Shown in pieces: positions 1 to 64,000 of a stretch of 64,000 nucleotides of DNA. The stretch covers positions 806,001 through 870,000 of the forward strand of contig NZ_CP168151.1 in the NCBI RefSeq assembly GCF_026913205.2. Direction: 5' to 3'. Made by a program: the position numbers and the translations under genes. Below the pieces are notes generated by a model. It was not told the DNA's origin, did not search any database, and worked only from the letters and a program-made list of their open reading frames with translations. This DNA is from Lentilactobacillus sp. SPB1-3. Its GTDB lineage: Bacteria; Bacillota; Bacilli; Lactobacillales; Lactobacillaceae. Each line of letters begins with the position of its first letter. Positions within the stretch are counted from its first letter, which is position 1.

Positions 1-2831
1 GTGGGGCTAGGGCCCATAATTTAAAAAATATTGATGTGTCCATCCCTAAGAATAAATTAGTCGTTATGACTGGTTTGTCAGGTTCTGGTAAAAGTTCTCT
101 GGCGTTCGACACATTATATGCTGAAGGACAACGGCGTTATGTTGAGAGTCTCTCCTCGTACGCTCGTCAGTTCTTAGGCCAAATGGATAAACCAGATGTG
201 GACTCAATTGATGGGCTCAGTCCAGCCATCTCTATTGACCAAAAAACCACCTCTAAGAATCCACGTTCAACAGTTGGAACGGTTACTGAAATCAATGATT
301 ACCTTAGATTGCTCTGGGCTAGAGTCGGGACACCTATTTGTCCAAATGATGGTACTGTGATTTCTAGTCAATCTGTTGATCAGATGATTCAACAAATTAT
401 GCAATTACCTGAACGGACTAGACTACAGATTTTTTCACCAGTTGTCCGGGGCAAAAAAGGTGAACATAAAAAGGTCTTTGAAAAAATCAAACGTGAAGGA
501 TTCGTTCGGGTCCAAGTCGACGGCGAAAATTATGATATCGACGACGATATTGAGCTAGATAAGAACAAGCAACACGATATCAACATCATTATTGACCGAA
601 TCGTGGTTAAAGATGGTATCAATAATCGGTTGTCTGATTCACTAGAAGCTGCACTTAGATTATCTGGTGGTTACGCGGTTGCTGACTTCTTAGGCGAACG
701 AGATCCACTAATGTTTTCTGAACACTATGCTTGTCCAGTCTGTGGATTCACTGTGGGCGAGTTGGAACCTAGATTATTTTCTTTTAACTCACCATTGGGC
801 GCTTGTCCTGATTGTGATGGTTTAGGGATGAAGTTGGAAGTAGATCCTGACTTGATCGTCCCAGATCAGACTAAGACATTGAACGAAGGAGCACTTGTTC
901 CTTGGAGTTCATCTAACTCTAAGTACTATCCCAACATGTTGGAACAAGTTTGTTCCGCTGAAAAAATCGACATGGACACTCCATTCAATAAGTTATCTAA
1001 AAAAGAACGCGATTTATTATTATTCGGTTCTAAAAAATCGAAGATCTATCATTTCCACTTGAGCAGTGACTTCGGTGGTATCAGAGACGTTGACGGTCCT
1101 TTTGAAGGTGTCGTTAATAACGTCGAACGTCGTTACAACAGTACTTCAAGTGACTTTGTTCGTGGCCAATTAGGTTCATACATGACCGAATTAACTTGTG
1201 CTACTTGTCACGGTATGCGATTAAACCGTAAGGCCTTGGCCGTTAAAGTTGATGGTCGCAACATCGCTGAAATTTCTGAATTAAACGTCGGTAGAGAATT
1301 AACATTCTTCAACGAAGTTAAATTTGGCGAACAAAGCACGATGATTGCTAAACCAATCATAAAAGAAATTGGTGACCGACTGACCTTCTTGCAAAACGTT
1401 GGTTTGGATTATTTAACATTGTCTAGATCCGCCAGAACTCTTTCTGGTGGGGAAGCTCAACGAATTAGATTAGCAACTCAGATTGGTTCTAATTTGTCTG
1501 GTGTCTTGTATATCTTGGATGAACCTTCAATTGGTTTACATCAACGCGATAATGATCGATTGATCCAATCATTAAAGAACATGCGTGACCTTGGCAATAC
1601 GCTTGTCGTGGTTGAACATGATGAGGACACTATGCGGTCAGCTGATTATATCGTTGATATCGGACCAGGCGCTGGAGCCGCCGGTGGTGAAGTAATGGCC
1701 GCCGGAACACCTAAGCAAGTTGAACGTTCTAAGAAATCAATCACTGGTCAATACTTGGCCGGCAAACGATTTATTCCCGTACCAACCGAACGTCGGAGTG
1801 GTAATGGCCAATCAATTACCGTTGTCGGTGCCAGTGAGAATAACTTGAAGGACATCACGGTTGATTTTCCACTGGGAGAATTAGTCGTTGTGACTGGTGT
1901 GTCAGGTTCTGGTAAATCAACATTAGTTAATGATATTTTGAAGAAGGCATTGGCTCAAAAGATCAATCGTAATTCTGAAAAGCCCGGTTCGTATGAAGAA
2001 ATTAAGGGTTATGAAAATATCGAAAAAATCGTTAATATAGATCAAACCCCAATCGGTAGAACTCCTAGAAGTAATCCTGCCACTTATACTGGTGTCTTTG
2101 ATGATATTCGTGATTTATTTGCTAGCACCAATGATGCTAAGCTAAGAGGTTTCAAAAAAGGGCGCTTTAGCTTCAACGTTAAGGGTGGTCGTTGTGAGAC
2201 TTGTCGAGGCGATGGTATCATTAAGATTGAAATGAACTTTTTACCTGACGTGTACGTTCCATGTGAAGTTTGTCATGGTAAGCGATACAATGCTGAAACT
2301 CTTGAAGTTGAATATAAGGGCAAGAGTATCGCCGACGTCTTAGACATGACAGTTGAAGAAGCGCTTGATTTCTTCAGTGCCATTCCTAAGATTCAAAGAA
2401 AGCTCCAAACTATTAAAGATGTTGGCTTAGGATATGTGCCACTGGGACAATCCGCAACCACACTTTCAGGTGGGGAAGCTCAACGAATGAAGTTAGCTTC
2501 TGAGTTGCACAAGAAGTCTTCAGGCAAGAACTTCTATATTCTTGATGAACCAACCACTGGTTTGCATACCGAGGATATTCGTAAGTTATTGGGTGTTTTA
2601 CAACAACTAGTTGATCAAGGTAACACTGTTTTGATCATCGAACATAATTTGGATGTGATTAAGAGTGCTGATCAATTGATCGACCTTGGTCCTGAAGGTG
2701 GCGACGGTGGAGGACAGGTCATTGCGACTGGTACTCCAGAACAAGTTGCTGAAGCAAAGAAGAGCTATACTGGTCAGTATCTAAAACCAGTTTTAGAGCG
2801 GGACAAACAATTAGAAGAACAGACTAAATAA
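1..2831 (+). CDS. uvrA: UvrABC excinuclease subunit A (5' end cut by window)
   Basis: DNA-damage recognition ATPase of nucleotide excision repair. The frame is open from base 3 (visible residues GARAHNLKNID), so the true start lies upstream, probably about ten codons away; the internal GTG at 36 is not the start. About 942 codons are visible, nearly the full family length. Two ABC ATPase modules are present: Walker A GLSGSGKSS near 72 and GVSGSGKST near 1894, and signature LSGGEAQR near 1441 and 2467. Zinc-binding cysteine pairs are CPVC/CPDC (about 730-820) and CETC/CEVC (about 2190-2270). uvrB would be expected upstream. A terminator follows directly. Confidence 0.98.
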   Translation, partial: GARAHNLKNIDVSIPKNKLVVMTGLSGSGKSSLAFDTLYAEGQRRYVESLSSYARQFLGQMDKPDVDSIDGLSPAISIDQKTTSKNPRSTVGTVTEINDYLRLLWARVGTPICPNDGTVISSQSVDQMIQQIMQLPERTRLQIFSPVVRGKKGEHKKVFEKIKREGFVRVQVDGENYDIDDDIELDKNKQHDINIIIDRIVVKDGINNRLSDSLEAALRLSGGYAVADFLGERDPLMFSEHYACPVCGFTVGELEPRLFSFNSPLGACPDCDGLGMKLEVDPDLIVPDQTKTLNEGALVPWSSSNSKYYPNMLEQVCSAEKIDMDTPFNKLSKKERDLLLFGSKKSKIYHFHLSSDFGGIRDVDGPFEGVVNNVERRYNSTSSDFVRGQLGSYMTELTCATCHGMRLNRKALAVKVDGRNIAEISELNVGRELTFFNEVKFGEQSTMIAKPIIKEIGDRLTFLQNVGLDYLTLSRSARTLSGGEAQRIRLATQIGSNLSGVLYILDEPSIGLHQRDNDRLIQSLKNMRDLGNTLVVVEHDEDTMRSADYIVDIGPGAGAAGGEVMAAGTPKQVERSKKSITGQYLAGKRFIPVPTERRSGNGQSITVVGASENNLKDITVDFPLGELVVVTGVSGSGKSTLVNDILKKALAQKINRNSEKPGSYEEIKGYENIEKIVNIDQTPIGRTPRSNPATYTGVFDDIRDLFASTNDAKLRGFKKGRFSFNVKGGRCETCRGDGIIKIEMNFLPDVYVPCEVCHGKRYNAETLEVEYKGKSIADVLDMTVEEALDFFSAIPKIQRKLQTIKDVGLGYVPLGQSATTLSGGEAQRMKLASELHKKSSGKNFYILDEPTTGLHTEDIRKLLGVLQQLVDQGNTVLIIEHNLDVIKSADQLIDLGPEGGDGGGQVIATGTPEQVAEAKKSYTGQYLKPVLERDKQLEEQTK

Positions 2832-2832
2832 A

Positions 2833-2877
2833 AAATAAGTTAATGGCTTTTGTAGAGAGTCATTAACTTATTTTTTT
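2833..2877 (+). terminator. Intrinsic terminator after uvrA
   Basis: A 12-bp inverted repeat (AATAAGTTAATG with CATTAACTTATT) is followed by a run of seven T. It separates uvrA from the rapZ operon. Confidence 0.85.
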
Positions 2878-2905
2878 GGTTTTATGTAAATAATGATGAA
2901 TTAGT

Positions 2906-2934
2906 TTAAAATGAAACGCCCGGTATGTTATACT
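2906..2934 (+). promoter_or_regulatory. Predicted promoter of the rapZ-yvcK-whiA operon
   Basis: -35 TTAAAA, 17 bp, extended -10 TGTTATACT. It lies 32 bp before the rapZ start and downstream of the uvrA terminator. Confidence 0.55.
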
Positions 2935-2965
2935 CAAGTAAGTTTTTACACGGAAGGAAATAATT

Positions 2966-3847
2966 ATGGCAGTCAGAAATCGATTTGTAATCATTACTGG
3001 GATGAGTGGTGCCGGTAAGACCGTTGTTGCCCAAAGTTTTGAAGACTTGGGTTACTTCGTTGTTGATAACATGCCACCAACTCTGTTACCTAAATTTATG
3101 AATATCATTCGTAGTGAACGTGATATCGATCGGATTGCATTAGTCGTCGATTTACGATCACAAGTTTTTTATGACGAAATCTTAGCAATGAATCAATCCT
3201 TAAAGGATGATAAAAACAATGATGTTGATCTAGTATTCCTAGACGCATCAGATACCAAGTTAGTTTCAAGATATAAAGAAACCCGTCGTTCACATCCCCT
3301 TGCACGAAATGGGCGGACAATCGACGGTATTAAAGAAGAGCGAACTTTATTAAGTAGTGTTCGCGAAGCGGCCGACTTAGTTGTCGACACCACTAATTTA
3401 TCCCCAAGAAAATTACGAGAAGAAATCTTCCATAGTTATTCAATTGATGATGGTAACGTGCCATTCCATATTGAAGTAATGTCATTTGGCTTTAAGTATG
3501 GTGTGCCATTGGACGCAGATATCGTTATGGATGTTCGATTCTTGCCTAATCCTTACTATGATCCTAAGATGCGCTATAAGACCGGATTGGACCAGGAAGT
3601 TAGCGACTTTGTGATGAAATCTGCTGGTGCAGAGGAATTCTACACTAAATTGCATGATTTAATAGCCTTCACCTTACCAGGCTATGAAAAAGAAGGTAAG
3701 GCCAATCTAACGATTGCAATCGGCTGTACTGGTGGTCAACACCGTTCAGTAGCTATTGCAGAAAGGTTAGCTAAGGATCTCCGCGAGAAATATACGGTCA
3801 ACATTACTCACCGTGATATCGAACGGATCAAAAAGGGGGCTGAGTGA
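2966..3847 (+). CDS. rapZ: RNase adapter RapZ / YvcJ-type nucleotide-binding protein
   Basis: P-loop nucleotide-binding protein of the RapZ/YvcJ family. In Bacillus YvcJ hydrolyses nucleotides and affects competence; in E. coli RapZ controls glmS mRNA turnover. The 293-residue length is typical. The Walker A motif GMSGAGKT is at residues 12-19, and the conserved C-terminal [10 protein letters not shown] that marks the family is near residues 253-262. AAGGAAAT precedes the ATG. It is the first gene of the conserved rapZ-yvcK-whiA operon, and its stop overlaps the start of yvcK. The Gram-positive role is less certain than the family assignment. Confidence 0.95.
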
Positions 3848-4845
3848 TGTACAATGCATTAGTTAGTCATCGCCCTAAGGTCGTCGTGATCGGTGGAGGA
3901 ACTGGCTTACCAGTTATTTTGAAAAATCTAAAGGATAAGCATGTTGATATCACTGCCGTAGTGACAGTGGCCGATGATGGTGGTTCATCTGGAATCATCA
4001 GAGATTATATTAACGTGGTGCCACCTGGAGATATTCGAAACGTAATCGCGGCGTTATCTGAGTTACCTGAAACTGAATTGGAACTCTTCCAATATCGGTT
4101 TGATAGTAAGGATTCATTCTTTGCGGGCCATGCGATCGGTAACTTGATTATCGCAGCACTTTCTGAAATGGAAGGCGGTATCTTTGATGCGGTTCAGTAT
4201 TTGAGTCAGTCAATGCGGGTTAACGGTAATATTTATCCGGCCGCTAATGAACCTTTGGAGTTACATGCTGAGTTCACTGATGGCTCACAGTTACGTGGAG
4301 AATCAGAAATTACAGCTGCTGATAAGCAAATCAAACGTGTGTGGGTCACTACTCGAAATAACGATGGTGAACCTGAGGCCGTCCAAGAAGTGGTCGATGC
4401 AATTTTGAACGCCGATCAAATCGTCTTGGGACCAGGTAGTTTGTTTACTAGCATCTTGCCTAACCTGATGATCAAGAACGTCGGTGAGGCTATTTTAGAG
4501 TCTAGTGCTGACGTGGTTTATATCTGTAATATCATGACTCAAAAGGGTGAAACAGATAACTTCACTGAGGCTGATCATGTTCGTGTCCTCAATGAACATT
4601 TAGGACGGAACTTTGTCAACACGGTATTGGTCAACAATAAAAAAGTTCCTGAAGAATATATGGATTATCAAAAATGGAATGAAATCTCGCAACCTGTTAA
4701 ACATGATTTCCAAGGTCTCCGAGATATGGGATGCCGAGTAGTTTCGGCAGACTTTTTGGAGTTGAAGGAGCGAGGAGCATTCCATAATGGTCAAGAAGTT
4801 GCTGATGAATTAATCAACTTAATCGGTAGGCCAAACGACTATTAA
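3847..4845 (+). CDS. yvcK: YvcK/GlmR family gluconeogenesis and envelope regulator
   Basis: Member of the YvcK/CofD-like (GlmR) family, which binds UDP-sugars and links carbon supply to peptidoglycan precursor synthesis. The glycine-rich nucleotide-sugar loop GGGTGLP is at the N-terminus (about residues 16-22), followed by [10 protein letters not shown] and NVIAALSE. Length is 332 residues. ATG 3847 overlaps the rapZ TGA (TGATG) and sits 7 bp after GGGGG; a GTG at 3844 would be too close to that site. Targets of this family elsewhere include GlmS/GlmM-dependent steps, and both genes lie at 35.8-39.2 kb. Confidence 0.93.
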
Positions 4846-4863
4846 TTGAAGGGAGTAATGGGA

Positions 4864-5805
4864 ATGTCATATGCAAGTGAGGTTAAAAAAGAACTCACAT
4901 CGTTAACTGTTCATCGGGATAACGCTAAGGCTGAGTTAATGGCCTTGATCAGAATGAACGGATCGATTTCAATCAAAAACCACCACTTTGTGCTTAACGT
5001 CTCATCTGAAAATCCGGCAATTGCTCGACGAATGTACCAGTTGTTAACCCAATTTTATGGGATCACTGGTGAACTTAGTGTTCGAAAGCAAATGAAGCTC
5101 AAGAAAAATAACCTGTATATCTTGCGGGTAAATGAGTCAGCTTCTAAATTATTAGATGACTTAAAAATTTTTGATGGTGTTCAACTTGTCGACCGAGTTC
5201 CCGTTGAATTACTAACGAAGGATTCGCAAATCAGATCATATCTCCGTGGGGCATTCTTAGCTGGTGGTTCAGTTAATAACCCAGAGACTTCCCGTTATCA
5301 TTTAGAGATTTATTCATTGTATGAGAATCATAATGATATGATCGCCGAAATGATGCAAAAATATAATTTACCGGCCAGAACTACTAAACGTCGGAGTGGT
5401 TATATTACGTACATCAAGGAAGCTGAAAAAATCGCTGATTTCTTACAATTGATTGGTGCTACTAATTCCATGCTTAAGTTTGAAGATATTCGGATCGTCC
5501 GTGATATGCGGAACTCAGTTAATCGATTGGTCAACTGCGAGAATGCGAATATGAACAAGGTAGCTAGTGCTGCTAGTAAGCAAATCGAAAACATTAAGTT
5601 GATCGATGAGCGGGTGGGATTAGATCAGTTACCAGATAAATTAGCGCAAATTGCGCAAACTAGATTACAACATCCAGAAGTTAGTTTGAAAGAACTAGGC
5701 GAAATGGTTCCGGGCGGACCAATTTCTAAGTCAGGTGTTAATCACCGCCTAAGAAAAATTAATGAATTTGCTGAAAAATTCGTTTCTGATGAAGAAGTAG
5801 TTTAA
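4864..5805 (+). CDS. whiA: Sporulation-type regulator WhiA
   Basis: DNA-binding protein conserved across Gram-positives. It has an N-terminal LAGLIDADG-endonuclease-like fold and a C-terminal helix-turn-helix, and in Bacillus affects cell division and nucleoid segregation. ATG 4864 was chosen because the sequence then begins [11 protein letters not shown], matching the family N-terminus, and AAGGGAG lies 9 bp upstream; the reading frame itself is open from a TTG at 4846. Length is 313 residues. The end of the protein has the family motif [12 protein letters not shown], consistent with the HTH recognition helix. Last gene of the operon. Confidence 0.95.
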
Positions 5806-5810
5806 ACAAA

Positions 5811-5859
5811 AAAACGGGTACCGCGATAACCCATGAGGTTAAGCGGTACCTGTTTTTTT
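5811..5859. terminator. Bidirectional terminator between whiA and clpP
   Basis: Stem ACGGGTACCGC paired with GCGGTACCTGT, flanked by A-runs on the left and T-runs on the right, so it can serve both convergent genes. The GGTACCGCG string resembles a T-box core by chance. Confidence 0.85.
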
Positions 5860-5882
5860 AGGAAAATAAATAATTAACTTAA

Positions 5883-6476
5883 TTATTTTCTCTCGCTGGT
5901 TGAAGACATAATGCCATCTAGCAAACCATAATCAACGGCTTCTTGAGCTGTTAAGTAATGGTCTCGGTCAGTATCACGATTGATCTTTTCGAGAGGTTGA
6001 CCAGAGTTTTCTGCCAAGATTTCATTAAGCATCTTACGTGACTTAAGGATTTCTTGTGCAGCAATTTCGATTTCAGTCTGTTGTCCTTGAGCACCACCTA
6101 ATGGTTGGTGAATAAGAACTTGAGAATGAGGTAATGCGAAACGCTTGCCCTTAGTTCCTGATGAAGCCAATACGGATGCCATTGATGCAGCCATACCCAT
6201 AACGATTGTTTGAACATCAGCTTTGATGAAGTTCATAGTATCGTAGATAGCCATACCAGAGGTAATAACACCACCTGGTGAGTTAATGTAAAGGTAAATA
6301 TCTTTTTCAGAGTCTTGAGCATCTAAGAATAATAGTTGCGCAATGATCGCGTTAGCCATATCATCGTTAATTTCACCTGATAGCATGATAATTCTATCTT
6401 TTAATAGGCGAGAGTAAATATCATATGCACGTTCTCCGTTTGATGATTGTTCAATAACGGTTGGCACTAAGTTCAT
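5883..6476 (-). CDS. clpP: ATP-dependent Clp protease proteolytic subunit
   Basis: Serine peptidase forming the tetradecameric chamber used with ClpX, ClpC or ClpE. Length is 197 residues. The catalytic triad is visible as Ser98 (GMAASMA), His123 (LIHQPLGG) and Asp172. The start at 6476 ([10 protein letters not shown]) is the family start and has AAGGAGG 7 bp upstream; the longer frame to 6533 runs through the promoter leader. A perfect CtsR operator sits 70 bp upstream, so heat/stress control is expected. It converges on whiA across a shared terminator. Confidence 0.97.
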
Positions 6477-6546
6477 GAGAATGCCTCCTTTTTTCTTTTG
6501 TGATAGATGGTCTCTACCAAGTTCACGATACATAGTTTACTGTATT

Positions 6547-6563
6547 GGTCAAAAAAGGTCAAA
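6547..6563 (+). promoter_or_regulatory. CtsR operator upstream of clpP
   Basis: The heptamer direct repeat GGTCAAA-AAA-GGTCAAA is an exact match to the CtsR consensus (RGTCAAANANRGTCAAA). On the minus strand the TTGACC at its distal end serves as a plausible clpP -35 (16 bp before TAAACT), so binding would block RNA polymerase. Confidence 0.9.
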
Positions 6564-6682
6564 TACTTTAACTCCAAATTTTATTTACGAAGTAATTCCT
6601 TGTTGTACGAAGGCTTTAACAGGTAAATTTGACCTCAATAATGGTATACTCGAGGCAGATAATAGCAGTGGGAGGTAAGGGT

Positions 6683-7591
6683 ATGCACAGCCATCATATT
6701 TCATTATTAACTAAAGATGCCAAGCAAAATATCGACTTTTATACTCGGGTAATGGGATTGCGATTGATCAAAAATACGGTCAATCAAGAAAACATTAAAA
6801 TCAGACACTTGTTCTATGGTGATTATTTAGGGACCCCTGGTAGTGTGGTTACGTTCTTTGCGTTGCCACTATTAGGTCAGAGAACGGATGCTAAGCACTT
6901 TTTTAACGGATTCCGCTTAGCAATTCCAACGGGTAGTGCCGAATTTTGGCAGAAGCGGTTAAGTGCTGAAAACTTGGTCGTTAAGGAAATACCAGACGGA
7001 TTAGCATTTAATGATCCTGAAGGAATTGAAATCGAATTAGTTGTGACTGATCGTAAACTAGTTGGTTATCAAGTAGTGCCAGATAATGGTATTCCAGCTG
7101 AATTCCAAGTCAGCAGACTGTTAGGTACTGAGTTGCATATTCCTGATCCTGATAAAACCGCATCATTCTTCCATGATTGGCTGGGATTAGTGATTACTGG
7201 TGATAATGAGGTTCAACTAGAAGATAACGAGAGCATTCGTTTATTTGCCACTGACAGTGATGATAGAACCCGATTTGGTCGGGGAAGTATCGATCATTTT
7301 GCATTGGCAGTAGCCGATACAGATGAGTTGGAGAAGTATTATCAAATTGCTAAAGAGCAACACTTAAATATTGAAGAATATATTGACCGAGGTTGGTTCA
7401 AGAGTCTCTATGTCAGAGACCCTGGTGATAATCGTATTGAGTTGGCCACATTAGGACCTGGATTCAGTCTAGATGAACCAATCCTTACCATGGGAAGCAC
7501 TCTAGGCTTACCACCTGCATTTGAAGGTAATCGTCAAGAAATTATGGACTATTACGCAAAGACTGGGGTCAACTTTGCGGATAAAAATTAA
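6683..7591 (+). CDS. VOC-family ring-cleaving dioxygenase-like protein (MhqO/LinE type)
   Basis: Two-domain vicinal-oxygen-chelate protein of 302 residues. It opens with HSHHISLLTKDAKQNIDFYTRVMGLRL, typical of the first VOC repeat, and the second repeat carries HFALAVAD and ends NRIELATLGPGF. Candidate metal ligands are the N-terminal His, the central His of DHFALAV and the late Glu of RIELA. Relatives are annotated as hydroquinone/catechol extradiol dioxygenases and are induced by quinones in Bacillus (MhqO). ATG 6683 has GGGAGG upstream. An extended -10 (TGGTATACT, about 6643) precedes it. Substrate unknown. Confidence 0.85.
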   Translation: MHSHHISLLTKDAKQNIDFYTRVMGLRLIKNTVNQENIKIRHLFYGDYLGTPGSVVTFFALPLLGQRTDAKHFFNGFRLAIPTGSAEFWQKRLSAENLVVKEIPDGLAFNDPEGIEIELVVTDRKLVGYQVVPDNGIPAEFQVSRLLGTELHIPDPDKTASFFHDWLGLVITGDNEVQLEDNESIRLFATDSDDRTRFGRGSIDHFALAVADTDELEKYYQIAKEQHLNIEEYIDRGWFKSLYVRDPGDNRIELATLGPGFSLDEPILTMGSTLGLPPAFEGNRQEIMDYYAKTGVNFADKN

Positions 7592-7602
7592 ATAGTAAAA
7601 TA

Positions 7603-7630
7603 AAATCCACCTGTTGAAGGTGGATTTTTA
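7603..7630. terminator. Bidirectional terminator
   Basis: Stem AAATCCACC / GGTGGATTT with T-runs on both strands, between the convergent VOC and yolD-like genes. Confidence 0.8.
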
Positions 7631-8020
7631 ATACTTATCTTCAATGATTTCTAAGCTACGAATCTGTTCAAGTGGAATAATGGTTGATTGACCAATTATA
7701 ATTGCTTGTTCATGTTGACCGTTGATTTTACCGATGATCTCTGGAGGAACTGAACGGTCTGTGTCAGTTTCATTTATCTGGACAGAAATGGTCTTACTCT
7801 TGGTAATTGCCATTTCAATATTCTCCGCAATTTCTTCCGTGGTCATCTCAGGGGTACGTTTACGTAAGTTATTGATAGTATCTTCTTGAAGTTCTTGTTC
7901 TAGCTTTTTGGTGTGGTCGGAAAGATAGAATCCTTGCCATTTCATCATGCCACGATCATGGTACGTCCGAAAAAATTCCGATACCAAATTTGGATCGTAG
8001 TCGGGGTAATTGCTACTCAT
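7628..8020 (-). CDS. YolD-like protein, partner of Y-family polymerase
   Basis: Small protein of 130 residues in the YolD-like family. The tell-tale segment is DRGMMKWQGFYLSDH near residues 22-36. YolD-like proteins are habitually encoded next to UmuC/UvrX-type polymerases and are proposed UmuD-like accessory subunits. ATG 8020 overlaps the polymerase stop by 8 bp and follows GGTGG, so translation is likely coupled. It is co-transcribed from the LexA-controlled promoter upstream of the polymerase. Confidence 0.82.
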   Translation of the reverse strand: MSSNYPDYDPNLVSEFFRTYHDRGMMKWQGFYLSDHTKKLEQELQEDTINNLRKRTPEMTTEEIAENIEMAITKSKTISVQINETDTDRSVPPEIIGKINGQHEQAIIIGQSTIIPLEQIRSLEIIEDKY

Positions 8021-9314
8021 AGGAATTACCACCATTGTGACCACCAACTAAGCCAGCACGCTTGATTGCCGTTCCACCTTTTTGGAGACTTGAGAGTCTA
8101 ACGAGCTTTGTAAAACCAAACTGTCTTCGGATACTATCCATAGTTTCATCAACTTTTCTAGCCTTAAAGATATCTTTGGGACTTTGAAATAAATTGAGTT
8201 GATCATAGGTATCATCGATCAAATTACCATAGGTAACACCAATATTTCTGACTACTTCGCCATGCCAATTCTCACGGAAAATGGTCATGATGTGGGCAAT
8301 CAACTCTTTGGAATTATTAGTTGGTTCAATCTTCATTTGCCGACTAAAGCCATGGTTACCTTTGTCATGATCAGCGTACGATAAACCAACATATAGTGAA
8401 ACGACTCGCGCTTTTTTGCGATGCTTGCGGATACGAGAAGCCACTTGATCAGCGAGTTCCTTGATTACTAATTCAATTTCACTGCGTACTTGGTAATCAC
8501 GGGGAAGCACTTGAGAATTGCTGTAGGATTTTTCTTTGACACTATATCTTTGACTGATGATGGAGCGATCAATGCCCCAAGCCAAAGCGAATAATTCACC
8601 ACCAGCTACCTTGCCGATCTTGTCAGCTAGCTTATACGGATTATAGTGGGCTAAATCCTCCATTGAATGGATGTTCAGGTGCTTGAGTTTGTCTGCAGTG
8701 GCGTGACCAATGCTCCAGACATCTGATAACTCCGTGACGGGCCAAAGCTTATCAGGTACATCCTCATAGTGCCATTCGCCAATTAAAGAACGACTTTTCT
8801 TGGCTTCCAGATCTAGTGCAAGTTTGGCAAGCAAGGGGTTATCGCCGATACCAACCGTTAGATAGATTCCGGTTTCTCGCTTAACTTGAAGTTGGATTTT
8901 CCGTGCCACTTCATAAGGGCTTTCGCCATATAAATGCCATGAATGGGTCATATCCAATAATGATTCATCGATTGAATAGGGACACCAATCTTCTTTGGGT
9001 GTGTACTGTTTAAAAATGTCGTTAATGCGAATATTTTCTTGAATATAGTAGTTCATCCGTGGTTGAACCACAATCAAGCGTGGATCTTGAGGTACGTCAC
9101 GTTTGCGCATGACGTTGCGGACACCTAAGAGTTTCTTGGCCAGGGGGGATGCTGCAAGCACTAATCCTCCATTGGTGTTCTCCGCTTGGGACATCACAAT
9201 TAAAATTGATTTAAGCGGATTCATATGAAGTGATACAGACTCACAGCTAGCGTAGAAACTCTTGCTATCGATCATAAAAATGACTTTTCTAGGTTCTTTG
9301 CTGTAATCATACAT
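8013..9314 (-). CDS. Y-family translesion DNA polymerase (UmuC/UvrX type)
   Basis: Error-prone polymerase of 433 residues. The palm metal ligands are visible: Asp16 in FMIDSKSFYASCE and Asp116-Glu117 in YSIDESLLD. Next come the helix-hairpin-helix region (VWSIGHATADKLKHL) and the little-finger domain. The length and the YolD-like partner favour the Gram-positive UvrX/UmuC branch over DinB (pol IV). A LexA/DinR box sits inside its promoter, so it should be induced by DNA damage. Such genes are often plasmid- or phage-borne, but nothing mobile surrounds this copy. Confidence 0.93.
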   Translation of the reverse strand: MYDYSKEPRKVIFMIDSKSFYASCESVSLHMNPLKSILIVMSQAENTNGGLVLAASPLAKKLLGVRNVMRKRDVPQDPRLIVVQPRMNYYIQENIRINDIFKQYTPKEDWCPYSIDESLLDMTHSWHLYGESPYEVARKIQLQVKRETGIYLTVGIGDNPLLAKLALDLEAKKSRSLIGEWHYEDVPDKLWPVTELSDVWSIGHATADKLKHLNIHSMEDLAHYNPYKLADKIGKVAGGELFALAWGIDRSIISQRYSVKEKSYSNSQVLPRDYQVRSEIELVIKELADQVASRIRKHRKKARVVSLYVGLSYADHDKGNHGFSRQMKIEPTNNSKELIAHIMTIFRENWHGEVVRNIGVTYGNLIDDTYDQLNLFQSPKDIFKARKVDETMDSIRRQFGFTKLVRLSSLQKGGTAIKRAGLVGGHNGGNSYE

Positions 9315-9353
9315 AACACCATCTCACAATCGTGTTTCATATTTTCAATTTTA

Positions 9354-9382
9354 ATTATACGAACATATGTTTGTATGCACAA
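9354..9382 (-). promoter_or_regulatory. SOS promoter with LexA/DinR box
   Basis: On the minus strand: -35 TTGTGC (9377-9382), 17 bp, -10 TATAAT (9354-9359). The spacer holds CGAACATATGTTTG (9360-9373, plus-strand reading), a perfect match to the Gram-positive LexA consensus CGAACRNRYGTTYG. Confidence 0.92.
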
Positions 9383-9484
9383 GAGGAAATTTTAATATGA
9401 TGATCACTTAGAAACAAAAACTCAAGGTGGAAAAGGGTTAGCGGGAAGAAGATATTTTATAAAAGATGAATTAGGGCATAATAA

Positions 9485-9512
9485 AAAGACACCTGTTAAA
9501 GGTGTCTTTATT
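9485..9512 (-). terminator. Terminator after the fifth secreted paralogue
   Basis: Stem AAAGACACC / GGTGTCTTT followed on the minus strand by TTTTTATT. The adjoining TAGGGCATAATAAAAAG string (9472-9488) recurs behind the other members of the family. Confidence 0.8.
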
Positions 9513-9525
9513 TGTACATAATTAA

Positions 9526-10380
9526 TTACTTTAAAATATAAATAGAATTGCCGGAGTATACAGAGCCGTCTTTAGACTTCTGCACATTATCTAGCATTAC
9601 TAAACCTATTTGACCATGAAAAGTTGCACGAGCATCTGCAGAAAAGCCATCTTTAGTCAATGCTTCATTAATTTCTGATTGTGAGACATTATTCGAGTTC
9701 CAAAATAAACGTTCTAAGTTTTTTAATTCATATGCGTTTTTTATTAATTTGTCTCTATCTACAATTTTATTTGCAACAGTTCCGTAGGAAGCCTCGGCAT
9801 CATCAGATAAGTTTCCTTCGCTTGTGGCATATCTTGATAGATTAAGACTTAGGCTAGCATTTGGAAGTTCTTTTAATATTGAGCGAGCATCGTTTTGATT
9901 AGGTGAATATTTTATAAAGTTGAGGTAATCTTGGTCACTTTTATAAGTATCAAAATTAGGGATATCGCTCATAGAAAAACTATTATTGTTGTTTTGATTA
10001 TTATTTTGTTGGTTGTTTGAACCATTCATACCACCCGGAGCAAAATATTGACGCCAAACATAACCAGTAACTCTTCCAGAAGCGTTTTGTACTTGCCAGT
10101 AGATCGAGTTACGGCCGTTGTGACGTAATTTGACACTTCGTTGAACGTACCAAGTGGTGCGAGGGTAGTTACGTAAGTTGTGCAATTTTTTAGTGTGGTT
10201 CCAATTCCACATATAAGCTGATTTTCCTGGAACTTTTACCTTATAAGCAGGTGTGTTACTGTAAGTTTTACTTGAAACCCATGCATAACCAGATGCATGC
10301 GCAGTGGATTGTTGTGCTACCAGCCCCAGACCAGTAGCTAATAAACCAGTTGCTAAAACACTTGCGATTTTCTTGTTCAT
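9526..10380 (-). CDS. Secreted protein of the five-gene paralogous family, member E
   Basis: Unrecognised function; 284 residues. A Sec signal peptide (MNKKIAS..., cleavage predicted after AHA-29) is almost identical in all five paralogues. Residues 30-115 form a single SH3/GW-like module rich in aromatic residues (YAW, YMWNWNHTKK, NYPRTTWYV, GYVWRQYF). An Asn/Gln-rich linker (about 120-135) leads to a C-terminal domain of about 145 residues beginning SDQDYLNFI and containing LPNASLSLNLSRYA, shared with members C and, more weakly, B and A. No catalytic motif or wall-sorting signal is seen. Retention by the SH3-like module is inferred. Confidence 0.8.
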   Translation of the reverse strand: MNKKIASVLATGLLATGLGLVAQQSTAHASGYAWVSSKTYSNTPAYKVKVPGKSAYMWNWNHTKKLHNLRNYPRTTWYVQRSVKLRHNGRNSIYWQVQNASGRVTGYVWRQYFAPGGMNGSNNQQNNNQNNNNSFSMSDIPNFDTYKSDQDYLNFIKYSPNQNDARSILKELPNASLSLNLSRYATSEGNLSDDAEASYGTVANKIVDRDKLIKNAYELKNLERLFWNSNNVSQSEINEALTKDGFSADARATFHGQIGLVMLDNVQKSKDGSVYSGNSIYILK

Positions 10381-10403
10381 GATTTAATCATCTCCTGTAT
10401 ACA

Positions 10404-10462
10404 ATTATCTAATGGCAGGATTATTTCTACAATGGAATCGCATAAACTAAAAGGGTTCTTAA
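10404..10462 (-). promoter_or_regulatory. Conserved promoter cassette, copy 1
   Basis: On the minus strand: -35 TTGTAG (10427-10432), 17 bp, -10 GATAAT (10404-10409), preceded by two upstream elements, TTAAGAACC and TGCGATTCC, about 19 bp apart. The same arrangement stands before members C, D and A. Confidence 0.65.
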
Positions 10463-10498
10463 CCTTTATTACTTTAATCAAAAGATAAATCAATTGGA

Positions 10499-10560
10499 TA
10501 GGGCATAATAAAAAGCCATCTATTACGAAGGTGATACCTCCAAAATTTAAAGATGACTTT
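10499..10560 (-). terminator. Terminator after member D-linked gene B
   Basis: On the minus strand AAAGTCATCT pairs imperfectly with AGATGGCTTT, with an inner GGAGGT/ACCTTC hairpin, then TTTTTATTATGCCCTA. It ends the two-gene transcript of members C and B. Confidence 0.55.
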
Positions 10561-10572
10561 TCCAATGCTCTG

Positions 10573-11346
10573 TTAATTTTCTATCAGTACTAATCCTTGT
10601 TGTTGGTCTTCAATATTTTTTCTGAATGTGAAATTAGTTAATCTTATCCCAATAGTGTAGTTAGCATTCAAATCTACATTGTGCTTTAACAACATTGATT
10701 TAATATCGCTTACTCTTTGAGATGTTGTTTTGTTATTTAACGAATTAAGGTACTTATTTACATCTTTGAAATTTAATACATTGCCTGAAGGCTTATTTGC
10801 ATCGTCTTGATATAAAGAATATATCGAAGCTTTCACATCAACTTTACTATTTGGGAAAAGTGATAGAACCTGACGTGTTAATTCTTGAGATGGTGATTGT
10901 TTAATGAATCTGTTGTAATCGGTATTACTTGCGTTGTGTAATTCAATAGTATTAACTTTTGAAAAATTAGGGTTATAACCATTAGCTAAATATCCACTCC
11001 AAACATAACCTGTAACAGACTTTTTGGATACGGGTGAAACATTACTGATTGCATAGTAAACAGAATTCTTACCATTGTGTTTCAAGATGATCGTGCCCAG
11101 ACTTGCCCAACTACTGTTAGGGTAGTTTTTTAAGTTAGCAGCTTTTTCTTTGTGGTTTAAATGAGTCCATACATATGCATTGTTACTGAAGCTTTTTGCG
11201 TGATATACAGTTCCGTAACCGGCTGGCCATGATGATTTAACGACACTATAACCATTGCTTGCATGAACTGTATTTTGGTTAACCAAAATACCTAATCCTA
11301 AGGCGGCTAAACCAGTTGCTAAAATACTTGCGATTTTTGTATTCAT
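10573..11346 (-). CDS. Secreted paralogous family, member B
   Basis: Unrecognised function; 257 residues. The signal peptide (MNTKIASILATG, cleavage after VHA) and the SH3/GW-like module (about residues 30-120, ending GYVWSGYL) match the family. The C-terminal half is shorter and more divergent: NRFIKQSPSQE and LFPNSKVDVKASIYS recall the SLNLS segment of members C and E. The Asn-rich linker is missing. GAGGAG lies 8 bp before the ATG. Only 38 bp separate it from member C, with no promoter cassette, so the two are probably co-transcribed. Confidence 0.8.
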   Translation of the reverse strand: MNTKIASILATGLAALGLGILVNQNTVHASNGYSVVKSSWPAGYGTVYHAKSFSNNAYVWTHLNHKEKAANLKNYPNSSWASLGTIILKHNGKNSVYYAISNVSPVSKKSVTGYVWSGYLANGYNPNFSKVNTIELHNASNTDYNRFIKQSPSQELTRQVLSLFPNSKVDVKASIYSLYQDDANKPSGNVLNFKDVNKYLNSLNNKTTSQRVSDIKSMLLKHNVDLNANYTIGIRLTNFTFRKNIEDQQQGLVLIEN

Positions 11347-11384
11347 TGTGATCTCCTCAAAATTGTAAATTAAATATATGATAG

Positions 11385-12215
11385 TTAATTCATAACATAT
11401 ATTGAGCTTCCACTATAAAGACCATCTTCGCGACCACTGATTTTATTTAAAATAACTAGTCCAATATATCCATCAAAAGCTTGTCGTTTACTCTTAGGAT
11501 ATCCATCAGCAGTCAATGCTGCATCAAGTTCATTAGCGCTTGGAACTGAATTAGTATACAAATTATTAATTAGGCTTTCAACATGTGGCAATTTTCTGAC
11601 AGTGTTATTGATTTGTGATTTATCATAACTAACTGTAGGGACGTCTTCATCATCCCAGTAGAATGAGCCATTATCTTGTGCATATTTAGATAGATTTAGG
11701 CTTAATTTTGCATTAGGAAATTGTTGTATGATGAGCTTTGTAACATCTTGCTTTGGTGCGTTATTTATGAAGTTAAGATATTCTGTATCAGATTTATAAC
11801 TGTTAAGATCAGGTATTGATGATATGTTGCTTTGGTTATTACTATTGTAAGCTGTAGCGTTACTATTATTGGCACCCTTTACTAAATAATTGCGGTGAAC
11901 GAATCCCGTAACCTTACCATTGCCACTAGTGATTTCATAATAAATACCAGCTTTTCTACCCTTAACCATTTTGACACTTTTAGATAGATACCATGTTGTA
12001 CGTGGGTAGTTTTTCAAGTTGTGGATCTTTTTGGTGTGGTTCCAATTCCACATATAAGCAGTGCCAGTTGTTTTGGCATGCATAGGAACATTGTTGTAAT
12101 TCTTAGTTTTAGCCCATGCATAACCAGATGCGTGCGCGGTAGATTGTTGTGCTACAAGCCCCAGACCAGTAGCTAATAAACCAGTTGCTAAAATACTTGC
12201 GATTTTCTTGTTCAT
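11385..12215 (-). CDS. Secreted paralogous family, member C
   Basis: Closest relative of member E; 276 residues. The order is signal peptide (cleavage after AHA-29), SH3/GW-like module with YMWNWNHTKK and NYPRTTWYL, a short Asn-rich linker (about 120-135), then the C-terminal domain with SDTEYLNFI, FPNAKLSLNLSKYA and IGLVILN. The untranslated leader and ribosome site (ACAGGAGATGATT) are nearly identical to those of member E, which suggests that these two arose by a duplication that included the promoter. Function unknown. Confidence 0.8.
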   Translation of the reverse strand: MNKKIASILATGLLATGLGLVAQQSTAHASGYAWAKTKNYNNVPMHAKTTGTAYMWNWNHTKKIHNLKNYPRTTWYLSKSVKMVKGRKAGIYYEITSGNGKVTGFVHRNYLVKGANNSNATAYNSNNQSNISSIPDLNSYKSDTEYLNFINNAPKQDVTKLIIQQFPNAKLSLNLSKYAQDNGSFYWDDEDVPTVSYDKSQINNTVRKLPHVESLINNLYTNSVPSANELDAALTADGYPKSKRQAFDGYIGLVILNKISGREDGLYSGSSIYVMN

Positions 12216-12238
12216 GATTTAATCATCTCCTGTATACG

Positions 12239-12296
12239 ATTATCTAATGGCAGTATTACTTCTACAAGGGAATCGCATAAACTAAAAGGGCTCTTA
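12239..12296 (-). promoter_or_regulatory. Conserved promoter cassette, copy 2
   Basis: -35 TTGTAG (12262-12267), 17 bp, -10 GATAAT (12239-12244), with upstream TTAAGAGCC and TGCGATTCC elements. It drives members C and B. Confidence 0.65.
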
Positions 12297-12378
12297 ACTT
12301 TTATGATTTTGCTCAAATGATAAAGCAATGAAATAGGGCGTAATAAAAAAACTTAGCAGGTGCTTTTTTGCGGTTACG

Positions 12379-13086
12379 TTATTGCTTGGGTGGTAATAAT
12401 AGGATAAATGCTGAGACATCAGAAGGTTCAATACCTATCCTATAATTTTTAACTTCAGAAACCGTTAGTCCTTTGGAGGCTAAGCCTGAGATAATGTTTT
12501 TTCTAACGTATTCCTTGATACTAATCGTTCCATTTTTAAGTGCTTGATCATATTTTCCAGCATCATTAGTTGTAAGCAGTACAAATGATTTCTTTTCTTT
12601 TTCTGGTAATTGATCTTGGAAGTAGTAGTAACTGTCGCTAGTGTGTAGGTTCTTTGCGGTGTCTGCAACTTTTTGCAGGTCGTTATCTGGTACAGTTGTG
12701 TTCAGAACTTGAAGTATTAAACTTCGCAATTCACTTTTGCTAGCGGATTTAACGAGATAATTACGATGTACATACCCTGATATTTTTCCATTACCACTAG
12801 TAATCTGATAATAAATTCCTGACTTATTGCCCTTAACCATTTTGACACTCTTAGATAAGTACCAAGTAGTGTTGGGGTAATTTTTCAAGTTGTGGATTTT
12901 TTTAGTGTGGTTCCAATTCCACATATAAGCAGTGCCTGTATTTTTTGCATGCATAGGCACGTTATTGTAATTCTTGGTTTTAGTCCATGCATAACCAGAT
13001 GCATGTGCGGTGGATTGTTGAGCAACAAGTCCCAGACCTGTAGCCAATAAGCCAGTTGCTAAAATACTTGCGATTTTTTTATTCAT
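12379..13086 (-). CDS. Secreted paralogous family, member D with a different C-terminal half
   Basis: 235 residues. The first 115 residues (signal peptide plus SH3/GW-like module) are nearly identical to member C, but the part after KSAS has no SDxxYLNFI or SLNLS segment. It reads instead as a separate charged domain (SELRSLILQVL, YYYFQDQLPEKEKK, EYVRKN), still closing with a YRIGI...ILLL strand. The join therefore looks like a domain swap or loss behind a constant targeting module. The gene has its own promoter cassette and a GGAGGAGATC leader of the subtype shared with members A and B. Function unknown. Confidence 0.8.
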   Translation of the reverse strand: MNKKIASILATGLLATGLGLVAQQSTAHASGYAWTKTKNYNNVPMHAKNTGTAYMWNWNHTKKIHNLKNYPNTTWYLSKSVKMVKGNKSGIYYQITSGNGKISGYVHRNYLVKSASKSELRSLILQVLNTTVPDNDLQKVADTAKNLHTSDSYYYFQDQLPEKEKKSFVLLTTNDAGKYDQALKNGTISIKEYVRKNIISGLASKGLTVSEVKNYRIGIEPSDVSAFILLLPPKQ

Positions 13087-13108
13087 TGTGATCTCCTCCT
13101 AAAAATTT

Positions 13109-13167
13109 ATTATCTACTGGCATGATTGTTTCTACAAGTGATTCTCATGAACTAAAAAGGTTCTTAA
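13109..13167 (-). promoter_or_regulatory. Conserved promoter cassette, copy 3
   Basis: -35 TTGTAG (13132-13137), 17 bp, -10 GATAAT (13109-13114), with upstream TTAAGAACC and TGAGAATCAC elements. Confidence 0.65.
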
Positions 13168-13203
13168 TGTTTATGGTTTTGATTAAAATCTAAAGTAATT
13201 AAA

Positions 13204-13250
13204 TAGGGCATAATAAAAAGGACGCTTACTAGCAAGTGTCCCTTCTTAAA
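13204..13250 (-). terminator. Terminator after member A
   Basis: Minus-strand stem AAGGGACACTT / AAGCGTCCTT followed by TTTTTATTATGCCCTA; the tail string is common to the cluster. Confidence 0.7.
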
Positions 13251-13252
13251 GA

Positions 13253-14101
13253 TTATTTAGCTAAAACTAAAACGTAACGATCATCAGCATTTTTTATTGT
13301 TGATGGATAGCCTTTGCTCCCAACAGAAGCGGCAGCGCCATCAGAAATATATATTCCTAATTTATAACCTTGATTTATTAGGCTGGCAATTTTATCAGAT
13401 GTGTATCCGTTAGCGTTTAAAATGTTTTGTGCACTCTTAGCCTTGGACGCAGCACTTGATGCTGGGCCACCTAAGGACTGTAAAACTGTTTCTATGTGAG
13501 CCAATGGTTTTCCGTTTGAAATTTGATTGTTATCAATAACCTTTGCAGATAACATACTTAAATTGATTGTCTTTGTATAGCCATTTAAGGAAAGGCTTGT
13601 GGAAGAACTAGCTGCTGCTTTTTTTGATAAATCTAAGCTAATATCGGCATTAGGGAATAATTTGAGTAATGCTCGAGAAAGCTTTTGTGATTTATCCGAA
13701 TTCAAATAATTAAGGTAGCTACTGTCAGAAGAAAATGAGTTAACATTCTTTGAAACATAAGGCGACAGATTACCAGACCAAGTGTAACCCGTGACCTTAC
13801 CACCGAAGTTACTTAATTTATAATAAACTTTTTTATTGTGAACGAACGATTTCGTTACATACCAGGTTGTGTTTGGATAGTTTTTCAAATTATGGATTCT
13901 TTTTTTGAATGAGGTATTCCAGATGTATGCGTTGGAATTGGACTTGTTATAGTACGTAGGGGCGTATTCTTCATGTTGACCGACACTCCAAGCGTACTTG
14001 TTGGTTGTTGTGGCAGCGTGAGCTGTATTTTGGTTAACTAAGATGCCTAGTCCTAGAGTTGCTAAGCCAGTTGCTAAAATACTTGCGATTTTTTTATTCA
14101 T
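13253..14101 (-). CDS. Secreted paralogous family, member A
   Basis: First gene of the cluster in the direction of transcription; 282 residues. The signal peptide (cleavage after AHA) and SH3/GW-like module (YAW, AYIWNTSFKKRIHNLKNYPNTTWYV, GYTWSGNL) follow the family plan. The C-terminal part has SDSSYLNYLNSD, LFPNADISLDLSKKA and a Ser/Ala-rich stretch, ending DRYVLVLAK. GGAGGAG precedes the ATG. No enzyme motif is visible. Family-wide possibilities are wall-binding adhesins or secreted inhibitors; the sequence does not decide. Confidence 0.8.
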   Translation of the reverse strand: MNKKIASILATGLATLGLGILVNQNTAHAATTTNKYAWSVGQHEEYAPTYYNKSNSNAYIWNTSFKKRIHNLKNYPNTTWYVTKSFVHNKKVYYKLSNFGGKVTGYTWSGNLSPYVSKNVNSFSSDSSYLNYLNSDKSQKLSRALLKLFPNADISLDLSKKAAASSSTSLSLNGYTKTINLSMLSAKVIDNNQISNGKPLAHIETVLQSLGGPASSAASKAKSAQNILNANGYTSDKIASLINQGYKLGIYISDGAAASVGSKGYPSTIKNADDRYVLVLAK

Positions 14102-14123
14102 TGTGATCTCCTCCTAAAGATTT

Positions 14124-14183
14124 ATTATCTACAGGCATGATTGTTTCTACAAGTGATTCTCACGAAAAGAAAGACGTTCTTAA
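14124..14183 (-). promoter_or_regulatory. Conserved promoter cassette, copy 4
   Basis: -35 TTGTAG (14147-14152), 17 bp, -10 GATAAT (14124-14129), with upstream TTAAGAACG and TGAGAATCAC elements. Confidence 0.65.
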
Positions 14184-14333
14184 TTTTTATGATGTGGGGG
14201 AGAATAATACATAAGGCTAATGATCACTGGGTAGTATGTTATTTCTTATGATAAAATTAGTATACACATAAAATTACTGCTGATCAGTTAATTGACGGTA
14301 ATTAGAAAATAGGTAAACAAGGGAGAAAAGAAC

Positions 14334-14489
14334 ATGGCCGACTTATTCTTGGAAATATCATTAATAGTATTATTCATATCAATTTTGTCTGTGATCATTG
14401 CGTTCATTATTGGATTCTGCATTATGTATCAAAAAGGTTATACGCCAAAAGAAATCATACAGGAATTAATATTTGATTTGATTGAATAA
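14334..14489 (+). CDS. Small single-span membrane protein
   Basis: 51 residues. A long hydrophobic helix (about residues 4-31: LFLEISLIVLF...GFCIM) is followed by a short amphipathic tail, YTPKEIIQELIFDLIE. GGGAG lies 9 bp before the ATG. It is below the size of most automatic gene calls, but the good ribosome site and the homologous neighbour argue that it is real. The tail motif (TPKEIIQELIF) parallels TLKEFIYKVIF in the next gene. Function unknown; phage-holin, toxin or membrane-regulator roles are possible but unsupported. Confidence 0.6.
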   Translation: MADLFLEISLIVLFISILSVIIAFIIGFCIMYQKGYTPKEIIQELIFDLIE

Positions 14490-14509
14490 CTTACATTGGA
14501 GGGATTTTC

Positions 14510-14686
14510 ATGTTAGAACAATTTAGACAAAATATGCAGGCAATAGCATTGGATGCACTGGTAATGGCATTGATAGGATTCATCGTTTCATGTATTGTTG
14601 AGTTTCGCAAAGAACGTAAGGAAGGCGTTACTCTGAAAGAATTTATCTACAAAGTAATATTTGAAGATGATGACTATTATTACTAA
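14510..14686 (+). CDS. Small single-span membrane protein, paralogue of the preceding gene
   Basis: 58 residues. The N-terminus is amphipathic (MLEQFRQNMQ). A hydrophobic segment (about residues 11-30, ALDALVMALIGFIVSCIV) follows, then a basic stretch RKERKEG and the tail TLKEFIYKVIFEDDDYYY. GGAGGG lies 6 bp upstream of the ATG, and only 20 bp separate it from the previous gene, so they probably share a transcript. Function unknown. Confidence 0.6.
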   Translation: MLEQFRQNMQAIALDALVMALIGFIVSCIVEFRKERKEGVTLKEFIYKVIFEDDDYYY

Positions 14687-14734
14687 AATATAAAGAGGCT
14701 AATCATCATTGAGACCCATGATGTATCATTGCAA

Positions 14735-14762
14735 ACAAAAAAACACACGAATTAACGTGTGT
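14735..14762 (-). terminator. Terminator of tRNA-Arg
   Basis: Minus-strand stem ACACACG / CGTGTGT followed by seven T, downstream of the tRNA. Confidence 0.75.
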
Positions 14763-14843
14763 TAAGTGTGAACCGCTGATATGTATGCTTAATAGTATTA
14801 GAACGCTTATTTCCGGTTGATGGATGTCGTTGGATCGTTATTA

Positions 14844-14915
14844 TGCGCCTGGAGGGAATCGAACCCCCATTTCAAGAACCGGAATCTTACGTGCGATCCA
14901 TTACACTACAGGCGC
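14844..14915 (-). tRNA. tRNA-Arg (anticodon CCG)
   Basis: A cloverleaf forms on the minus strand: acceptor GCGCCTG/CAGGCGC, D-stem GTGT/GCAC, anticodon stem TAAGA/TCTTG with loop TTCCGGT (anticodon CCG, reads CGG), and T-arm with TTCGATT loop. 72 nt; CCA is not encoded. A promoter and a terminator bracket it, so it is a single-gene unit. Confidence 0.92.
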
Positions 14916-14934
14916 AGTGCAACTACAACTTAAT

Positions 14935-14963
14935 AATATACATAAAAATCAAGCATTTCTCAA
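14935..14963 (-). promoter_or_regulatory. Promoter of tRNA-Arg
   Basis: Minus strand -35 TTGAGA, 17 bp, -10 TATATT, ending 20 bp before the tRNA 5' end. Confidence 0.6.
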
Positions 14964-14992
14964 GGGGAAACCGGAAAAAATTAAATTTTATG

Positions 14993-15006
14993 TGAAAACG
15001 GTTACA
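14993..15006 (+). promoter_or_regulatory. cre site (CcpA) upstream of gap
   Basis: TGAAAACGGTTACA matches the cre consensus TGWAANCGNTNWCA at every position. Its centre is about 54 bp before the start predicted from the promoter at 15020-15047, the spacing known for CcpA-activated acetate genes in Bacillus. Confidence 0.7.
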
Positions 15007-15019
15007 AGTTCGTAAGTCA

Positions 15020-15047
15020 TTGCATTCCACTCAACGTCTGATATACT
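15020..15047 (+). promoter_or_regulatory. Distal gap promoter (P1)
   Basis: -35 TTGCAT, 16 bp, -10 TATACT. It lies 13 bp downstream of the cre site. Confidence 0.5.
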
Positions 15048-15104
15048 GTTGGTTGGAATAAATTGTGGTTGCCTTTTAATTGAACTTTTTTTCACAAACA
15101 GGTG

Positions 15105-15167
15105 CTGACAATGTTCTGTTTTAGTGGTACGATTAACTTTGTACAGTGGTACGATTTATTGTACTAT
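15105..15167 (+). promoter_or_regulatory. Two interlocked gap promoters (P2, P3) built on a direct repeat
   Basis: P2: CTGACA (15105), 17 bp, TACGAT (15128). P3: TTGTAC (15139), 17 bp, TACTAT (15162). The 12-bp string AGTGGTACGATT is repeated at 15123 and 15145, 22 bp apart, so one copy spans the P2 -10 and the other fills the P3 spacer. Confidence 0.6.
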
Positions 15168-15209
15168 ATTTAAAATTTTTCTTGATTTCCTAAAGGAGGA
15201 AAATACAGT

Positions 15210-16220
15210 ATGACTGTAAAGATTGGTATTAATGGTTTTGGCCGTATTGGCCGTTTGGCATTCAAACGTATCCACGAATTACATTCTGATGAAATTGAAG
15301 TTGTTGCTATCAACGATTTGACTACACCAGATATGTTGGCATACCTATTAAAGTATGACTCAACTCATGGTCGTTTTGACGGCGAAGTTTCATCAACTGA
15401 CAAGGGTATTGTTGTTGATGGCAAGGAAATTCCTGTTTACGCTGAAAGAAACGCTGCTGACCTACAATGGGTTAAGAACGACGGTGTTGACTACGTTCTT
15501 GAATGTACTGGTTTTTACACTTCAAAAGAAAAGTCACAAGCACATATCGATGCTGGTGCAAAACGTGTCTTGATCTCAGCTCCTGCTGGTCCTATCAAGA
15601 CTGTTGTTCCTGGTGTTAACTTGGATATCTTGAACTCAGATGACGTTATCGTTTCTGCTGGTTCATGTACCACTAACTGTTTAGCACCTATGGCTTACTT
15701 CATGAACCAAGAATTCGGTATCCAAGCTGGTACTATGACTACTGTTCATGCTTTCACTGCTTCACAACAAATCCTTGATGGTCCTAAGTCAAAGAAGAAG
15801 CGTGTTAACAGAACTGCTAGTGCTAACACTATTCCTCATTCAACTGGTGCTGCTAAGGCTATTGGCCTTGTTATCCCAGAACTTGATGGTAAACTTCAAG
15901 GACACGCACAACGTGTTGGTGTTGTTGATGGTTCATTAACTGAATTAACTACTATCCTTGACAAAAAGGTTACTGCTGAAGAAGTTAACGAAGCTATCAA
16001 GAAGCATACTGTTGATAACCCTGCATTTGGTTGGAACGAAGACGAAATCGTATCATCAGATATTATCGATGACGATCACGGTTCAGTATTTGACCCAACT
16101 CAAACAGAAGTTACTACTGCCGGTGACGCTCAATTAGTTAAGACTGTTGCTTGGTACGATAACGAATGGGGCTTCACTTGTAACATGGTTCGTACATTAT
16201 TGAAGTTTGCTACTCTTTAA
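15210..16220 (+). CDS. gapA: Type I glyceraldehyde-3-phosphate dehydrogenase
   Basis: Glycolytic NAD-dependent enzyme, 336 residues. The Rossmann start [12 protein letters not shown], catalytic Cys153 in [12 protein letters not shown] and the C-terminal WYDNEWGF are all present. AAAGGAGGAAAA precedes the ATG, and codon use is strongly biased, as in highly expressed genes. The repressor gene cggR, usually directly upstream in Firmicutes, is absent; tRNA-Arg and small membrane genes occupy that place. Control may instead use the cre site and stacked promoters. A terminator follows, so much of the mRNA may be monocistronic. Confidence 0.98.
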
Positions 16221-16239
16221 TAAGTAGTTGTACAATATT

Positions 16240-16270
16240 AACGGAGGAGAACTTCTTCTCCGTTTTTTAT
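16240..16270 (+). terminator. Terminator between gap and pgk
   Basis: Stem AACGGAG.. / ..CTCCGTT with inner GAGAA pairing, followed by six T. Confidence 0.75.
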
Positions 16271-16312
16271 TACCATACAAAAAATAATTTATAAAATCAG
16301 GAGGTTACTCAA

Positions 16313-17527
16313 TTGGCAAAACTTACAGTTTCTGACCTTGAACTTGAAGGCAAAAAAGTATTAATGCGGGTTGATTTTAACGTTCCAATTAAAGACGGTG
16401 TTATTGGTGACGATAACCGTATCCAAGCTGCATTACCAACAATTAACTTTGTATTAGATCATGGTGGAAAAGCAATCTTGTTCTCTCACCTTGGCCGTAT
16501 CAAATCTGAAGATGACAAGAAAGACCTTTCAATGCGTCCAGTCGCAGAAAGACTTTCAAACTTGTTAAACAAGCCTGTTATCTTTGTACCTGTTACTGAA
16601 GGTGCACAACTTGAAGACGCCATTGCTAAGATGGACAACGGTAGTGTTCTCTTATTTGAAAACACTCGTTTTGAAGATGTTGTTAACGGTGAATACGTAA
16701 AGCGTGAATCTGGTAACGATCCTAAATTAGGTGAATACTGGGCTTCATTAGGTGATGAATTTGTCAACGATGCCTTTGGTACTGCTCACAGATCACATGC
16801 CTCAAACGCCGGTATTGCTGAAGCAATGCACAAAGCAGGTAAGCCAGTTGCTGCTGGTTTCTTGATGGAAAAAGAAATCCAATTCTTAGGTGAAGCTGTT
16901 AACGCACCAAAACGCCCATTTGTTGCTATTTTGGGTGGTGCTAAGGTTTCTGATAAGATTGGTGTTATCGATAACTTACTTGATAAAGCTGACAAGATCA
17001 TTATCGGTGGTGGAATGACTTACACATTCTACGCTGCTAAGGGCATTAAGATTGGTAACTCACTTGTTGAAGAAGACAAGATCGATGTTGCTAAGAGCAT
17101 CTTAGAAAAGGGTGGCGACAAGATCGTTCTCCCTTCTGATAACGTTGTTGCTACAAGCTTCAGCAACGATGCTGATCACAAAGTCGTTGAAGGCGACATT
17201 GATGATGGTTGGATGGCTTTGGATATTGGTCCTAAGTCTGTTGAAGAATTCAAAGCAGTCCTTAAAGATGCTAAGACAGTTGTTTGGAACGGACCTATGG
17301 GTGTGTTCGAAATGTCTAACTTTGCTAAGGGTACCCTTGAAATTGGTGAATACCTTGGTAGCTTAACTGATGCTACTACAATTGTTGGTGGTGGTGACTC
17401 AACTGCTGCTGTTAAGCAATTAGGAGTTTCTGACAAGTTGACACATATCTCAACTGGTGGTGGAGCTTCTCTTGAATACCTTGAAGGTAAGACTCTTCCT
17501 GGTATCGCTGCAATTGATAACAAGTAA
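16313..17527 (+). CDS. pgk: Phosphoglycerate kinase
   Basis: ATP-generating glycolytic kinase, 404 residues. Visible motifs are RVDFNVP near the N-terminus, [11 protein letters not shown] in the hinge region and the nucleotide site GGGDSTAA near residue 361. The start is TTG 16313, 9 bp after CAGGAGG; no in-frame ATG gives a complete N-terminus. A TTG start is unusual for so abundant a protein and may lower its output relative to gap. No clear promoter was found between the gap terminator and the start, so readthrough is likely. Confidence 0.97.
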
Positions 17528-17531
17528 TACT

Positions 17532-17566
17532 GAAAGACCTGGCAATTTTGCTGGGTCTTTTTTTGT
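17532..17566 (+). terminator. Terminator after pgk
   Basis: Stem AAAGACC / GGGTCTTT with a T7 tail. Confidence 0.75.
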
Positions 17567-17657
17567 ATTCTAAGAATTGGTATATGTTTATTTGTGGCTT
17601 TGATAGCAAATATTAGGTACAATGGCAGTAACTAATGTATAAGGGACTGATCAAGTA

Positions 17658-18416
17658 ATGAGAACACCGTTTATTGCGGGAAATTGGAAGATGAATCTTT
17701 CCGTTAAAGAAGCAGTAGATTTTTTGCATCAATTATCCGGTAAGTTACCAGATCCTTCAGAAACCGAAACAGCAATTGCTGCATCACCACTTTTCTTGGA
17801 AAGCATGGTCGAAAATAGTGGAGATATGCCACTGATTGTCGCTGCAGAAAATTGTTTTTATGAAGATAGTGGAGCTTATACTGGTGAAACCAGTCCATTA
17901 GCCTTGGCAAAAATGGGCGTAACTCATGTGATCATTGGTCATTCAGAGCGACGCAAGTATTTTAAAGAGACTGATGACATCATCAATAAAAAGGTCCATG
18001 CTGCTTTTAGAAATGGATTAATTCCAATTGTTTGCTGTGATGAAACAATGAGCCGTCGTGAATCCCCAGACAGAATTTCTTGGGTTGTTAGTCAGGTGAC
18101 TAATGCTCTTAAGGGAGTAACTGAGGATCAAGCTCGTTCAATTATCGTCGCATATGAACCTAGTTGGGCTATCGGTAGTGGTAATATTGCCAGCGCATCT
18201 GAAGCTGAAGAGGGTTGTTATCTAATTCGGCAAACAATCGCTGACTTATATTCTGATGATTTAGCTAACGATGTGAGAGTTTTGTACGGTGGTAGTGTTA
18301 ACGATGAAAATGCTGCTGATATTTTGGAACAAAATGATATTGATGGTGTTTTGGCCGGCGGTGCTAGCTTGAAACCGGAGTCATTTTTAAATTTAGCCAA
18401 CTTTCTTAAAAAATAG
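17658..18416 (+). CDS. tpiA: Triosephosphate isomerase
   Basis: Interconverts dihydroxyacetone phosphate and glyceraldehyde-3-phosphate; TIM-barrel protein of 252 residues. Catalytic residues are Lys11 (NWKMN), His95 (IIGHSERR) and Glu167 (AYEPSW). The phosphate-binding C-terminal loop is [10 protein letters not shown]. The upstream ribosome site (AAGGGA at about 17641) is rather distant from the ATG. Codon bias is milder than in gap, pgk and eno. It keeps the usual place between pgk and eno. Confidence 0.96.
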
Positions 18417-18439
18417 TGAGATAGTTAGGAATTTTTATA

Positions 18440-18468
18440 TTGAAACTTTGCTGATAAACTAATAGAAT
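18440..18468 (+). promoter_or_regulatory. Predicted eno promoter
   Basis: -35 TTGAAA, 17 bp, -10 TAGAAT, in the 104-bp gap between tpiA and eno. Confidence 0.5.
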
Positions 18469-18487
18469 TGAGTAGAACCTTGTATAA

Positions 18488-19840
<1,353 letters not shown>

Positions 19841-19847
19841 TAATAAA

Positions 19848-19874
19848 GAAGTCGTCGAATGACGGCTTTTTTTA
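19848..19874 (+). terminator. Terminator after eno
   Basis: Short stem AAGTCGTC / GACGGCTT with GAAT loop and T7 tail. Confidence 0.75.
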
Positions 19875-19889
19875 TTTAAAAAATTAATT

Positions 19890-19937
19890 ACCTCCGTTTG
19901 CGTATTTAACAATTGAATACACAAATGGAGGTTTTTT
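19890..19937 (+). promoter_or_regulatory. Hairpin with T-run that sequesters the ribosome site of the next gene
   Basis: A 17-bp stem (19890-19906 with 19916-19932; one G.U pair and one mismatch) contains the GGAGG ribosome site at 19927-19931 in its 3' arm, and six T follow at once, two bases before the ATG at 19939. It has the form of a terminator placed on the translation start. It could be attenuator-like control or a second stop for eno readthrough. Confidence 0.6.
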
Positions 19938-19938
19938 A

Positions 19939-21651
19939 ATGAAAAAATTTGCTTTAATGTCTGTGGGAATCATGTCAATGTCCATGGTAATGACGACTGT
20001 CCAACCGGTGTTGGCTGATACTATCTATCCGGTAGCCAATTCGGCTGAACAAGACAATTTAACTGTCAGATGGGACAATTATTACTTTATTGATAATACT
20101 GATGGTACTCGTGAAGAAGTGGATCATAAACCAACGGATAGTAGTATTAAAACCAGAATGGGTGCCAAAGTAAGTCCTGTGTCTAAGGACAATAATGGTT
20201 GGATTCTTTTAACTCAGGAGCCAATCACAGTAACCAAGGTTGAAGGAAGATTTGCCGTAGTTAGGAGAGATTTAACCTTACCCCACGCCAAGATAACACT
20301 AAAATTGGTTGACGAATCAGGACAAGAAATTGCCAAACCAATCGTGTTAACTAAAGGGAGAATTAACGGTAAAATCATTTTGCCTGAGCAAACTAATATT
20401 TCAGGATATACGTTGATTAACCAAGAAGAACTACCAACTAAGATTGATAGCTCTGAAAAAGAATTAACATTGGTTTATCGATCAAGTGAAGATAAGGGTA
20501 CTAATGATTCCGATACTAATGTGAATGATGATCAATCAACTGGCAAAAATTCAGATAACGATAACGATCAAGCATCTCATGATAATGGTTCAAAGGATGA
20601 GGGAACCCAACCAACTGATAATAGTGAAACGGTTGATGAGGGAAATCATGCTGATGATACTAAGGAAACAGTTGCCGAGGGCACTCAAGCAGATGATGCT
20701 AAAGAAACAGTTACTGAAGGCACTCAAGCAGACGATACCAAGGAAACAGTTACTGAAGGCACTCAAGCAGACGATACCAAGGAAACAGTTACTGAAGGCA
20801 CTCAAGCAGATGATGCTAAAGAAACAGTTACTGAAGGCACTCAATCAGACGATACCAAGGAAACAGTTACTGAAGACACACAGGTAGACGGCAATAAACA
20901 AACTGTCGACGAAGGCACCCAAGCAGAGGCAATTAATGGAGACAAAAAGGATTCTGCAACTCAAACTGATTTAAATAACAGCACACAAGACCATACTGTC
21001 CAAACTGATAACAACAGTTCTCAGATTATTTCAACTAATGCCAACATCAGTAACCAACCGGCGAAAAATAATATCGATTACCGAATTGTTGGTAAAACAA
21101 CTCAAGGACAAGTTTTGTTTAATCGGGTAGTCAATTCGACTGCTCAAGGTAATCATTTTTCATTTAACATCCCAGGATATAATTTGGTAGCCACTGAATT
21201 TAGAAACCAAGAATTAAACTTAATTTATGCACCTAAATCAATTAACGTATTGATCACCGCCTTAGATGAACGTGGAAAGATGCTACATCAATTGAAGTTT
21301 ACTTCAACCGTTGGTAGTCACTTCAGCTACACGCCTAATAAGATTGCAGGTTATCGAACTTTAGATGGCTCAATTGAAATGACGATTATGGATAATGATC
21401 TTGTTGAATATCAAGTTCATTATGAAAAGTTGAAGAAGGGTAAAGCTAAGGTCAAAAAGACTTCTCGGATGAATAAAAAATCTAAGAAAAGTAATAAGAA
21501 AAATGGTAGAAGAGTCAAGAGAAGTTCTAAGAAAACCGTTAAAAAAATGGTTAAGAAATCCAATAAAAAAAATAAGGCTAAAATTCATAAGAATAATAAG
21601 AAACATGGGATGACAAAGCGCGTTAAAACTAATAGACACAGATCACGATAA
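19939..21651 (+). CDS. Secreted MucBP-like repeat protein with a basic C-terminal tail
   Basis: 570 residues. The signal peptide is cleaved about residue 26 (VLA-D). A first MucBP-like domain (about 110-180: ITLKLVDESGQEIAKP...LTLVYRSS) is followed by an acidic Asp/Asn-rich stretch and seven 13-residue repeats of the type DDTKETVTEGTQA (about 239-329). Two further MucBP-like units lie at about 377-435 and 435-495. The last 75 residues are dominated by Lys and Arg. There is no LPxTG signal, so the tail may hold the protein on anionic wall polymers (inference). Function probably adhesion. Its ribosome site lies in a hairpin. Confidence 0.75.
   Translation: MKKFALMSVGIMSMSMVMTTVQPVLADTIYPVANSAEQDNLTVRWDNYYFIDNTDGTREEVDHKPTDSSIKTRMGAKVSPVSKDNNGWILLTQEPITVTKVEGRFAVVRRDLTLPHAKITLKLVDESGQEIAKPIVLTKGRINGKIILPEQTNISGYTLINQEELPTKIDSSEKELTLVYRSSEDKGTNDSDTNVNDDQSTGKNSDNDNDQASHDNGSKDEGTQPTDNSETVDEGNHADDTKETVAEGTQADDAKETVTEGTQADDTKETVTEGTQADDTKETVTEGTQADDAKETVTEGTQSDDTKETVTEDTQVDGNKQTVDEGTQAEAINGDKKDSATQTDLNNSTQDHTVQTDNNSSQIISTNANISNQPAKNNIDYRIVGKTTQGQVLFNRVVNSTAQGNHFSFNIPGYNLVATEFRNQELNLIYAPKSINVLITALDERGKMLHQLKFTSTVGSHFSYTPNKIAGYRTLDGSIEMTIMDNDLVEYQVHYEKLKKGKAKVKKTSRMNKKSKKSNKKNGRRVKRSSKKTVKKMVKKSNKKNKAKIHKNNKKHGMTKRVKTNRHRSR
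20653..20925 (+). repeat. 39-bp tandem repeat, seven copies, inside the MucBP-like gene
   Basis: Each unit encodes 13 residues. Copies 3 and 4 are identical to each other, and copies 2 and 5 carry the same DDA variant (A-B-B-A order), pointing to recent duplication or conversion. The first and last units are degenerate. Confidence 0.9.
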
Positions 21652-21928
21652 TGACTTGATCAAGGGACAGGCAATTAATTAAGTTACAATGATTCAAATA
21701 GTAAACGTTGGTTAAATTAGTGGATTGTATAGTGAGTTTTTCTATCAAGTGATACAATATTAACGGCAGGCATTTTCTATTTATTATAATTACTGATAAT
21801 GATTGCTAATCGGCTGTTCATAGTATTTATGGTCGATTATACGGCAATGTTTTGCTAGCATATTAATTGGTATTATGATAATGTAGTATAAGTACTATAA
21901 GCCGAGCGAATTGGTAGGAGGCTATCAC
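21652..21928 (+). other. Intergenic region before secG
   Basis: 277 bp. No gene of convincing length and no strong terminator for the preceding gene were seen. TTGCTA (about 21855), 16 bp, then TATGAT in TATGATAAT is a possible secG promoter, and several TACAAT-like boxes lie upstream. Confidence 0.4.
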
Positions 21929-22165
21929 GTGTATAATTTTTTATTAACACTATTGATAATTGATTGTGTCTTAATTACAATTGCAGTTTTGATGCAACCA
22001 TCAAAGACTAATGATGCAATGTCTGCATTAACTGGTGGTGCAGATGATTTATTTGCTAAGCAGAAGCCTCGTGGATTCGAAGCTTTCATGCAAAGAACCA
22101 CTTTAGGTTTAGGCATTATTTTCTTTGCACTTTCACTAGCTTTAGTGTGGGTTTCTTCACACTAA
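21929..22165 (+). CDS. secG: Preprotein translocase subunit SecG
   Basis: Small two-helix component of the SecYEG channel; 78 residues. Hydrophobic segments lie at about 1-22 (YNFLLTLLIIDCVLITIAVLMQPS) and 53-76, with the conserved intervening loop ending in GADDLFAKQKPRG. GTG 21929 is the start because AGGAGG lies 8 bp upstream; the frame is open further up, but that part would overlap the ribosome site. It heads the secG-est-rnr-smpB cluster conserved in Firmicutes, though a terminator intervenes. Confidence 0.92.
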   Translation: MYNFLLTLLIIDCVLITIAVLMQPSKTNDAMSALTGGADDLFAKQKPRGFEAFMQRTTLGLGIIFFALSLALVWVSSH

Positions 22166-22200
22166 AAACTTCCTCCTGTTTAAATGCAGGAGGTTTTTTA
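22166..22200 (+). terminator. Terminator after secG
   Basis: Stem CCTCCTG / CAGGAGG extended by AAACTT pairs and followed by T6. Confidence 0.75.
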
Positions 22201-22237
22201 TTATAATGGCGGTAAATGGTAATTGGAGATGAAGTAG

Positions 22238-22981
22238 ATGGCTCAAATTGGAACATTCTATTTTGATCATGGAAATAAAGCGATTATTTTACTTCATGCC
22301 TTCGCTAGTAGTCCGGTTGATGTTAGATTATTAGCTCGGAGACTAGAGAAGGAGAATTATTCAATTTATGCGCCATTATTTACAGGTCATGGTACCGCGG
22401 ACTTTACGGATATCATTACCGATGGTTCACCAGAGAAATGGTGGCAAGATGTAGTTAATGCGATTGAGTTTGTTAAGGCTAAGGGAAAGACCGAAATTAG
22501 TATTTTTGGAATTTCTTTGGGCGGTATTTTTGCCGCTAAAGCTTTAGAAATGTACCCTGAATTGGTTGGTGGTGGTTCTTTTGGATCCCCAATCGTTCGT
22601 AATGGACGTTCTGATAATGTCAGGTCGACATTTTTACAAATGGCAGTTGCTAATTATCGCCAGTTTAAGGTGGATGAAGGTACAATAAAAAATAAGGTAC
22701 AGTGGCTTGATGATAATATCGACCCGTTGCTAGATGAAATCAATGATTTCGCAAATGGAGTAGCGGAGGACCTTGCAAAGATTCATCAGCCGTACTTTAT
22801 TGGTCAAGGATTAGCAGATGAAATGGTTGATTCTCAAAGTGGTCAACGCATTCAGGAAAAACTAATCAACAGCCAAGTTGATTTTCATGAGTATCCTGAT
22901 GCCAGCCACATGATTACGGTTAATTCTGCTCACGCAGATTTAGAAACCGATTTGAAGTCATTTTTGAATAGAATATACTAA
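22238..22981 (+). CDS. est: Carboxylesterase (Est30/YvaK type alpha/beta hydrolase)
   Basis: Cytoplasmic serine esterase, 247 residues. The nucleophile elbow GISLGG is near residue 92, the acid is probably Asp in GLADEMVD (about 192-197), and the His is in ASHMITVN (about 222). The oxyanion segment LLHAFASSP near residue 19 is also present. Position between secG and rnr is the classic yvaK place. Natural substrate is unknown; relatives hydrolyse short-chain esters. The ribosome site GGAGATGAAG is adequate. Confidence 0.9.
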   Translation: MAQIGTFYFDHGNKAIILLHAFASSPVDVRLLARRLEKENYSIYAPLFTGHGTADFTDIITDGSPEKWWQDVVNAIEFVKAKGKTEISIFGISLGGIFAAKALEMYPELVGGGSFGSPIVRNGRSDNVRSTFLQMAVANYRQFKVDEGTIKNKVQWLDDNIDPLLDEINDFANGVAEDLAKIHQPYFIGQGLADEMVDSQSGQRIQEKLINSQVDFHEYPDASHMITVNSAHADLETDLKSFLNRIY

Positions 22982-23008
22982 ATTAAAAAGTAAATTGAGG
23001 AATAAATT

Positions 23009-25372
23009 TTGCAAGATAACGAATTAAAAAATGAAATTGCTAACGTGCTTGTCGGTCATCCTGACAAGTCGTTTTCTGTAGAAGAAGTTGCTGATATCTT
23101 AAAATATCATGGTTCAGCAGCATTTAAATTAATTGTCCAAGAATTAGCTATCTTAGAGAGAGAAAAGGTTGCTTCAGTTACCCTCGATGGTAAGTTCCAA
23201 CTTAATCCAGAGAAGCGTAAATTAACTGGGGTGTTCCATGCTAATGATAAAGGATTTGGTTTCGTCGCTTATGACGAAGTTGAACCAGATGCTTATATCG
23301 CTCCAGACAATACTATGATGGCTCTTAATGGCGACACAGTTGAGATTGAAATCGTTCGTCCAGCTTCTGCCGACCAATCTAAGGGACCAGAAGGTAAAGT
23401 TACTGCGATTGTAGATCATAAATACAAGTCAGTAGTTGGTGGCTTCTCAAAGCCAGATGATGACCATGGTTATTATGGTGAAGTTAAATTAACTGACAAA
23501 AAAATCGCTAAGTACAAGTTTTATATTAACGATGTTGGTATCAAACCAACTCCAGGTGAAGTGGTAACGGCTCAAATAGTTGAATATCCTAATGCTAGTC
23601 ATCCAGACTATATGGTGGGGATTGCCGAAAAGGTTATTGGATCAGTTGATGACCCAGGAATCGATATCTTACAGGTAGTTTATGCTCATGACATTCCAGC
23701 TGAATTCCCTGAAGAAGTTACAGAAGCAGCTAATGCTATTCCAGATCACGTTACTGAGGAAGAAAAAATTGGTCGTGAAGACATCACTGACCAAACATTG
23801 GTTACTATCGATGGCGAATCTTCAAAGGATTTAGATGATGCAGTAACTGTTTGGCAATTACCAAACGGTAACTACCATTTAGGTGTTCATATTGCCGATG
23901 TTAGTCACTATGTCACTCCAGGTAGCCCACTAGATAAAGAAGCATTTAGACGCGGAACTTCAGTTTATTTGACTGACCGAGTTATTCCAATGCTTCCTAG
24001 AAGATTATCTAATGGTATCTGTTCACTTAACGAAGGCGAATTAAGACTTTGTATGAGTTGTGAAATGGAAATTGACCAATCTGGTAACGTTATTAAGCAT
24101 CGGATTCATCCAAGTTTGATGAGATCTAAGGCTCGGATGACTTATACTGCGGTTAACCAAATTTTAGAGGCCCATGATGAAAAGGCCATGGATCAATACG
24201 AAGAATTGGTACCAATGTTTGAACAAATGGGTGATTTACACCGAATCTTGGCTAAAAATCGTAAGAATCACGGTGCCATTGACTTTGATGATCATGAAGC
24301 AGAAATCATAGTTGATGAAAAGGGCCACCCAATCGACATTAAGGTTCGTGTTCGTGGTTTAGCTGAAAGAATGATTGAATCATTCATGTTAGCTGCTAAT
24401 GAAACTGTTGCTCAACATTACTTTGAACAACACGTTCCATTCCTATACCGGGTCCATGAAACTCCCGATGCTGATAGAATCAAGACATTCTTTGAGACTC
24501 TTACTGCATTTGGTATCAACGTTAAGGGTGATCCTGAACATATCCAACCAAAGACATTGCAAAATGTCTTGAAGCAAGTTGCTGGTAAACCAGAGGAAAC
24601 AATGGTTTCAGTTATGTTACTAAGAAGTTTGAAACAAGCTAAGTACTCTGATCAATCACTTGGGCACTTTGGTTTGGCTGCTCCTTATTACACTCACTTT
24701 ACTTCACCAATCAGACGTTACCCAGATACTATGGTTCACCGAATGATTCATTACTATGAAGAAAATGGTGTTAACGAACAAACTAAGCAAAAGTTTGCCA
24801 ATGTTCTTGATGAAGTTGCTGTGACTACTTCTGAGTATGAACGTCGAGCAATCGATGCTGAACGAGATACTGATGCCATGAAGAAGGCAGAATACATGAA
24901 CGATCACGTTGGCGAAGAGTTTGATGCGGTCATTAGTTCAGTTCTTAAATTCGGTATGTTCGTTGAGCTTCCTAATACTGTTGAAGGACTTGTTCATATC
25001 AGTCGGATGAATGATGACTATTATGAATATGTTGAACAGTTCATGGCTTTAGTTGGTCGGAATACTCGTAGAACGTACAAGATGGGTCAACCAATCAGAG
25101 TTAAGGTTATTAACGTTGACGTAGAACAAAGTGCCGTCGACTTTGATATCGTTGATCCAGAAAACACTCCTACGAGTGACATGTTACCTAAGCGTCGTCA
25201 TAACGATAATTATCGTGGTGGCAATCGTCAAAATGGCGGTGGTAACAACCACAACGGTAATCGTAATAGTAGCAATAATCGAAATGGTCGTAACAATAAT
25301 AGCCGCAACAACAGTAATAATCGTGGTTCAGGCCATCGTTCAAGCAACAATAATAACAATCGTAAGCACTAA
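23009..25372 (+). CDS. rnr: Ribonuclease R
   Basis: 3'-5' exoribonuclease that degrades structured RNA and, with SmpB/tmRNA, defective messages. 787 residues: N-terminal winged helix (about 1-65), cold-shock domains (about 70-220), RNB catalytic domain with the acidic cluster DGESSKDLDDA (about 267-277), and an S1 domain (about 628-710). The C-terminal 60 residues are a low-complexity Asn/Arg/Gly tail, where Bacillus and E. coli forms are Lys-rich; it is likely RNA-binding. The start is TTG 23009 after GAGGAA. It precedes smpB by 20 bp. Confidence 0.97.
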   Translation: MQDNELKNEIANVLVGHPDKSFSVEEVADILKYHGSAAFKLIVQELAILEREKVASVTLDGKFQLNPEKRKLTGVFHANDKGFGFVAYDEVEPDAYIAPDNTMMALNGDTVEIEIVRPASADQSKGPEGKVTAIVDHKYKSVVGGFSKPDDDHGYYGEVKLTDKKIAKYKFYINDVGIKPTPGEVVTAQIVEYPNASHPDYMVGIAEKVIGSVDDPGIDILQVVYAHDIPAEFPEEVTEAANAIPDHVTEEEKIGREDITDQTLVTIDGESSKDLDDAVTVWQLPNGNYHLGVHIADVSHYVTPGSPLDKEAFRRGTSVYLTDRVIPMLPRRLSNGICSLNEGELRLCMSCEMEIDQSGNVIKHRIHPSLMRSKARMTYTAVNQILEAHDEKAMDQYEELVPMFEQMGDLHRILAKNRKNHGAIDFDDHEAEIIVDEKGHPIDIKVRVRGLAERMIESFMLAANETVAQHYFEQHVPFLYRVHETPDADRIKTFFETLTAFGINVKGDPEHIQPKTLQNVLKQVAGKPEETMVSVMLLRSLKQAKYSDQSLGHFGLAAPYYTHFTSPIRRYPDTMVHRMIHYYEENGVNEQTKQKFANVLDEVAVTTSEYERRAIDAERDTDAMKKAEYMNDHVGEEFDAVISSVLKFGMFVELPNTVEGLVHISRMNDDYYEYVEQFMALVGRNTRRTYKMGQPIRVKVINVDVEQSAVDFDIVDPENTPTSDMLPKRRHNDNYRGGNRQNGGGNNHNGNRNSSNNRNGRNNNSRNNSNNRGSGHRSSNNNNNRKH

Positions 25373-25392
25373 AAAAATCATGAGGTGAGATT

Positions 25393-25866
25393 ATGGTTAA
25401 GAAAAAAACCAAAAAAAATGACGATAATCTAATGGCTCAAAATAAGAAGGCCCGCCATGATTATTCCATTATGGAAACTTATGAAGCTGGTGTCGTATTG
25501 ACTGGAACAGAGATTAAGTCAATTCGTGAACGGCGATTAAATTTGAAAGATGGATTTGTGCAAATTAAAAATGGTGAAGCTTTCATGATGAATGTTCACA
25601 TTAGTGAATATACTAATGGAAATCAGTTTAACCATGATCCTTTGAGAAACCGTAAGTTACTGCTTCATAAAAAGGAAATTAAACGATTAGCTGGTGCATC
25701 TTCAGACAAAGGGGTCACAATCGTACCATTGAAGGTTTATCTTAAGAATGGTTTCGCTAAAGTTCTAATTGGCGTTGCTAAAGGTAAAAAAGAATATGAT
25801 AAGCGTGAAACTCTTAAACGTCGCGAACAGGATCGGCAAATTGAGCGGGTTATGAAACATTATTAA
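25393..25866 (+). CDS. smpB: SsrA-binding protein SmpB
   Basis: tmRNA-binding partner for trans-translation, 157 residues. Recognisable segments are [53 protein letters not shown] and the C-terminal [16 protein letters not shown] short Lys-rich extension precedes the core. GAGGTGAGATT stands before the ATG. It lies directly behind rnr, consistent with joint action in ribosome rescue. No ssrA gene was found in this window. Confidence 0.97.
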
Positions 25867-25869
25867 TAC

Positions 25870-25907
25870 AAAAAGAGACCGATTCGAATGAATCGGCCTC
25901 TTTTTTT
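25870..25907. terminator. Bidirectional terminator after smpB
   Basis: Stem AAAGAGaCCGATTC / GAATCGGcCTCTTT with T7 on the plus side and A-run on the other. Confidence 0.85.
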
Positions 25908-25923
25908 GAAAATACGAATTAAC

Positions 25924-26448
25924 TTATCCAATTGTTGGCGTGAAATTTTTAAATGGATTTTTTGATACATGTAACTGACCAGTAGTAACTGGGTGATTTA
26001 GGATTGCAGCAATCGCAACGAGAATTGGTTCATCAGTTTGATTCTCAGTATTGATGATTCGCACGACGTCGCCACGGGTATTAAACGAGTGGACGGTGCC
26101 GATTCGGCTACGGTTTTTGATAATCATGTAATTCTGCTTGATTTCGTTACCGACAATCAGCCAATTTAACTGTTTAATATAAATAGTGGAATAGTGGAAT
26201 GATAGGTGGATGAGGGATGATCCAATAAGCTCATCCAAGTACCAAATATCAAATTGCGGGTTAGTTCCCAAAGTTTTTTGTTTGATTTCAATCAATAATT
26301 CGCCGCTCGTTGAATAAACTGAGTAACTATCAGAAACTAGTCCCCAGCGGCCGACGATTAAGTATTGTTTGTTACTAGATTCATTGATAACCTTAGTAGC
26401 GTGTGATCGTTCAAGCTCTGACACGTTGATTTGAATTTTTCTTGCCAT
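25924..26448 (-). CDS. Tubby/LURP1-like domain protein of unknown function
   Basis: 174 residues, no signal peptide. The alternation of short beta strands (YLIVGRWGLVSDSYSVYS, ELLIEIKQK, FDIWYLDELIGSS, YMIIKNRSRIGTV) recalls the LURP-one-related/tubby C-terminal fold found in small Firmicute proteins; this is inferred from pattern only. AAGGGA precedes the ATG. It is transcribed alone, divergently from ung. No function can be given. Confidence 0.6.
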   Translation of the reverse strand: MARKIQINVSELERSHATKVINESSNKQYLIVGRWGLVSDSYSVYSTSGELLIEIKQKTLGTNPQFDIWYLDELIGSSLIHLSFHYSTIYIKQLNWLIVGNEIKQNYMIIKNRSRIGTVHSFNTRGDVVRIINTENQTDEPILVAIAAILNHPVTTGQLHVSKNPFKNFTPTIG

Positions 26449-26559
26449 AGCATTATCCCTTTACAGTACTTTAAATTCATTTTAACACGTTGGGCAATAA
26501 TTGATTACTGAATGTTATTTAACTTTCGGTATGGTAAAATAAATGTTGAGGTGTTAGGA

Positions 26560-27252
26560 ATGAAACCGTTTATCAAAAATGATTGGTGGGATGTTTTAGA
26601 GCCGGAATTTGAGAAGGAATATTATCAACAACTCCGCAAATTTTTAGTCTCTGAATATCAGACGCAATTTATTCATCCAGATATGGATAATATTTTCGAA
26701 GCTTTTAAATTAACCCCTTTTAGTAAGGTTAAGGTGGTCATTCTTGGACAAGACCCATACCATGAACCTAATCAGGCTCACGGTTTAAGTTTCTCGGTTT
26801 TGCCAGGGGTCAAAGTGCCACCATCGCTAAGAAATATTTATAAGGAATTGCAATCTGATTTAGGCATCAAACCAGTTAATCATGGTTATCTCACGAAATG
26901 GGCGGAACAAGGTGTCTTGATGCTTAATTCGGTGCTAACTGTCAGGAACGGCCAGGCCTTCTCTCATAAAGGTAAAGGTTGGGAACAATTAACAGATGCA
27001 GCGATTAGAAAATTATCCGAACGCGATCAGCCGGTGGTCTTCATTCTTTGGGGACGAGCTGCTAGAGATAAGATTTCGTTGATTGATACAGATACGAATA
27101 TCGTTATTCAATCGGCTCATCCTAGTCCATTATCAGCAAGTCGGGGTTTCCTTGGTTCAAAACCATTCTCTAAAACTAATGAAGCTTTAATTGCTATGGG
27201 TGAGGAACCGATTGACTGGCAACTACCTGAAAATGTTAACCAACTAACCTAG
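26560..27252 (+). CDS. ung: Uracil-DNA glycosylase
   Basis: Family 1 enzyme removing uracil from DNA, 230 residues. The catalytic water-activating motif GQDPYH and the uracil pocket AHGLSFSV are near residue 64, and the DNA-intercalation loop [10 protein letters not shown] is near residue 188. ATG 26560 follows GAGGTG at 6 bp and gives the family-length N-terminus; the frame is open 48 bases further up without a better ribosome site. pta follows after 26 bp. Confidence 0.97.
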
Positions 27253-27278
27253 GTTCAATTACATTAATTGGAGGAATA

Positions 27279-28265
27279 ATGATGGAATTATTTGAAAGTC
27301 TTAAACAAAAGATTCAAGGTAAACAAATTAGAATTGTATTTCCTGAAGGTAATGATGAACGGGTAATCAAGGCAACTGCTCGCTTGGCCCATGATTCATT
27401 AATTCGACCAGTTATTTTAGGTTCAAATGATGAAGTATCTAAATTGGCTAATCAATTAGATGTTGACCTAGATGGTGTGGAAGTTGTTGACTATTTAAAT
27501 CAACCTCAAGATGTAATTGACCAAATGGTAAATGCCATCGTTGAACGTCGTAAGGGTAAAACTGATGCTGACAAAGCTCGTCAATGGTTAAATGATCCTA
27601 ACTACTTTGGTACTACCATGGTATATTTGGATAAAGTTGACGGCATGGTTTCAGGCGCTAACCACCCAACAGGGGATACTGTTCGTCCTGCATTACAAAT
27701 TATTAAAACTAAACCAGGTGTTAAACTAATTAGTGGTTCATTCATCATGCAACGTGATGACGAACGCTACTTATTCGCTGACTGTGCTATCAACATTGAA
27801 TTAAATGCTGAACAAATGGCAGAAGTTGCGGTTGAAAGTGCAAAAGTTGCTAAGACATTTGATATTGATCCAAAGGTTGCATTGCTTAGCTTCTCAACTA
27901 AAGGATCAGCTAAGGGTGACATGGTAACCAAGGTTCAAGAAGCAACTAAGATTGCTAATGAAACAGCTCCAGATTTACCAATCGATGGTGAATTACAATT
28001 CGATGCTGCTTTCGTTCCTGAAGTTGGAGCTAAGAAAGCTCCTGACTCAAAGGTTGCTGGCCATGCGAATGTCTTTATCTTCCCTGAACTTCAATCAGGA
28101 AACATTGGTTATAAAATTGCTCAAAGATTTGGTGGCTTTGAAGCCATTGGTCCTATCTTACAAGGTTTAAACAAACCAGTATCAGACTTATCACGTGGTA
28201 GTAATGAAGAAGATATTTACAAGGTATCAATTATCACTGCTGCTCAATCATTAACTAACGATTAA
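27279..28265 (+). CDS. pta: Phosphate acetyltransferase
   Basis: Interconverts acetyl-CoA and acetyl phosphate; 328 residues, the short single-domain form. It begins with FESLKQKIQGKQIRIVFPEGNDERV and contains the family signature GSAKGDMVTKVQEA and PELQSGNIGYKIAQRFGG. Two adjacent ATG codons (27279, 27282) follow GGAGGAATA. Codon bias is strong. ung-pta-tsaE is a common lactobacillus order. No cre site is visible in the short gap with ung. Confidence 0.96.
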   Translation: MMELFESLKQKIQGKQIRIVFPEGNDERVIKATARLAHDSLIRPVILGSNDEVSKLANQLDVDLDGVEVVDYLNQPQDVIDQMVNAIVERRKGKTDADKARQWLNDPNYFGTTMVYLDKVDGMVSGANHPTGDTVRPALQIIKTKPGVKLISGSFIMQRDDERYLFADCAINIELNAEQMAEVAVESAKVAKTFDIDPKVALLSFSTKGSAKGDMVTKVQEATKIANETAPDLPIDGELQFDAAFVPEVGAKKAPDSKVAGHANVFIFPELQSGNIGYKIAQRFGGFEAIGPILQGLNKPVSDLSRGSNEEDIYKVSIITAAQSLTND

Positions 28266-28276
28266 TTATAAGAATT

Positions 28277-28317
28277 AAGGGATTGCGGTAAGCTATTGCC
28301 GCAATCCTTTGATTTTA
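28277..28317 (+). terminator. Terminator between pta and tsaE
   Basis: Stem AAGGATTGCGG-type repeat (GGATTGCGG / CCGCAATCC) followed by TTTGATTTT; the tail is weak, so some readthrough into tsaE is likely. Confidence 0.65.
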
Positions 28318-28332
28318 CGGGAGGAATTGAAT

Positions 28333-28800
28333 TTGCAATCAGTAAAAGTTGAATCGGCTGAGGAAACTATGCGAATTGGTAAAAAATTAGCCACGCTGTT
28401 GTCGCCGGGTGATGTCATTTTATTAGATGGTGATTTAGGTGCTGGTAAAACCACCTTCACTAAGGGACTGGGTGAGGGCTTAGGAATCAAGCGATCTATT
28501 AAGAGCCCAACCTTTACGATCATTCGAGAATACTCTGGTGGTAGACTCCCTCTATATCATATGGATGTTTATCGTTTAGAGGATGGTAGCGGTGATGAAC
28601 TCGGACTGGATGAGTATTTTGAAGGCGATGGTGTGAGTGTAGTTGAATGGTCACAATTCGTTGAGGATACTCTACCTGATGACTATTTAAAAATTAGTTT
28701 TCAGCGATTAGATAATGAAGCTGACAATAAGCGAGAATTAACATTTACTGGAACCAATGATCGGTATAACCAAATTATTGACCAGATTTTAGGAGATTAA
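28333..28800 (+). CDS. tsaE: tRNA threonylcarbamoyladenosine biosynthesis ATPase TsaE
   Basis: P-loop ATPase that works with TsaB/TsaD to make t6A37 on ANN-decoding tRNAs; 155 residues. Walker A GDLGAGKTTFTKG is near residue 34, then SPTFTIIREY and the Walker-B-like HMDVYRLE. The start is TTG 28333, 8 bp after GGGAGG. A GNAT acetyltransferase follows after 2 bp, as in many lactic bacteria where the partner may be RimI-like. Confidence 0.95.
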   Translation: MQSVKVESAEETMRIGKKLATLLSPGDVILLDGDLGAGKTTFTKGLGEGLGIKRSIKSPTFTIIREYSGGRLPLYHMDVYRLEDGSGDELGLDEYFEGDGVSVVEWSQFVEDTLPDDYLKISFQRLDNEADNKRELTFTGTNDRYNQIIDQILGD

Positions 28801-28802
28801 AC

Positions 28803-29294
28803 ATGGCTGAAGAAGTTGATTTTCGATTAGCGGGTGAAAGCGATGCTGCAGCGGTAATCGAATTATTAAAGAAATTAAAGACTGAATCAGACACGTTTGT
28901 CGTGGATTCCGACCTGGATTCTTTGACTGTCGAAGATGAAGCGAAGATGATTTCATTGATCAGTTTATCAAGAAGTAGTTTGATGGCCGTGTCCACGTTA
29001 GGGGATGAACTGATCGGTATCGTAACAGTTGAGTTCTTGAAAAAAGGGATCGGGGAACTTGGCGTTGCCGTGCTATCAGAATTTCAAGGATATCAGATTG
29101 GTTCTAACTTAGTAGAAATGGCAATTGAATGGTCTATTGAGTATTCGAACTTGGATAAACTAGCTTTGACGGTATTTAAGGACAATGCACCTGCTATTCA
29201 CATCTATGAAAAGTATGGGTTTAAGGTGATGACTGATATCACTATTGATGAGCGACCCGCAGTTTACATGGAAATTGCAACATCAGAAGAATAA
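28803..29294 (+). CDS. GNAT family N-acetyltransferase
   Basis: 163 residues with the GNAT fold. The acetyl-CoA loop is in VLSEFQGYQIGSNLVEMAIEW (Q/R-x-x-G-x-G/A variant), and the C-terminal part has NAPAIHIYEKYGFKV. It is translationally close to tsaE (2 bp) and has AGGAGATT in front. A RimI role is possible by position, but the sequence is more like the general GNAT group. Substrate unknown. Confidence 0.85.
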   Translation: MAEEVDFRLAGESDAAAVIELLKKLKTESDTFVVDSDLDSLTVEDEAKMISLISLSRSSLMAVSTLGDELIGIVTVEFLKKGIGELGVAVLSEFQGYQIGSNLVEMAIEWSIEYSNLDKLALTVFKDNAPAIHIYEKYGFKVMTDITIDERPAVYMEIATSEE

Positions 29295-29296
29295 AT

Positions 29297-29328
29297 AAAA
29301 AGCCTATCGACTGTTCGATAGGCTTTTT
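29297..29328. terminator. Bidirectional terminator
   Basis: Perfect stem AAAAAGCCTATCG / CGATAGGCTTTTT between convergent genes. Confidence 0.88.
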
Positions 29329-29341
29329 ATGTGGATATAAA

Positions 29342-29875
29342 TTAGATTGTTTTAACAAATGGTAATAATGCTTGGTTACCAAAGTGTTGTTGTTCATATA
29401 ACAATATATTGGCACAAGCAATACTGTCATCCAGGGCATTATGATGATGTTCCAATGGAATATTGAACTCATCACATAAGGTGTTAAGCTTATGATTCTC
29501 TAACGTTGGGTAGAATTTCTTTGAAGTTCTTAAAGTGTCTAATGACATGTAATGTGGTTGATCAATGCCATATCTTTCCAGACTTCTTTTGAGCACACTA
29601 TTATCAAAAGATGCGTTGTGAGCGACAACTAAACGATTAGTTTTGAAGATATCGCTGATGTGTTCCCAGAGTTCTTTGAAATTAGGGGCGTCCCGGACAT
29701 CGGCAGCAGTTAATCCGTGAATCTGGGTATTTCGCCAATCAAAATCCACTTCAGGATTGATCAATGAATAAAATTGGTCAGCGATTTGGTTGTCGCGAAC
29801 GACAGTTAAGGCCAGTGAACAAGCACTAGCTCGTTGTCGATTGGCAGTTTCAAAATCAAATGCAACAAAGTTCAT
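29342..29875 (-). CDS. DEDDh 3'-5' exonuclease (DnaQ/epsilon-like)
   Basis: 177 residues. The exonuclease motifs are FDFETAN (Exo I), AHNASFDNSVL (Exo II) and HHNALDDSIACA (Exo III with the DEDDh His). It stands alone rather than fused to PolC or a helicase and resembles the short DnaQ-like nucleases of lactic bacteria used in repair or RNA trimming. GAGGTGAAA precedes the ATG. Confidence 0.92.
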   Translation of the reverse strand: MNFVAFDFETANRQRASACSLALTVVRDNQIADQFYSLINPEVDFDWRNTQIHGLTAADVRDAPNFKELWEHISDIFKTNRLVVAHNASFDNSVLKRSLERYGIDQPHYMSLDTLRTSKKFYPTLENHKLNTLCDEFNIPLEHHHNALDDSIACANILLYEQQHFGNQALLPFVKTI

Positions 29876-30035
29876 ATTTTCACCTCAATTAATGTTCTTA
29901 ATTGTAATGGGAATTACTCGAAGATGCAATTAGTTTAGCTGCTTAATTGCACTGAGAACTAGCTTACCAGATGAAAATAGGTTATTTCATGTTACAATAT
30001 ATTTACATATGTATTCGGAATGAGGAATTGACTAT

Positions 30036-30944
30036 ATGAAAAATTATATAGAAATGCAGACAAAATTTGCAGAAAAAATGGATATTTTTTTAGATGAACC
30101 ATTATCTAAATATACTAATACTAAAACCGGTGGTAAGGCTGATGTATTAGCATTTCCTGAGTCTGTTGATCAAATTAAGGCCCTAGTGGCATACGCCAAT
30201 GATAAGTTAATGTCCATCACAGTTATTGGTAATGCCAGTAATTTAATCGTAAGAGATGGTGGAATTCGTGGTTTAACTTTAATTCTTACCAAAATGAATA
30301 AGATTACGGTTCACGAAAATATTGTGGTTGCTCAAGCAGGAGCCGCATTTATTGAAACCACTAAAGTTGCTCAAGCCAATTCTTTAAGCGGCATCGAATT
30401 TGCTGCAGGTATTCCTGGAAGCATCGGTGGTGCCGTGTTTATGAACGCCGGAGCATATGGTGGCTCTGTTGACGACGTAGTGGTTGCTGCTGATGTTTTG
30501 ACCCGTGACAATCAGGTATTACATCTCGATAAGCAGGAACTTGATTTTGGCTATCGACACTGCAGTGTGCAAGAGAATAACCAAATCGTGCTTGCTGCCA
30601 CCTTTGAATTAAGACATGGTAGTCGAGAAAAGATCCAAAAAGAAATGGATCATTTAAATGAACTAAGAGCAGCAAAACAACCATTAGATTTGCCTTCATG
30701 TGGTAGCGTTTTTAAACGACCAGAAGGATATTTTGCTGGTAAGTTAATTCACGACTCTGGTTTACAAGGATTTCAAATCGGTGGCGCTCAAGTGTCTAAA
30801 AAACATGCTGGCTTTATTGTTAACGTAGATCATGCAACTGCATCCGATTATTTAAATGTCATTAAGCATGTTCAAGCGACCGTATTGGATAAATTCGGTG
30901 TCAGCTTGGAGACTGAGGTGCGTATTATTGGTGATAATGAGTAA
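30036..30944 (+). CDS. murB: UDP-N-acetylenolpyruvoylglucosamine reductase
   Basis: FAD enzyme completing UDP-MurNAc synthesis; 302 residues, the short type II form. FAD-binding segments [15 protein letters not shown] and [12 protein letters not shown], then [25 protein letters not shown], are diagnostic. The catalytic Ser is in [13 protein letters not shown] and the late Glu in [17 protein letters not shown] precedes the ATG, and an extended -10 (TGTTACAAT, about 29991) lies upstream. The antiporter gene follows after 15 bp. Confidence 0.97.
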
Positions 30945-30959
30945 TAAGGAGGATGTTAA

Positions 30960-33089
30960 TTGCACATACTTGAAGCAGTCATATTATTAATCGGAGTAGT
31001 TTTACTCTCCAATGTATTAGACCACTTTATTCCTTCGATCCCTGTTAGTTTGATTCAGGTGTTTTTTGGACTTTGCGCCGCAATCTTCATGCATGTTTCC
31101 ATTCCGTTAAGAACTGATTGGTTCATGCTGCTGTTTATTGCGCCGTTGTTGTTCAATGATGGTCGAAGGTTTCCTAAAAGAGAATTATGGAAACTGCGGG
31201 GGCCGATTCTTGGTAACGCAGTTGTCTTAGTCTTTTTGACCACTTTATTAGGTGGACTGTTGTTCCATGCTATTATTCCCACGATGCCAATGTCGGTTAG
31301 CTTCGCGTTAGCTGCGATTTTATCGCCGACTGATCCAGTGGCCGTGCAGTCCATTTCTAAGCGAGTATCTTTACCAGAAGGTGTATTACACATTGTTAGT
31401 GGTGAAAGTCTGATCAATGATGCATCAGGCCTAATTGCGTTTAAATATGCAGTCGCCGCGACTGTGACTGGCGTGTTTTCAATTCAAAATGCCACGTTAG
31501 ACTTTCTGTATATCAGTATTATCGGCTGTATTAGTGGAGCTGTCTTAATCGGTTTGGTTATTTTATTGCAGAACTGGTTATTTAGACAAGGAATCAGTGA
31601 TGTAATATTTAATACGATCTTGCAAGTGTTAACGCCATTTGGAATCTATATGATTACTGAAGAAGGATTTCATGCTTCAGGAGTTATTGCAGTCGTTGTT
31701 GCCGGAATCTTATTTCATTTCTTCGGTGGAATTACCGATTATAGTCAACCTGAGCTGACTATAGTTAGTGAAAAGACCTGGGATATCATTATTTATATGC
31801 TTAACGGGATGGTTTTTGTTATCTTGGGAATTGAGTTGCCAATTGCGACAACTGAGATTATTCAAAACGATAACATCAATACATTTCATGCAATATGGAT
31901 ATCCTTTGTTGCCTGGTTGATTTTATTGATCATTCGAGTCGCTTGGATTTATTTGTACCAGGTGTTTGGTACAGCTATCACGCACGGCAAAAATTCAATG
32001 TCACCACTTAAGGCAGCTGTAATTGCCGGACTTTCTGGAGTTCGGGGAGCGGTTACTATGGCTGGTGTCATTTCGATTCCAACCGTGATCGATGGTGGAG
32101 CAAGATTCCCATCTCGTTCCTTAGCACTTTTTGTGGCTGCCTTTGTTATTATTATTAGTTTGATTGTGGCCACGATTACGTTGCCATTGGTTTCAAAGAA
32201 CAGGTCACCACTAATTACTCGAGGATCTAATTCTGACAATAGTATGGACGATGACGAAGAAACTAGTGACGAAGATTCGGAGAATTCTCAGTACATCACT
32301 GAGGAACAGGCACGAATCTATATAATGAAATTAGCCATTAATAGTGTGGAAGAGAGTCGTCGACCTGAAAATCAGCAAGCTGCCTTTGACTTGATTTTAG
32401 ATTATCAATTCTTGATCAGGCGCTTAGAGATCAAAGAAAATAATCTCCGTGATATGAACAAAATCATCGCAGATGAGATGGCTTTGCGTCGAGTAGCTAT
32501 CAATGGTGAATTTGAAGCCTTAGATAAGTTGCGAGAGGATAACGAAATCTCTGAAGATGCATACCTTATCAGCATGGATCAGTTGCAAAGAAATGATAAG
32601 CGATTGCGTAAGTCAGAAGGCAACAGACCGAAGATTAGTTTTAATTTGAATAACCAGCATCGAATTCGTAGAATTAGGCGTTCATTAACTGTTTGGTTAG
32701 TTAACCGTAATTCCAATTCTGAGTTGGCTAGTCAATTATCTAAAGCTCACATTGAACAAGCTAAGGCTGCCATTAAAGCTTTGTCTGAATACTTTAATCG
32801 GGATGATATTGAAAATGAACGTTTTGATAGTCAGTCCGTTTATCATTTAGTCATTCATTATCGTAATCAGATTGAAGAGGCTAAGCACCGTGTCTTAAAT
32901 AATAAAGAGAAATTGCAATCACAGGTTCAGCGCTTGAGAATCAAAGCGTTGGCTTCAGAACGTGAAGGAGTGCAAACTCTGCTTGAGCAAGGTAAAATCG
33001 ATTGGCGAATGGCCGCCAGACTTAGACAGTATATTAATTATTCTGAAACAGTCTTGATTATGGATTACCAAGATGATGTTGGAAATTAA
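30960..33089 (+). CDS. Na+/H+ antiporter of the CPA1 (NhaP/NhaK) family
   Basis: 709 residues. About 12 membrane segments occupy residues 1-420. The ion-binding core has SPTDPVAV and GESLINDASG, and GVRGAVTMAG lies in a later helix. A cytoplasmic tail of about 290 charged, coiled-coil-prone residues follows, longer than many homologues. The start is TTG 30960 after AAGGAGGATG. It is probably co-transcribed with murB. Substrate selectivity (Na+ or K+) cannot be read from the sequence. Confidence 0.93.
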   Translation: MHILEAVILLIGVVLLSNVLDHFIPSIPVSLIQVFFGLCAAIFMHVSIPLRTDWFMLLFIAPLLFNDGRRFPKRELWKLRGPILGNAVVLVFLTTLLGGLLFHAIIPTMPMSVSFALAAILSPTDPVAVQSISKRVSLPEGVLHIVSGESLINDASGLIAFKYAVAATVTGVFSIQNATLDFLYISIIGCISGAVLIGLVILLQNWLFRQGISDVIFNTILQVLTPFGIYMITEEGFHASGVIAVVVAGILFHFFGGITDYSQPELTIVSEKTWDIIIYMLNGMVFVILGIELPIATTEIIQNDNINTFHAIWISFVAWLILLIIRVAWIYLYQVFGTAITHGKNSMSPLKAAVIAGLSGVRGAVTMAGVISIPTVIDGGARFPSRSLALFVAAFVIIISLIVATITLPLVSKNRSPLITRGSNSDNSMDDDEETSDEDSENSQYITEEQARIYIMKLAINSVEESRRPENQQAAFDLILDYQFLIRRLEIKENNLRDMNKIIADEMALRRVAINGEFEALDKLREDNEISEDAYLISMDQLQRNDKRLRKSEGNRPKISFNLNNQHRIRRIRRSLTVWLVNRNSNSELASQLSKAHIEQAKAAIKALSEYFNRDDIENERFDSQSVYHLVIHYRNQIEEAKHRVLNNKEKLQSQVQRLRIKALASEREGVQTLLEQGKIDWRMAARLRQYINYSETVLIMDYQDDVGN

Positions 33090-33137
33090 AAAAAACGTAG
33101 AATCAGTTATTGAATAGCTGATTCTACGTTTTTTTTA
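33090..33137. terminator. Bidirectional terminator
   Basis: Long stem AAAAACGTAGAATCAG / CTGATTCTACGTTTTT between convergent genes. Confidence 0.88.
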
Positions 33138-33141
33138 ATGG

Positions 33142-33825
33142 TTATTTTAAATCTTTTGGTTTTGATTCATTATCATTGAAGTGGTTTGATTGAATCAACT
33201 TGATCAAATAGAAGAACAATAGTTGAATAATCGTTAGCAGGAACATAAATAGTAGCGCGCTGTCACTCCACATTGATAACAGTGGTTGAATGAACTGCTC
33301 TGGGGTGAGGAACAAGTAAATGGTGTGAATTCTCAAGAACCGGCCGATAAAGATGCCGATTGATGAAAGTACGGTCAATCCAACAATAATGATGTTGGTA
33401 AATACTACACTATGACTTCTGAAGCGATCGGCAATTGCCTTCGCAACTCTATCAAGCCCCCAAAAACCAAGTAGGGAAGTCGAAATCGTCGAAATCATTA
33501 AGAGACTGTAATTAAACCACATATAGTTATTTAATCTCAGCAAACCATTACTGCCGTATGGTTGGAGTAGTGATAAGTGAAATAAATCGGTCAGTAAATA
33601 AGGAGTATTTGGATAAAATAGTAACCAGATAATGACGATTATCCAAAATAAAATGGGATTGCGAGGCTTTCGTTCATCGATGTGAAAGCTCAGTTCAATG
33701 GGAATGAACGCTAGAAAAGTGTTTAAAACTAGAAAGTTAAAGGGAGGATTTTTTAGATAAGTGTATAAAAAGCCCATCCAGATAACGGCAGTTATCCGGA
33801 TCACCCATTTAGTCAAAGTGCTCAA
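33142..33825 (-). CDS. DUF1361 integral membrane protein
   Basis: 227 residues with six or seven hydrophobic segments. The FYPNTPYLLTDLFHL segment near residues 70-84 and the GRFLRIHTIY segment near 163 are typical of DUF1361. Function unknown. GGAGGAAT lies before the ATG. It is monocistronic and divergent from cdaA. Confidence 0.85.
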   Translation of the reverse strand: MSTLTKWVIRITAVIWMGFLYTYLKNPPFNFLVLNTFLAFIPIELSFHIDERKPRNPILFWIIVIIWLLFYPNTPYLLTDLFHLSLLQPYGSNGLLRLNNYMWFNYSLLMISTISTSLLGFWGLDRVAKAIADRFRSHSVVFTNIIIVGLTVLSSIGIFIGRFLRIHTIYLFLTPEQFIQPLLSMWSDSALLFMFLLTIIQLLFFYLIKLIQSNHFNDNESKPKDLK

Positions 33826-34007
33826 ATTAATTCCTCCTTACTAATATCATTATTATTAAACTATGTTTCTCGTATAATTACCATTAATTTTAGGACTAAT
33901 CGGCTTATTTTATATTTTACTTAAACAACTACAGAATTTATCAGAGATTAGGCGATTAACGTTAGTCAATGATATAATAATAAAGAATAATTTTTAAGGA
34001 GAAAATA

Positions 34008-34853
34008 ATGGATTGGTCTACGATATTTACATTACAAAATTTATCAAGGTTAATTGATTTCGTAGTCGTTTGGATCCTGGTTTACTATCTAATTTTGATG
34101 GTTAGAGGCACCAAAGCAGTCCAATTGCTTCGTGGAATCGTGGTAATTGCCATTGTTAAGTTGGTCAGCTTGTGGGCAGGATTTCCAATGGTTTCGTGGC
34201 TGGTTGACCAAGTCCTAAGTTGGGGAGTTATTGCGATCATTGTTGTTTTCCAGCCAGAAATTAGGCGGGGGCTAGAACATCTTGGTCGTGGGTCTTTGTT
34301 TATTAAGGGCAAGAAGGAAAATCAGGCTGCCAAGAAATTGATCACTGAACTAGACAAAGCGATTCAGTATATGTCTAAGCGTCGAATTGGGGCATTGATC
34401 ACGATTCAAATGAATACGGGATTAGAAGAATACATTGAGACAGGAATTGACATTGATGCGGAAGTTACTGGTGAACTTTTGATCAACATCTTCATTCCTA
34501 ATACGCCATTGCATGACGGGGCTGTGATTATTAAAGATAATCGAGTGGCAGTTGCGGCGGCTTATTTACCACTGTCACAAAGTAATTTGATTCCTAAGGA
34601 ATTGGGAACTCGACATCGTGCGGCCGTTGGAATTTCTGAATTAACTGATGCAATGACAATTGTTATTTCAGAAGAGACTGGTGAAGTATCAATTACTCAA
34701 AACAATGAACTCTTGCGTGGTATGACTCAGGATGACTATATTAAGTATTTCAATGATCAGTTGATCAAAGAAGAACCTGATTCAGATCATCGTGGCAACA
34801 TATTCACTGAAGTTTCTAAGTTTATTGATGCCCACTTTAAGGGGGAAAAATAG
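34008..34853 (+). CDS. cdaA: Diadenylate cyclase CdaA
   Basis: Membrane-bound c-di-AMP synthase, 281 residues. Three N-terminal membrane helices (about 1-75) precede the DAC domain; the catalytic motifs are PLHDGAVII and GTRHRAAVGISE. c-di-AMP controls potassium and osmolyte transport and wall homeostasis. AAGGAGAAAA precedes the ATG. It is first in the conserved cdaA-cdaR-glmM operon, whose products associate in the membrane in other Firmicutes. Confidence 0.97.
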   Translation: MDWSTIFTLQNLSRLIDFVVVWILVYYLILMVRGTKAVQLLRGIVVIAIVKLVSLWAGFPMVSWLVDQVLSWGVIAIIVVFQPEIRRGLEHLGRGSLFIKGKKENQAAKKLITELDKAIQYMSKRRIGALITIQMNTGLEEYIETGIDIDAEVTGELLINIFIPNTPLHDGAVIIKDNRVAVAAAYLPLSQSNLIPKELGTRHRAAVGISELTDAMTIVISEETGEVSITQNNELLRGMTQDDYIKYFNDQLIKEEPDSDHRGNIFTEVSKFIDAHFKGEK

Positions 34854-34855
34854 TT

Positions 34856-35812
34856 ATGAAAAAATTTTTATTTAGTAACTGGACCTCCAGATTGATGGCA
34901 TTATTTTTCACGATTGTGTTATTCGCGTATGTTCAAGGAACTAATTCCAGTACATCACCAAATTCAAATAACAGAATCATTCAATTATCTTCAAATAAAG
35001 CTGAGACATTTTCAGTGCCACTTTCTTTAACTGTTAACAGTAACCGTTATTTTGTGAATGGTTATCCAGAAAAAGTCCGGATTCATTTAAGTGGACCATC
35101 AGCTCTAGTAACTACTACTGCTAACACACAGAATTTCAAAGCATTTGCTGATTTATCAAAACTCTCGGTCGGAAGGCATACAGTTCGTATCCAACAAGAA
35201 GGTCTGAATAGTGAACTAAAATATCGTTTTGCTCCTGAAACGATTACCGTTGATATTCAGCCACGAAAGACTGTGACGTATCCTTTAAACGTTAATTATT
35301 CCAAGGATAACATTGCACCCGGTTATCAGACAGGTAAAGCCAGTGCTGACGTGAAAAACGTTAAGATTACTGGTGCTTCTGATGAAATCAACAAAATCAA
35401 CCGTGTGGCTGCTCAGTTGAATGTCCCACAAAATGCAAAGACTTCTATCAATAGTCAGGCAATCATTGAGGCGCTGGATAAGAATAATAATACGGTTAAT
35501 GTAGTTATTACTCCGGCCACTGCTGATGTTAACTTACCAATTACACCTGGTAACAGTAAGGAAGTCCCTGTATCATTAAAGAGCAAGGGCATTACGGATC
35601 AAACTGATCAGTTTAACTTATCCACGCCAACTAAGCGTGTCGAAGTCTTTGGTAGCGTTAAGCAGCTACAAAAGCTCCGCAGAGTTGAAGTTGAGGTAGA
35701 CACAAGTGATGTTTCGAACACTAAAACTAAACAAGTGACTCTTGATCCTAAACTCAATGGCGTTAAAGGATTTAATCCTAGCAAGATTTCAGTAAAAATT
35801 ACAAGAAAATAA
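34856..35812 (+). CDS. cdaR: CdaA regulatory protein CdaR (YbbR-domain protein)
   Basis: Membrane-anchored extracytoplasmic protein of 318 residues that modulates CdaA. A signal anchor (about 9-26, RLMALFFTIVLFAYVQG) is followed by three YbbR repeats, each with the V.V.L.G...V..V pattern (about 45-130, 133-215 and 222-310). GGGGGAAAA at the end of cdaA serves as the ribosome site, so translation is coupled across the 2-bp gap. Confidence 0.95.
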   Translation: MKKFLFSNWTSRLMALFFTIVLFAYVQGTNSSTSPNSNNRIIQLSSNKAETFSVPLSLTVNSNRYFVNGYPEKVRIHLSGPSALVTTTANTQNFKAFADLSKLSVGRHTVRIQQEGLNSELKYRFAPETITVDIQPRKTVTYPLNVNYSKDNIAPGYQTGKASADVKNVKITGASDEINKINRVAAQLNVPQNAKTSINSQAIIEALDKNNNTVNVVITPATADVNLPITPGNSKEVPVSLKSKGITDQTDQFNLSTPTKRVEVFGSVKQLQKLRRVEVEVDTSDVSNTKTKQVTLDPKLNGVKGFNPSKISVKITRK

Positions 35813-35838
35813 TTATAATTTGAAATGAGGAAATATTG

Positions 35839-37185
35839 ATGAAGTATTTTGGAACTGATGGTGTTAGAGGAGTAGCTAATTCAGAGCTAACTCCAGAATT
35901 AGCATTCAAGTGTGGTCGTGCTGGTGGGTATGTTTTAACTCGCCATTCAGAACGCGAACAACCTCAAGTATTAGTTGCAAGAGATACCAGGATTTCTGGT
36001 CAAATGTTACAAGAGGCTTTGATTGCTGGTTTATTGTCAGTTGGAATTGAAGTTTTAAATCTAGGTGTGATCACCACTCCCGGTGTGGCTTACTTGGTAA
36101 GAAATCAAGAAGCTGATGCTGGTGTTATGATTACCGCATCTCATAATCCTGTGGAATATAACGGTATTAAGTTTTTTGGTGCTGACGGTTACAAGCTTTC
36201 AGACAGCATGGAAGAAGAAATTGAAGCCATTCTAGAGAATCCTGTTGATACACTTCCTCGTCCTTCTGCTCAAGGATTAGGAGTTTCTGGCGACTACATG
36301 GAAGGTAGTCAAAAATACATTCATTTTCTTGAACAAACTATCTCTGATGATTTAACAGGGATGAAGGTTTGCGTCGATTCAGCTAATGGTGCCACAAGTA
36401 AGCTAGTTACTAGTTTATACGCTGACCTTGGCATTGACTTTGAAACAATGGCTACTAATCCAGATGGATTAAATATCAATGATGAAGTTGGTTCAACTCA
36501 TCCTGAACAATTACAGAAGTTTGTTGTTGAAAAGGGTGCTCAAGTCGGAATTGCCTTTGACGGTGATGGAGATCGCTGTATTGCGGTTGACGAAAATGGT
36601 CACATTGTTGATGGTGACAAGATTATGTACATTTGTGGTAAGTTCATGGCTGAACGCGGTCGTTTAAAGAAAAACACGATTGTCACTACTGTTATGAGTA
36701 ACTTAGGAATGTACAAGGCTATGGAACGCAATGGCTTAACCAGTGTTAAGACCAAAGTTGGTGATCGATATGTGGTTGAAGAAATGAATGCCAATGGATA
36801 TAACTTGGGTGGTGAACAATCAGGTCATATCGTGTTCTTAGACTTCAACACCACAGGTGACGGAATGCTTACTAGTTTGCAATTATTAGCTGTAATGCAA
36901 GTTACTGGTAAGAAACTTTCCGAACTGGCTGAAGAAGTTACTAAGTATCCTCAAGAACTTATTAATGTCAAAGTTAGTGATAAGAATCATGCTTTGGAAA
37001 ATGAAAGAATCAAACAAGCAATTGCTAATGTTGAAGATGAAATGAATGGTGACGGTCGTGTATTAGTTCGCCCTAGCGGAACCGAACCATTATTAAGAGT
37101 TATGGCTGAAGCACCAACTAAGGCCTTGGTAGAAAAATATGCTAATGAAATTGCTGATGTTGTGAAGTCTGAGTTAGGCATCTAA
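35839..37185 (+). CDS. glmM: Phosphoglucosamine mutase
   Basis: Converts glucosamine-6-phosphate to glucosamine-1-phosphate for UDP-GlcNAc; 448 residues. The active serine is Ser101 in [11 protein letters not shown], the metal loop is DGDGDR and the phosphate-binding end is [15 protein letters not shown] 35839 is preferred to the TTG one codon earlier because of the spacing to GAGGAAA. In other species GlmM inhibits CdaA directly, so the operon couples wall precursor supply to c-di-AMP. Confidence 0.97.
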
Positions 37186-37201
37186 AACCATTTTGCATCG
37201 A

Positions 37202-37253
37202 ATAATACTCCAAAGGTTGTGGTCAAAAGACTGCGATTTTTGGAGTATTTTAT
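37202..37253 (+). terminator. Terminator after glmM
   Basis: Stem AATACTCCAAA / TTTGGAGTATT with a long loop and TTTATT tail. Confidence 0.7.
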
Positions 37254-37301
37254 TGCTCAAATTATCAATTTTATAGGAACTATACCATTTAGCATAAATT
37301 G

Positions 37302-37330
37302 TTGACATTTAGTTTAAAGTCCTGTAAATT
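37302..37330 (+). promoter_or_regulatory. glmS promoter
   Basis: -35 TTGACA, 17 bp, -10 TAAATT, giving a leader of about 65 nt; this is too short for a glmS ribozyme. Confidence 0.7.
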
Positions 37331-37400
37331 TAACCTGTTATTTAAATATGTATAGATATTTCTGTATATACCAATTTTAAAAATGATTAGGAGAATTATT

Positions 37401-39218
37401 ATGTGTGGAATTGTGGGAGTAACTGGAAACGATAATGCTGTTTCAATTCTGTTAGAGGGATTACAAAAGCTAGAATATCGGGGATATGATTCAGCTGGAA
37501 TCTACGTTAATGACTTACAAGGTAATGATTACCTTGTTAAGGAAAAGGGTAGAATCAGTGCCTTGAAGGCCGCAGTCACTCCAGATGTTCACGGAGTTGC
37601 CGGAATTGGTCATACTCGTTGGGCCACTCATGGGGTTGTGAGTGTTGCCAATGCCCATCCTCAATTTTCAGAAGATCACCGTTTTTACTTAGTTCATAAC
37701 GGGGTTATCGAAAACTTTAAAGAATTAAAATCACAATACTTGAGCGAAACTACTTTTGAAAGTCAAACTGATACTGAAGTAGTTGTTCAATTACTTGATA
37801 AATTTGTCAGAACTGAAGGCCTTACTACTAAAGATGCCTTCACCAAAACCTTGTCGCTATTAGAAGGTTCATCATACGGATTCTTACTAGTTGATAGTGA
37901 AGATCCTGATACTTTATACGTCGCTAAGAACAAGAGCCCATTGTTGATTGGTGTTGGTGATGGATTCAACGTTGTTTGTTCTGATGCCGTTGCTATGCTT
38001 CATGCTACTCATGACTTTCTTGAACTTCATGATGGTGAAGTTGTAACCGTTAAGCCTAACGAAATCATCATTGAAGATAAAGATGGTAACAAGGTCGAAC
38101 GTGATACTTACCATTTGGACATGGATGCTGAAGAAACTGACAAGGGACCATACCCTTACTACATGCTTAAAGAAGTTGATGAACAACCAAACGTTATGCG
38201 TAAGTTGGCATCAATCTACACTGAAGAAACTGGTAAAGACAACCTTGATCCTGAAATGATCGATGCCATCAAGAATGCAGACCGTATTCACATTGTTGGT
38301 GCTGGTACTAGTTACCATGCTGGATTAGTTGGTAAGAAGATGTTTGAAAAGCTTACTCACATCCCAACTGAGGTTCACGTGGCTTCTGAATTTGCATATG
38401 ATGATCCATTGTTAACTAAGAACCCATTCTTTATTTTCCTATCACAAAGTGGAGAAACTGCTGATAGTCGTGAAGTGTTGGTTAATGTTAATGCTAGAGG
38501 ATTTAAGAGCCTAACTATCACTAACGTGGCTAACTCAACATTGTCACGTGAAGCTGACTACACATTGTTGCTTCATGCAGGTCCTGAAATTTCAGTTGCA
38601 TCAACTAAGGCTTATACTGCTCAAATCGCAGTTGAAGCAATTCTTGCTAAAGCTGTTGGTGTTGCTAAGGAACAAGTTATTGCCGAAGATTTTGATGTTC
38701 GTCAACAACTAGGTTTAGCAGCTACTGGTATGCAAGCAATTATTGATGAAAAAGAAGAAATCGAAAAACTTGCTAAAGATTACTTTGTTAACGCTACTCG
38801 TGCATTCTACATTGGTCGTGGAATTGACCAAACAGTTTCACTTGAGTCTGCATTGAAGCTTAAAGAAATTTCTTACGTTCAAGCTGAAGGTTTTGCTTCA
38901 GGTGAATTAAAGCACGGAACCATTGCTTTGATTGAAGAAGGTACTCCGGTTGTCGGAATCATCACGCAAGCTAAGACTGCTGGTCTTACTAGAAGTAACT
39001 TACAAGAAACCCTTTCTCGTGGTGCTAACACATTGACCATCGTTCGTAGTGGTTTAAGTAAGGATGAAGACACAATCGTTATCCCTGATATCGATGAAAT
39101 GATCACACCATTGCTTAGTGTTATTCCAGCACAATTATTGGCATACTACACTAGTTTGAATAAGGGACTAGATGTCGATCGTCCAAGAAACCTCGCTAAG
39201 AGTGTTACAGTTGAATAA
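37401..39218 (+). CDS. glmS: Glutamine-fructose-6-phosphate aminotransferase
   Basis: First enzyme of amino-sugar synthesis; 605 residues. The start is fixed at ATG 37401 because the next residue must be the N-terminal catalytic Cys (MCGIVG), and TAGGAGAA lies upstream. The glutaminase domain (1-235, with RGYDSAG and HTRWATHG) is followed by two SIS sugar-isomerase domains (GAGTSYHAG, SQSGETADS, then RGIDQTVSLESALKLKEISY). It ends with AKSVTVE. It has its own promoter behind the glmM terminator. Confidence 0.98.
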   Translation: MCGIVGVTGNDNAVSILLEGLQKLEYRGYDSAGIYVNDLQGNDYLVKEKGRISALKAAVTPDVHGVAGIGHTRWATHGVVSVANAHPQFSEDHRFYLVHNGVIENFKELKSQYLSETTFESQTDTEVVVQLLDKFVRTEGLTTKDAFTKTLSLLEGSSYGFLLVDSEDPDTLYVAKNKSPLLIGVGDGFNVVCSDAVAMLHATHDFLELHDGEVVTVKPNEIIIEDKDGNKVERDTYHLDMDAEETDKGPYPYYMLKEVDEQPNVMRKLASIYTEETGKDNLDPEMIDAIKNADRIHIVGAGTSYHAGLVGKKMFEKLTHIPTEVHVASEFAYDDPLLTKNPFFIFLSQSGETADSREVLVNVNARGFKSLTITNVANSTLSREADYTLLLHAGPEISVASTKAYTAQIAVEAILAKAVGVAKEQVIAEDFDVRQQLGLAATGMQAIIDEKEEIEKLAKDYFVNATRAFYIGRGIDQTVSLESALKLKEISYVQAEGFASGELKHGTIALIEEGTPVVGIITQAKTAGLTRSNLQETLSRGANTLTIVRSGLSKDEDTIVIPDIDEMITPLLSVIPAQLLAYYTSLNKGLDVDRPRNLAKSVTVE

Positions 39219-39239
39219 TTAATTAGTAATAATTGATTC

Positions 39240-39271
39240 AAAGGTACGAACTTTATGTTCGTACCTTTTTT
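39240..39271 (+). terminator. Terminator after glmS
   Basis: Stem AAAGGTACGAAC / GTTCGTACCTTT with T-run. Confidence 0.88.
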
Positions 39272-39396
39272 GTAATAATTAAGAAACTAATAATTTTTGA
39301 TTGCTAATTAATAATTAATAAAGTTAATCCTTTAGTTTTGAGCTATTTTCTAATAGTATTAACCTAGATGGTTTAATGATTGAAGGGGTGAATCTT

Positions 39397-40851
39397 ATGA
39401 AATTAAAAGCAATGCGAAAAACATTGGTTTTGAGTTGGGCAACTTTGTTATCTATAGGGGGACTTAGTTGTTTTAACCGAATCGCAGATGCTGATAGTAA
39501 CACTACGACAACACAAACAACATTTATTAATCAATATAAGGGTGACGTTCAAAAAGCTGCAAGTAAGTACAAACTATATGCATCAGTTATGATGGCTCAA
39601 GCGGCTACGGAGAGTGGTTGGGGTCAGAGTCAACTAACTAAGCAAGCTAATAACTTCTTTGGTATTAAAGGTGCTTTTAATGGCCAATCGGTTGCAATGC
39701 CAACCACTGAATATGATCAAAATGGTCAAATTCAAAATACTACAGCTAATTTTAGAAAATATCCAACAGCTTATGACTCATTTAGTGATAACGGTAATCT
39801 TCTTAGAAACGGCATTACTGGGAATCCATCATTTTATTCCGGCACATGGAAGGAAAATGCGAATACATATCAGGATGCTGCTAATGCATTGACTGGTAAA
39901 TATGCCACAGCGCCAAATTATGGTAGCTCATTGATTAACTTGATTCAGCAATATAATTTGTCACAACTTTTCGATGAAGATAGTGGTGGGACTGATAATA
40001 ACGATTCAAACAGTTCAAATACTAATGCGAACAATGATCATAGTTCATCCACATCAAGCAGTAAACCCCTTGAAACAGCTAAGTATACTAAATCTGATCC
40101 AAATCAGATGGTGCTTCTATCGTCCACGTTTAACAAATACTACGTTTATAATCACGTGAAGGGCACCAATAATAAGGAAAAACGGTACACGTTCAAATCA
40201 CTTAATATTAACAGGCCTGTCTGGGTATATTTGGATATGAAGGCCGTTAAATCAGGTGCTAAGACAAATTGGTATCGAATTAGATTTTATAAGAATGAAT
40301 CATCCAAAAAGTACTGGGTATACAGCCCAGTACTTGCTTTTCCTAATACGTTTTATACTAAAAATAGTGGCACTATAACCGTTAATTCGAAATCAAAATC
40401 TGATTTATATAACCATGTTTATGGTAGCGATTATCTGGCTAAATCAGTTGGCAAAATTAGTGCACTAAAGGAAAATGAAAAATATCCTGTCGACGGGGAA
40501 GCAATAGTAGACTCCGGTCAGGGAGAGTTATGGTATCGGATTAAGTTCAATGGTAAGAGTGGGTGGATAAAATCTTCTGAAATTGAATCATACACTGCCG
40601 ATATAGTTTATGTTAAAGTAAATTTGACTAAGAAGTTATTATCAACTGTTAAAAGTGGATATGCTTATAATCACGTACCTACTACTACAGGGGCAAAAAA
40701 ATATACTTTGAAAAAGTTAGGTATCACTAGTAAGAGTAAATTAGATTCAAATATGGTAAGTTATGATGTTAATTCCAGTGGTGTTTGGTACCGAGTTGTG
40801 GCCCCTAAAGACAATAAGACCTATTGGATTGCAAGTAGCCTACTTAAATAA
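39397..40851 (+). CDS. GH73 N-acetylglucosaminidase with C-terminal wall-binding modules
   Basis: Peptidoglycan hydrolase, 484 residues. The signal peptide ends about residue 33. The GH73 domain (about 43-190) has the catalytic Glu72 in AQAATESGWGQS and NNFFGIKG. A Ser/Asn-rich linker (about 195-225) leads to three SH3/GW-like modules (about 235-325, 328-405 and 408-484; YVYNHVKGTN, LYNHVYGSD, GYAYNHVPTT). ATG 39397 is chosen since GGGGTGAAT lies just before it; the ATG at 39376 precedes that site. Likely an autolysin for cell separation. Confidence 0.9.
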   Translation: MKLKAMRKTLVLSWATLLSIGGLSCFNRIADADSNTTTTQTTFINQYKGDVQKAASKYKLYASVMMAQAATESGWGQSQLTKQANNFFGIKGAFNGQSVAMPTTEYDQNGQIQNTTANFRKYPTAYDSFSDNGNLLRNGITGNPSFYSGTWKENANTYQDAANALTGKYATAPNYGSSLINLIQQYNLSQLFDEDSGGTDNNDSNSSNTNANNDHSSSTSSSKPLETAKYTKSDPNQMVLLSSTFNKYYVYNHVKGTNNKEKRYTFKSLNINRPVWVYLDMKAVKSGAKTNWYRIRFYKNESSKKYWVYSPVLAFPNTFYTKNSGTITVNSKSKSDLYNHVYGSDYLAKSVGKISALKENEKYPVDGEAIVDSGQGELWYRIKFNGKSGWIKSSEIESYTADIVYVKVNLTKKLLSTVKSGYAYNHVPTTTGAKKYTLKKLGITSKSKLDSNMVSYDVNSSGVWYRVVAPKDNKTYWIASSLLK

Positions 40852-40882
40852 TGCAAGTTAAGCAGGAGGATTCACATTAATT

Positions 40883-41656
40883 ATGTTCCATAAAATTAAA
40901 AGACAGCTAGTAGCGTTGATTTTTGCAACAGCTGCATGTTTTTTGTTTATCAGTACTGGCAACGCGCAGGCATCTATACAAACTGATTTCATTGATCAAA
41001 TGAAAGCTCCAATCATTAAAGTGAGTCGAGAAAACCACTTATACGCTTCGGTTATGATGGCTCAAGCAATGCTGGAAAGTGACTGTGGGCAATCTACTCT
41101 TGCAATCGACGGTAATAATTATTTTGGTGTTAAGGGTAGTTATGATGGCCAGTCTGTTACTATGGGTACTCAGGAAATGACTTCTAAAGGTAAGACCATT
41201 TCGACAAGTGCCGCGTTCAAAAAATATCCATCAATCATGGACTCAGTTGAAGACAATGCACATATCTTAAGAAATGGTACCACTGATGATCCAATGTTGT
41301 ATTCTGGAACTTGGACGACTAATTCATTAAGTGCTAGTGATGCAGCGATGGCATTGTCATCAACGTATGCTACTGATATGGAATACGGTAATAAGTTAAA
41401 TCATTTGATTGACAACTATCATTTGGATAAGTTGGATACTAGTCCTAGTTCGGCAAGTATTAATGATAAAATTACTGCTGAAGTTGACCGTCAATTAGCG
41501 ACATCAGGCACCACTACTCAAAGTACAAATAATGCTGCTTCTAAAATTACTAACCGGAAGATAGTTATTGCCAGTCAACGAGTATTTCCTAATAAAACGG
41601 AAAATACCATTGTACCAAAATTATTGTTTCCGATTGAAATTGCAACAACTAAATAG
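40883..41656 (+). CDS. GH73 N-acetylglucosaminidase without binding modules
   Basis: 257 residues; paralogue of the preceding catalytic domain. Signal peptide with cleavage near AQA-30, GH73 domain (about 33-180) with Glu65 in AQAMLESDCGQS and NNYFGVKGSYDGQS, then a 75-residue Ser/Thr/Lys-rich end without any SH3/GW module. GGAGG is 14 bp from the ATG, a long spacing that may reduce translation. It lies 31 bp behind the first enzyme and is probably in the same operon. Confidence 0.88.
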   Translation: MFHKIKRQLVALIFATAACFLFISTGNAQASIQTDFIDQMKAPIIKVSRENHLYASVMMAQAMLESDCGQSTLAIDGNNYFGVKGSYDGQSVTMGTQEMTSKGKTISTSAAFKKYPSIMDSVEDNAHILRNGTTDDPMLYSGTWTTNSLSASDAAMALSSTYATDMEYGNKLNHLIDNYHLDKLDTSPSSASINDKITAEVDRQLATSGTTTQSTNNAASKITNRKIVIASQRVFPNKTENTIVPKLLFPIEIATTK

Positions 41657-41666
41657 GGTTTGAAAA

Positions 41667-41704
41667 TTAAGGTTCGTATAAGTCATTAGCCGTGCCTTTT
41701 TTTT
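41667..41704 (+). terminator. Weak terminator after the GH73 pair
   Basis: Imperfect stem AAGGTTCG / CGTGCCTT followed by eight T. Confidence 0.45.
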
Positions 41705-41764
41705 CTGGTAATTTTTGATATAATATAGCAGTTAATATTGATTTCTCAACTAGGAGAATTAAAA

Positions 41765-42832
41765 ATGGTAGAAGAATATAAAGTTAAAGTTGAAAACGTT
41801 ACAAAGGAATATGATTTATTCAAGACTCAATCTGAAAAGTTGAGATCATTCTTTTCATTAAAGAGTCAACGACAAATTCCTCATTTCTGGTCATTGATGG
41901 GTATCTCACTAACCATCAAACCAGGTGAGACAATGGGGCTTATTGGAGTTAATGGTTCAGGTAAGTCAACTCTTTCAAACATTATCTCTGGAATCATTCC
42001 ACAAACTACTGGCCAAGTTGATGTTAAAGGTGACACTTCAATCGTTGCCATTCGGGCAGGACTTAGAAATAAGTTAACTGGTCGAGAAAACATCCGTCTT
42101 AAATCTTTGATGCAAGGAATGACCAATGAACAAATCGACGAAATGATGCCAGATATCATTTCATTTGCTGATATTGGTGACTTCGTTGATCAACCAGTTA
42201 AAAGTTATTCAAGCGGTATGCGCTCTCGTTTAGGATTCGCAATCGCTGTTCATATTGATCCAGATATCTTAATCATTGATGAGGCACTTTCTGTTGGTGA
42301 TGATACCTTCTATCAAAAATGTGTTGACAAAATCACAGATTTCAAGAAACAAGGCAAGACTATCATCTTTGTTAGTCATTCATTAAAGCAAATTCAAATG
42401 CTTTGTGACCGTGTTGCATGGATTAACTATGGTGCTTTAAAGATGGTGGGACCAACTGATGAGGTTACTGAAAAGTATCATGAATTCACTCAATGGTTCA
42501 AAGGTTTAAGTAAAAAAGAGAAAAAGAAGTTCCAAAGCGAACAAAAGAACATTCAAAAGAACTTTAGTATTAAAAAGTATCAACAGGAAGTTACTGAAGA
42601 ACATCAAAAGGATAATCCAGAAGATAAATCAATACCTTCTAAGATCAATAAATTGTTCTATGGCTCTGTAATTTCTGAAAAGATGTCAGTTGCCAATCAA
42701 ATTTTGACATGGGTAGTTTTGATTGCCTTAGTCTTCTTCTGTTTAGTTAACGTTTCAGGTTATTCAGTTGCACATATTGTTTCTAATCCGCACTTATTGT
42801 TTAACCCAACTCACACGTTGCATCTTCCATAA
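41765..42832 (+). CDS. tagH: Teichoic acid export ATP-binding protein TagH
   Basis: ABC ATPase of the polysaccharide/teichoic-acid exporter class, 355 residues. Walker A GVNGSGKST (near residue 61), the signature YSSGMRSRLGFA and Walker B ILIIDEALS are present. After the ATPase (about 1-245) comes a Lys-rich linker and one membrane helix (about 313-335), as in Bacillus TagH. ATG 41765 follows AGGAG. The permease TagG, usually adjacent, is not in this window. Confidence 0.9.
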   Translation: MVEEYKVKVENVTKEYDLFKTQSEKLRSFFSLKSQRQIPHFWSLMGISLTIKPGETMGLIGVNGSGKSTLSNIISGIIPQTTGQVDVKGDTSIVAIRAGLRNKLTGRENIRLKSLMQGMTNEQIDEMMPDIISFADIGDFVDQPVKSYSSGMRSRLGFAIAVHIDPDILIIDEALSVGDDTFYQKCVDKITDFKKQGKTIIFVSHSLKQIQMLCDRVAWINYGALKMVGPTDEVTEKYHEFTQWFKGLSKKEKKKFQSEQKNIQKNFSIKKYQQEVTEEHQKDNPEDKSIPSKINKLFYGSVISEKMSVANQILTWVVLIALVFFCLVNVSGYSVAHIVSNPHLLFNPTHTLHLP

Positions 42833-42837
42833 AAATA

Positions 42838-42862
42838 AAGGGGCCGAAAGGCTTTTTTTATT
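42838..42862 (+). terminator. Terminator after tagH
   Basis: Short GGCC-GAAA-GGC hairpin flanked by A-run and T7. Confidence 0.6.
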
Positions 42863-42870
42863 GTAGAACA

Positions 42871-42899
42871 TTGACAGCGCTTACACTAAAATGTATATT
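42871..42899 (+). promoter_or_regulatory. Strong promoter with overlapping cre site
   Basis: -35 TTGACA, 17 bp, -10 TATATT. The cre TGACAGCGCTTACA (42872-42885; reverse complement TGTAAGCGCTGTCA) fits the consensus fully and overlaps the -35, so CcpA should repress. Confidence 0.8.
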
Positions 42900-42903
42900 G
42901 ATA

Positions 42904-42987
42904 GGTAGGTAATATATCAATACCTTCTAAATCAATTCTCTTTCTCTCTTGTAGCTGGTGGGGTTTATCCCATCAGCTATTTTTTGT
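42904..42987 (+). ncRNA. Candidate catabolite-controlled small RNA, about 80-85 nt
   Basis: The unit runs from a consensus promoter to an intrinsic terminator and holds no reading frame with a ribosome site. A 5' hairpin (AGGTA/TACCT) is followed by a single-stranded pyrimidine run, TTCTCTTTCTCTCTT (42936-42950), and then the terminator stem TAGCTGgTGGG / CCCAtCAGCTA with T6. CU-rich single strands of this kind pair with purine-rich ribosome sites in known Gram-positive sRNAs such as RsaI (also CcpA-controlled). Alternative: an attenuated leader of the 102-residue gene downstream. Confidence 0.55.
42952..42986 (+). terminator. Terminator of the candidate small RNA
   Basis: 10-bp stem with one bulge pair (TAGCTGGTGGG / CCCATCAGCTA), GTTTAT loop and T6. 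Confidence 0.85.
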
Positions 42988-43024
42988 ATAATTAATGTTA
43001 ACGATATTAAGTGGGTGACTGAAA

Positions 43025-43333
43025 GTGAAGAATAATGAAGAACTAACTTTAATTGAAGAAATTACTAGAAACGATGGGACTAAATACATTGAAATCAGCA
43101 ACATGGTACAGAACGGTAGGGCTGAGTTGGCAGCTGAACGAGGATTTATCAAAGAAGTACGCATCTTACAGTTAAACATTCCACATTCAGTTCACGTGGA
43201 AAAGTATCAGCAATACATCAATGAAAACTTTGAAATGCCAGATGAAAGCATGGATCACTTTGATGAGTGGACTAAGACCGACGAAATGCAGGATGAGATT
43301 ACCGCGATTTTGAAGGAAAATCATATCGGTTAA
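43025..43333 (+). CDS. Small acidic protein of unknown function
   Basis: 102 residues, start GTG 43025 after GGGTGA. No signal peptide, membrane span or known motif was recognised. Composition is acidic, with predicted helices at both ends (NEELTLIEEITRNDG and DEMQDEITAILKEN). It follows the small-RNA terminator by 38 bp; TATAAT at 42987 could act as its -10, but no good -35 accompanies it. tRNA-Asn follows with its own promoter. Confidence 0.7.
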   Translation: MKNNEELTLIEEITRNDGTKYIEISNMVQNGRAELAAERGFIKEVRILQLNIPHSVHVEKYQQYINENFEMPDESMDHFDEWTKTDEMQDEITAILKENHIG

Positions 43334-43361
43334 ATTAAATTAGAAAACGATGAAAAAATGA

Positions 43362-43390
43362 TTGCAAAGATTATCATTCCATGGTATAAA
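43362..43390 (+). promoter_or_regulatory. Promoter of tRNA-Asn
   Basis: -35 TTGCAA, 17 bp, -10 TATAAA, 25 bp before the tRNA. Confidence 0.65.
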
Positions 43391-43415
43391 TATATCATAG
43401 CTTTCATTAATTCAT

Positions 43416-43487
43416 TGCTCTGTAGTTCAGTGGTAGAATAATTGACTGTTAATCAAGAGGTCGCTGGTTCGAACCCAGCCAGAGCAG
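43416..43487 (+). tRNA. tRNA-Asn (anticodon GTT)
   Basis: Cloverleaf with acceptor TGCTCTG/CAGAGCA, D-arm GTTC/GAAT, anticodon loop CTGTTAA (GTT), T-arm GCTGG-TTCGAAC-CCAGC and discriminator G. 72 nt without encoded CCA; bracketed by its own promoter and terminator. Confidence 0.95.
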
Positions 43488-43491
43488 TTAT

Positions 43492-43536
43492 AAATAATAA
43501 GGATATCTCTACTTGGTAGGGATATCCTTATTATTT
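43492..43536 (+). terminator. Terminator after tRNA-Asn
   Basis: Long stem AATAATAAGGATATC / GATATCCTTATTATT with TTTT tail. Confidence 0.8.
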
Positions 43537-43699
43537 TCACATTGAAGCATAGGTATTACTAAATAGTAATTTGAGTATAAATTATAGAATGCTTATAATT
43601 ATTGGAAGGTAATAATAATTATATTGAATTTGTCTTAGTTACATATAGCAATAATCAAAATAATTTTAATTTACTCTAGAATGACTGAATTAAGTAATA

Positions 43700-43733
43700 A
43701 AAAAGCCAGTCTTCATCAGTAGAAGATCGGCTC
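43700..43733 (-). terminator. Terminator after the DUF960 gene
   Basis: Minus-strand stem AGCCGATCTTC / GAAGACTGGCT followed by T6. Confidence 0.7.
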
Positions 43734-44042
43734 TTAAAGATTAATTTCATTAGGTGTGGCAATTAATTGTTGTTCACCACTGTCATAGACCACGATTGAT
43801 TGTGGGTAATCAGTGGTATATGGATATGGCGAATCAAAGGTAGCCACGATTTCGTTATCTTGTAAAAAGTCATATGCTAATTGGCCATCATTGTTGATTA
43901 GGTTGAATGTTACCAAGTTTGAAAGTGGGAAGACTCCCTGTAAGTCATTATCAATAATGAACCACACGTTATCAATTGCTTGGTCTGGCATTGAAGAAAC
44001 AATGCTATAACTGGCAAATCTTGCCTGAGTTCGATCAAACAT
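43734..44042 (-). CDS. DUF960 family protein
   Basis: 102 residues. The N-terminus MFDRTQARFASYSIVSSMPDQAIDNVWFIIDN is characteristic of DUF960, a small protein family of lactic bacteria without assigned function. No signal peptide or membrane span. GAGGTGAT precedes the ATG. Monocistronic, downstream of licD on the same strand with 74 bp between. Confidence 0.85.
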   Translation of the reverse strand: MFDRTQARFASYSIVSSMPDQAIDNVWFIIDNDLQGVFPLSNLVTFNLINNDGQLAYDFLQDNEIVATFDSPYPYTTDYPQSIVVYDSGEQQLIATPNEINL

Positions 44043-44116
44043 ATAATCACCTCGTATCTTGTTGTTTTATTAATTTCAAACTACCAAAAATGAATAATCA
44101 TTGCAAGCAGAAGTAA

Positions 44117-44938
44117 TTATTGAGTGAATTGTTGGTTATCCATGATCAACAGATTGATATGTTTTGAAACTTGTTGATTTTCTGGTGGTAACGTCATATA
44201 GTCGTGGTAAATATTTGTTAAAACCGTATCGTAATCAGCAAAAATCGGTATTTTAGTATCTTCAAATGGAACCTCGACAATGTTGTCTAATTGTTCTGCA
44301 GTAAATATTTCTGCATCGTATTCATATTGTGAAGCAAGATTCTTGGCAATTTGCCAATTATCGTTATCATTATAAGTGCGCATGGTTTCTTCTCTTTGAT
44401 TCTTGAATTCTGCAGCTGTTGCCAGTTGTTGGTCACTAAGAGGAGAGTAAAAGCGCTTGATCGGATTATCAATGAAGTTATACCTAAGCTTTAAGTATAA
44501 TCGACTATCTAAACGTCTTATTTTTTGCATTTGAGCCCGTTGCTTTTCTACAGAGGTAGAAATCTTATCAATTGGAAAAACGTCAATGAATACGCCTTTT
44601 TTTGCATCATTGTAGTTATTCTTTTCTTCAATGTATGTGTGCCGGTTCAACAGTTTGCCATAACTCAGGGCGTAGTTGTCATCGGAGAACGGGGTTTGGA
44701 AAAAGTACTTGGTGTCGCTTAATTGAGTAGCTACGATTTGTAAGAGCTTGTCGTAGTCTTCTCTTGGAAGCCCAATGTCCATGTCATCATCCCACGGGAT
44801 GAATCCACGATGGCGAATGGCCCCAAGGAGTGTTCCACCCAGAGCAAAATATTTTAGATTATTTTTTTCGCATAAATCGCGGAAAAATTTATAACTTTGT
44901 AGCTCGATGGCTTGAATTCTTTCATTTAATTGAGGCAT
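44117..44938 (-). CDS. LicD family nucleotidyl/phosphocholine-type transferase
   Basis: 273 residues. The LicD core LGGTLLGAIRHRGFIPWDDDMDIGLPREDYDKL (about 32-66) is intact, including the DDDMD metal site. LicD proteins transfer phosphocholine or similar phosphodiester groups to teichoic acids or capsules. No choline uptake or licC gene is near, so the donor is unknown. GAAGGTGAAA precedes the ATG. It stands alone. Confidence 0.88.
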   Translation of the reverse strand: MPQLNERIQAIELQSYKFFRDLCEKNNLKYFALGGTLLGAIRHRGFIPWDDDMDIGLPREDYDKLLQIVATQLSDTKYFFQTPFSDDNYALSYGKLLNRHTYIEEKNNYNDAKKGVFIDVFPIDKISTSVEKQRAQMQKIRRLDSRLYLKLRYNFIDNPIKRFYSPLSDQQLATAAEFKNQREETMRTYNDNDNWQIAKNLASQYEYDAEIFTAEQLDNIVEVPFEDTKIPIFADYDTVLTNIYHDYMTLPPENQQVSKHINLLIMDNQQFTQ

Positions 44939-45121
44939 ATTTTCACCTTCACGCTTTTTTAATTTGAATAATTTTATCTATCTATATAATACACGATTAT
45001 GATTGGATGATGATTACTAAATAACTAATTAACTTATAGCTAATGAGTGTTGTTTATAAACCTTATTAGTAATATAATACGTAATAAGACTGTGTAGTTG
45101 TAATAGGGAGAATGTACAGGA

Positions 45122-45589
45122 ATGGTGAAGCAAATGAGTAACACGAATGATAAACTACTTAAAGAAGCAATAGATGTGTATTTGTCGTCATTAAAATATT
45201 TGGATAGCTTTGTGTCAGAACCAGCAACCAAGTATGGATTATCTTTTGAGCAGTATCTAATTTTACATACGATTGCCGAACGAAAAGATGTTTCGTTGAT
45301 GGATATCGCAGCTGAACGAAAGGTAACTAGAAGCGCAATTTCTCGACAAATCAAGGTGTTATTACAGCACGATTATATCTACCAAAAACCAGCTGAAAGT
45401 GATCGTCGCCGTTTGTATCTTCATTTGACACCAAGCGGTCAAGAAGTTGAAAAAAAGGTGTACGATTTGACTACTAAGAGATTTGATAACTGGATTTCTA
45501 ATTATGGTGAAGATAAGGCCAAGAGTATTCTTAGCTTTATAGAAGATTTCTCAGAACATGAAATGGATAATTTCCCACCAGAAGAATAA
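45122..45589 (+). CDS. MarR family transcriptional regulator
   Basis: 155 residues with a winged helix-turn-helix. LSFEQYLILHTIAER, SLMDIAAERKVTRSAISRQIKVL (recognition helix) and the wing ESDRRRLYLHLTPSG are typical. The first ATG (45122) is 11 bp after GGGAG; an in-frame ATG at 45134 after GGTGAAG is also possible. No target gene is adjacent in the same direction, so it may act on itself or at a distance. Effector unknown. Confidence 0.9.
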   Translation: MVKQMSNTNDKLLKEAIDVYLSSLKYLDSFVSEPATKYGLSFEQYLILHTIAERKDVSLMDIAAERKVTRSAISRQIKVLLQHDYIYQKPAESDRRRLYLHLTPSGQEVEKKVYDLTTKRFDNWISNYGEDKAKSILSFIEDFSEHEMDNFPPEE

Positions 45590-45631
45590 TTTAATATATT
45601 CAGCTTAATGTTGAAGAAATAATTACACGAA

Positions 45632-45688
45632 AAAATACCGTTAAAATCAGGCTACCACGCCATTGGTTTTACGGCATCTTTTTTTATT
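45632..45688. terminator. Bidirectional terminator
   Basis: Stem ACCGTTAAAATCA / TGGTTTTACGG between convergent genes, with A- and T-runs at the flanks. Confidence 0.7.
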
Positions 45689-45721
45689 TGATATCCAAAT
45701 ACCATATTTATTGTTATCGGG

Positions 45722-46084
45722 TTAGATATTCATGTCTTCTTCCAACTCTAACCACAATGTTAGTGGAGTAGGGTTGAAATCCGGCCAATTGGTGATGTGC
45801 TCGTATCCACGTTGTAGTAAATGACTAGTTTTAGTTTTTTTTAAGTCAGTGAAAATCGTCAGGGCAAATGGGTTTGCTTCTAAATCAGAAATCACTGTTG
45901 GTAAACGATGATTTTTCCATTCGGATAGTAAATCCTGGTAAATCAATAATTGTCTGGCATTTTTAACCGTGTAGTCGACACCCTTTGATTGTAATTCACT
46001 TATGTATTCAGCATATTCGTCAAGCACAGCTTGCTGAGCCATTCGCCACTGACTTTCATTAAAGGTCGGGTACTTATCACTCAT
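45722..46084 (-). CDS. Hypothetical protein
   Basis: 120 residues, no signal peptide or membrane span. Largely helical appearance (QWRMAQQAVLDEYAEYISELQ, ARQLLIYQDLLSEWK) and a C-terminal WPDFNPTPLTLWLELEED. I do not recognise a family. ATG 46084 is chosen because AGGAGG lies 8 bp upstream; the ATG at 46090 would be only 2 bp away. It is divergent from the T-box operon. Confidence 0.7.
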   Translation of the reverse strand: MSDKYPTFNESQWRMAQQAVLDEYAEYISELQSKGVDYTVKNARQLLIYQDLLSEWKNHRLPTVISDLEANPFALTIFTDLKKTKTSHLLQRGYEHITNWPDFNPTPLTLWLELEEDMNI

Positions 46085-46170
46085 AATCATGACCTCCTAG
46101 GTCAACTATTTATAAATCAATTTAACACCAAAAATAATGTTTTTGCAAAGCGAGCTAGAATTATCGACGC

Positions 46171-46200
46171 TTGACAAAATGGAACTGGAATCTTTATAAT
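46171..46200 (+). promoter_or_regulatory. Promoter of the T-box permease operon
   Basis: -35 TTGACA, 18 bp, -10 TATAAT; predicted transcript start about 46207. Confidence 0.75.
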
Positions 46201-46206
46201 GTTTGA

Positions 46207-46379
46207 CACATGGTAAACAGAGATCTAACGTTCGCTGAAAGTTGGAATGTAAATATGGCGTTTTATCGGTGCGACCGTTATCAGCAATTAAAAGGCAATA
46301 AATTATTGTAAAAAATGGGTGGAACCGCGTTTAAAAACGCCCCTGGTACTTAATAACGTACCAGGGGTGTTTTTTTATT
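46207..46379 (+). promoter_or_regulatory. T-box leader of the amino-acid permease operon
   Basis: The T-box core GGGTGGAACCGCG (46318-46330) is followed by a terminator with stem CGCCCCTGGTAC / GTACCAGGGGTG and T7 (46337-46377). The CGCCCC arm can alternatively pair with the T-box to form the antiterminator. Upstream, a compact Stem I is suggested by AGAGAT...GCTGAAAG...CGTTATC. I could not assign the specifier with confidence; GAC next to CGTTATC is one candidate. Confidence 0.88.
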
Positions 46380-46401
46380 TAGTTTGTGGAGGAATTATCA
46401 T

Positions 46402-47754
46402 ATGGAAGAGGATCAAAAAGTATTATCCAGGTCATTAAAAAGCAGACACATACAGATGATCGCAATTGGTGGTGCCATTGGAACAGGATTGTTTTTGGGT
46501 TCCTCAAGTGCCATTCATCTATCAGGGCCATCAATTATTCTATCTTATTTGATCGTCGGTGGCTTTTGTTTCTTATTAATGAGGGCAATTGGTGAATTAC
46601 TGTTGTCAGATCAAACTAAACACTCTTTCTTAGATTTTGTGAAGGAGTACCTTGGTGATCGGTTTGAATTTGTGACTGGTTGGACATACTGGTTTTGTTG
46701 GATCAGTCTAGCAATGGCTGATTTAACGGCCACTGGAATTTATGTTAAGTATTGGTTTCCCGGAGTCCCTCAATGGATTCCACCACTGATTATTTTGGGA
46801 AGTTTGTTTTTAGCTAATAAAGTGAATGTAAAATTATTTGGTGAACTAGAAACCTGGTTCTCAATGATCAAAGTAATTGCCATTGTTTTATTGGTAGCCG
46901 TCGGATTTTTCTTAGCAATTTTCAAATTTAAAGTTGCGGGTGGATATACCGCTGGTTTTAATAATTTATTTGATCACGGTGGTTTTTTCCCAACTGGTAT
47001 TAGTGGCTTTTTACTGTCATTTCAAATGGTAGTGTTTGCCTTTGTTGGTATTGAAATGGTGGGTATGACTGCTGGTGAGACTGATAATCCGGAGGAGAAC
47101 TTGCCAAAAGCTATCAATAGTTTACCAATCAGAATCGGATTGTTTTATGTGGGCTCGATGATTGCGGTCATGAGTGTGTTTCCATGGAATCATATTAAGA
47201 CGAGCGTCAGTCCATTCGTTCAAGTCTTCTCTGGTATCGGAGTAGTTGGTGCGGCCGGAATTTTGAACTTCGTAGTGTTGACCGCTGCCATCTCGGCTAC
47301 TAATAGCTGTTTGTTCAGTACTAGTCGGACAATGTATGCCCTTGGTATGGGTGGTAATGCTTCATCATTTGTAACCAAGCTATCTAGAAACGGTGTTCCT
47401 AATTTGGCATTAAATGTTTCTACAGTAGTATTGTTAATTATCGTAGCTTTGAATTACTTCATGCCTGAAGGAGTCTTTAGCTTAGTCTCAAGTGTTTCGA
47501 CGATTAACTTCGTCATCGTTTGGGTGATTTTAATTGTTGTGCATTTGGTTTATCGGCATCATCATCCAGAAGGTGCTAAGACGTTTAGGATGCCAGGCTA
47601 TCCGATTGCTGATTATGCCACGTTACTATTCTTTGCCGGCATTTTAATTTTCTTGCTATTCAATCAATCAACAAGAATCCCAATGATTATTTCACTTGGT
47701 TCAGTTGTTCTGTTACTCTTAATATATGAGTTTGGTGTTAAAAAAAACAAATAG
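46402..47754 (+). CDS. Amino acid permease (APC superfamily, AAT family)
   Basis: 450 residues with 12 predicted membrane segments. The start region SRSLKSRHIQMIAIGGAIGTGLFLGSS is the AAT-family first helix, and GIEMVGMTAGETDNPEENLPKAINSLPIR is the conserved loop. GGAGG lies 9 bp before ATG 46402. Control by the T-box means that expression rises when one tRNA is uncharged. Substrate is not readable from the sequence; the specifier would tell. A CorA-like gene follows after 15 bp. Confidence 0.92.
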   Translation: MEEDQKVLSRSLKSRHIQMIAIGGAIGTGLFLGSSSAIHLSGPSIILSYLIVGGFCFLLMRAIGELLLSDQTKHSFLDFVKEYLGDRFEFVTGWTYWFCWISLAMADLTATGIYVKYWFPGVPQWIPPLIILGSLFLANKVNVKLFGELETWFSMIKVIAIVLLVAVGFFLAIFKFKVAGGYTAGFNNLFDHGGFFPTGISGFLLSFQMVVFAFVGIEMVGMTAGETDNPEENLPKAINSLPIRIGLFYVGSMIAVMSVFPWNHIKTSVSPFVQVFSGIGVVGAAGILNFVVLTAAISATNSCLFSTSRTMYALGMGGNASSFVTKLSRNGVPNLALNVSTVVLLIIVALNYFMPEGVFSLVSSVSTINFVIVWVILIVVHLVYRHHHPEGAKTFRMPGYPIADYATLLFFAGILIFLLFNQSTRIPMIISLGSVVLLLLIYEFGVKKNK

Positions 47755-47769
47755 TTGGGGGTCAGTGGG

Positions 47770-48663
47770 ATGATCAAAAGTCATCAAATGGCGAATTATG
47801 AATGGATCGAAGCAGTTGAGCCTACTAAAAGCGAGCTGAATGATGAGTTAAGTAAAGTTAATATTTCAAAAAAATATTTTAACTATATGATCGACACTTA
47901 TGAAGAGCCGCGGGCCACTTACGACAGTTCAGATAATTTTGGTGCCATTGTTATTCGGGCGTTGCCAATAAAAGTTTCTAGCAAAACGACAACTCTGCCG
48001 ATTTTTATTGGCTTTAATCAAACCACACTGATTACTGTGTGTCATGATTCTAATCAACGAGGATTGGCCGCAGATACCAATGACATCTCTAGCTTACAAT
48101 TAAGAATCATGGCAATTTTACGTTCGATTGTTGATAATTTCTTTGAACTCTTGAATGACATGAGTAAAGAGGCTGAAGGTCTAGAATTAAGTAATCGAAA
48201 GGTGACTAATGAACGTTTAATAGCCATTTCTGATCTGAAGCGTAAACTGGTTTATTTAAGATCAGCCTGTGAGGGTAATGTGATTGCATTGGAGCAATTT
48301 AAAGCAATGCTTGCTGAAGATGATTTGAAAGAGATTGCTACTAAAGAAAATCGTCAATTAGTTGATGATTTGATTATTGAGTATCGACAATGTCAAAATA
48401 GTTTTGAAATCGTTAGTACGGTTGTCAGCGAATTTGAGGATACATTTGGTAACATGTTGAATAATCGATTGAATCAAACGATGCAATTCCTAACAGTTTG
48501 GTCATTGTTATTGGCAATTCCACCAATTGTTTCCGGATTCTACGGAATGAACATGTTCTTGCCTTGGGCAGGTAGTAAATTATCTTGGTTAGGGACGGTT
48601 ATTTTTACATTATTCCTGGGTGGAATTATGTTATGGTATCTTCGAAAAAATAAAAAATTATAA
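47770..48663 (+). CDS. CorA-like divalent cation transporter
   Basis: 297 residues. Long soluble N-terminal domain (about 1-235) and two C-terminal membrane helices separated by the selectivity motif YGMNM (about 262-266); the last residues are LRKNKKL. The loop after GMN lacks the acidic MPEL-type sequence of classical CorA (it reads FLPWAGSK), as in Mg2+/Ni2+/Zn2+ or efflux-type relatives. ATG 47770 follows GGGGG. It shares the T-box-controlled transcript with the permease. Confidence 0.88.
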   Translation: MIKSHQMANYEWIEAVEPTKSELNDELSKVNISKKYFNYMIDTYEEPRATYDSSDNFGAIVIRALPIKVSSKTTTLPIFIGFNQTTLITVCHDSNQRGLAADTNDISSLQLRIMAILRSIVDNFFELLNDMSKEAEGLELSNRKVTNERLIAISDLKRKLVYLRSACEGNVIALEQFKAMLAEDDLKEIATKENRQLVDDLIIEYRQCQNSFEIVSTVVSEFEDTFGNMLNNRLNQTMQFLTVWSLLLAIPPIVSGFYGMNMFLPWAGSKLSWLGTVIFTLFLGGIMLWYLRKNKKL

Positions 48664-48669
48664 TAATTT

Positions 48670-48716
48670 AAGCCATTGTTTAAGTTGATGAATGTCACCT
48701 AAGCAATGGCTTTTTA
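48670..48716 (+). terminator. Terminator after the CorA-like gene
   Basis: Stem AAGCCATTG / CAATGGCTT with 25-nt loop and T5. Confidence 0.75.
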
Positions 48717-48793
48717 AGCATAATCGGCTTTACAATACAATAACCTTGGACTAATATCTAAATTGCATTAATATTGAATTTTCTGAGGGGAAA

Positions 48794-49903
48794 ATGAGTT
48801 GTATGAAGGTAATTCGCTTTATCATAGCTTGCCTATTCTCATATACTTTGCTTGGATTTTTTACCGCAAATGCCAAGATGGTATTGTATCATCAGCAGTC
48901 ATCTGCACTGACTAAAGGTTCATTAAGGTATATTAATGATAGTAAGGTCAAGTACGTCTCCAAACCTAAAAATTATGCTCATGTTGTGCATAAGGCAGAT
49001 CAACATACTGTTAGGTCCACAAAAGGTAAAAAAGTTAGCTTTACTACGAGATATTTACTACCATCGCCCGGTAAGGGAGCACAACATTGGGGAAACCCAC
49101 AATCAATTGCGATGGATAAAGATAAGTATATGTACGTGGTTTATTGTCCTACTAATCTAAAAAATAAGGGACGGATTGTTAGATTCGACATTCGTGTTTT
49201 AGACCAGATGGGCATTCGGTTACATCCTGAACTTTTACAAAGTACATATGTTAAGACAAATGGCCATTATTCAAAGATGCAAAAACAAATTCAGAAACAC
49301 ATTAAAGTTGGTCCGTTATTTGTGACAGGACACGGTCAGTCGTTAGCGTATAATTGGAAGAATCACGGTTTGTACATGTGGCGCGATAATGAAAAAGCAC
49401 CAAGAGTACCCAGCAGTCAGTGGGGATACATAGTGCATGTTGACAGTAATAGATTACGCCCTGACAAAATGATTCGATTTAGATTAAAAAGAGGTAGATT
49501 TAGCGTTCCAGGTGGACACACACTAACGTTTGACAAGAGTGGAAATGCATACTTCTGGTCAAATCCTGGTTTTGGTGGCTACATCTATAAAGGTAAGATT
49601 CATCATCGTTCGGTCAAATTCAGATTGACTCATCAGATATTACGTAAGATTCCTGGTACTCGAATTCAAAGTATGGGATATAATCCCATTAGACAACGTT
49701 TGTTAATGGTTTCGGATGGCTCGATAGCGAGCTTCTCTGCCAAACGTTTGAATGGGCACGGTCACTTAACTAATAGTAATTTTGAGTGGTCAGAATTCGC
49801 GCCAATTAGGGAGTTTGAAGGCATCGCATATGATGGTAGTTCACATGGTAATTTATTGGTAAATCACTGTCCAGAAGTTTTACAGGCGGATAGAGCATTT
49901 TAA
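48794..49903 (+). CDS. Secreted beta-propeller-like protein, first of a tandem pair
   Basis: 369 residues. A signal peptide ends near residue 27 (ANA-K). The rest is strand-rich with repeated blade-like segments: NPQSIAMDKDKYMYVVY, GHGQSLAYNWKNHGLYMW, GGHTLTFDKSGNAYFW, QSMGYNPIRQRLLMVS and REFEGIAYDGSSHGNLL. It is very basic. Helveticin-J-type bacteriocins show similar GH.Q and NIY-type blades, but the resemblance is weak and inferred. Start is ATG 48794 or 48803. The paralogue follows after 17 bp. Confidence 0.75.
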   Translation: MSCMKVIRFIIACLFSYTLLGFFTANAKMVLYHQQSSALTKGSLRYINDSKVKYVSKPKNYAHVVHKADQHTVRSTKGKKVSFTTRYLLPSPGKGAQHWGNPQSIAMDKDKYMYVVYCPTNLKNKGRIVRFDIRVLDQMGIRLHPELLQSTYVKTNGHYSKMQKQIQKHIKVGPLFVTGHGQSLAYNWKNHGLYMWRDNEKAPRVPSSQWGYIVHVDSNRLRPDKMIRFRLKRGRFSVPGGHTLTFDKSGNAYFWSNPGFGGYIYKGKIHHRSVKFRLTHQILRKIPGTRIQSMGYNPIRQRLLMVSDGSIASFSAKRLNGHGHLTNSNFEWSEFAPIREFEGIAYDGSSHGNLLVNHCPEVLQADRAF

Positions 49904-49920
49904 CTTGGGAGGAAATTATT

Positions 49921-50988
49921 ATGAATTTCAAAAATGTTGGAAACGGAATTATTTTGGGTGGATTGCTAACGTTTGCATCAATTGGGGTCGCTCATGCTGA
50001 TACTTATGTTCAAAATTCAAACGCACTTCATCAATATACGGCTGCTAGTTTAAGAACGGTTAATGACAGTCAAGTTAAATTTGTTAAGGCTAATGGAGAT
50101 TATTCATTCTCATCAAATCCAAGTGGTAGTACGACTATCAATAGTGTTAGTGGTACTAAATGGGCTTTGAAGACAAAGTATCTTTTGCCAAATACTCGCT
50201 TAGCACTTGGCAAAGCTAACTATGATATGACTAATCCACAGTCAGCTGCTACGAACGGTAAATACTTATTTGTTGTTTACGCTCCACACCAATTGAATGG
50301 TAAAGGATTTATCGTCCGTTATGATCGTTCTAAGTTGGCAAGTATGGGCTTTGAAAAGTCTCAAAATGCACCTCTTGCTAAGAATTCTGCTGCAATCAAA
50401 GTTGGACCATTATTCCAAGTGGGTCATGGCCAATCATTAGCATATGACAAAAAGCACCATTCACTTTGGATGTGGCGTGATTCTGCTAACATGACCGCAA
50501 CTAGATGGTCAACTATCCAAAACATTTCTACCACCTCATTAAAACCAAAGAAAGCCATTAAGTTCTACATGAACAACCATGGTGCCAATGTGCCTTCCGG
50601 ACATGACTTAACATTTGATACAACTGGCCATGCATACTGGTGGACAACCTCAAGTGGTCAGGTCAAGATTTATAGAGGTGTGATTTCTGGTAATCATATC
50701 TCAGTAACTCTAACCAAGCAGTTATTGACACACCAACCAGGAACTCATCAACAATCAATTGGTTATAACTCAAGAAATGGTCGCTTGTACTTAGTATCAG
50801 ATGATTCAATCGTTAGTTTACCTGCTCGACAGTTGAATGGTCGTGGATCATTAACTCATAACTCATTTAAGTACACTAAGTTCAACTCAGGTCGCGAGTT
50901 TGAAAGCTTGTTCTATGATGGATCTGGTCATGGAATGCTATTATCAAACAGAAACCCTGAAATTTTAGCTTCAACTACAATGTATTAA
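49921..50988 (+). CDS. Secreted beta-propeller-like protein, second of a tandem pair
   Basis: 355 residues. Signal peptide with cleavage near AHA-26. Strand-rich with the same blade segments as the preceding gene (NPQSAATNGKYLFVVY, VGHGQSLAYDKKHHSLWMWRD, SGHDLTFDTTGHAYWW, QSIGYNSRNGRLYLVS, REFESLFYDGSGHGMLL), about one-third to one-half identical by eye. Composition is less basic, and codon use is more biased towards that of highly expressed genes than in the first copy. TGGGAGGAAA precedes the ATG. Function unknown; a helveticin-like bacteriocin or wall-associated lectin are possibilities. Confidence 0.78.
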   Translation: MNFKNVGNGIILGGLLTFASIGVAHADTYVQNSNALHQYTAASLRTVNDSQVKFVKANGDYSFSSNPSGSTTINSVSGTKWALKTKYLLPNTRLALGKANYDMTNPQSAATNGKYLFVVYAPHQLNGKGFIVRYDRSKLASMGFEKSQNAPLAKNSAAIKVGPLFQVGHGQSLAYDKKHHSLWMWRDSANMTATRWSTIQNISTTSLKPKKAIKFYMNNHGANVPSGHDLTFDTTGHAYWWTTSSGQVKIYRGVISGNHISVTLTKQLLTHQPGTHQQSIGYNSRNGRLYLVSDDSIVSLPARQLNGRGSLTHNSFKYTKFNSGREFESLFYDGSGHGMLLSNRNPEILASTTMY

Positions 50989-50997
50989 TCATAATAA

Positions 50998-51032
50998 AAA
51001 GGTATGCCTGTAATTCAGGCATACCTTTTTTC
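50998..51032. terminator. Bidirectional terminator
   Basis: Stem AAAAGGTATGCCTG / CAGGCATACCTTTT. Confidence 0.88.
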
Positions 51033-51035
51033 ATG

Positions 51036-51383
51036 TTATTTATTCATGTCTAGTCGATCAGTTATCTTTTTAGCGATGCTATCAACGGTTCCATGCAAAA
51101 TATCTGTATGGTTCACATCGATCATCGTGTGCATTTTTTTAGTATCTGCATCTAAATATTTAGAAATATCGTTGTCTATGACGATAATTGAATTTGAATC
51201 AGATTGATGCTCTAAATTCAGAAAGTGGTCAACTGAAACGCGAACGTCATGGAACGTGTCTGCCACTTTAGCTCGAAGCTTCTGACTAAAATTATCAATT
51301 AGGGCGTCATCGACAGCAAGGTTACCAGTTAAGCTTGGCTGGAAGTTGCCATTACGAATATCACCGACAATTTTTATATTCAT
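51036..51383 (-). CDS. Hypothetical protein
   Basis: 115 residues, no signal peptide or membrane span. An alternating alpha/beta look (MNIKIVGDIR, SIIVIDNDISKYL, MHTMIDVNHTDILHG) loosely recalls a small Rossmann-type or PTS IIB-like domain, but the catalytic Cys loop is lacking. I do not recognise the family. GGTGAATAGT precedes the ATG. Confidence 0.65.
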   Translation of the reverse strand: MNIKIVGDIRNGNFQPSLTGNLAVDDALIDNFSQKLRAKVADTFHDVRVSVDHFLNLEHQSDSNSIIVIDNDISKYLDADTKKMHTMIDVNHTDILHGTVDSIAKKITDRLDMNK

Positions 51384-51497
51384 TACTATTCACCACTTTC
51401 CTAGGATAGCAATGATTGTAACATCATCACAGGATTAAAAGTGATAAATACTTGTGACTTTGGAAATCCTTAAACTGATTAAGAACTCCTAAAGAAT

Positions 51498-52199
51498 TCA
51501 GATGAATAATACGATGGTAGACAGCAATGATAACGTGATGGCGATGTTTGATTTTTGTTTGAATTGGTTCGCTTTTAGGCTGAATTGTAAAAACAAGAAG
51601 ATTCCAATCAAGATTACTAACCCAACGATTTTAGCGGCTGAGGGAATAATGCTGGTCGCTAAGATAATTGTGATAACTGCAATTGAGAGAGTGAATGTCC
51701 AGTTGGGTGTTGCCATAAATAATGGAAAAGTAAATAATGCATTGATAAAAATTAACAATGTCAAAAAACTTAAGTTGAGGATAGAAAGAAAATGGTTATC
51801 CACTATCATGATGGCGAATACTAACCCTGGACCACTGATAAGAGAATAAATAATCCAAGCACAGTGGGGTTCATTTACCAGATCCGTGAAAATTAAACAA
51901 TTGGCTAGGATGATGCCCATTATGATCAATGAAATATTAAACATTCCAATTGAACTCGCCAAGTTGATGACTAAAATACTACTGACCACATCTAAGATGA
52001 TTCCTAGCAATAGATTAGGATCTTTGACGAACATTTGATTAACCAATATTGAGTAGAAAATTTCTAGAATTAAGATCATTATTAAGCTACTACTAGAGAA
52101 ATATTGCTTGAATGATATGCCAGCAAACATCGTCCAAATTACTACAGGAATTAGGATTTGAAATACTTTGTATGTAGTGGATCTTAAATCAAAGTTCAC
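51498..52199 (-). CDS. Polytopic membrane protein of unknown function
   Basis: 233 residues with seven or eight hydrophobic segments and hardly any soluble part. The start is GTG 52199 after AAGGAAGTG. No transporter motif is visible. It is divergent from the metK riboswitch and monocistronic. Confidence 0.7.
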   Translation of the reverse strand: MNFDLRSTTYKVFQILIPVVIWTMFAGISFKQYFSSSSLIMILILEIFYSILVNQMFVKDPNLLLGIILDVVSSILVINLASSIGMFNISLIIMGIILANCLIFTDLVNEPHCAWIIYSLISGPGLVFAIMIVDNHFLSILNLSFLTLLIFINALFTFPLFMATPNWTFTLSIAVITIILATSIIPSAAKIVGLVILIGIFLFLQFSLKANQFKQKSNIAITLSLLSTIVLFI

Positions 52200-52303
52200 C
52201 TTGTCACTTCCTTTGTTTTCATACCTAGAATCATATTATTAATCTGGTTCCTGGTCAATTCAATGTTTAATTACTCTTGAATTTGTGATAGGATATCATA
52301 GTT

Positions 52304-52376
52304 ATGAGTTCCCGATAGGCTCTATGTATTTGATAGAGAATCCTTGTAACCATAAAAAATAATAGATGGGGGAAAG
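52304..52376 (+). promoter_or_regulatory. SMK box (SAM-III) riboswitch of metK
   Basis: The leader has the defining elements: the anti-ribosome-site strand GAGTTCCCGATAGG (52306-52319), a variable hairpin CTCTATG...GATAGAG, the core CCTTGTAACC and the ribosome site GGGGGAA (52368-52374). SAM binding pairs GGGGG with TTCCC and shuts translation of metK. Sequence and spacing agree closely with the Enterococcus/Streptococcus class. Confidence 0.93.
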
Positions 52377-52379
52377 ACG

Positions 52380-53570
52380 ATGCAAGAAAAACATCTTTTT
52401 ACTTCGGAATCAGTTTCAGAAGGACATCCTGATAAAATCGCTGACCAAATCAGTGACGCAATCTTGGATGAATTATTAAAGAAGGATCCTAACTCACGGG
52501 TTGCCTGTGAGACCTCAGTAACTACTGGATTGGTATTAGTGTTTGGTGAAATTTCTACCAACGCTTATGTGGATATTCAACATATTGTTAGAGAGACTAT
52601 CAAGCGAATCGGTTATACCGACGGCAAGTATGGTTTCGATGGCGATACCTGTGCAGTTATGGTGGCAATCGATGAACAATCACCAGATATTGCCCAAGGG
52701 GTTGATGAGGCACTTGAAACTCGTGAAGGTGATACTGATCCGTTGGATAAGATAGGTGCTGGTGACCAAGGTTTAATGTTTGGTTACGCAATCAATGAAA
52801 CACCAGAATTAATGCCATTACCAATTTCTTTAAGCCACAAATTAATGAAGCGCCAAGCTGAGTTACGTAAGAGTGGTCAGCTTGAATATCTCGGCCCTGA
52901 TGCCAAGGCAGAGGTAACTATTGAGTATGATGACGATGAAAAGCCAGTTAAGGTGAATACCGTTGTTATTAGTACACAACACGCTGATGGCGTTGATTTG
53001 GACCAAATCCGTCATGATGTGATCGAACAAATCATCAAACCAGTTATTCCAGCTAAGTATTTGGATGACGAAACTAGATATTTGATTAATCCAACTGGCC
53101 GTTTTGTTATCGGTGGTCCTCAAGGGGATGCCGGTTTAACTGGTCGTAAAATCATCGTTGATACTTACGGTGGTTTTGCTCACCATGGTGGTGGAGCATT
53201 TTCTGGTAAGGACGCAACTAAGGTTGATCGTTCAGCTAGTTACGCTGCTCGTTACATTGCTAAAAACATCGTTGCTGCCGGTTTGGCAGATAAGATTGAG
53301 GTTCAAATAGCTTACGCCATTGGTGTTGCTGAACCTGTATCAATCTCAGTTGATTCATTTGGAACTGCTAAAGTTTCAGAAGAACAATTGGTTGAAGCAG
53401 TTCGTAATATCTTCGATTTAAGACCTGCTGGAATTATCCAGATGCTTGATTTAAATCGACCAATTTATGAACAAACTGCTGCTTATGGTCACTTTGGTAG
53501 AACTGACGTTGACCTACCATGGGAACATACTGATAAAGTCAATGCGTTAAAAGATTACTTCAAGTTATAA
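52380..53570 (+). CDS. metK: S-adenosylmethionine synthetase
   Basis: Makes SAM from methionine and ATP; 396 residues. Signatures: [24 protein letters not shown] at the N-terminus, [12 protein letters not shown], and the P-loop-like [17 protein letters not shown]. The ATG lies 5 bp after the riboswitch ribosome site, so feedback by SAM is direct. A strong terminator follows. Confidence 0.98.
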
Positions 53571-53582
53571 ACAGCTAATTAG

Positions 53583-53620
53583 CAAAACGCCCTTGAATGC
53601 TTATTCAGGGGCGTTTTTTA
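53583..53620 (+). terminator. Terminator after metK
   Basis: Stem AAAACGCCCTTGAAT / ATTCAGGGGCGTTTT with T6. Confidence 0.85.
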
Positions 53621-53648
53621 CTTGAAGCTATTACAAAGGAGAAAGATT

Positions 53649-55124
53649 ATGGCTCACCAAACGAATAAAAAAACTAATATTCCGGTGGTCACAGTTGCCT
53701 TATTTGTGGCCACATTTATGAGTGCAATTGAAGGAACCATTGTTTCAACCGCAATGCCGACGATTATTGGTGATTTGCATGGCGTTTCGCTAATGAACTG
53801 GGTCTTCTCAATATTTTTACTTACCAATGCGATTTCAACGCCCATTTATGGTAAATTATCAGATCAAATCGGCCGAAAACCCATGTTTTTAACTGGATTA
53901 CTTATCTTTATAGTCGGATCCGTGATGTCAGGATTTTCTCAATCAATGATTGGCTTAATTTTCTGGCGGGCCATTCAAGGTATAGGGGCTGGTTCGATCA
54001 TGCCGGTGTCTAACACGATTATTGCTGATATTTATCCACTGGAAAAAAGGGCCCAGGTGCTGGGATTGAATAGTTCCGCTTGGGGAATTGCTTCGATTAT
54101 CGCACCACTACTTGGTGGATTCATTGTTGACCACTTAAGCTGGCACTGGATTTTCTTTATTAATCTGCCAATCGGATTAATCGTCATGGGGATGATTTTC
54201 TTTTACCTCACTGAAGATAAGGTTACGACGAAAACTAAAGTCGATTATCGTGGAATGACATTTTTAACGATTACCTTGTTAGCCGTAATGTGGGCCTTTC
54301 AAGTAATTGGTCAAACACCGATTAATTGGTTTGAAATCGTTGGGTGTGCAGTTGTCGCCGGATTTGCTGGCGTCATGTTCGTTAGAACAGAATCAATCGT
54401 TGAAAACCCGCTAATTCCATTGTCTTTATTTCTTAATAAGACCTTCGTAGCCCAAAATTTAGTTGCAGCATTGGTCAGCGGTTTCTTAATTGGCTACGAA
54501 GTCTATCTGCCAGATTGGACTCAAGGAATCTTAGGCTTAAAAGCCTCAATGGCTGGTTTTGCGATTACGCCAAGTTCTTTAATGTGGATCGTTGGTTCAT
54601 TTGCGGCTGGTAAGATGATGGCTAAGTGGACTCCTAAGGTTATCTTAAATATTAGTTTAGCGTTCGTGTTGGCTGGCGCTGCAATCATGGTACTGATTCC
54701 AGCTGATACTCCATTTGTCGCATTCTTATTGATTTCGGCAATTTGTGGAATTGGTTTCGGAATTACGATTACTACCACGACTATTAGTGTCCAAAATACA
54801 GTGAAGAGCGATCAAATTGGGGTGGCCACCTCATTCAACACTCTTGCTAGAACTCTGGGACAATCGCTAATGATGTCGGGATTTGGAATCGTAATGAATA
54901 TGACAATGATGGGGCAAGTTGCTTCAAGTAATGGTTTGACGATGAATATGATCGATAAGTTGATCAATCCACAAACTGTTCATGAGTTGCCAAGTAAACT
55001 GCTTCCAGATCTCCGTCAGATTCTATACAGTTCATTGCACAATGTCTTTATTGTGGGACTGATTTTAATCGTGTTGGCATATATTGCTAATACATATGAC
55101 AAACAAAAAAATAAGCGACTTTAG
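53649..55124 (+). CDS. MFS multidrug exporter, DHA2 (EmrB/QacA) family
   Basis: 491 residues with about 14 membrane segments. Motif A GKLSDQIGRKPMF lies between helices 2 and 3, motif C is WGIASIIAPLLGGFIVD in helix 5, and the N-terminal FMSAIEGTIVSTAMPTI is the DHA2 D1 motif. ATG 53649 follows AAAGGAGAAAG. No adjacent regulator. Substrates cannot be predicted. Confidence 0.92.
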   Translation: MAHQTNKKTNIPVVTVALFVATFMSAIEGTIVSTAMPTIIGDLHGVSLMNWVFSIFLLTNAISTPIYGKLSDQIGRKPMFLTGLLIFIVGSVMSGFSQSMIGLIFWRAIQGIGAGSIMPVSNTIIADIYPLEKRAQVLGLNSSAWGIASIIAPLLGGFIVDHLSWHWIFFINLPIGLIVMGMIFFYLTEDKVTTKTKVDYRGMTFLTITLLAVMWAFQVIGQTPINWFEIVGCAVVAGFAGVMFVRTESIVENPLIPLSLFLNKTFVAQNLVAALVSGFLIGYEVYLPDWTQGILGLKASMAGFAITPSSLMWIVGSFAAGKMMAKWTPKVILNISLAFVLAGAAIMVLIPADTPFVAFLLISAICGIGFGITITTTTISVQNTVKSDQIGVATSFNTLARTLGQSLMMSGFGIVMNMTMMGQVASSNGLTMNMIDKLINPQTVHELPSKLLPDLRQILYSSLHNVFIVGLILIVLAYIANTYDKQKNKRL

Positions 55125-55143
55125 TCTGATTGATAAAATTCAA

Positions 55144-55167
55144 TCGTGGCTAAGGCCGCTTTTTATT
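55144..55167. terminator. Short terminator
   Basis: GTGGC-TAAG-GCCGC hairpin followed by T5, between convergent genes. Confidence 0.5.
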
Positions 55168-55741
55168 AACGTTTTTCGAATGCCAAACAAATAGGTGGGG
55201 CTTGGACTTGATTAACGAATTGATATTGTAAAACGTTGTAGACATGTTGATCAAGGCTGTGTGTGAAATCTATAATCGCTTCTTTTTCTGACTCTCCACC
55301 GGGATGACCATAATAAAGAACGACCACGACAAGTCCGTGTCTTTCTAACATCTGTAGGCATTGTTGAATCGCCGGAATTGATGTTTCACTATGGGTGATG
55401 ACTGATTTATCACCACCTGGAAGATAACCCAAATTAAAAATAGCCGCAGTGATTTTACTGTCTTCAGGAAGCACATCTTTAATCTGGGAATGACTCATTT
55501 GATACAGATTGTAATTATTGTCAGCAATCTGATTATCTGCTAGAAGTTGTTTAGTTGATTCAATTGCTGAAGCCTGGATATCAAAGGCACTAACATGTCC
55601 AGTCGCTTGAACAAGTTGAGCTAAAAATAGGGTGTCATGACCGTTACCCATAGTGGCATCGATTACATTGTCACCAGGTTTGACGACGCTCTGCAGCAAA
55701 GTATGGCTAAATGCTAGTGATGATTGAAGTGTGTTTTTCAT
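55166..55741 (-). CDS. mnmM: tRNA wobble-uridine methyltransferase MnmM (YtqB family)
   Basis: Class I SAM methyltransferase, 191 residues. The SAM loop is DATMGNGHDTLFLA (about 28-41), followed by FDIQASAI and the family-specific FNLGYLPGGDKSVIT and VVVVLYYGHPGGESE. The YtqB family was identified as the enzyme forming mnm5s2U34 in Gram-positives. ATG 55741 overlaps the upstream PAP2 stop (ATGA) and follows AAGGTGG at 8 bp. Confidence 0.85.
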   Translation of the reverse strand: MKNTLQSSLAFSHTLLQSVVKPGDNVIDATMGNGHDTLFLAQLVQATGHVSAFDIQASAIESTKQLLADNQIADNNYNLYQMSHSQIKDVLPEDSKITAAIFNLGYLPGGDKSVITHSETSIPAIQQCLQMLERHGLVVVVLYYGHPGGESEKEAIIDFTHSLDQHVYNVLQYQFVNQVQAPPICLAFEKR

Positions 55742-56373
55742 AAAATTTGCCACCTTTTAAATAAAATATATACTAAATTAATCGTCAATAAACCAACACA
55801 ATAACCGGCTAAGACATCACTTGGATAATGGACCCCTAAATAAACTCTGGAATAACCAATGATTAAAATAAACAAACTTAGTAATAATACTGCCGTCATT
55901 GTGGCGATATTCCGCCGCCAATGGTTATTGATTAATATTATTAATGATCCAGCAAGCATAATACTGATCATGGCATGCCCACTTGGAAAGCTGGTTGAGT
56001 GAACCGTTACTAAGTGGTGGATTGATGGGCGAGGGCGATTGATCAATAGTTTTAAGCCAACATTCATTGGATATGACAGTAACATACTATTGACGGTGAC
56101 AAACAGTGCTGCTCCTAGTTGTTTAAAAGCTAGGAGGCCTACGATAATCACAAGAATAATCACTAGAGATGACTTACTACCCATTAAATTCGTTACGTGA
56201 ATCATAATTGAAGTTTGTGTTGGATTGATTCCAGAACGAATCCAAGCTTGAACTTGCTCGTCAGTATGTTGCAATGGTGAGAAATGGCCAACGACCATCC
56301 AAGCCAAAATTAAGAAGATAACTAAACTTATGTAAATTACTATTTTTTGGTTACGATAATTCGTTTTGTTCAT
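55738..56373 (-). CDS. PAP2 family membrane phosphatase
   Basis: 211 residues, six membrane segments. The three phosphatase signatures are KLLINRPRP, PSGHAM and SRVYLGVHYPSDV. Members dephosphorylate undecaprenyl pyrophosphate or phosphatidylglycerophosphate, so a lipid-carrier recycling role is likely. AAGAAGGGTCG precedes the ATG. It is translationally coupled to mnmM. Confidence 0.92.
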   Translation of the reverse strand: MNKTNYRNQKIVIYISLVIFLILAWMVVGHFSPLQHTDEQVQAWIRSGINPTQTSIMIHVTNLMGSKSSLVIILVIIVGLLAFKQLGAALFVTVNSMLLSYPMNVGLKLLINRPRPSIHHLVTVHSTSFPSGHAMISIMLAGSLIILINNHWRRNIATMTAVLLLSLFILIIGYSRVYLGVHYPSDVLAGYCVGLLTINLVYILFKRWQIL

Positions 56374-56422
56374 TTATGCGACCCTTCTTTAACAATGTTA
56401 ATTAAAGTATATCATTGGAAAG

Positions 56423-56451
56423 TTGCTTTTTCTTGAATGATTTGATAGCAT
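56423..56451 (+). promoter_or_regulatory. Predicted promoter of the leuS leader
   Basis: -35 TTGCTT, 17 bp, -10 TAGCAT; predicted start about 56458. Confidence 0.45.
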
Positions 56452-56457
56452 TAATGT

Positions 56458-56717
56458 CAGCAATTTTAATTTTCAAAATGATGAAGCGAATTAGTAACTA
56501 GTCAACTTTACTTCAGAAATCAAGTGGTTAATGTGAACTTGAAGAGTCAGCTAGCGAACTCATCGTGGAATGGTTAATTGAACTCAAGTAAACTAACCCG
56601 GTAGCACCGTTACAGCTTAAGAGTGTCCCTTACTTAGTAGGGGGAACATAGGTGGTACCGCGATAACTCGCCCTATAATAAGTCAGTGAAGACTGAATTT
56701 GTTATGGGGCTTTTTTG
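56458..56717 (+). promoter_or_regulatory. T-box leader of leuS (Leu, specifier CTC)
   Basis: Stem I starts GATGAAGCGAATTAGTA (56479 onwards, with the AGTA bulge) and closes with GAACTCATC; the specifier CTC at 56559-56561 sits in the usual GAA-NNN-A context and encodes Leu. The T-box AGGTGGTACCGCG is at 56650-56662. The competing terminator is GCCCTATAATAAGTCAG / CTGAATTTGTTATGGGGC with T6 (56669-56717). Confidence 0.92.
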
Positions 56718-56752
56718 TTAAAAAATTGCAGATAATCAGGAGGATAAAATTT

Positions 56753-59173
56753 ATGGCATATAACCACGATGTGATTGAACGTAAGTGGCAACACTACTGG
56801 AACGAAAACAAGACGTTTAAGGCGTCTGATTCAATGGATAAGGAAAAGTACTATGTCTTAGACATGTTTCCTTACCCATCTGGTCAAGGCTTGCACGTAG
56901 GCCATCCTGAAGGATATACGGCAACCGATATTATGGCCAGAATGAAAAGAATGCAGGGCAAGAATGTGCTTCATCCAATGGGATGGGATGCATTTGGTCT
57001 ACCTGCTGAACAATATGCATTAAAGACTGGACATAATCCTCGTGATTTTACAGCTCAAAACGTCAAAAACTTTAAACGACAAATTAAGTCACTTGGTTTT
57101 TCATATGACTGGGATCGAGAAGTTAACACTACTGATCCTGAATACTACAAGTGGACTCAATGGATTTTTGAACAACTATACAAAAAAGGTTTAGCTTACG
57201 AAGACGAAATCGAAGTCAACTGGGCTCCTGATTTTATGGGTGGAACCGTTGTTTCTAACGAAGAAGTTATCGATGGTAAGACAGAGCGTGGTGGCTACCC
57301 AGTTTACCGTGTCCCAATGAGACAATGGGTATTGAAGATCACTGCCTATGCCGATCGCTTGATCGATGATCTTGATGACCTAGACTGGCCTGAAAGTATC
57401 AAAGAGCAACAAAGAAACTGGATTGGTCGCTCAAAGGGTGCCAGTGTCTTCTTTGATGTTGCCGGACATGACGGCGAAAAAATCGAAGTGTTCACTACTA
57501 GACCAGATACTTTATTTGGTGCAACATACATGGTGCTTTCACCAGAACATGAAATAGTTTCCAAAATCGTTACTGACGATCAACGTGCGGTTGTTGAAGC
57601 TTATCAAGAAGAAGTATCTAGAAAATCTGATCTTGAAAGAACTGATCTTAACAAGGACAAAAGTGGTGTCTTCACTGGTGCTTATGGTATTAACCCAATC
57701 AATGGTAAGCAAGTACCAATCTGGATCGGTGATTACGTGCTTTCTTCATATGGAACTGGTGCCATCATGGCCGTTCCTGCGCATGATGACCGAGACTATG
57801 AATTTGCTAAGAAATTTGATTTACCAATCGTTCCAGTAATTGAAGGTGGCGACGTTGAAGAAGCTGCTTATACTGGAGATGGTACACATATTAATTCTGA
57901 CTTCTTGAATGGCTTGAACAAAGAAGATGCTATTAAAAAAGCTATCGATTGGTTAACTGACAAAGGTTATGGTAGCGAGAAGATCAATTACCGTCTTCGT
58001 GACTGGATTTTCTCACGTCAACGTTACTGGGGTGAACCAATTCCAGTAATTCACTGGGAAGATGGCGAAACTACTTTAGTTCCTGAAGACGAATTACCAT
58101 TGAAGTTACCAAAGGCTAAGAACATTGAACCTTCTGGTAGTGGTGAGAGTCCACTTGCTAATATTGACGACTGGGTTAATGTTGTCGATGAAAACGGTCG
58201 TAAGGGTAAACGAGAAACTAACACTATGCCACAATGGGCAGGTAGTTCTTGGTACTTCTTACGCTACATCGATCCAACTAACAAAGATGCTTTAGCCGAC
58301 TATGACAAGCTTAAGTATTGGTCACCAGTTGACTTGTATGTTGGTGGTGCCGAACATGCCGTGCTTCACTTGCTTTACGCTCGTTTCTGGCACAAGTTCT
58401 TATACGATCTTGGAGTAGTACCAACTAAGGAACCGTTCCAAAAGTTAGTTAACCAAGGTATGATCCTAGGAACCAACCATGAAAAGATGTCTAAATCAAA
58501 GGGTAACGTTATCAATCCCGATGAAATCGTTGAAAGCTACGGTGCTGATACGCTTAGAGTTTATGAAATGTTCATGGGTCCTTTAGATGCATCTAAACCA
58601 TGGAGTACTGAAGGAATCAAGGGAGCTCACCATTGGTTAGATAGAGTATGGCGTTTAATGATTGATGAAAATAATCATTTACGTGATCGCGTTACAACTA
58701 TCAACGATGGTTCATTATCAAAGATTTACAATCAAACTGTAAAGATTGTTTCTGACGATTTTGAAAACATGCGCTTTAATGTTGGTATTTCTCAAATGAT
58801 GGTATTTGTTAACGAGGCATACAAGGTGGATGCTTTGCCAATCGAATACCTTGAAGGATTTGTGAAATTACTTGCCCCAGTTGCTCCACATATCGCTGAA
58901 GAGCTTTGGAGTCTAATGGGACATGATGATACAATTTCTTACTCTGAATGGCCAACTTATGATGAGAATGAATTAGTTGAAGATACCATTCAAATGGTCG
59001 TTCAAGTTAATGGTAAAGTTCGTGCCCATATTGAAGTTGCCAGTGATGAAGATCAAGATAAGGTCAAAGAAATTGCTTTATCTGATGAAAAAGTTAAAGA
59101 ATTTACTGATGGTAAGACAGTACGTAAAGTAATTGTTGTACCAAACAAAATTGTTAATATCGTTGCTAACTAA
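56753..59173 (+). CDS. leuS: Leucyl-tRNA synthetase
   Basis: Class I synthetase, 806 residues. The HIGH-type motif is LHVGHPEGY near residue 47 and the KMSKS motif is EKMSKSKGN near residue 579. The CP1 editing domain (about 225-415) has [18 protein letters not shown] 56753 follows CAGGAGGATA; the frame extends into the T-box terminator and is not the start. Controlled by the leucine T-box upstream. Confidence 0.98.
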
Positions 59174-59176
59174 TAA

Positions 59177-59213
59177 AAAAGAACCTTGAGAATTCTCTCG
59201 AGGTTCTTTTTTT
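59177..59213. terminator. Bidirectional terminator after leuS
   Basis: Stem AAAGAACCTTGAGA / TCTCGAGGTTCTTT with T9. Confidence 0.85.
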
Positions 59214-60170
59214 TTATTGCTGTAAGTCGTTAGGCGCTCCAGGTTGATAATTCTTGGCCCAAATAAATTCAGTTAATTGGCGATTAACGGCTAAGTTATT
59301 ATCATGAAGAGCGGAATGTTGTGACTTGGCACCAAATGATTCAAATGTTTGATAGAAGTTGACTTTGTCTCTCAAAATATATCGTAGTGATAGTGCTGAG
59401 GTCGCAGTTACGACACCGTCTGAATTTGAGCCATCACCAATGTTGCCAAAGATATTAAGGACTCGCACTTGATGAGGAAAATTATTGCGTAGCCTGTACA
59501 GTTTCTTGTATTCAGGATGAATGATCTTGGGACGGCCATCTGCTAACAACCGGTTTTGGTTGGGCTTATCGTCCCACAAAGTCTTAAGTGGACCCGAAGT
59601 CGGTTGATTAGCCTTGTGATTATCGATGATGCCATCATATGGACCAGCGATCAGACACATTTTTTGGGTTCTCGGAAGGTCACTTTGATTGCCGTTTAAT
59701 AAGTTGTAGTACACGGCAGCGTAAGCACCCATGGAGTGACCAACAAAGTTTAAATTATTCACATGGTATTTTGCCTTTAATAATTTACAGACTTTAGTTA
59801 GCCAGTGAGCATATTGAACTTCGCCGGCACGATTATTGTCAAATTGCAACATGATGATTGGATTGCGCATCCATTTTTTGATGTCTCCCGTGACGAGAAT
59901 CTTACCATTGGAACGAACTCTGATGATCATCCGTTTTCTAGCCACTCCACGCACCTCAGCAGAAGTTACCATATCACGTTCAGCCATTAAACTACTAGAC
60001 CAACCGTGAATAAATATTGTCGGCGTATTGTTGCTAACAAAACCATTGTCAGGAGCCTTTAATTCCTGAGGACGGGAATGCCAGAGCGCAAAGACGGAGA
60101 TGACAATTATAATTATTCCAATGATGAAGTATAGGAAACGAAAGCTAATAAAACGGAATTTTTCGAACAT
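59214..60170 (-). CDS. Membrane-anchored DUF915 alpha/beta hydrolase
   Basis: 318 residues. N-terminal membrane anchor (about 10-30), then an alpha/beta hydrolase with oxyanion start PTIFIHGWSSS, nucleophile elbow GHSMGA (near residue 146), acid in DGSNSDGVV and a His in SQHSALHDN; this matches the DUF915 family. The active site faces outside. The ATG follows the acyltransferase stop by one base, so translation is coupled. Substrate unknown; esters of wall polymers are an inference from the partner. Confidence 0.85.
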   Translation of the reverse strand: MFEKFRFISFRFLYFIIGIIIIVISVFALWHSRPQELKAPDNGFVSNNTPTIFIHGWSSSLMAERDMVTSAEVRGVARKRMIIRVRSNGKILVTGDIKKWMRNPIIMLQFDNNRAGEVQYAHWLTKVCKLLKAKYHVNNLNFVGHSMGAYAAVYYNLLNGNQSDLPRTQKMCLIAGPYDGIIDNHKANQPTSGPLKTLWDDKPNQNRLLADGRPKIIHPEYKKLYRLRNNFPHQVRVLNIFGNIGDGSNSDGVVTATSALSLRYILRDKVNFYQTFESFGAKSQHSALHDNNLAVNRQLTEFIWAKNYQPGAPNDLQQ

Positions 60171-60171
60171 A

Positions 60172-61212
60172 TTATTCTCTTGCCACCTTGTTCATTCTTG
60201 ATAATCTAATTCGATTTAGGAAATACATGTAAATATACGACAGGATAAAGGATACTGCAAGAGCAATTATAGTTCTGATGTATGGAGATGAAACACCTAG
60301 ATTTCCCGAAACATCAAGGAGAATTTTGTGCAGATACATAATTCCTAGGGTTTGTTGGCCAAGGACTTGTAATCCGTGGACAATAAATTGTGGACAGTAT
60401 TCTGATAGATAGTAACAGAATCCAAATACTACTAGACATACTAAGATTGGAATGATGGCTACGTAAGAAACCCTGGATAAAGCAATATGATGATATGAAG
60501 CATGGATTAACCGTGATTTTAAGAAAAAACCGAAGTTGAATCTATCAGTGTATTGCATGAATACTAACCACAGAGTAATCATTGTTGCAGGAATCAAGAA
60601 CCATAAATTTTTGACAATTTGTTGGATATTCTTGAAGTATAAATATCCAAACAAGACAAAGAACGTTACAATCAAAACTACATCAAAATCCCATGGAGTA
60701 TATTTCCAATTGAGAAAATGAATATGCTTATAACTAGTCCCGACGATTAATGATAGAAAACCAACGATAATCAAGAATTCTCTTTTTTGAATGTATGTAA
60801 TTAGGAATGTGACAAATAATATCGTTAACAGATACACGTTAATATACCAAAATACACTGGTGTAATGGTTTAAAGTCTGACCACCATAAACTAGACGCAC
60901 GAAATAAAACAAGGTATATTTCCATGATTCGTTACGCAGAAAGTGGGAAACCATAATTACTAACGTTCCACAAAACGCATAAGATATTAATAGGGGATAG
61001 ATCCGCTTTTTAAAGAATTCAGGCCAGTGTCCAGGCTTGACTGGTTTTAAGAAGAAGCCACCCATGATAAAGAAGATTGGCATATGCCACCAATACAAAG
61101 TATGAAAAAGTGTGCCATGATAGGTTAACGAATGACCCAACACCACGGCGATAATTCCAATTGCCTTGGCAACATCGATCCATTCAATCCGTTTCTTGCT
61201 CAAGATATTCAC
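60172..61212 (-). CDS. Acyltransferase 3 family membrane protein
   Basis: 346 residues with about ten membrane helices. The N-terminal RIEWIDVAKAIGIIAVVLGHSLTYHG carries the family His, and HMPIFFIMGGFFLKP follows. There is no C-terminal SGNH domain, unlike OatA, so transfer to the final acceptor would need another protein. GAGGTGAAT precedes the ATG. It forms an operon with the DUF915 hydrolase. Confidence 0.88.
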   Translation of the reverse strand: MNILSKKRIEWIDVAKAIGIIAVVLGHSLTYHGTLFHTLYWWHMPIFFIMGGFFLKPVKPGHWPEFFKKRIYPLLISYAFCGTLVIMVSHFLRNESWKYTLFYFVRLVYGGQTLNHYTSVFWYINVYLLTILFVTFLITYIQKREFLIIVGFLSLIVGTSYKHIHFLNWKYTPWDFDVVLIVTFFVLFGYLYFKNIQQIVKNLWFLIPATMITLWLVFMQYTDRFNFGFFLKSRLIHASYHHIALSRVSYVAIIPILVCLVVFGFCYYLSEYCPQFIVHGLQVLGQQTLGIMYLHKILLDVSGNLGVSSPYIRTIIALAVSFILSYIYMYFLNRIRLSRMNKVARE

Positions 61213-61411
61213 CTCAATAAATTTAATGTCAAAAATGACCTATTAATAATATTTTAGAGCATTTACTAATTTTAATACAATACTTTTTTATTACAGATAA
61301 AACTTAGTTAATAAAGATTTATAAATACATTCAATGAAAGATTGATAATAATTCATTTCTTGATAAAATAGTACGAGTGTATTAAATCGATGAAAGTGGG
61401 ATTTTTAAAAA

Positions 61412-63061
61412 ATGAATGAGATTGATAATTCTCAAGGAGATGCTTCTAGAGATAAAATGCTATCTGGTTCAGCATGGATGACAGCCGGCAGTATTTTTTC
61501 TAGAATTCTAGGAGCAATTTACATAATACCTTGGCGTCAATGGTTCGGTGAATATTTCTATCGTGGAAATGCTTTGTATGGTTTCGGATATAACATCTAT
61601 AGTTTTGTGTTGATCGTGGCAATCGCCGGAATCCCTTCAGCAATTGCTAAGCAAGTTTCTCATTACAATGCGATGAACGAATATGGAGTTGGAATTAGAA
61701 TCTATAAACGTGGATTGATTCTTTCCGCGGCGTTAGGAATAATCTCGGCGTTAGTTCTTTATTTTGGGGCACCGTTATTAGATGGTGGTAATGAGAACGT
61801 GGTTCCTGTCCTGCATTCACTAGCATGGGCAGTTTTGATTATTCCGACAATGAGTTTGACTCGTGGCTACTTCCAAGGGTATCAAGAAATGGCTCCTTCA
61901 GCGATTTCGCAATTCGTTGAACAACTAGCCAGAGTTTTGTACATGTTGGCAACAGCCTACATTATCATGGAAGTTATGCATGGTAACTGGATCACTGCAG
62001 TTTCACAATCAACATTTGCGGCCTTCATTGGTGCATTGTTTGGAACTTTGACTTTAGGGTTCTACTATTTAAAACGTAGAAAACACTTTAGAAGCTTAGT
62101 TGCCAATAGTGATAATCAGATTAGAGTATCTCCAAAGCAGTTATATCAAGAGATAATCGCTCAATCCGTTCCGTTCATTATTTTGGGAGCCGGAATTACG
62201 ATCTTTCAATTAATTGATCAATATACTTTCTTTCCAATTATGACCAGTTTAAAAATCTTTACCGCAACTCAGGTTAGTGACTTATTTGCAATGTTTGCTG
62301 CTAACTCAAACAAATTAATTATGATTTCTATTTCGTTGGCATCAGCATTGGCAGTTACTGCTGTGCCACTACTTTCTGAAGCTTTGACCAATAATCGTAA
62401 GGAAGAAATCAAGGCGCAAAACACAAATGTATTATCAATGTTTATGTTTACGATGATTCCTGCTGCCTTGGGAATGGCAGCCATTGCTGGACCACTTAAT
62501 CGAGCCTTTTATGGTATCGAATACCATGGCTTGGCAGCTAACGTCTTAACGGTTTCTTCAATCGTTTCAATTCTGATGGGATTGTTTGTGGTGGCCTCAG
62601 CTGTCATGCAAGGACTTTCAGAAAACAAACGCGCGGTGAAGTATTTCTTCATTGGCACAGCTGTTAAATTAATTGTCCAGTGGCCATGTGTTCATTTCCT
62701 AGGGGTATTTGGTCCGCTAGTTTCTACGGCAATTGGACTTTTAGTAGCGAACTTCTTAATCATTGGTTTTTTAAAAAATCGATTCGGTTATGATATGCCA
62801 CAAATTAGAAGAACTTTAGTTAACGTTGGAATTGCGGCATTAGTAATGTACGTTGTGGCACTCGTAATGGTTTATATTGGCAACATGGTGATGTCATTAT
62901 TCACTGATCCATTTGGTGGCTTGGCCAGCGTGATCGTCGCAGTTATCGCTGCAGTTATTGGTGGTTTTGTCTACGTTTACTTAACGTTAAGAACCAGAAC
63001 TGCCGACTTAGTTCTTGGGGCTAGAAGTAATAGTTTAAGAGCTAAATTAAGAATAAAATAG
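61412..63061 (+). CDS. MurJ/YtgP-like lipid II flippase (MOP superfamily)
   Basis: 549 residues, 14 predicted membrane segments. SAWMTAGSIFSRILGAIYIIPW near the N-terminus, GIPSAIAKQVSHYNA and TRGYFQGYQEMAPSAISQFVEQ are typical of the YtgP/SpoVB branch, which flips lipid II or related oligosaccharide lipids. The ribosome site is weak (GTGGGA, 14 bp). It commonly lies next to leuS in lactobacilli; here two minus-strand genes separate them. Confidence 0.88.
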   Translation: MNEIDNSQGDASRDKMLSGSAWMTAGSIFSRILGAIYIIPWRQWFGEYFYRGNALYGFGYNIYSFVLIVAIAGIPSAIAKQVSHYNAMNEYGVGIRIYKRGLILSAALGIISALVLYFGAPLLDGGNENVVPVLHSLAWAVLIIPTMSLTRGYFQGYQEMAPSAISQFVEQLARVLYMLATAYIIMEVMHGNWITAVSQSTFAAFIGALFGTLTLGFYYLKRRKHFRSLVANSDNQIRVSPKQLYQEIIAQSVPFIILGAGITIFQLIDQYTFFPIMTSLKIFTATQVSDLFAMFAANSNKLIMISISLASALAVTAVPLLSEALTNNRKEEIKAQNTNVLSMFMFTMIPAALGMAAIAGPLNRAFYGIEYHGLAANVLTVSSIVSILMGLFVVASAVMQGLSENKRAVKYFFIGTAVKLIVQWPCVHFLGVFGPLVSTAIGLLVANFLIIGFLKNRFGYDMPQIRRTLVNVGIAALVMYVVALVMVYIGNMVMSLFTDPFGGLASVIVAVIAAVIGGFVYVYLTLRTRTADLVLGARSNSLRAKLRIK

Positions 63062-63067
63062 TTTTAT

Positions 63068-63106
63068 AAAAACACCGAGGCAGTCTTAGCTACCTCGGTG
63101 TTTTTT
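63068..63106. terminator. Bidirectional terminator
   Basis: Stem AAAACACCGAGG / CCTCGGTGTTTT between convergent genes. Confidence 0.88.
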
Positions 63107-63932
63107 AATGTTCATGCTTTTTCATGAATTTGGGTAATGCCATTGAGATTTGGTGAGGCAATACCACGTATTGATTTTTAGCGATTTCGTCAGCCATTGC
63201 ACTGTGAGTATAAACGGCGGCTTCAACAGTCCGCACATCATTACCAAACTGACAGAGAAAGCCCCCGATCATTCCAGCTAATGTATCTCCCATACCTCCA
63301 GTTGCTTGAGCAGGGGTCCCAACAGTATTTTCGGCTGGTTCAGTATTTGGACTATAGACTTGTGTCCTGCTAGATTTAACTACTGCGATGGCATTAAGGC
63401 GATTGGTAGCTTGCTGATTAAGTTCTGGATTTTGTTGTGCGATGGGGATATTTGAAACTCGTTGCCATTCCATTTGGTGAGGAGTTAAAACATTGGTTGA
63501 AGTAGTTGGTAGGGATAAATGTTCCTGTGCCATCAATGTGAGTGCTGAGCCATCCACGACCAATGTTTGTTTATCAGTGACATTTTTAAAAACGGCGGTC
63601 AAAACTTGTTTGCTATTTTCTTCAGTCCCTAAGCCAGGGCCAATGACGATGACATTAGCTTGGCTAACTAATGCCAGCACTTGCGGAAGTTCATTAATAT
63701 CTTGAAACATGGCTTCAGGTACCTGACTATGTAAGCTAACTTGATTAGAATTGTCGGTTACTGTCGTGACTAGACCGGCACCGGAATAAACTGCTGCCAT
63801 GGTGGCCATGATAATTGCACCACCGAAATTGGCGTTGCCACCAATTAATACAATTTTGCCAAAAGTTCCTTTATAACTGTTTACGGGTCGGCTTTTAATG
63901 ATGCTTAAAATGTCTTCAGTAATTTTTTTCAT
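63105..63932 (-). CDS. nnrD: ADP-dependent NAD(P)H-hydrate dehydratase
   Basis: Repairs hydrated NAD(P)H; ribokinase-like fold, 275 residues. Motifs: KGTFGKIVLIGG and GAIIMATMAAVYSGAGLVT near the start, VIGPGLGT, LTPHQMEW and the catalytic/nucleotide loop GTPAQATGGMGDTLAGMIGG. This is the stand-alone dehydratase form; the epimerase NnrE is not fused and not nearby. AGGAGGCATC precedes the ATG. Confidence 0.95.
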   Translation of the reverse strand: MKKITEDILSIIKSRPVNSYKGTFGKIVLIGGNANFGGAIIMATMAAVYSGAGLVTTVTDNSNQVSLHSQVPEAMFQDINELPQVLALVSQANVIVIGPGLGTEENSKQVLTAVFKNVTDKQTLVVDGSALTLMAQEHLSLPTTSTNVLTPHQMEWQRVSNIPIAQQNPELNQQATNRLNAIAVVKSSRTQVYSPNTEPAENTVGTPAQATGGMGDTLAGMIGGFLCQFGNDVRTVEAAVYTHSAMADEIAKNQYVVLPHQISMALPKFMKKHEH

Positions 63933-64000
63933 AATGATGCCTCCTACATTTAAAGTATATCATTTTCGGATTAGATAAATTTAACGGAACCCGTCTGGAT

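Follow-up and report, generated by a model that had tools for sequence, protein, structure and literature searches.

The DNA analysed here (the window, 64,000 nucleotides in length, taken from a genome of 1.93 Mb) very probably contains, on comparative sequence evidence, the gene of a CcpA-controlled small RNA (sRNA). Comparison across genomes strongly supports it both as a gene and as a unit under cre control, and it appears to represent a new, undescribed sRNA family of the Lactobacillaceae. The fuller reading, to which we assign a probability of roughly 0.7, is that of a trans-acting antisense sRNA that is repressed by CcpA and made when the preferred sugar runs out. While such a sugar is present, CcpA bound to the promoter cre would block transcription, as the position of the operator and the biology of CcpA suggest; upon exhaustion of the sugar the promoter would become free and yield an RNA of about 80 nt that ends at its own terminator, and the exposed CU-rich tract of this RNA would then pair with a set of mRNAs at their purine-rich ribosome sites and block translation. 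The sRNA would in this way add a repressive arm to catabolite control. Catabolite control in lactobacilli has been described mainly as a protein-on-DNA system, to which a conserved sRNA whose promoter bears a CcpA operator would contribute a further level, that of RNA; the bearers include the food and gut species L. plantarum, L. brevis, L. reuteri and L. salivarius.

The sRNA locus and its predicted catabolite operator

The order at the locus is a tagH-like gene upstream, the RNA, a gene for a 102-residue protein (p102) downstream and then a tRNA. The sRNA promoter (42871–42899, plus strand) has the consensus form that the original prediction had described, with a −35 element TTGACA at 42871–42876, a 17-base spacer and a −10 element TATATT at 42894–42899, and it is also present in relatives. 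It is the sole promoter-like site scoring 11/12 within 42000–44400, a region in which promoter-like sites overall show no excess (10 sites versus 10.8 in shuffles).

The RNA itself occupies 42905–42985 on the plus strand, its start being placed by promoter spacing and its end by the terminator, and the covariance model R1 matches the same interval with 80.7 bits, a score that is not independent because the training set of R1 includes the window's own copy. Three elements follow one another on the plus strand: a 5′ hairpin (AGGUA ... UACCU, 42907–42925), supported by fold and alignment; an unpaired CU-rich tract (AAUCAAUUCUCUUUCUCUCUU, 42930–42950), which holds the invariant core and is the presumed seed; and an intrinsic terminator (42951–42985), in which a stem of 13 pairs (42951–42980), supported by covariation, is followed by a T run. 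No frame of 30 aa or more occurs inside the RNA, and the description of about 80 nt without a translatable frame, followed by a strong terminator, was confirmed. The predicted 80-nt RNA folds at −22.9 kcal/mol (z −5.7 versus shuffles) with the CU tract unpaired. Predicted folds also support the single-stranded CU-rich segment that had been claimed between two hairpins: in the ensembles of 119 members among the matches listed, the mean unpaired probability of the tract was 0.90 (lowest 0.33), at least 18 of its 20 bases were open in 69 of 118 minimum-energy folds, and a 5′ stem of at least four pairs formed in 116 of the 118 foldable members, the same 116 having both stems.

The CcpA operator (TGTAAGCGCTGTCA, 42872–42885) lies on the minus strand, overlaps the −35 element and matches all 14 positions of TGWAANCGNTNWCA, which we take to be the cre consensus for scoring, so that the perfect cre proposed over the −35 is real (read on the plus strand, the site scores 13/14). 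A 14/14 cre occurs at one other place only in the 64 kb, at 14993–15006, where it reaches 14/14 on both strands and adjoins a tRNA (14844–14915). When both strands were scored in the comparison of 119 named loci among the matches listed, a cre of at least 13/14 overlapped the promoter in 118 (105 at 14/14 and 13 at 13/14), against 0.5% with 13/14 and none with 14/14 in 2,380 letter-shuffled upstream stretches. Judged by its distance from the core, the cre sits on the −35 in 96 of these 119 loci and on the −10 in 23; two of the latter are Liquorilactobacillus (L049 and L108), the rest bear the name Limosilactobacillus or older or unresolved record names, and other members of both Liquorilactobacillus and Limosilactobacillus retain the cre on the −35. 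In a genome of a different genus (G027) the cre, read from the sequence, is likewise on the −10. The operator seems to have moved more than once while the RNA stayed unchanged. A cre that lies on the −35 or on the −10 according to lineage, with an RNA core that does not change, suggests that CcpA control itself has been selected, and would be an unusually clear sign of selection on sugar control as such.

The source genome encodes CcpA above the curated cut-off, and ccpA was found above that cut-off in all 14 sampled RNA-bearing genomes (the source genome included) and in 15 of the 21 sampled genomes without a found copy of the RNA. Since most of the sampled RNA-less genomes have ccpA, the RNA is not needed for CcpA function.

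Conservation and distribution

The tract AUCAAUUCUCUUUCUCUCU is identical in every copy examined. In an alignment of 22 copies from the genus, the 20 middle bases (AATCAATTCTCTTTCTCTCT) are the same in all rows; the terminator varies between most species yet keeps its pairing, and 11 of the 16 predicted pairs have changed on both sides somewhere. Because a pattern scan selects exact copies, the core was checked separately on loci taken by the model search, and all 38 of these (from 28 genomes; a selection from the model matches, with one locus from the model's own genus) carried the 19-base core ATCAATTCTCTTTCTCTCT without a change; this core does not vary across 12 named genera.

Covariation was taken from alignments A2, from which the contig-end locus L026 was excluded, and A3, the MAFFT alignment A4 having blurred both hairpins (6 pairs predicted). 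In 81 model-aligned sequences 93.1% of pair cells were paired, and the covariation score was 0.613 versus 0.197 in shuffles (0 of 500 reached it, and slid versions of the structure gave at most 0.24), figures that are qualified by the fitting of this alignment to the structure. In the main terminator helix, eight of eight pairs change on both sides; the overall number of pairs so changed, 11, is not above that in shuffles (mean 10.0, with 116 of 500 reaching it). The 5′ hairpin is nearly invariant in its letters in the 81-sequence alignment, and in Periweissella (L032) and Pediococcus (L046) it is built from different letters.

Within Lentilactobacillus the RNA is carried by 23 of 24 genomes, and all 24 match a 501-base query that includes p102; the exception is a 1.2-Mb genome (88% complete) in which tagH is followed directly by p102 and no RNA was found. 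The genus covariance model matched 184 of 397 Lactobacillaceae genomes in 15 of 40 genera, the other 25 giving no match to R1, and the conservation across the family by which the original prediction had proposed to stand or fall was borne out in this search. The exact 21-base pattern, run over a collection of 84,980 species, returned at least 120 stretches; among the matches listed, 119 are from Lactobacillaceae (11 named genera and a few records titled Lactobacillus) and one, a Flavobacteriales stretch without comparable surroundings (L110), is from elsewhere and was excluded from every count of 119. Latilactobacillus is a twelfth genus, represented by two large plasmid records that match; the one plasmid copy examined is unannotated and has the core, the cre promoter and, right downstream, a p102 homologue (60% identity). 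A phage collection gave zero matches to the RNA. In an order-level search of 295 genomes there were 17 matches, 16 of them in Lactobacillaceae. Two weak matches of the R2 model among these were set aside as chance, one in another family of the order (G587, E 0.009), in which the tract is absent, and one in Lactobacillaceae (G081, E 0.007), where the hit falls on the terminator tail of a different gene and the tract is absent as well. Three small-genome relatives (L009 in G012, L187 in G081 and L188 in G045) have p102 behind the end of a tagH-like gene, as judged by eye, with no RNA between them; all three have ccpA, and as apparent natural losses they are usable as controls.

Predicted pairing of the CU-rich tract

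The complement of the tract is purine-rich and ribosome-site-like, and with one G-U pair it becomes GAGAGAAGGAGAAUUGAU. Mean pairing energy with the tract was −8.2 kcal/mol for start regions versus −3.7 kcal/mol for coding interiors (undefined energies were given a cap in this test), and values of −14 kcal/mol or lower were reached by 5.6% of start regions versus 0.4% of coding interiors. However, shuffled tracts averaged 3.5% at the same threshold, with 14 of 100 reaching 5.6% and 51 of 100 having a mean as low, and in its real order the tract pairs with start regions no better than its own shuffles do. As shuffled tracts prefer start regions equally, base composition accounts for the preference for ribosome sites at large, and particular partners must then be what keeps the order so strictly conserved; the case for antisense action at ribosome sites draws on composition together with analogy.

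Of the two example targets offered in the original prediction, the eno site (AAGGAGAGAAA) is present at 18506–18516 as described, but its pairing of −12.8 kcal/mol is ordinary for a ribosome site, and the MFS gene (53649) is equally unremarkable at −12.4 kcal/mol; both fall near the 25th percentile (−12.7 kcal/mol) of a background of 846 start regions. Across the 24 genus genomes the exact complement GGAGAGAAAG gave 28 matches versus 24 for its reversed control, few of them at start sites. The ideal site GAGAGAAGGAGAATTGAT, with up to three mismatches allowed, gave 83 rows in the same genomes, of which 23 are the RNA itself and 60 are other places (40 of them read individually); its reversed control gave 24 matches, and the excess is confounded by a control that is without the Shine-Dalgarno core. 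The strict ideal-site pattern was found in just 7 of 301 family genomes.

The best target lead was a gene for an amino-acid transporter (SBP_bac_3 domain in Pfam, with an open frame of about 500 residues), which recurs in three genomes and pairs with energies reaching about −21 kcal/mol; its choice was post hoc. The tests covered 30 loci, with start codons chosen by rule. Pairing at −15.5 kcal/mol or lower (the 10th percentile of the background, which was computed for a slightly different stretch) was found in 8 of 23 genus genomes, and the window's species had −8.0 kcal/mol. As a conserved target this gene was rejected, since it fails in the window's species and, in other genera, those with and without the RNA overlap. 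The nagB gene was also rejected, its 12 of 26 in a neighbour scan being a start-calling artefact that left 3 of 22 with the start fixed, and no conserved target was found across the genomes examined. A 15-base repeat (ATCAATACCTTCTAA) linking the RNA (42916–42930) with tagH codons (42628–42642) is unshared by the relatives compared and probably due to chance.

A tract order without any general tuning to start regions, and an RNA for which no conserved mRNA partner was found, would both suit a tract that is mainly a protein-binding site, by which the RNA would collect or titrate an RNA-binding protein at sugar exhaustion (KH-domain, cold-shock or S1-like proteins are examples of candidates), pairing being secondary. 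The constancy of the 19-base core over 12 named genera points the same way, and its length exceeds that of many sRNA seeds. Were the tract such a platform and not a seed, the RNA would act as a sponge under CcpA control, a kind that is not known to have a precedent. We nevertheless consider a protein site improbable: invariance is equally expected of a seed with many targets, and the available parts of PMC8383071 and PMC3091779 report, for RsaI and the csRNAs, unpaired pyrimidine-rich stretches that are directed at ribosome sites. It is likewise doubtful, if slightly less so, that the RNA is an ancestral carbon-starvation hub, held under CcpA control also in lineages with the operator on a different promoter element, whose invariant tract of 19–21 bases would serve many mRNAs or a dedicated RNA-binding protein.

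The p102 gene, the direction of control and known RNAs

The p102 gene (43025–43333, plus strand) is a neighbour of the RNA and not part of it. Among the matches listed, 109 of the 119 loci have it on the strand of the tract and within 300 bases of it, a proximity that favours the RNA being a leader or attenuator of p102, with occasional read-through from the cre promoter past the terminator. We regard such a role as very unlikely, because p102 lies 529–1249 bases off in four loci (three of Lactiplantibacillus, one of Liquorilactobacillus), and in a further locus (L095) it is found on the other side of the RNA in the opposite direction, the RNA being unchanged in each case; p102 is distant or divergent in 5 of 114 placeable loci, the remaining 5 of the 119 among the matches listed ending soon after the core. 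Moreover, p102 was found in 24 of 24 Lactobacillaceae genomes searched, and 23 of these show no RNA within 230 bases ahead of it, G027 being the one that does. A TATAAT just past the terminator (42987–42992, plus strand) is the probable −10 element of a separate p102 promoter; TGTATAAT after the terminator is complete in 18 of 23 Lentilactobacillus rows of alignment A1, cut by the alignment end in one and absent from four. The spacing and orientation of p102, together with TGTATAAT past the terminator, suggest two transcription units, and the tract opens the terminator in none of the folds examined, a non-systematic sample of the alternatives. On this comparative evidence the RNA is not an obligatory leader of p102, and gene order argues against the leader attenuator that had been named as the refuting alternative.

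The p102 protein matches neither Pfam nor NCBIfam at E 0.001, with only stray weak matches over 46 members. Its AlphaFold model is confident (pLDDT 94.2), and a Foldseek search of the PDB with it gave nothing at E 0.001; the modelled protein is possibly a new fold.

That CcpA activates, and does not repress, the sRNA promoter is slightly less probable than a leader role: according to the accessible text of PMC8414754 CcpA can activate from upstream cre sites, but cre sites overlapping promoters repress, and every cre scored by distance overlaps the −35 or the −10. It is hardly credible that the RNA encodes a small peptide, as a dual-function RNA or a plain mRNA, for although an AUG follows the tract in many genera (outside Lentilactobacillus, TATGCC usually adjoins the 3′ end of the 21-base core, as it does in 97 of the 119 loci among the matches listed), TATGCC is missing from the window's copy and from Lentilactobacillus copies, the CU tract and not a ribosome site precedes it where it is present, the short frames seen by eye vary in length and sequence between genera, and the window copy has no frame of 30 aa.

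At gathering score, Rfam 15 assigns the sRNA to no family, whether in the window or in five loci of 8 kb taken from other genera. Several known RNAs nonetheless share features with the CcpA-repressed antisense sRNA that we favour. CU- or C-rich unpaired seeds directed against ribosome sites occur in Listeria LhrC and in RsaE/RoxS of the Bacillales; the LhrC model scored 17.0 bits on the window versus a gathering score of 110, and RsaE was not among the matches listed. The 6S RNA is longer than the present RNA and structurally different from it, and an Rfam scan of the window found no 6S. The likeness to the 6S RNA of lactic acid bacteria is that of a non-coding RNA with a promoter cre, which the accessible text of PMC8414754 places at the 6S promoter in about a third of species.

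The original prediction had compared the locus with RsaI of Staphylococcus aureus (RsaOG, RF01775), and this comparison stands for organisation and falls for family membership. As far as the available text of PMC8383071 goes, RsaI is CcpA-controlled, is made without glucose and has a CU-rich stretch acting against ribosome sites. Cre control and a predicted unpaired CU-rich stretch are common to both RNAs, the cre on the promoter being present here by sequence only; RsaI differs in having another sequence and a greater length (147 model positions versus about 80 nt here). On the window stretch RF01775 scored 21.9 bits (E 0.16) or 18.1 bits, where the gathering score is 50; 20 other members gave no match at E 10, and 0 of 21 genomes rose above the cut-off, the weak hits among the matches listed all lying away from the locus. 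Kinship with RsaI, hinted at by a weak Rfam match, was not borne out. As to pairing with ribosome sites of mRNAs for sugar uptake and metabolism, which marks RsaI, the comparison gave no conserved target here, ordinary energies at eno and the MFS gene, and shuffled tracts that pair as well as the real one. The best RsaOG match among the 21 Lactobacillaceae genomes (G013:C15:88777-88853; 31.1 bits, E 0.006) is below the cut-off and off the locus.

The streptococcal csRNAs of the CiaRH regulon differ from the present RNA in their control, which is by CiaR there and by a cre here; the CiaR repeat is TTTAAG-N5-TTTAAG, and none was seen by eye in the sRNA promoter region. The likeness lies in two stem-loops with an unpaired stretch between them, which in the csRNAs is complementary to Shine-Dalgarno sequences and start codons (PMC3091779, in its available text); the anti-ribosome-site role is here only presumed, and the anti-start-codon CAU, which the same text reports for 53 of 61 csRNAs, is absent from the present tract. 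In the literature, titles and abstract openings yielded no report of the present RNA, and four spellings of its core were absent from 5.39 million open papers, subscription papers and supplements being outside the scope of that search.

Two other RNA elements were recognised in the window, a SAM-III riboswitch at 52297–52382, immediately ahead of a gene for S-adenosylmethionine synthetase (start at 52380), and a T-box leader at 56472–56678.
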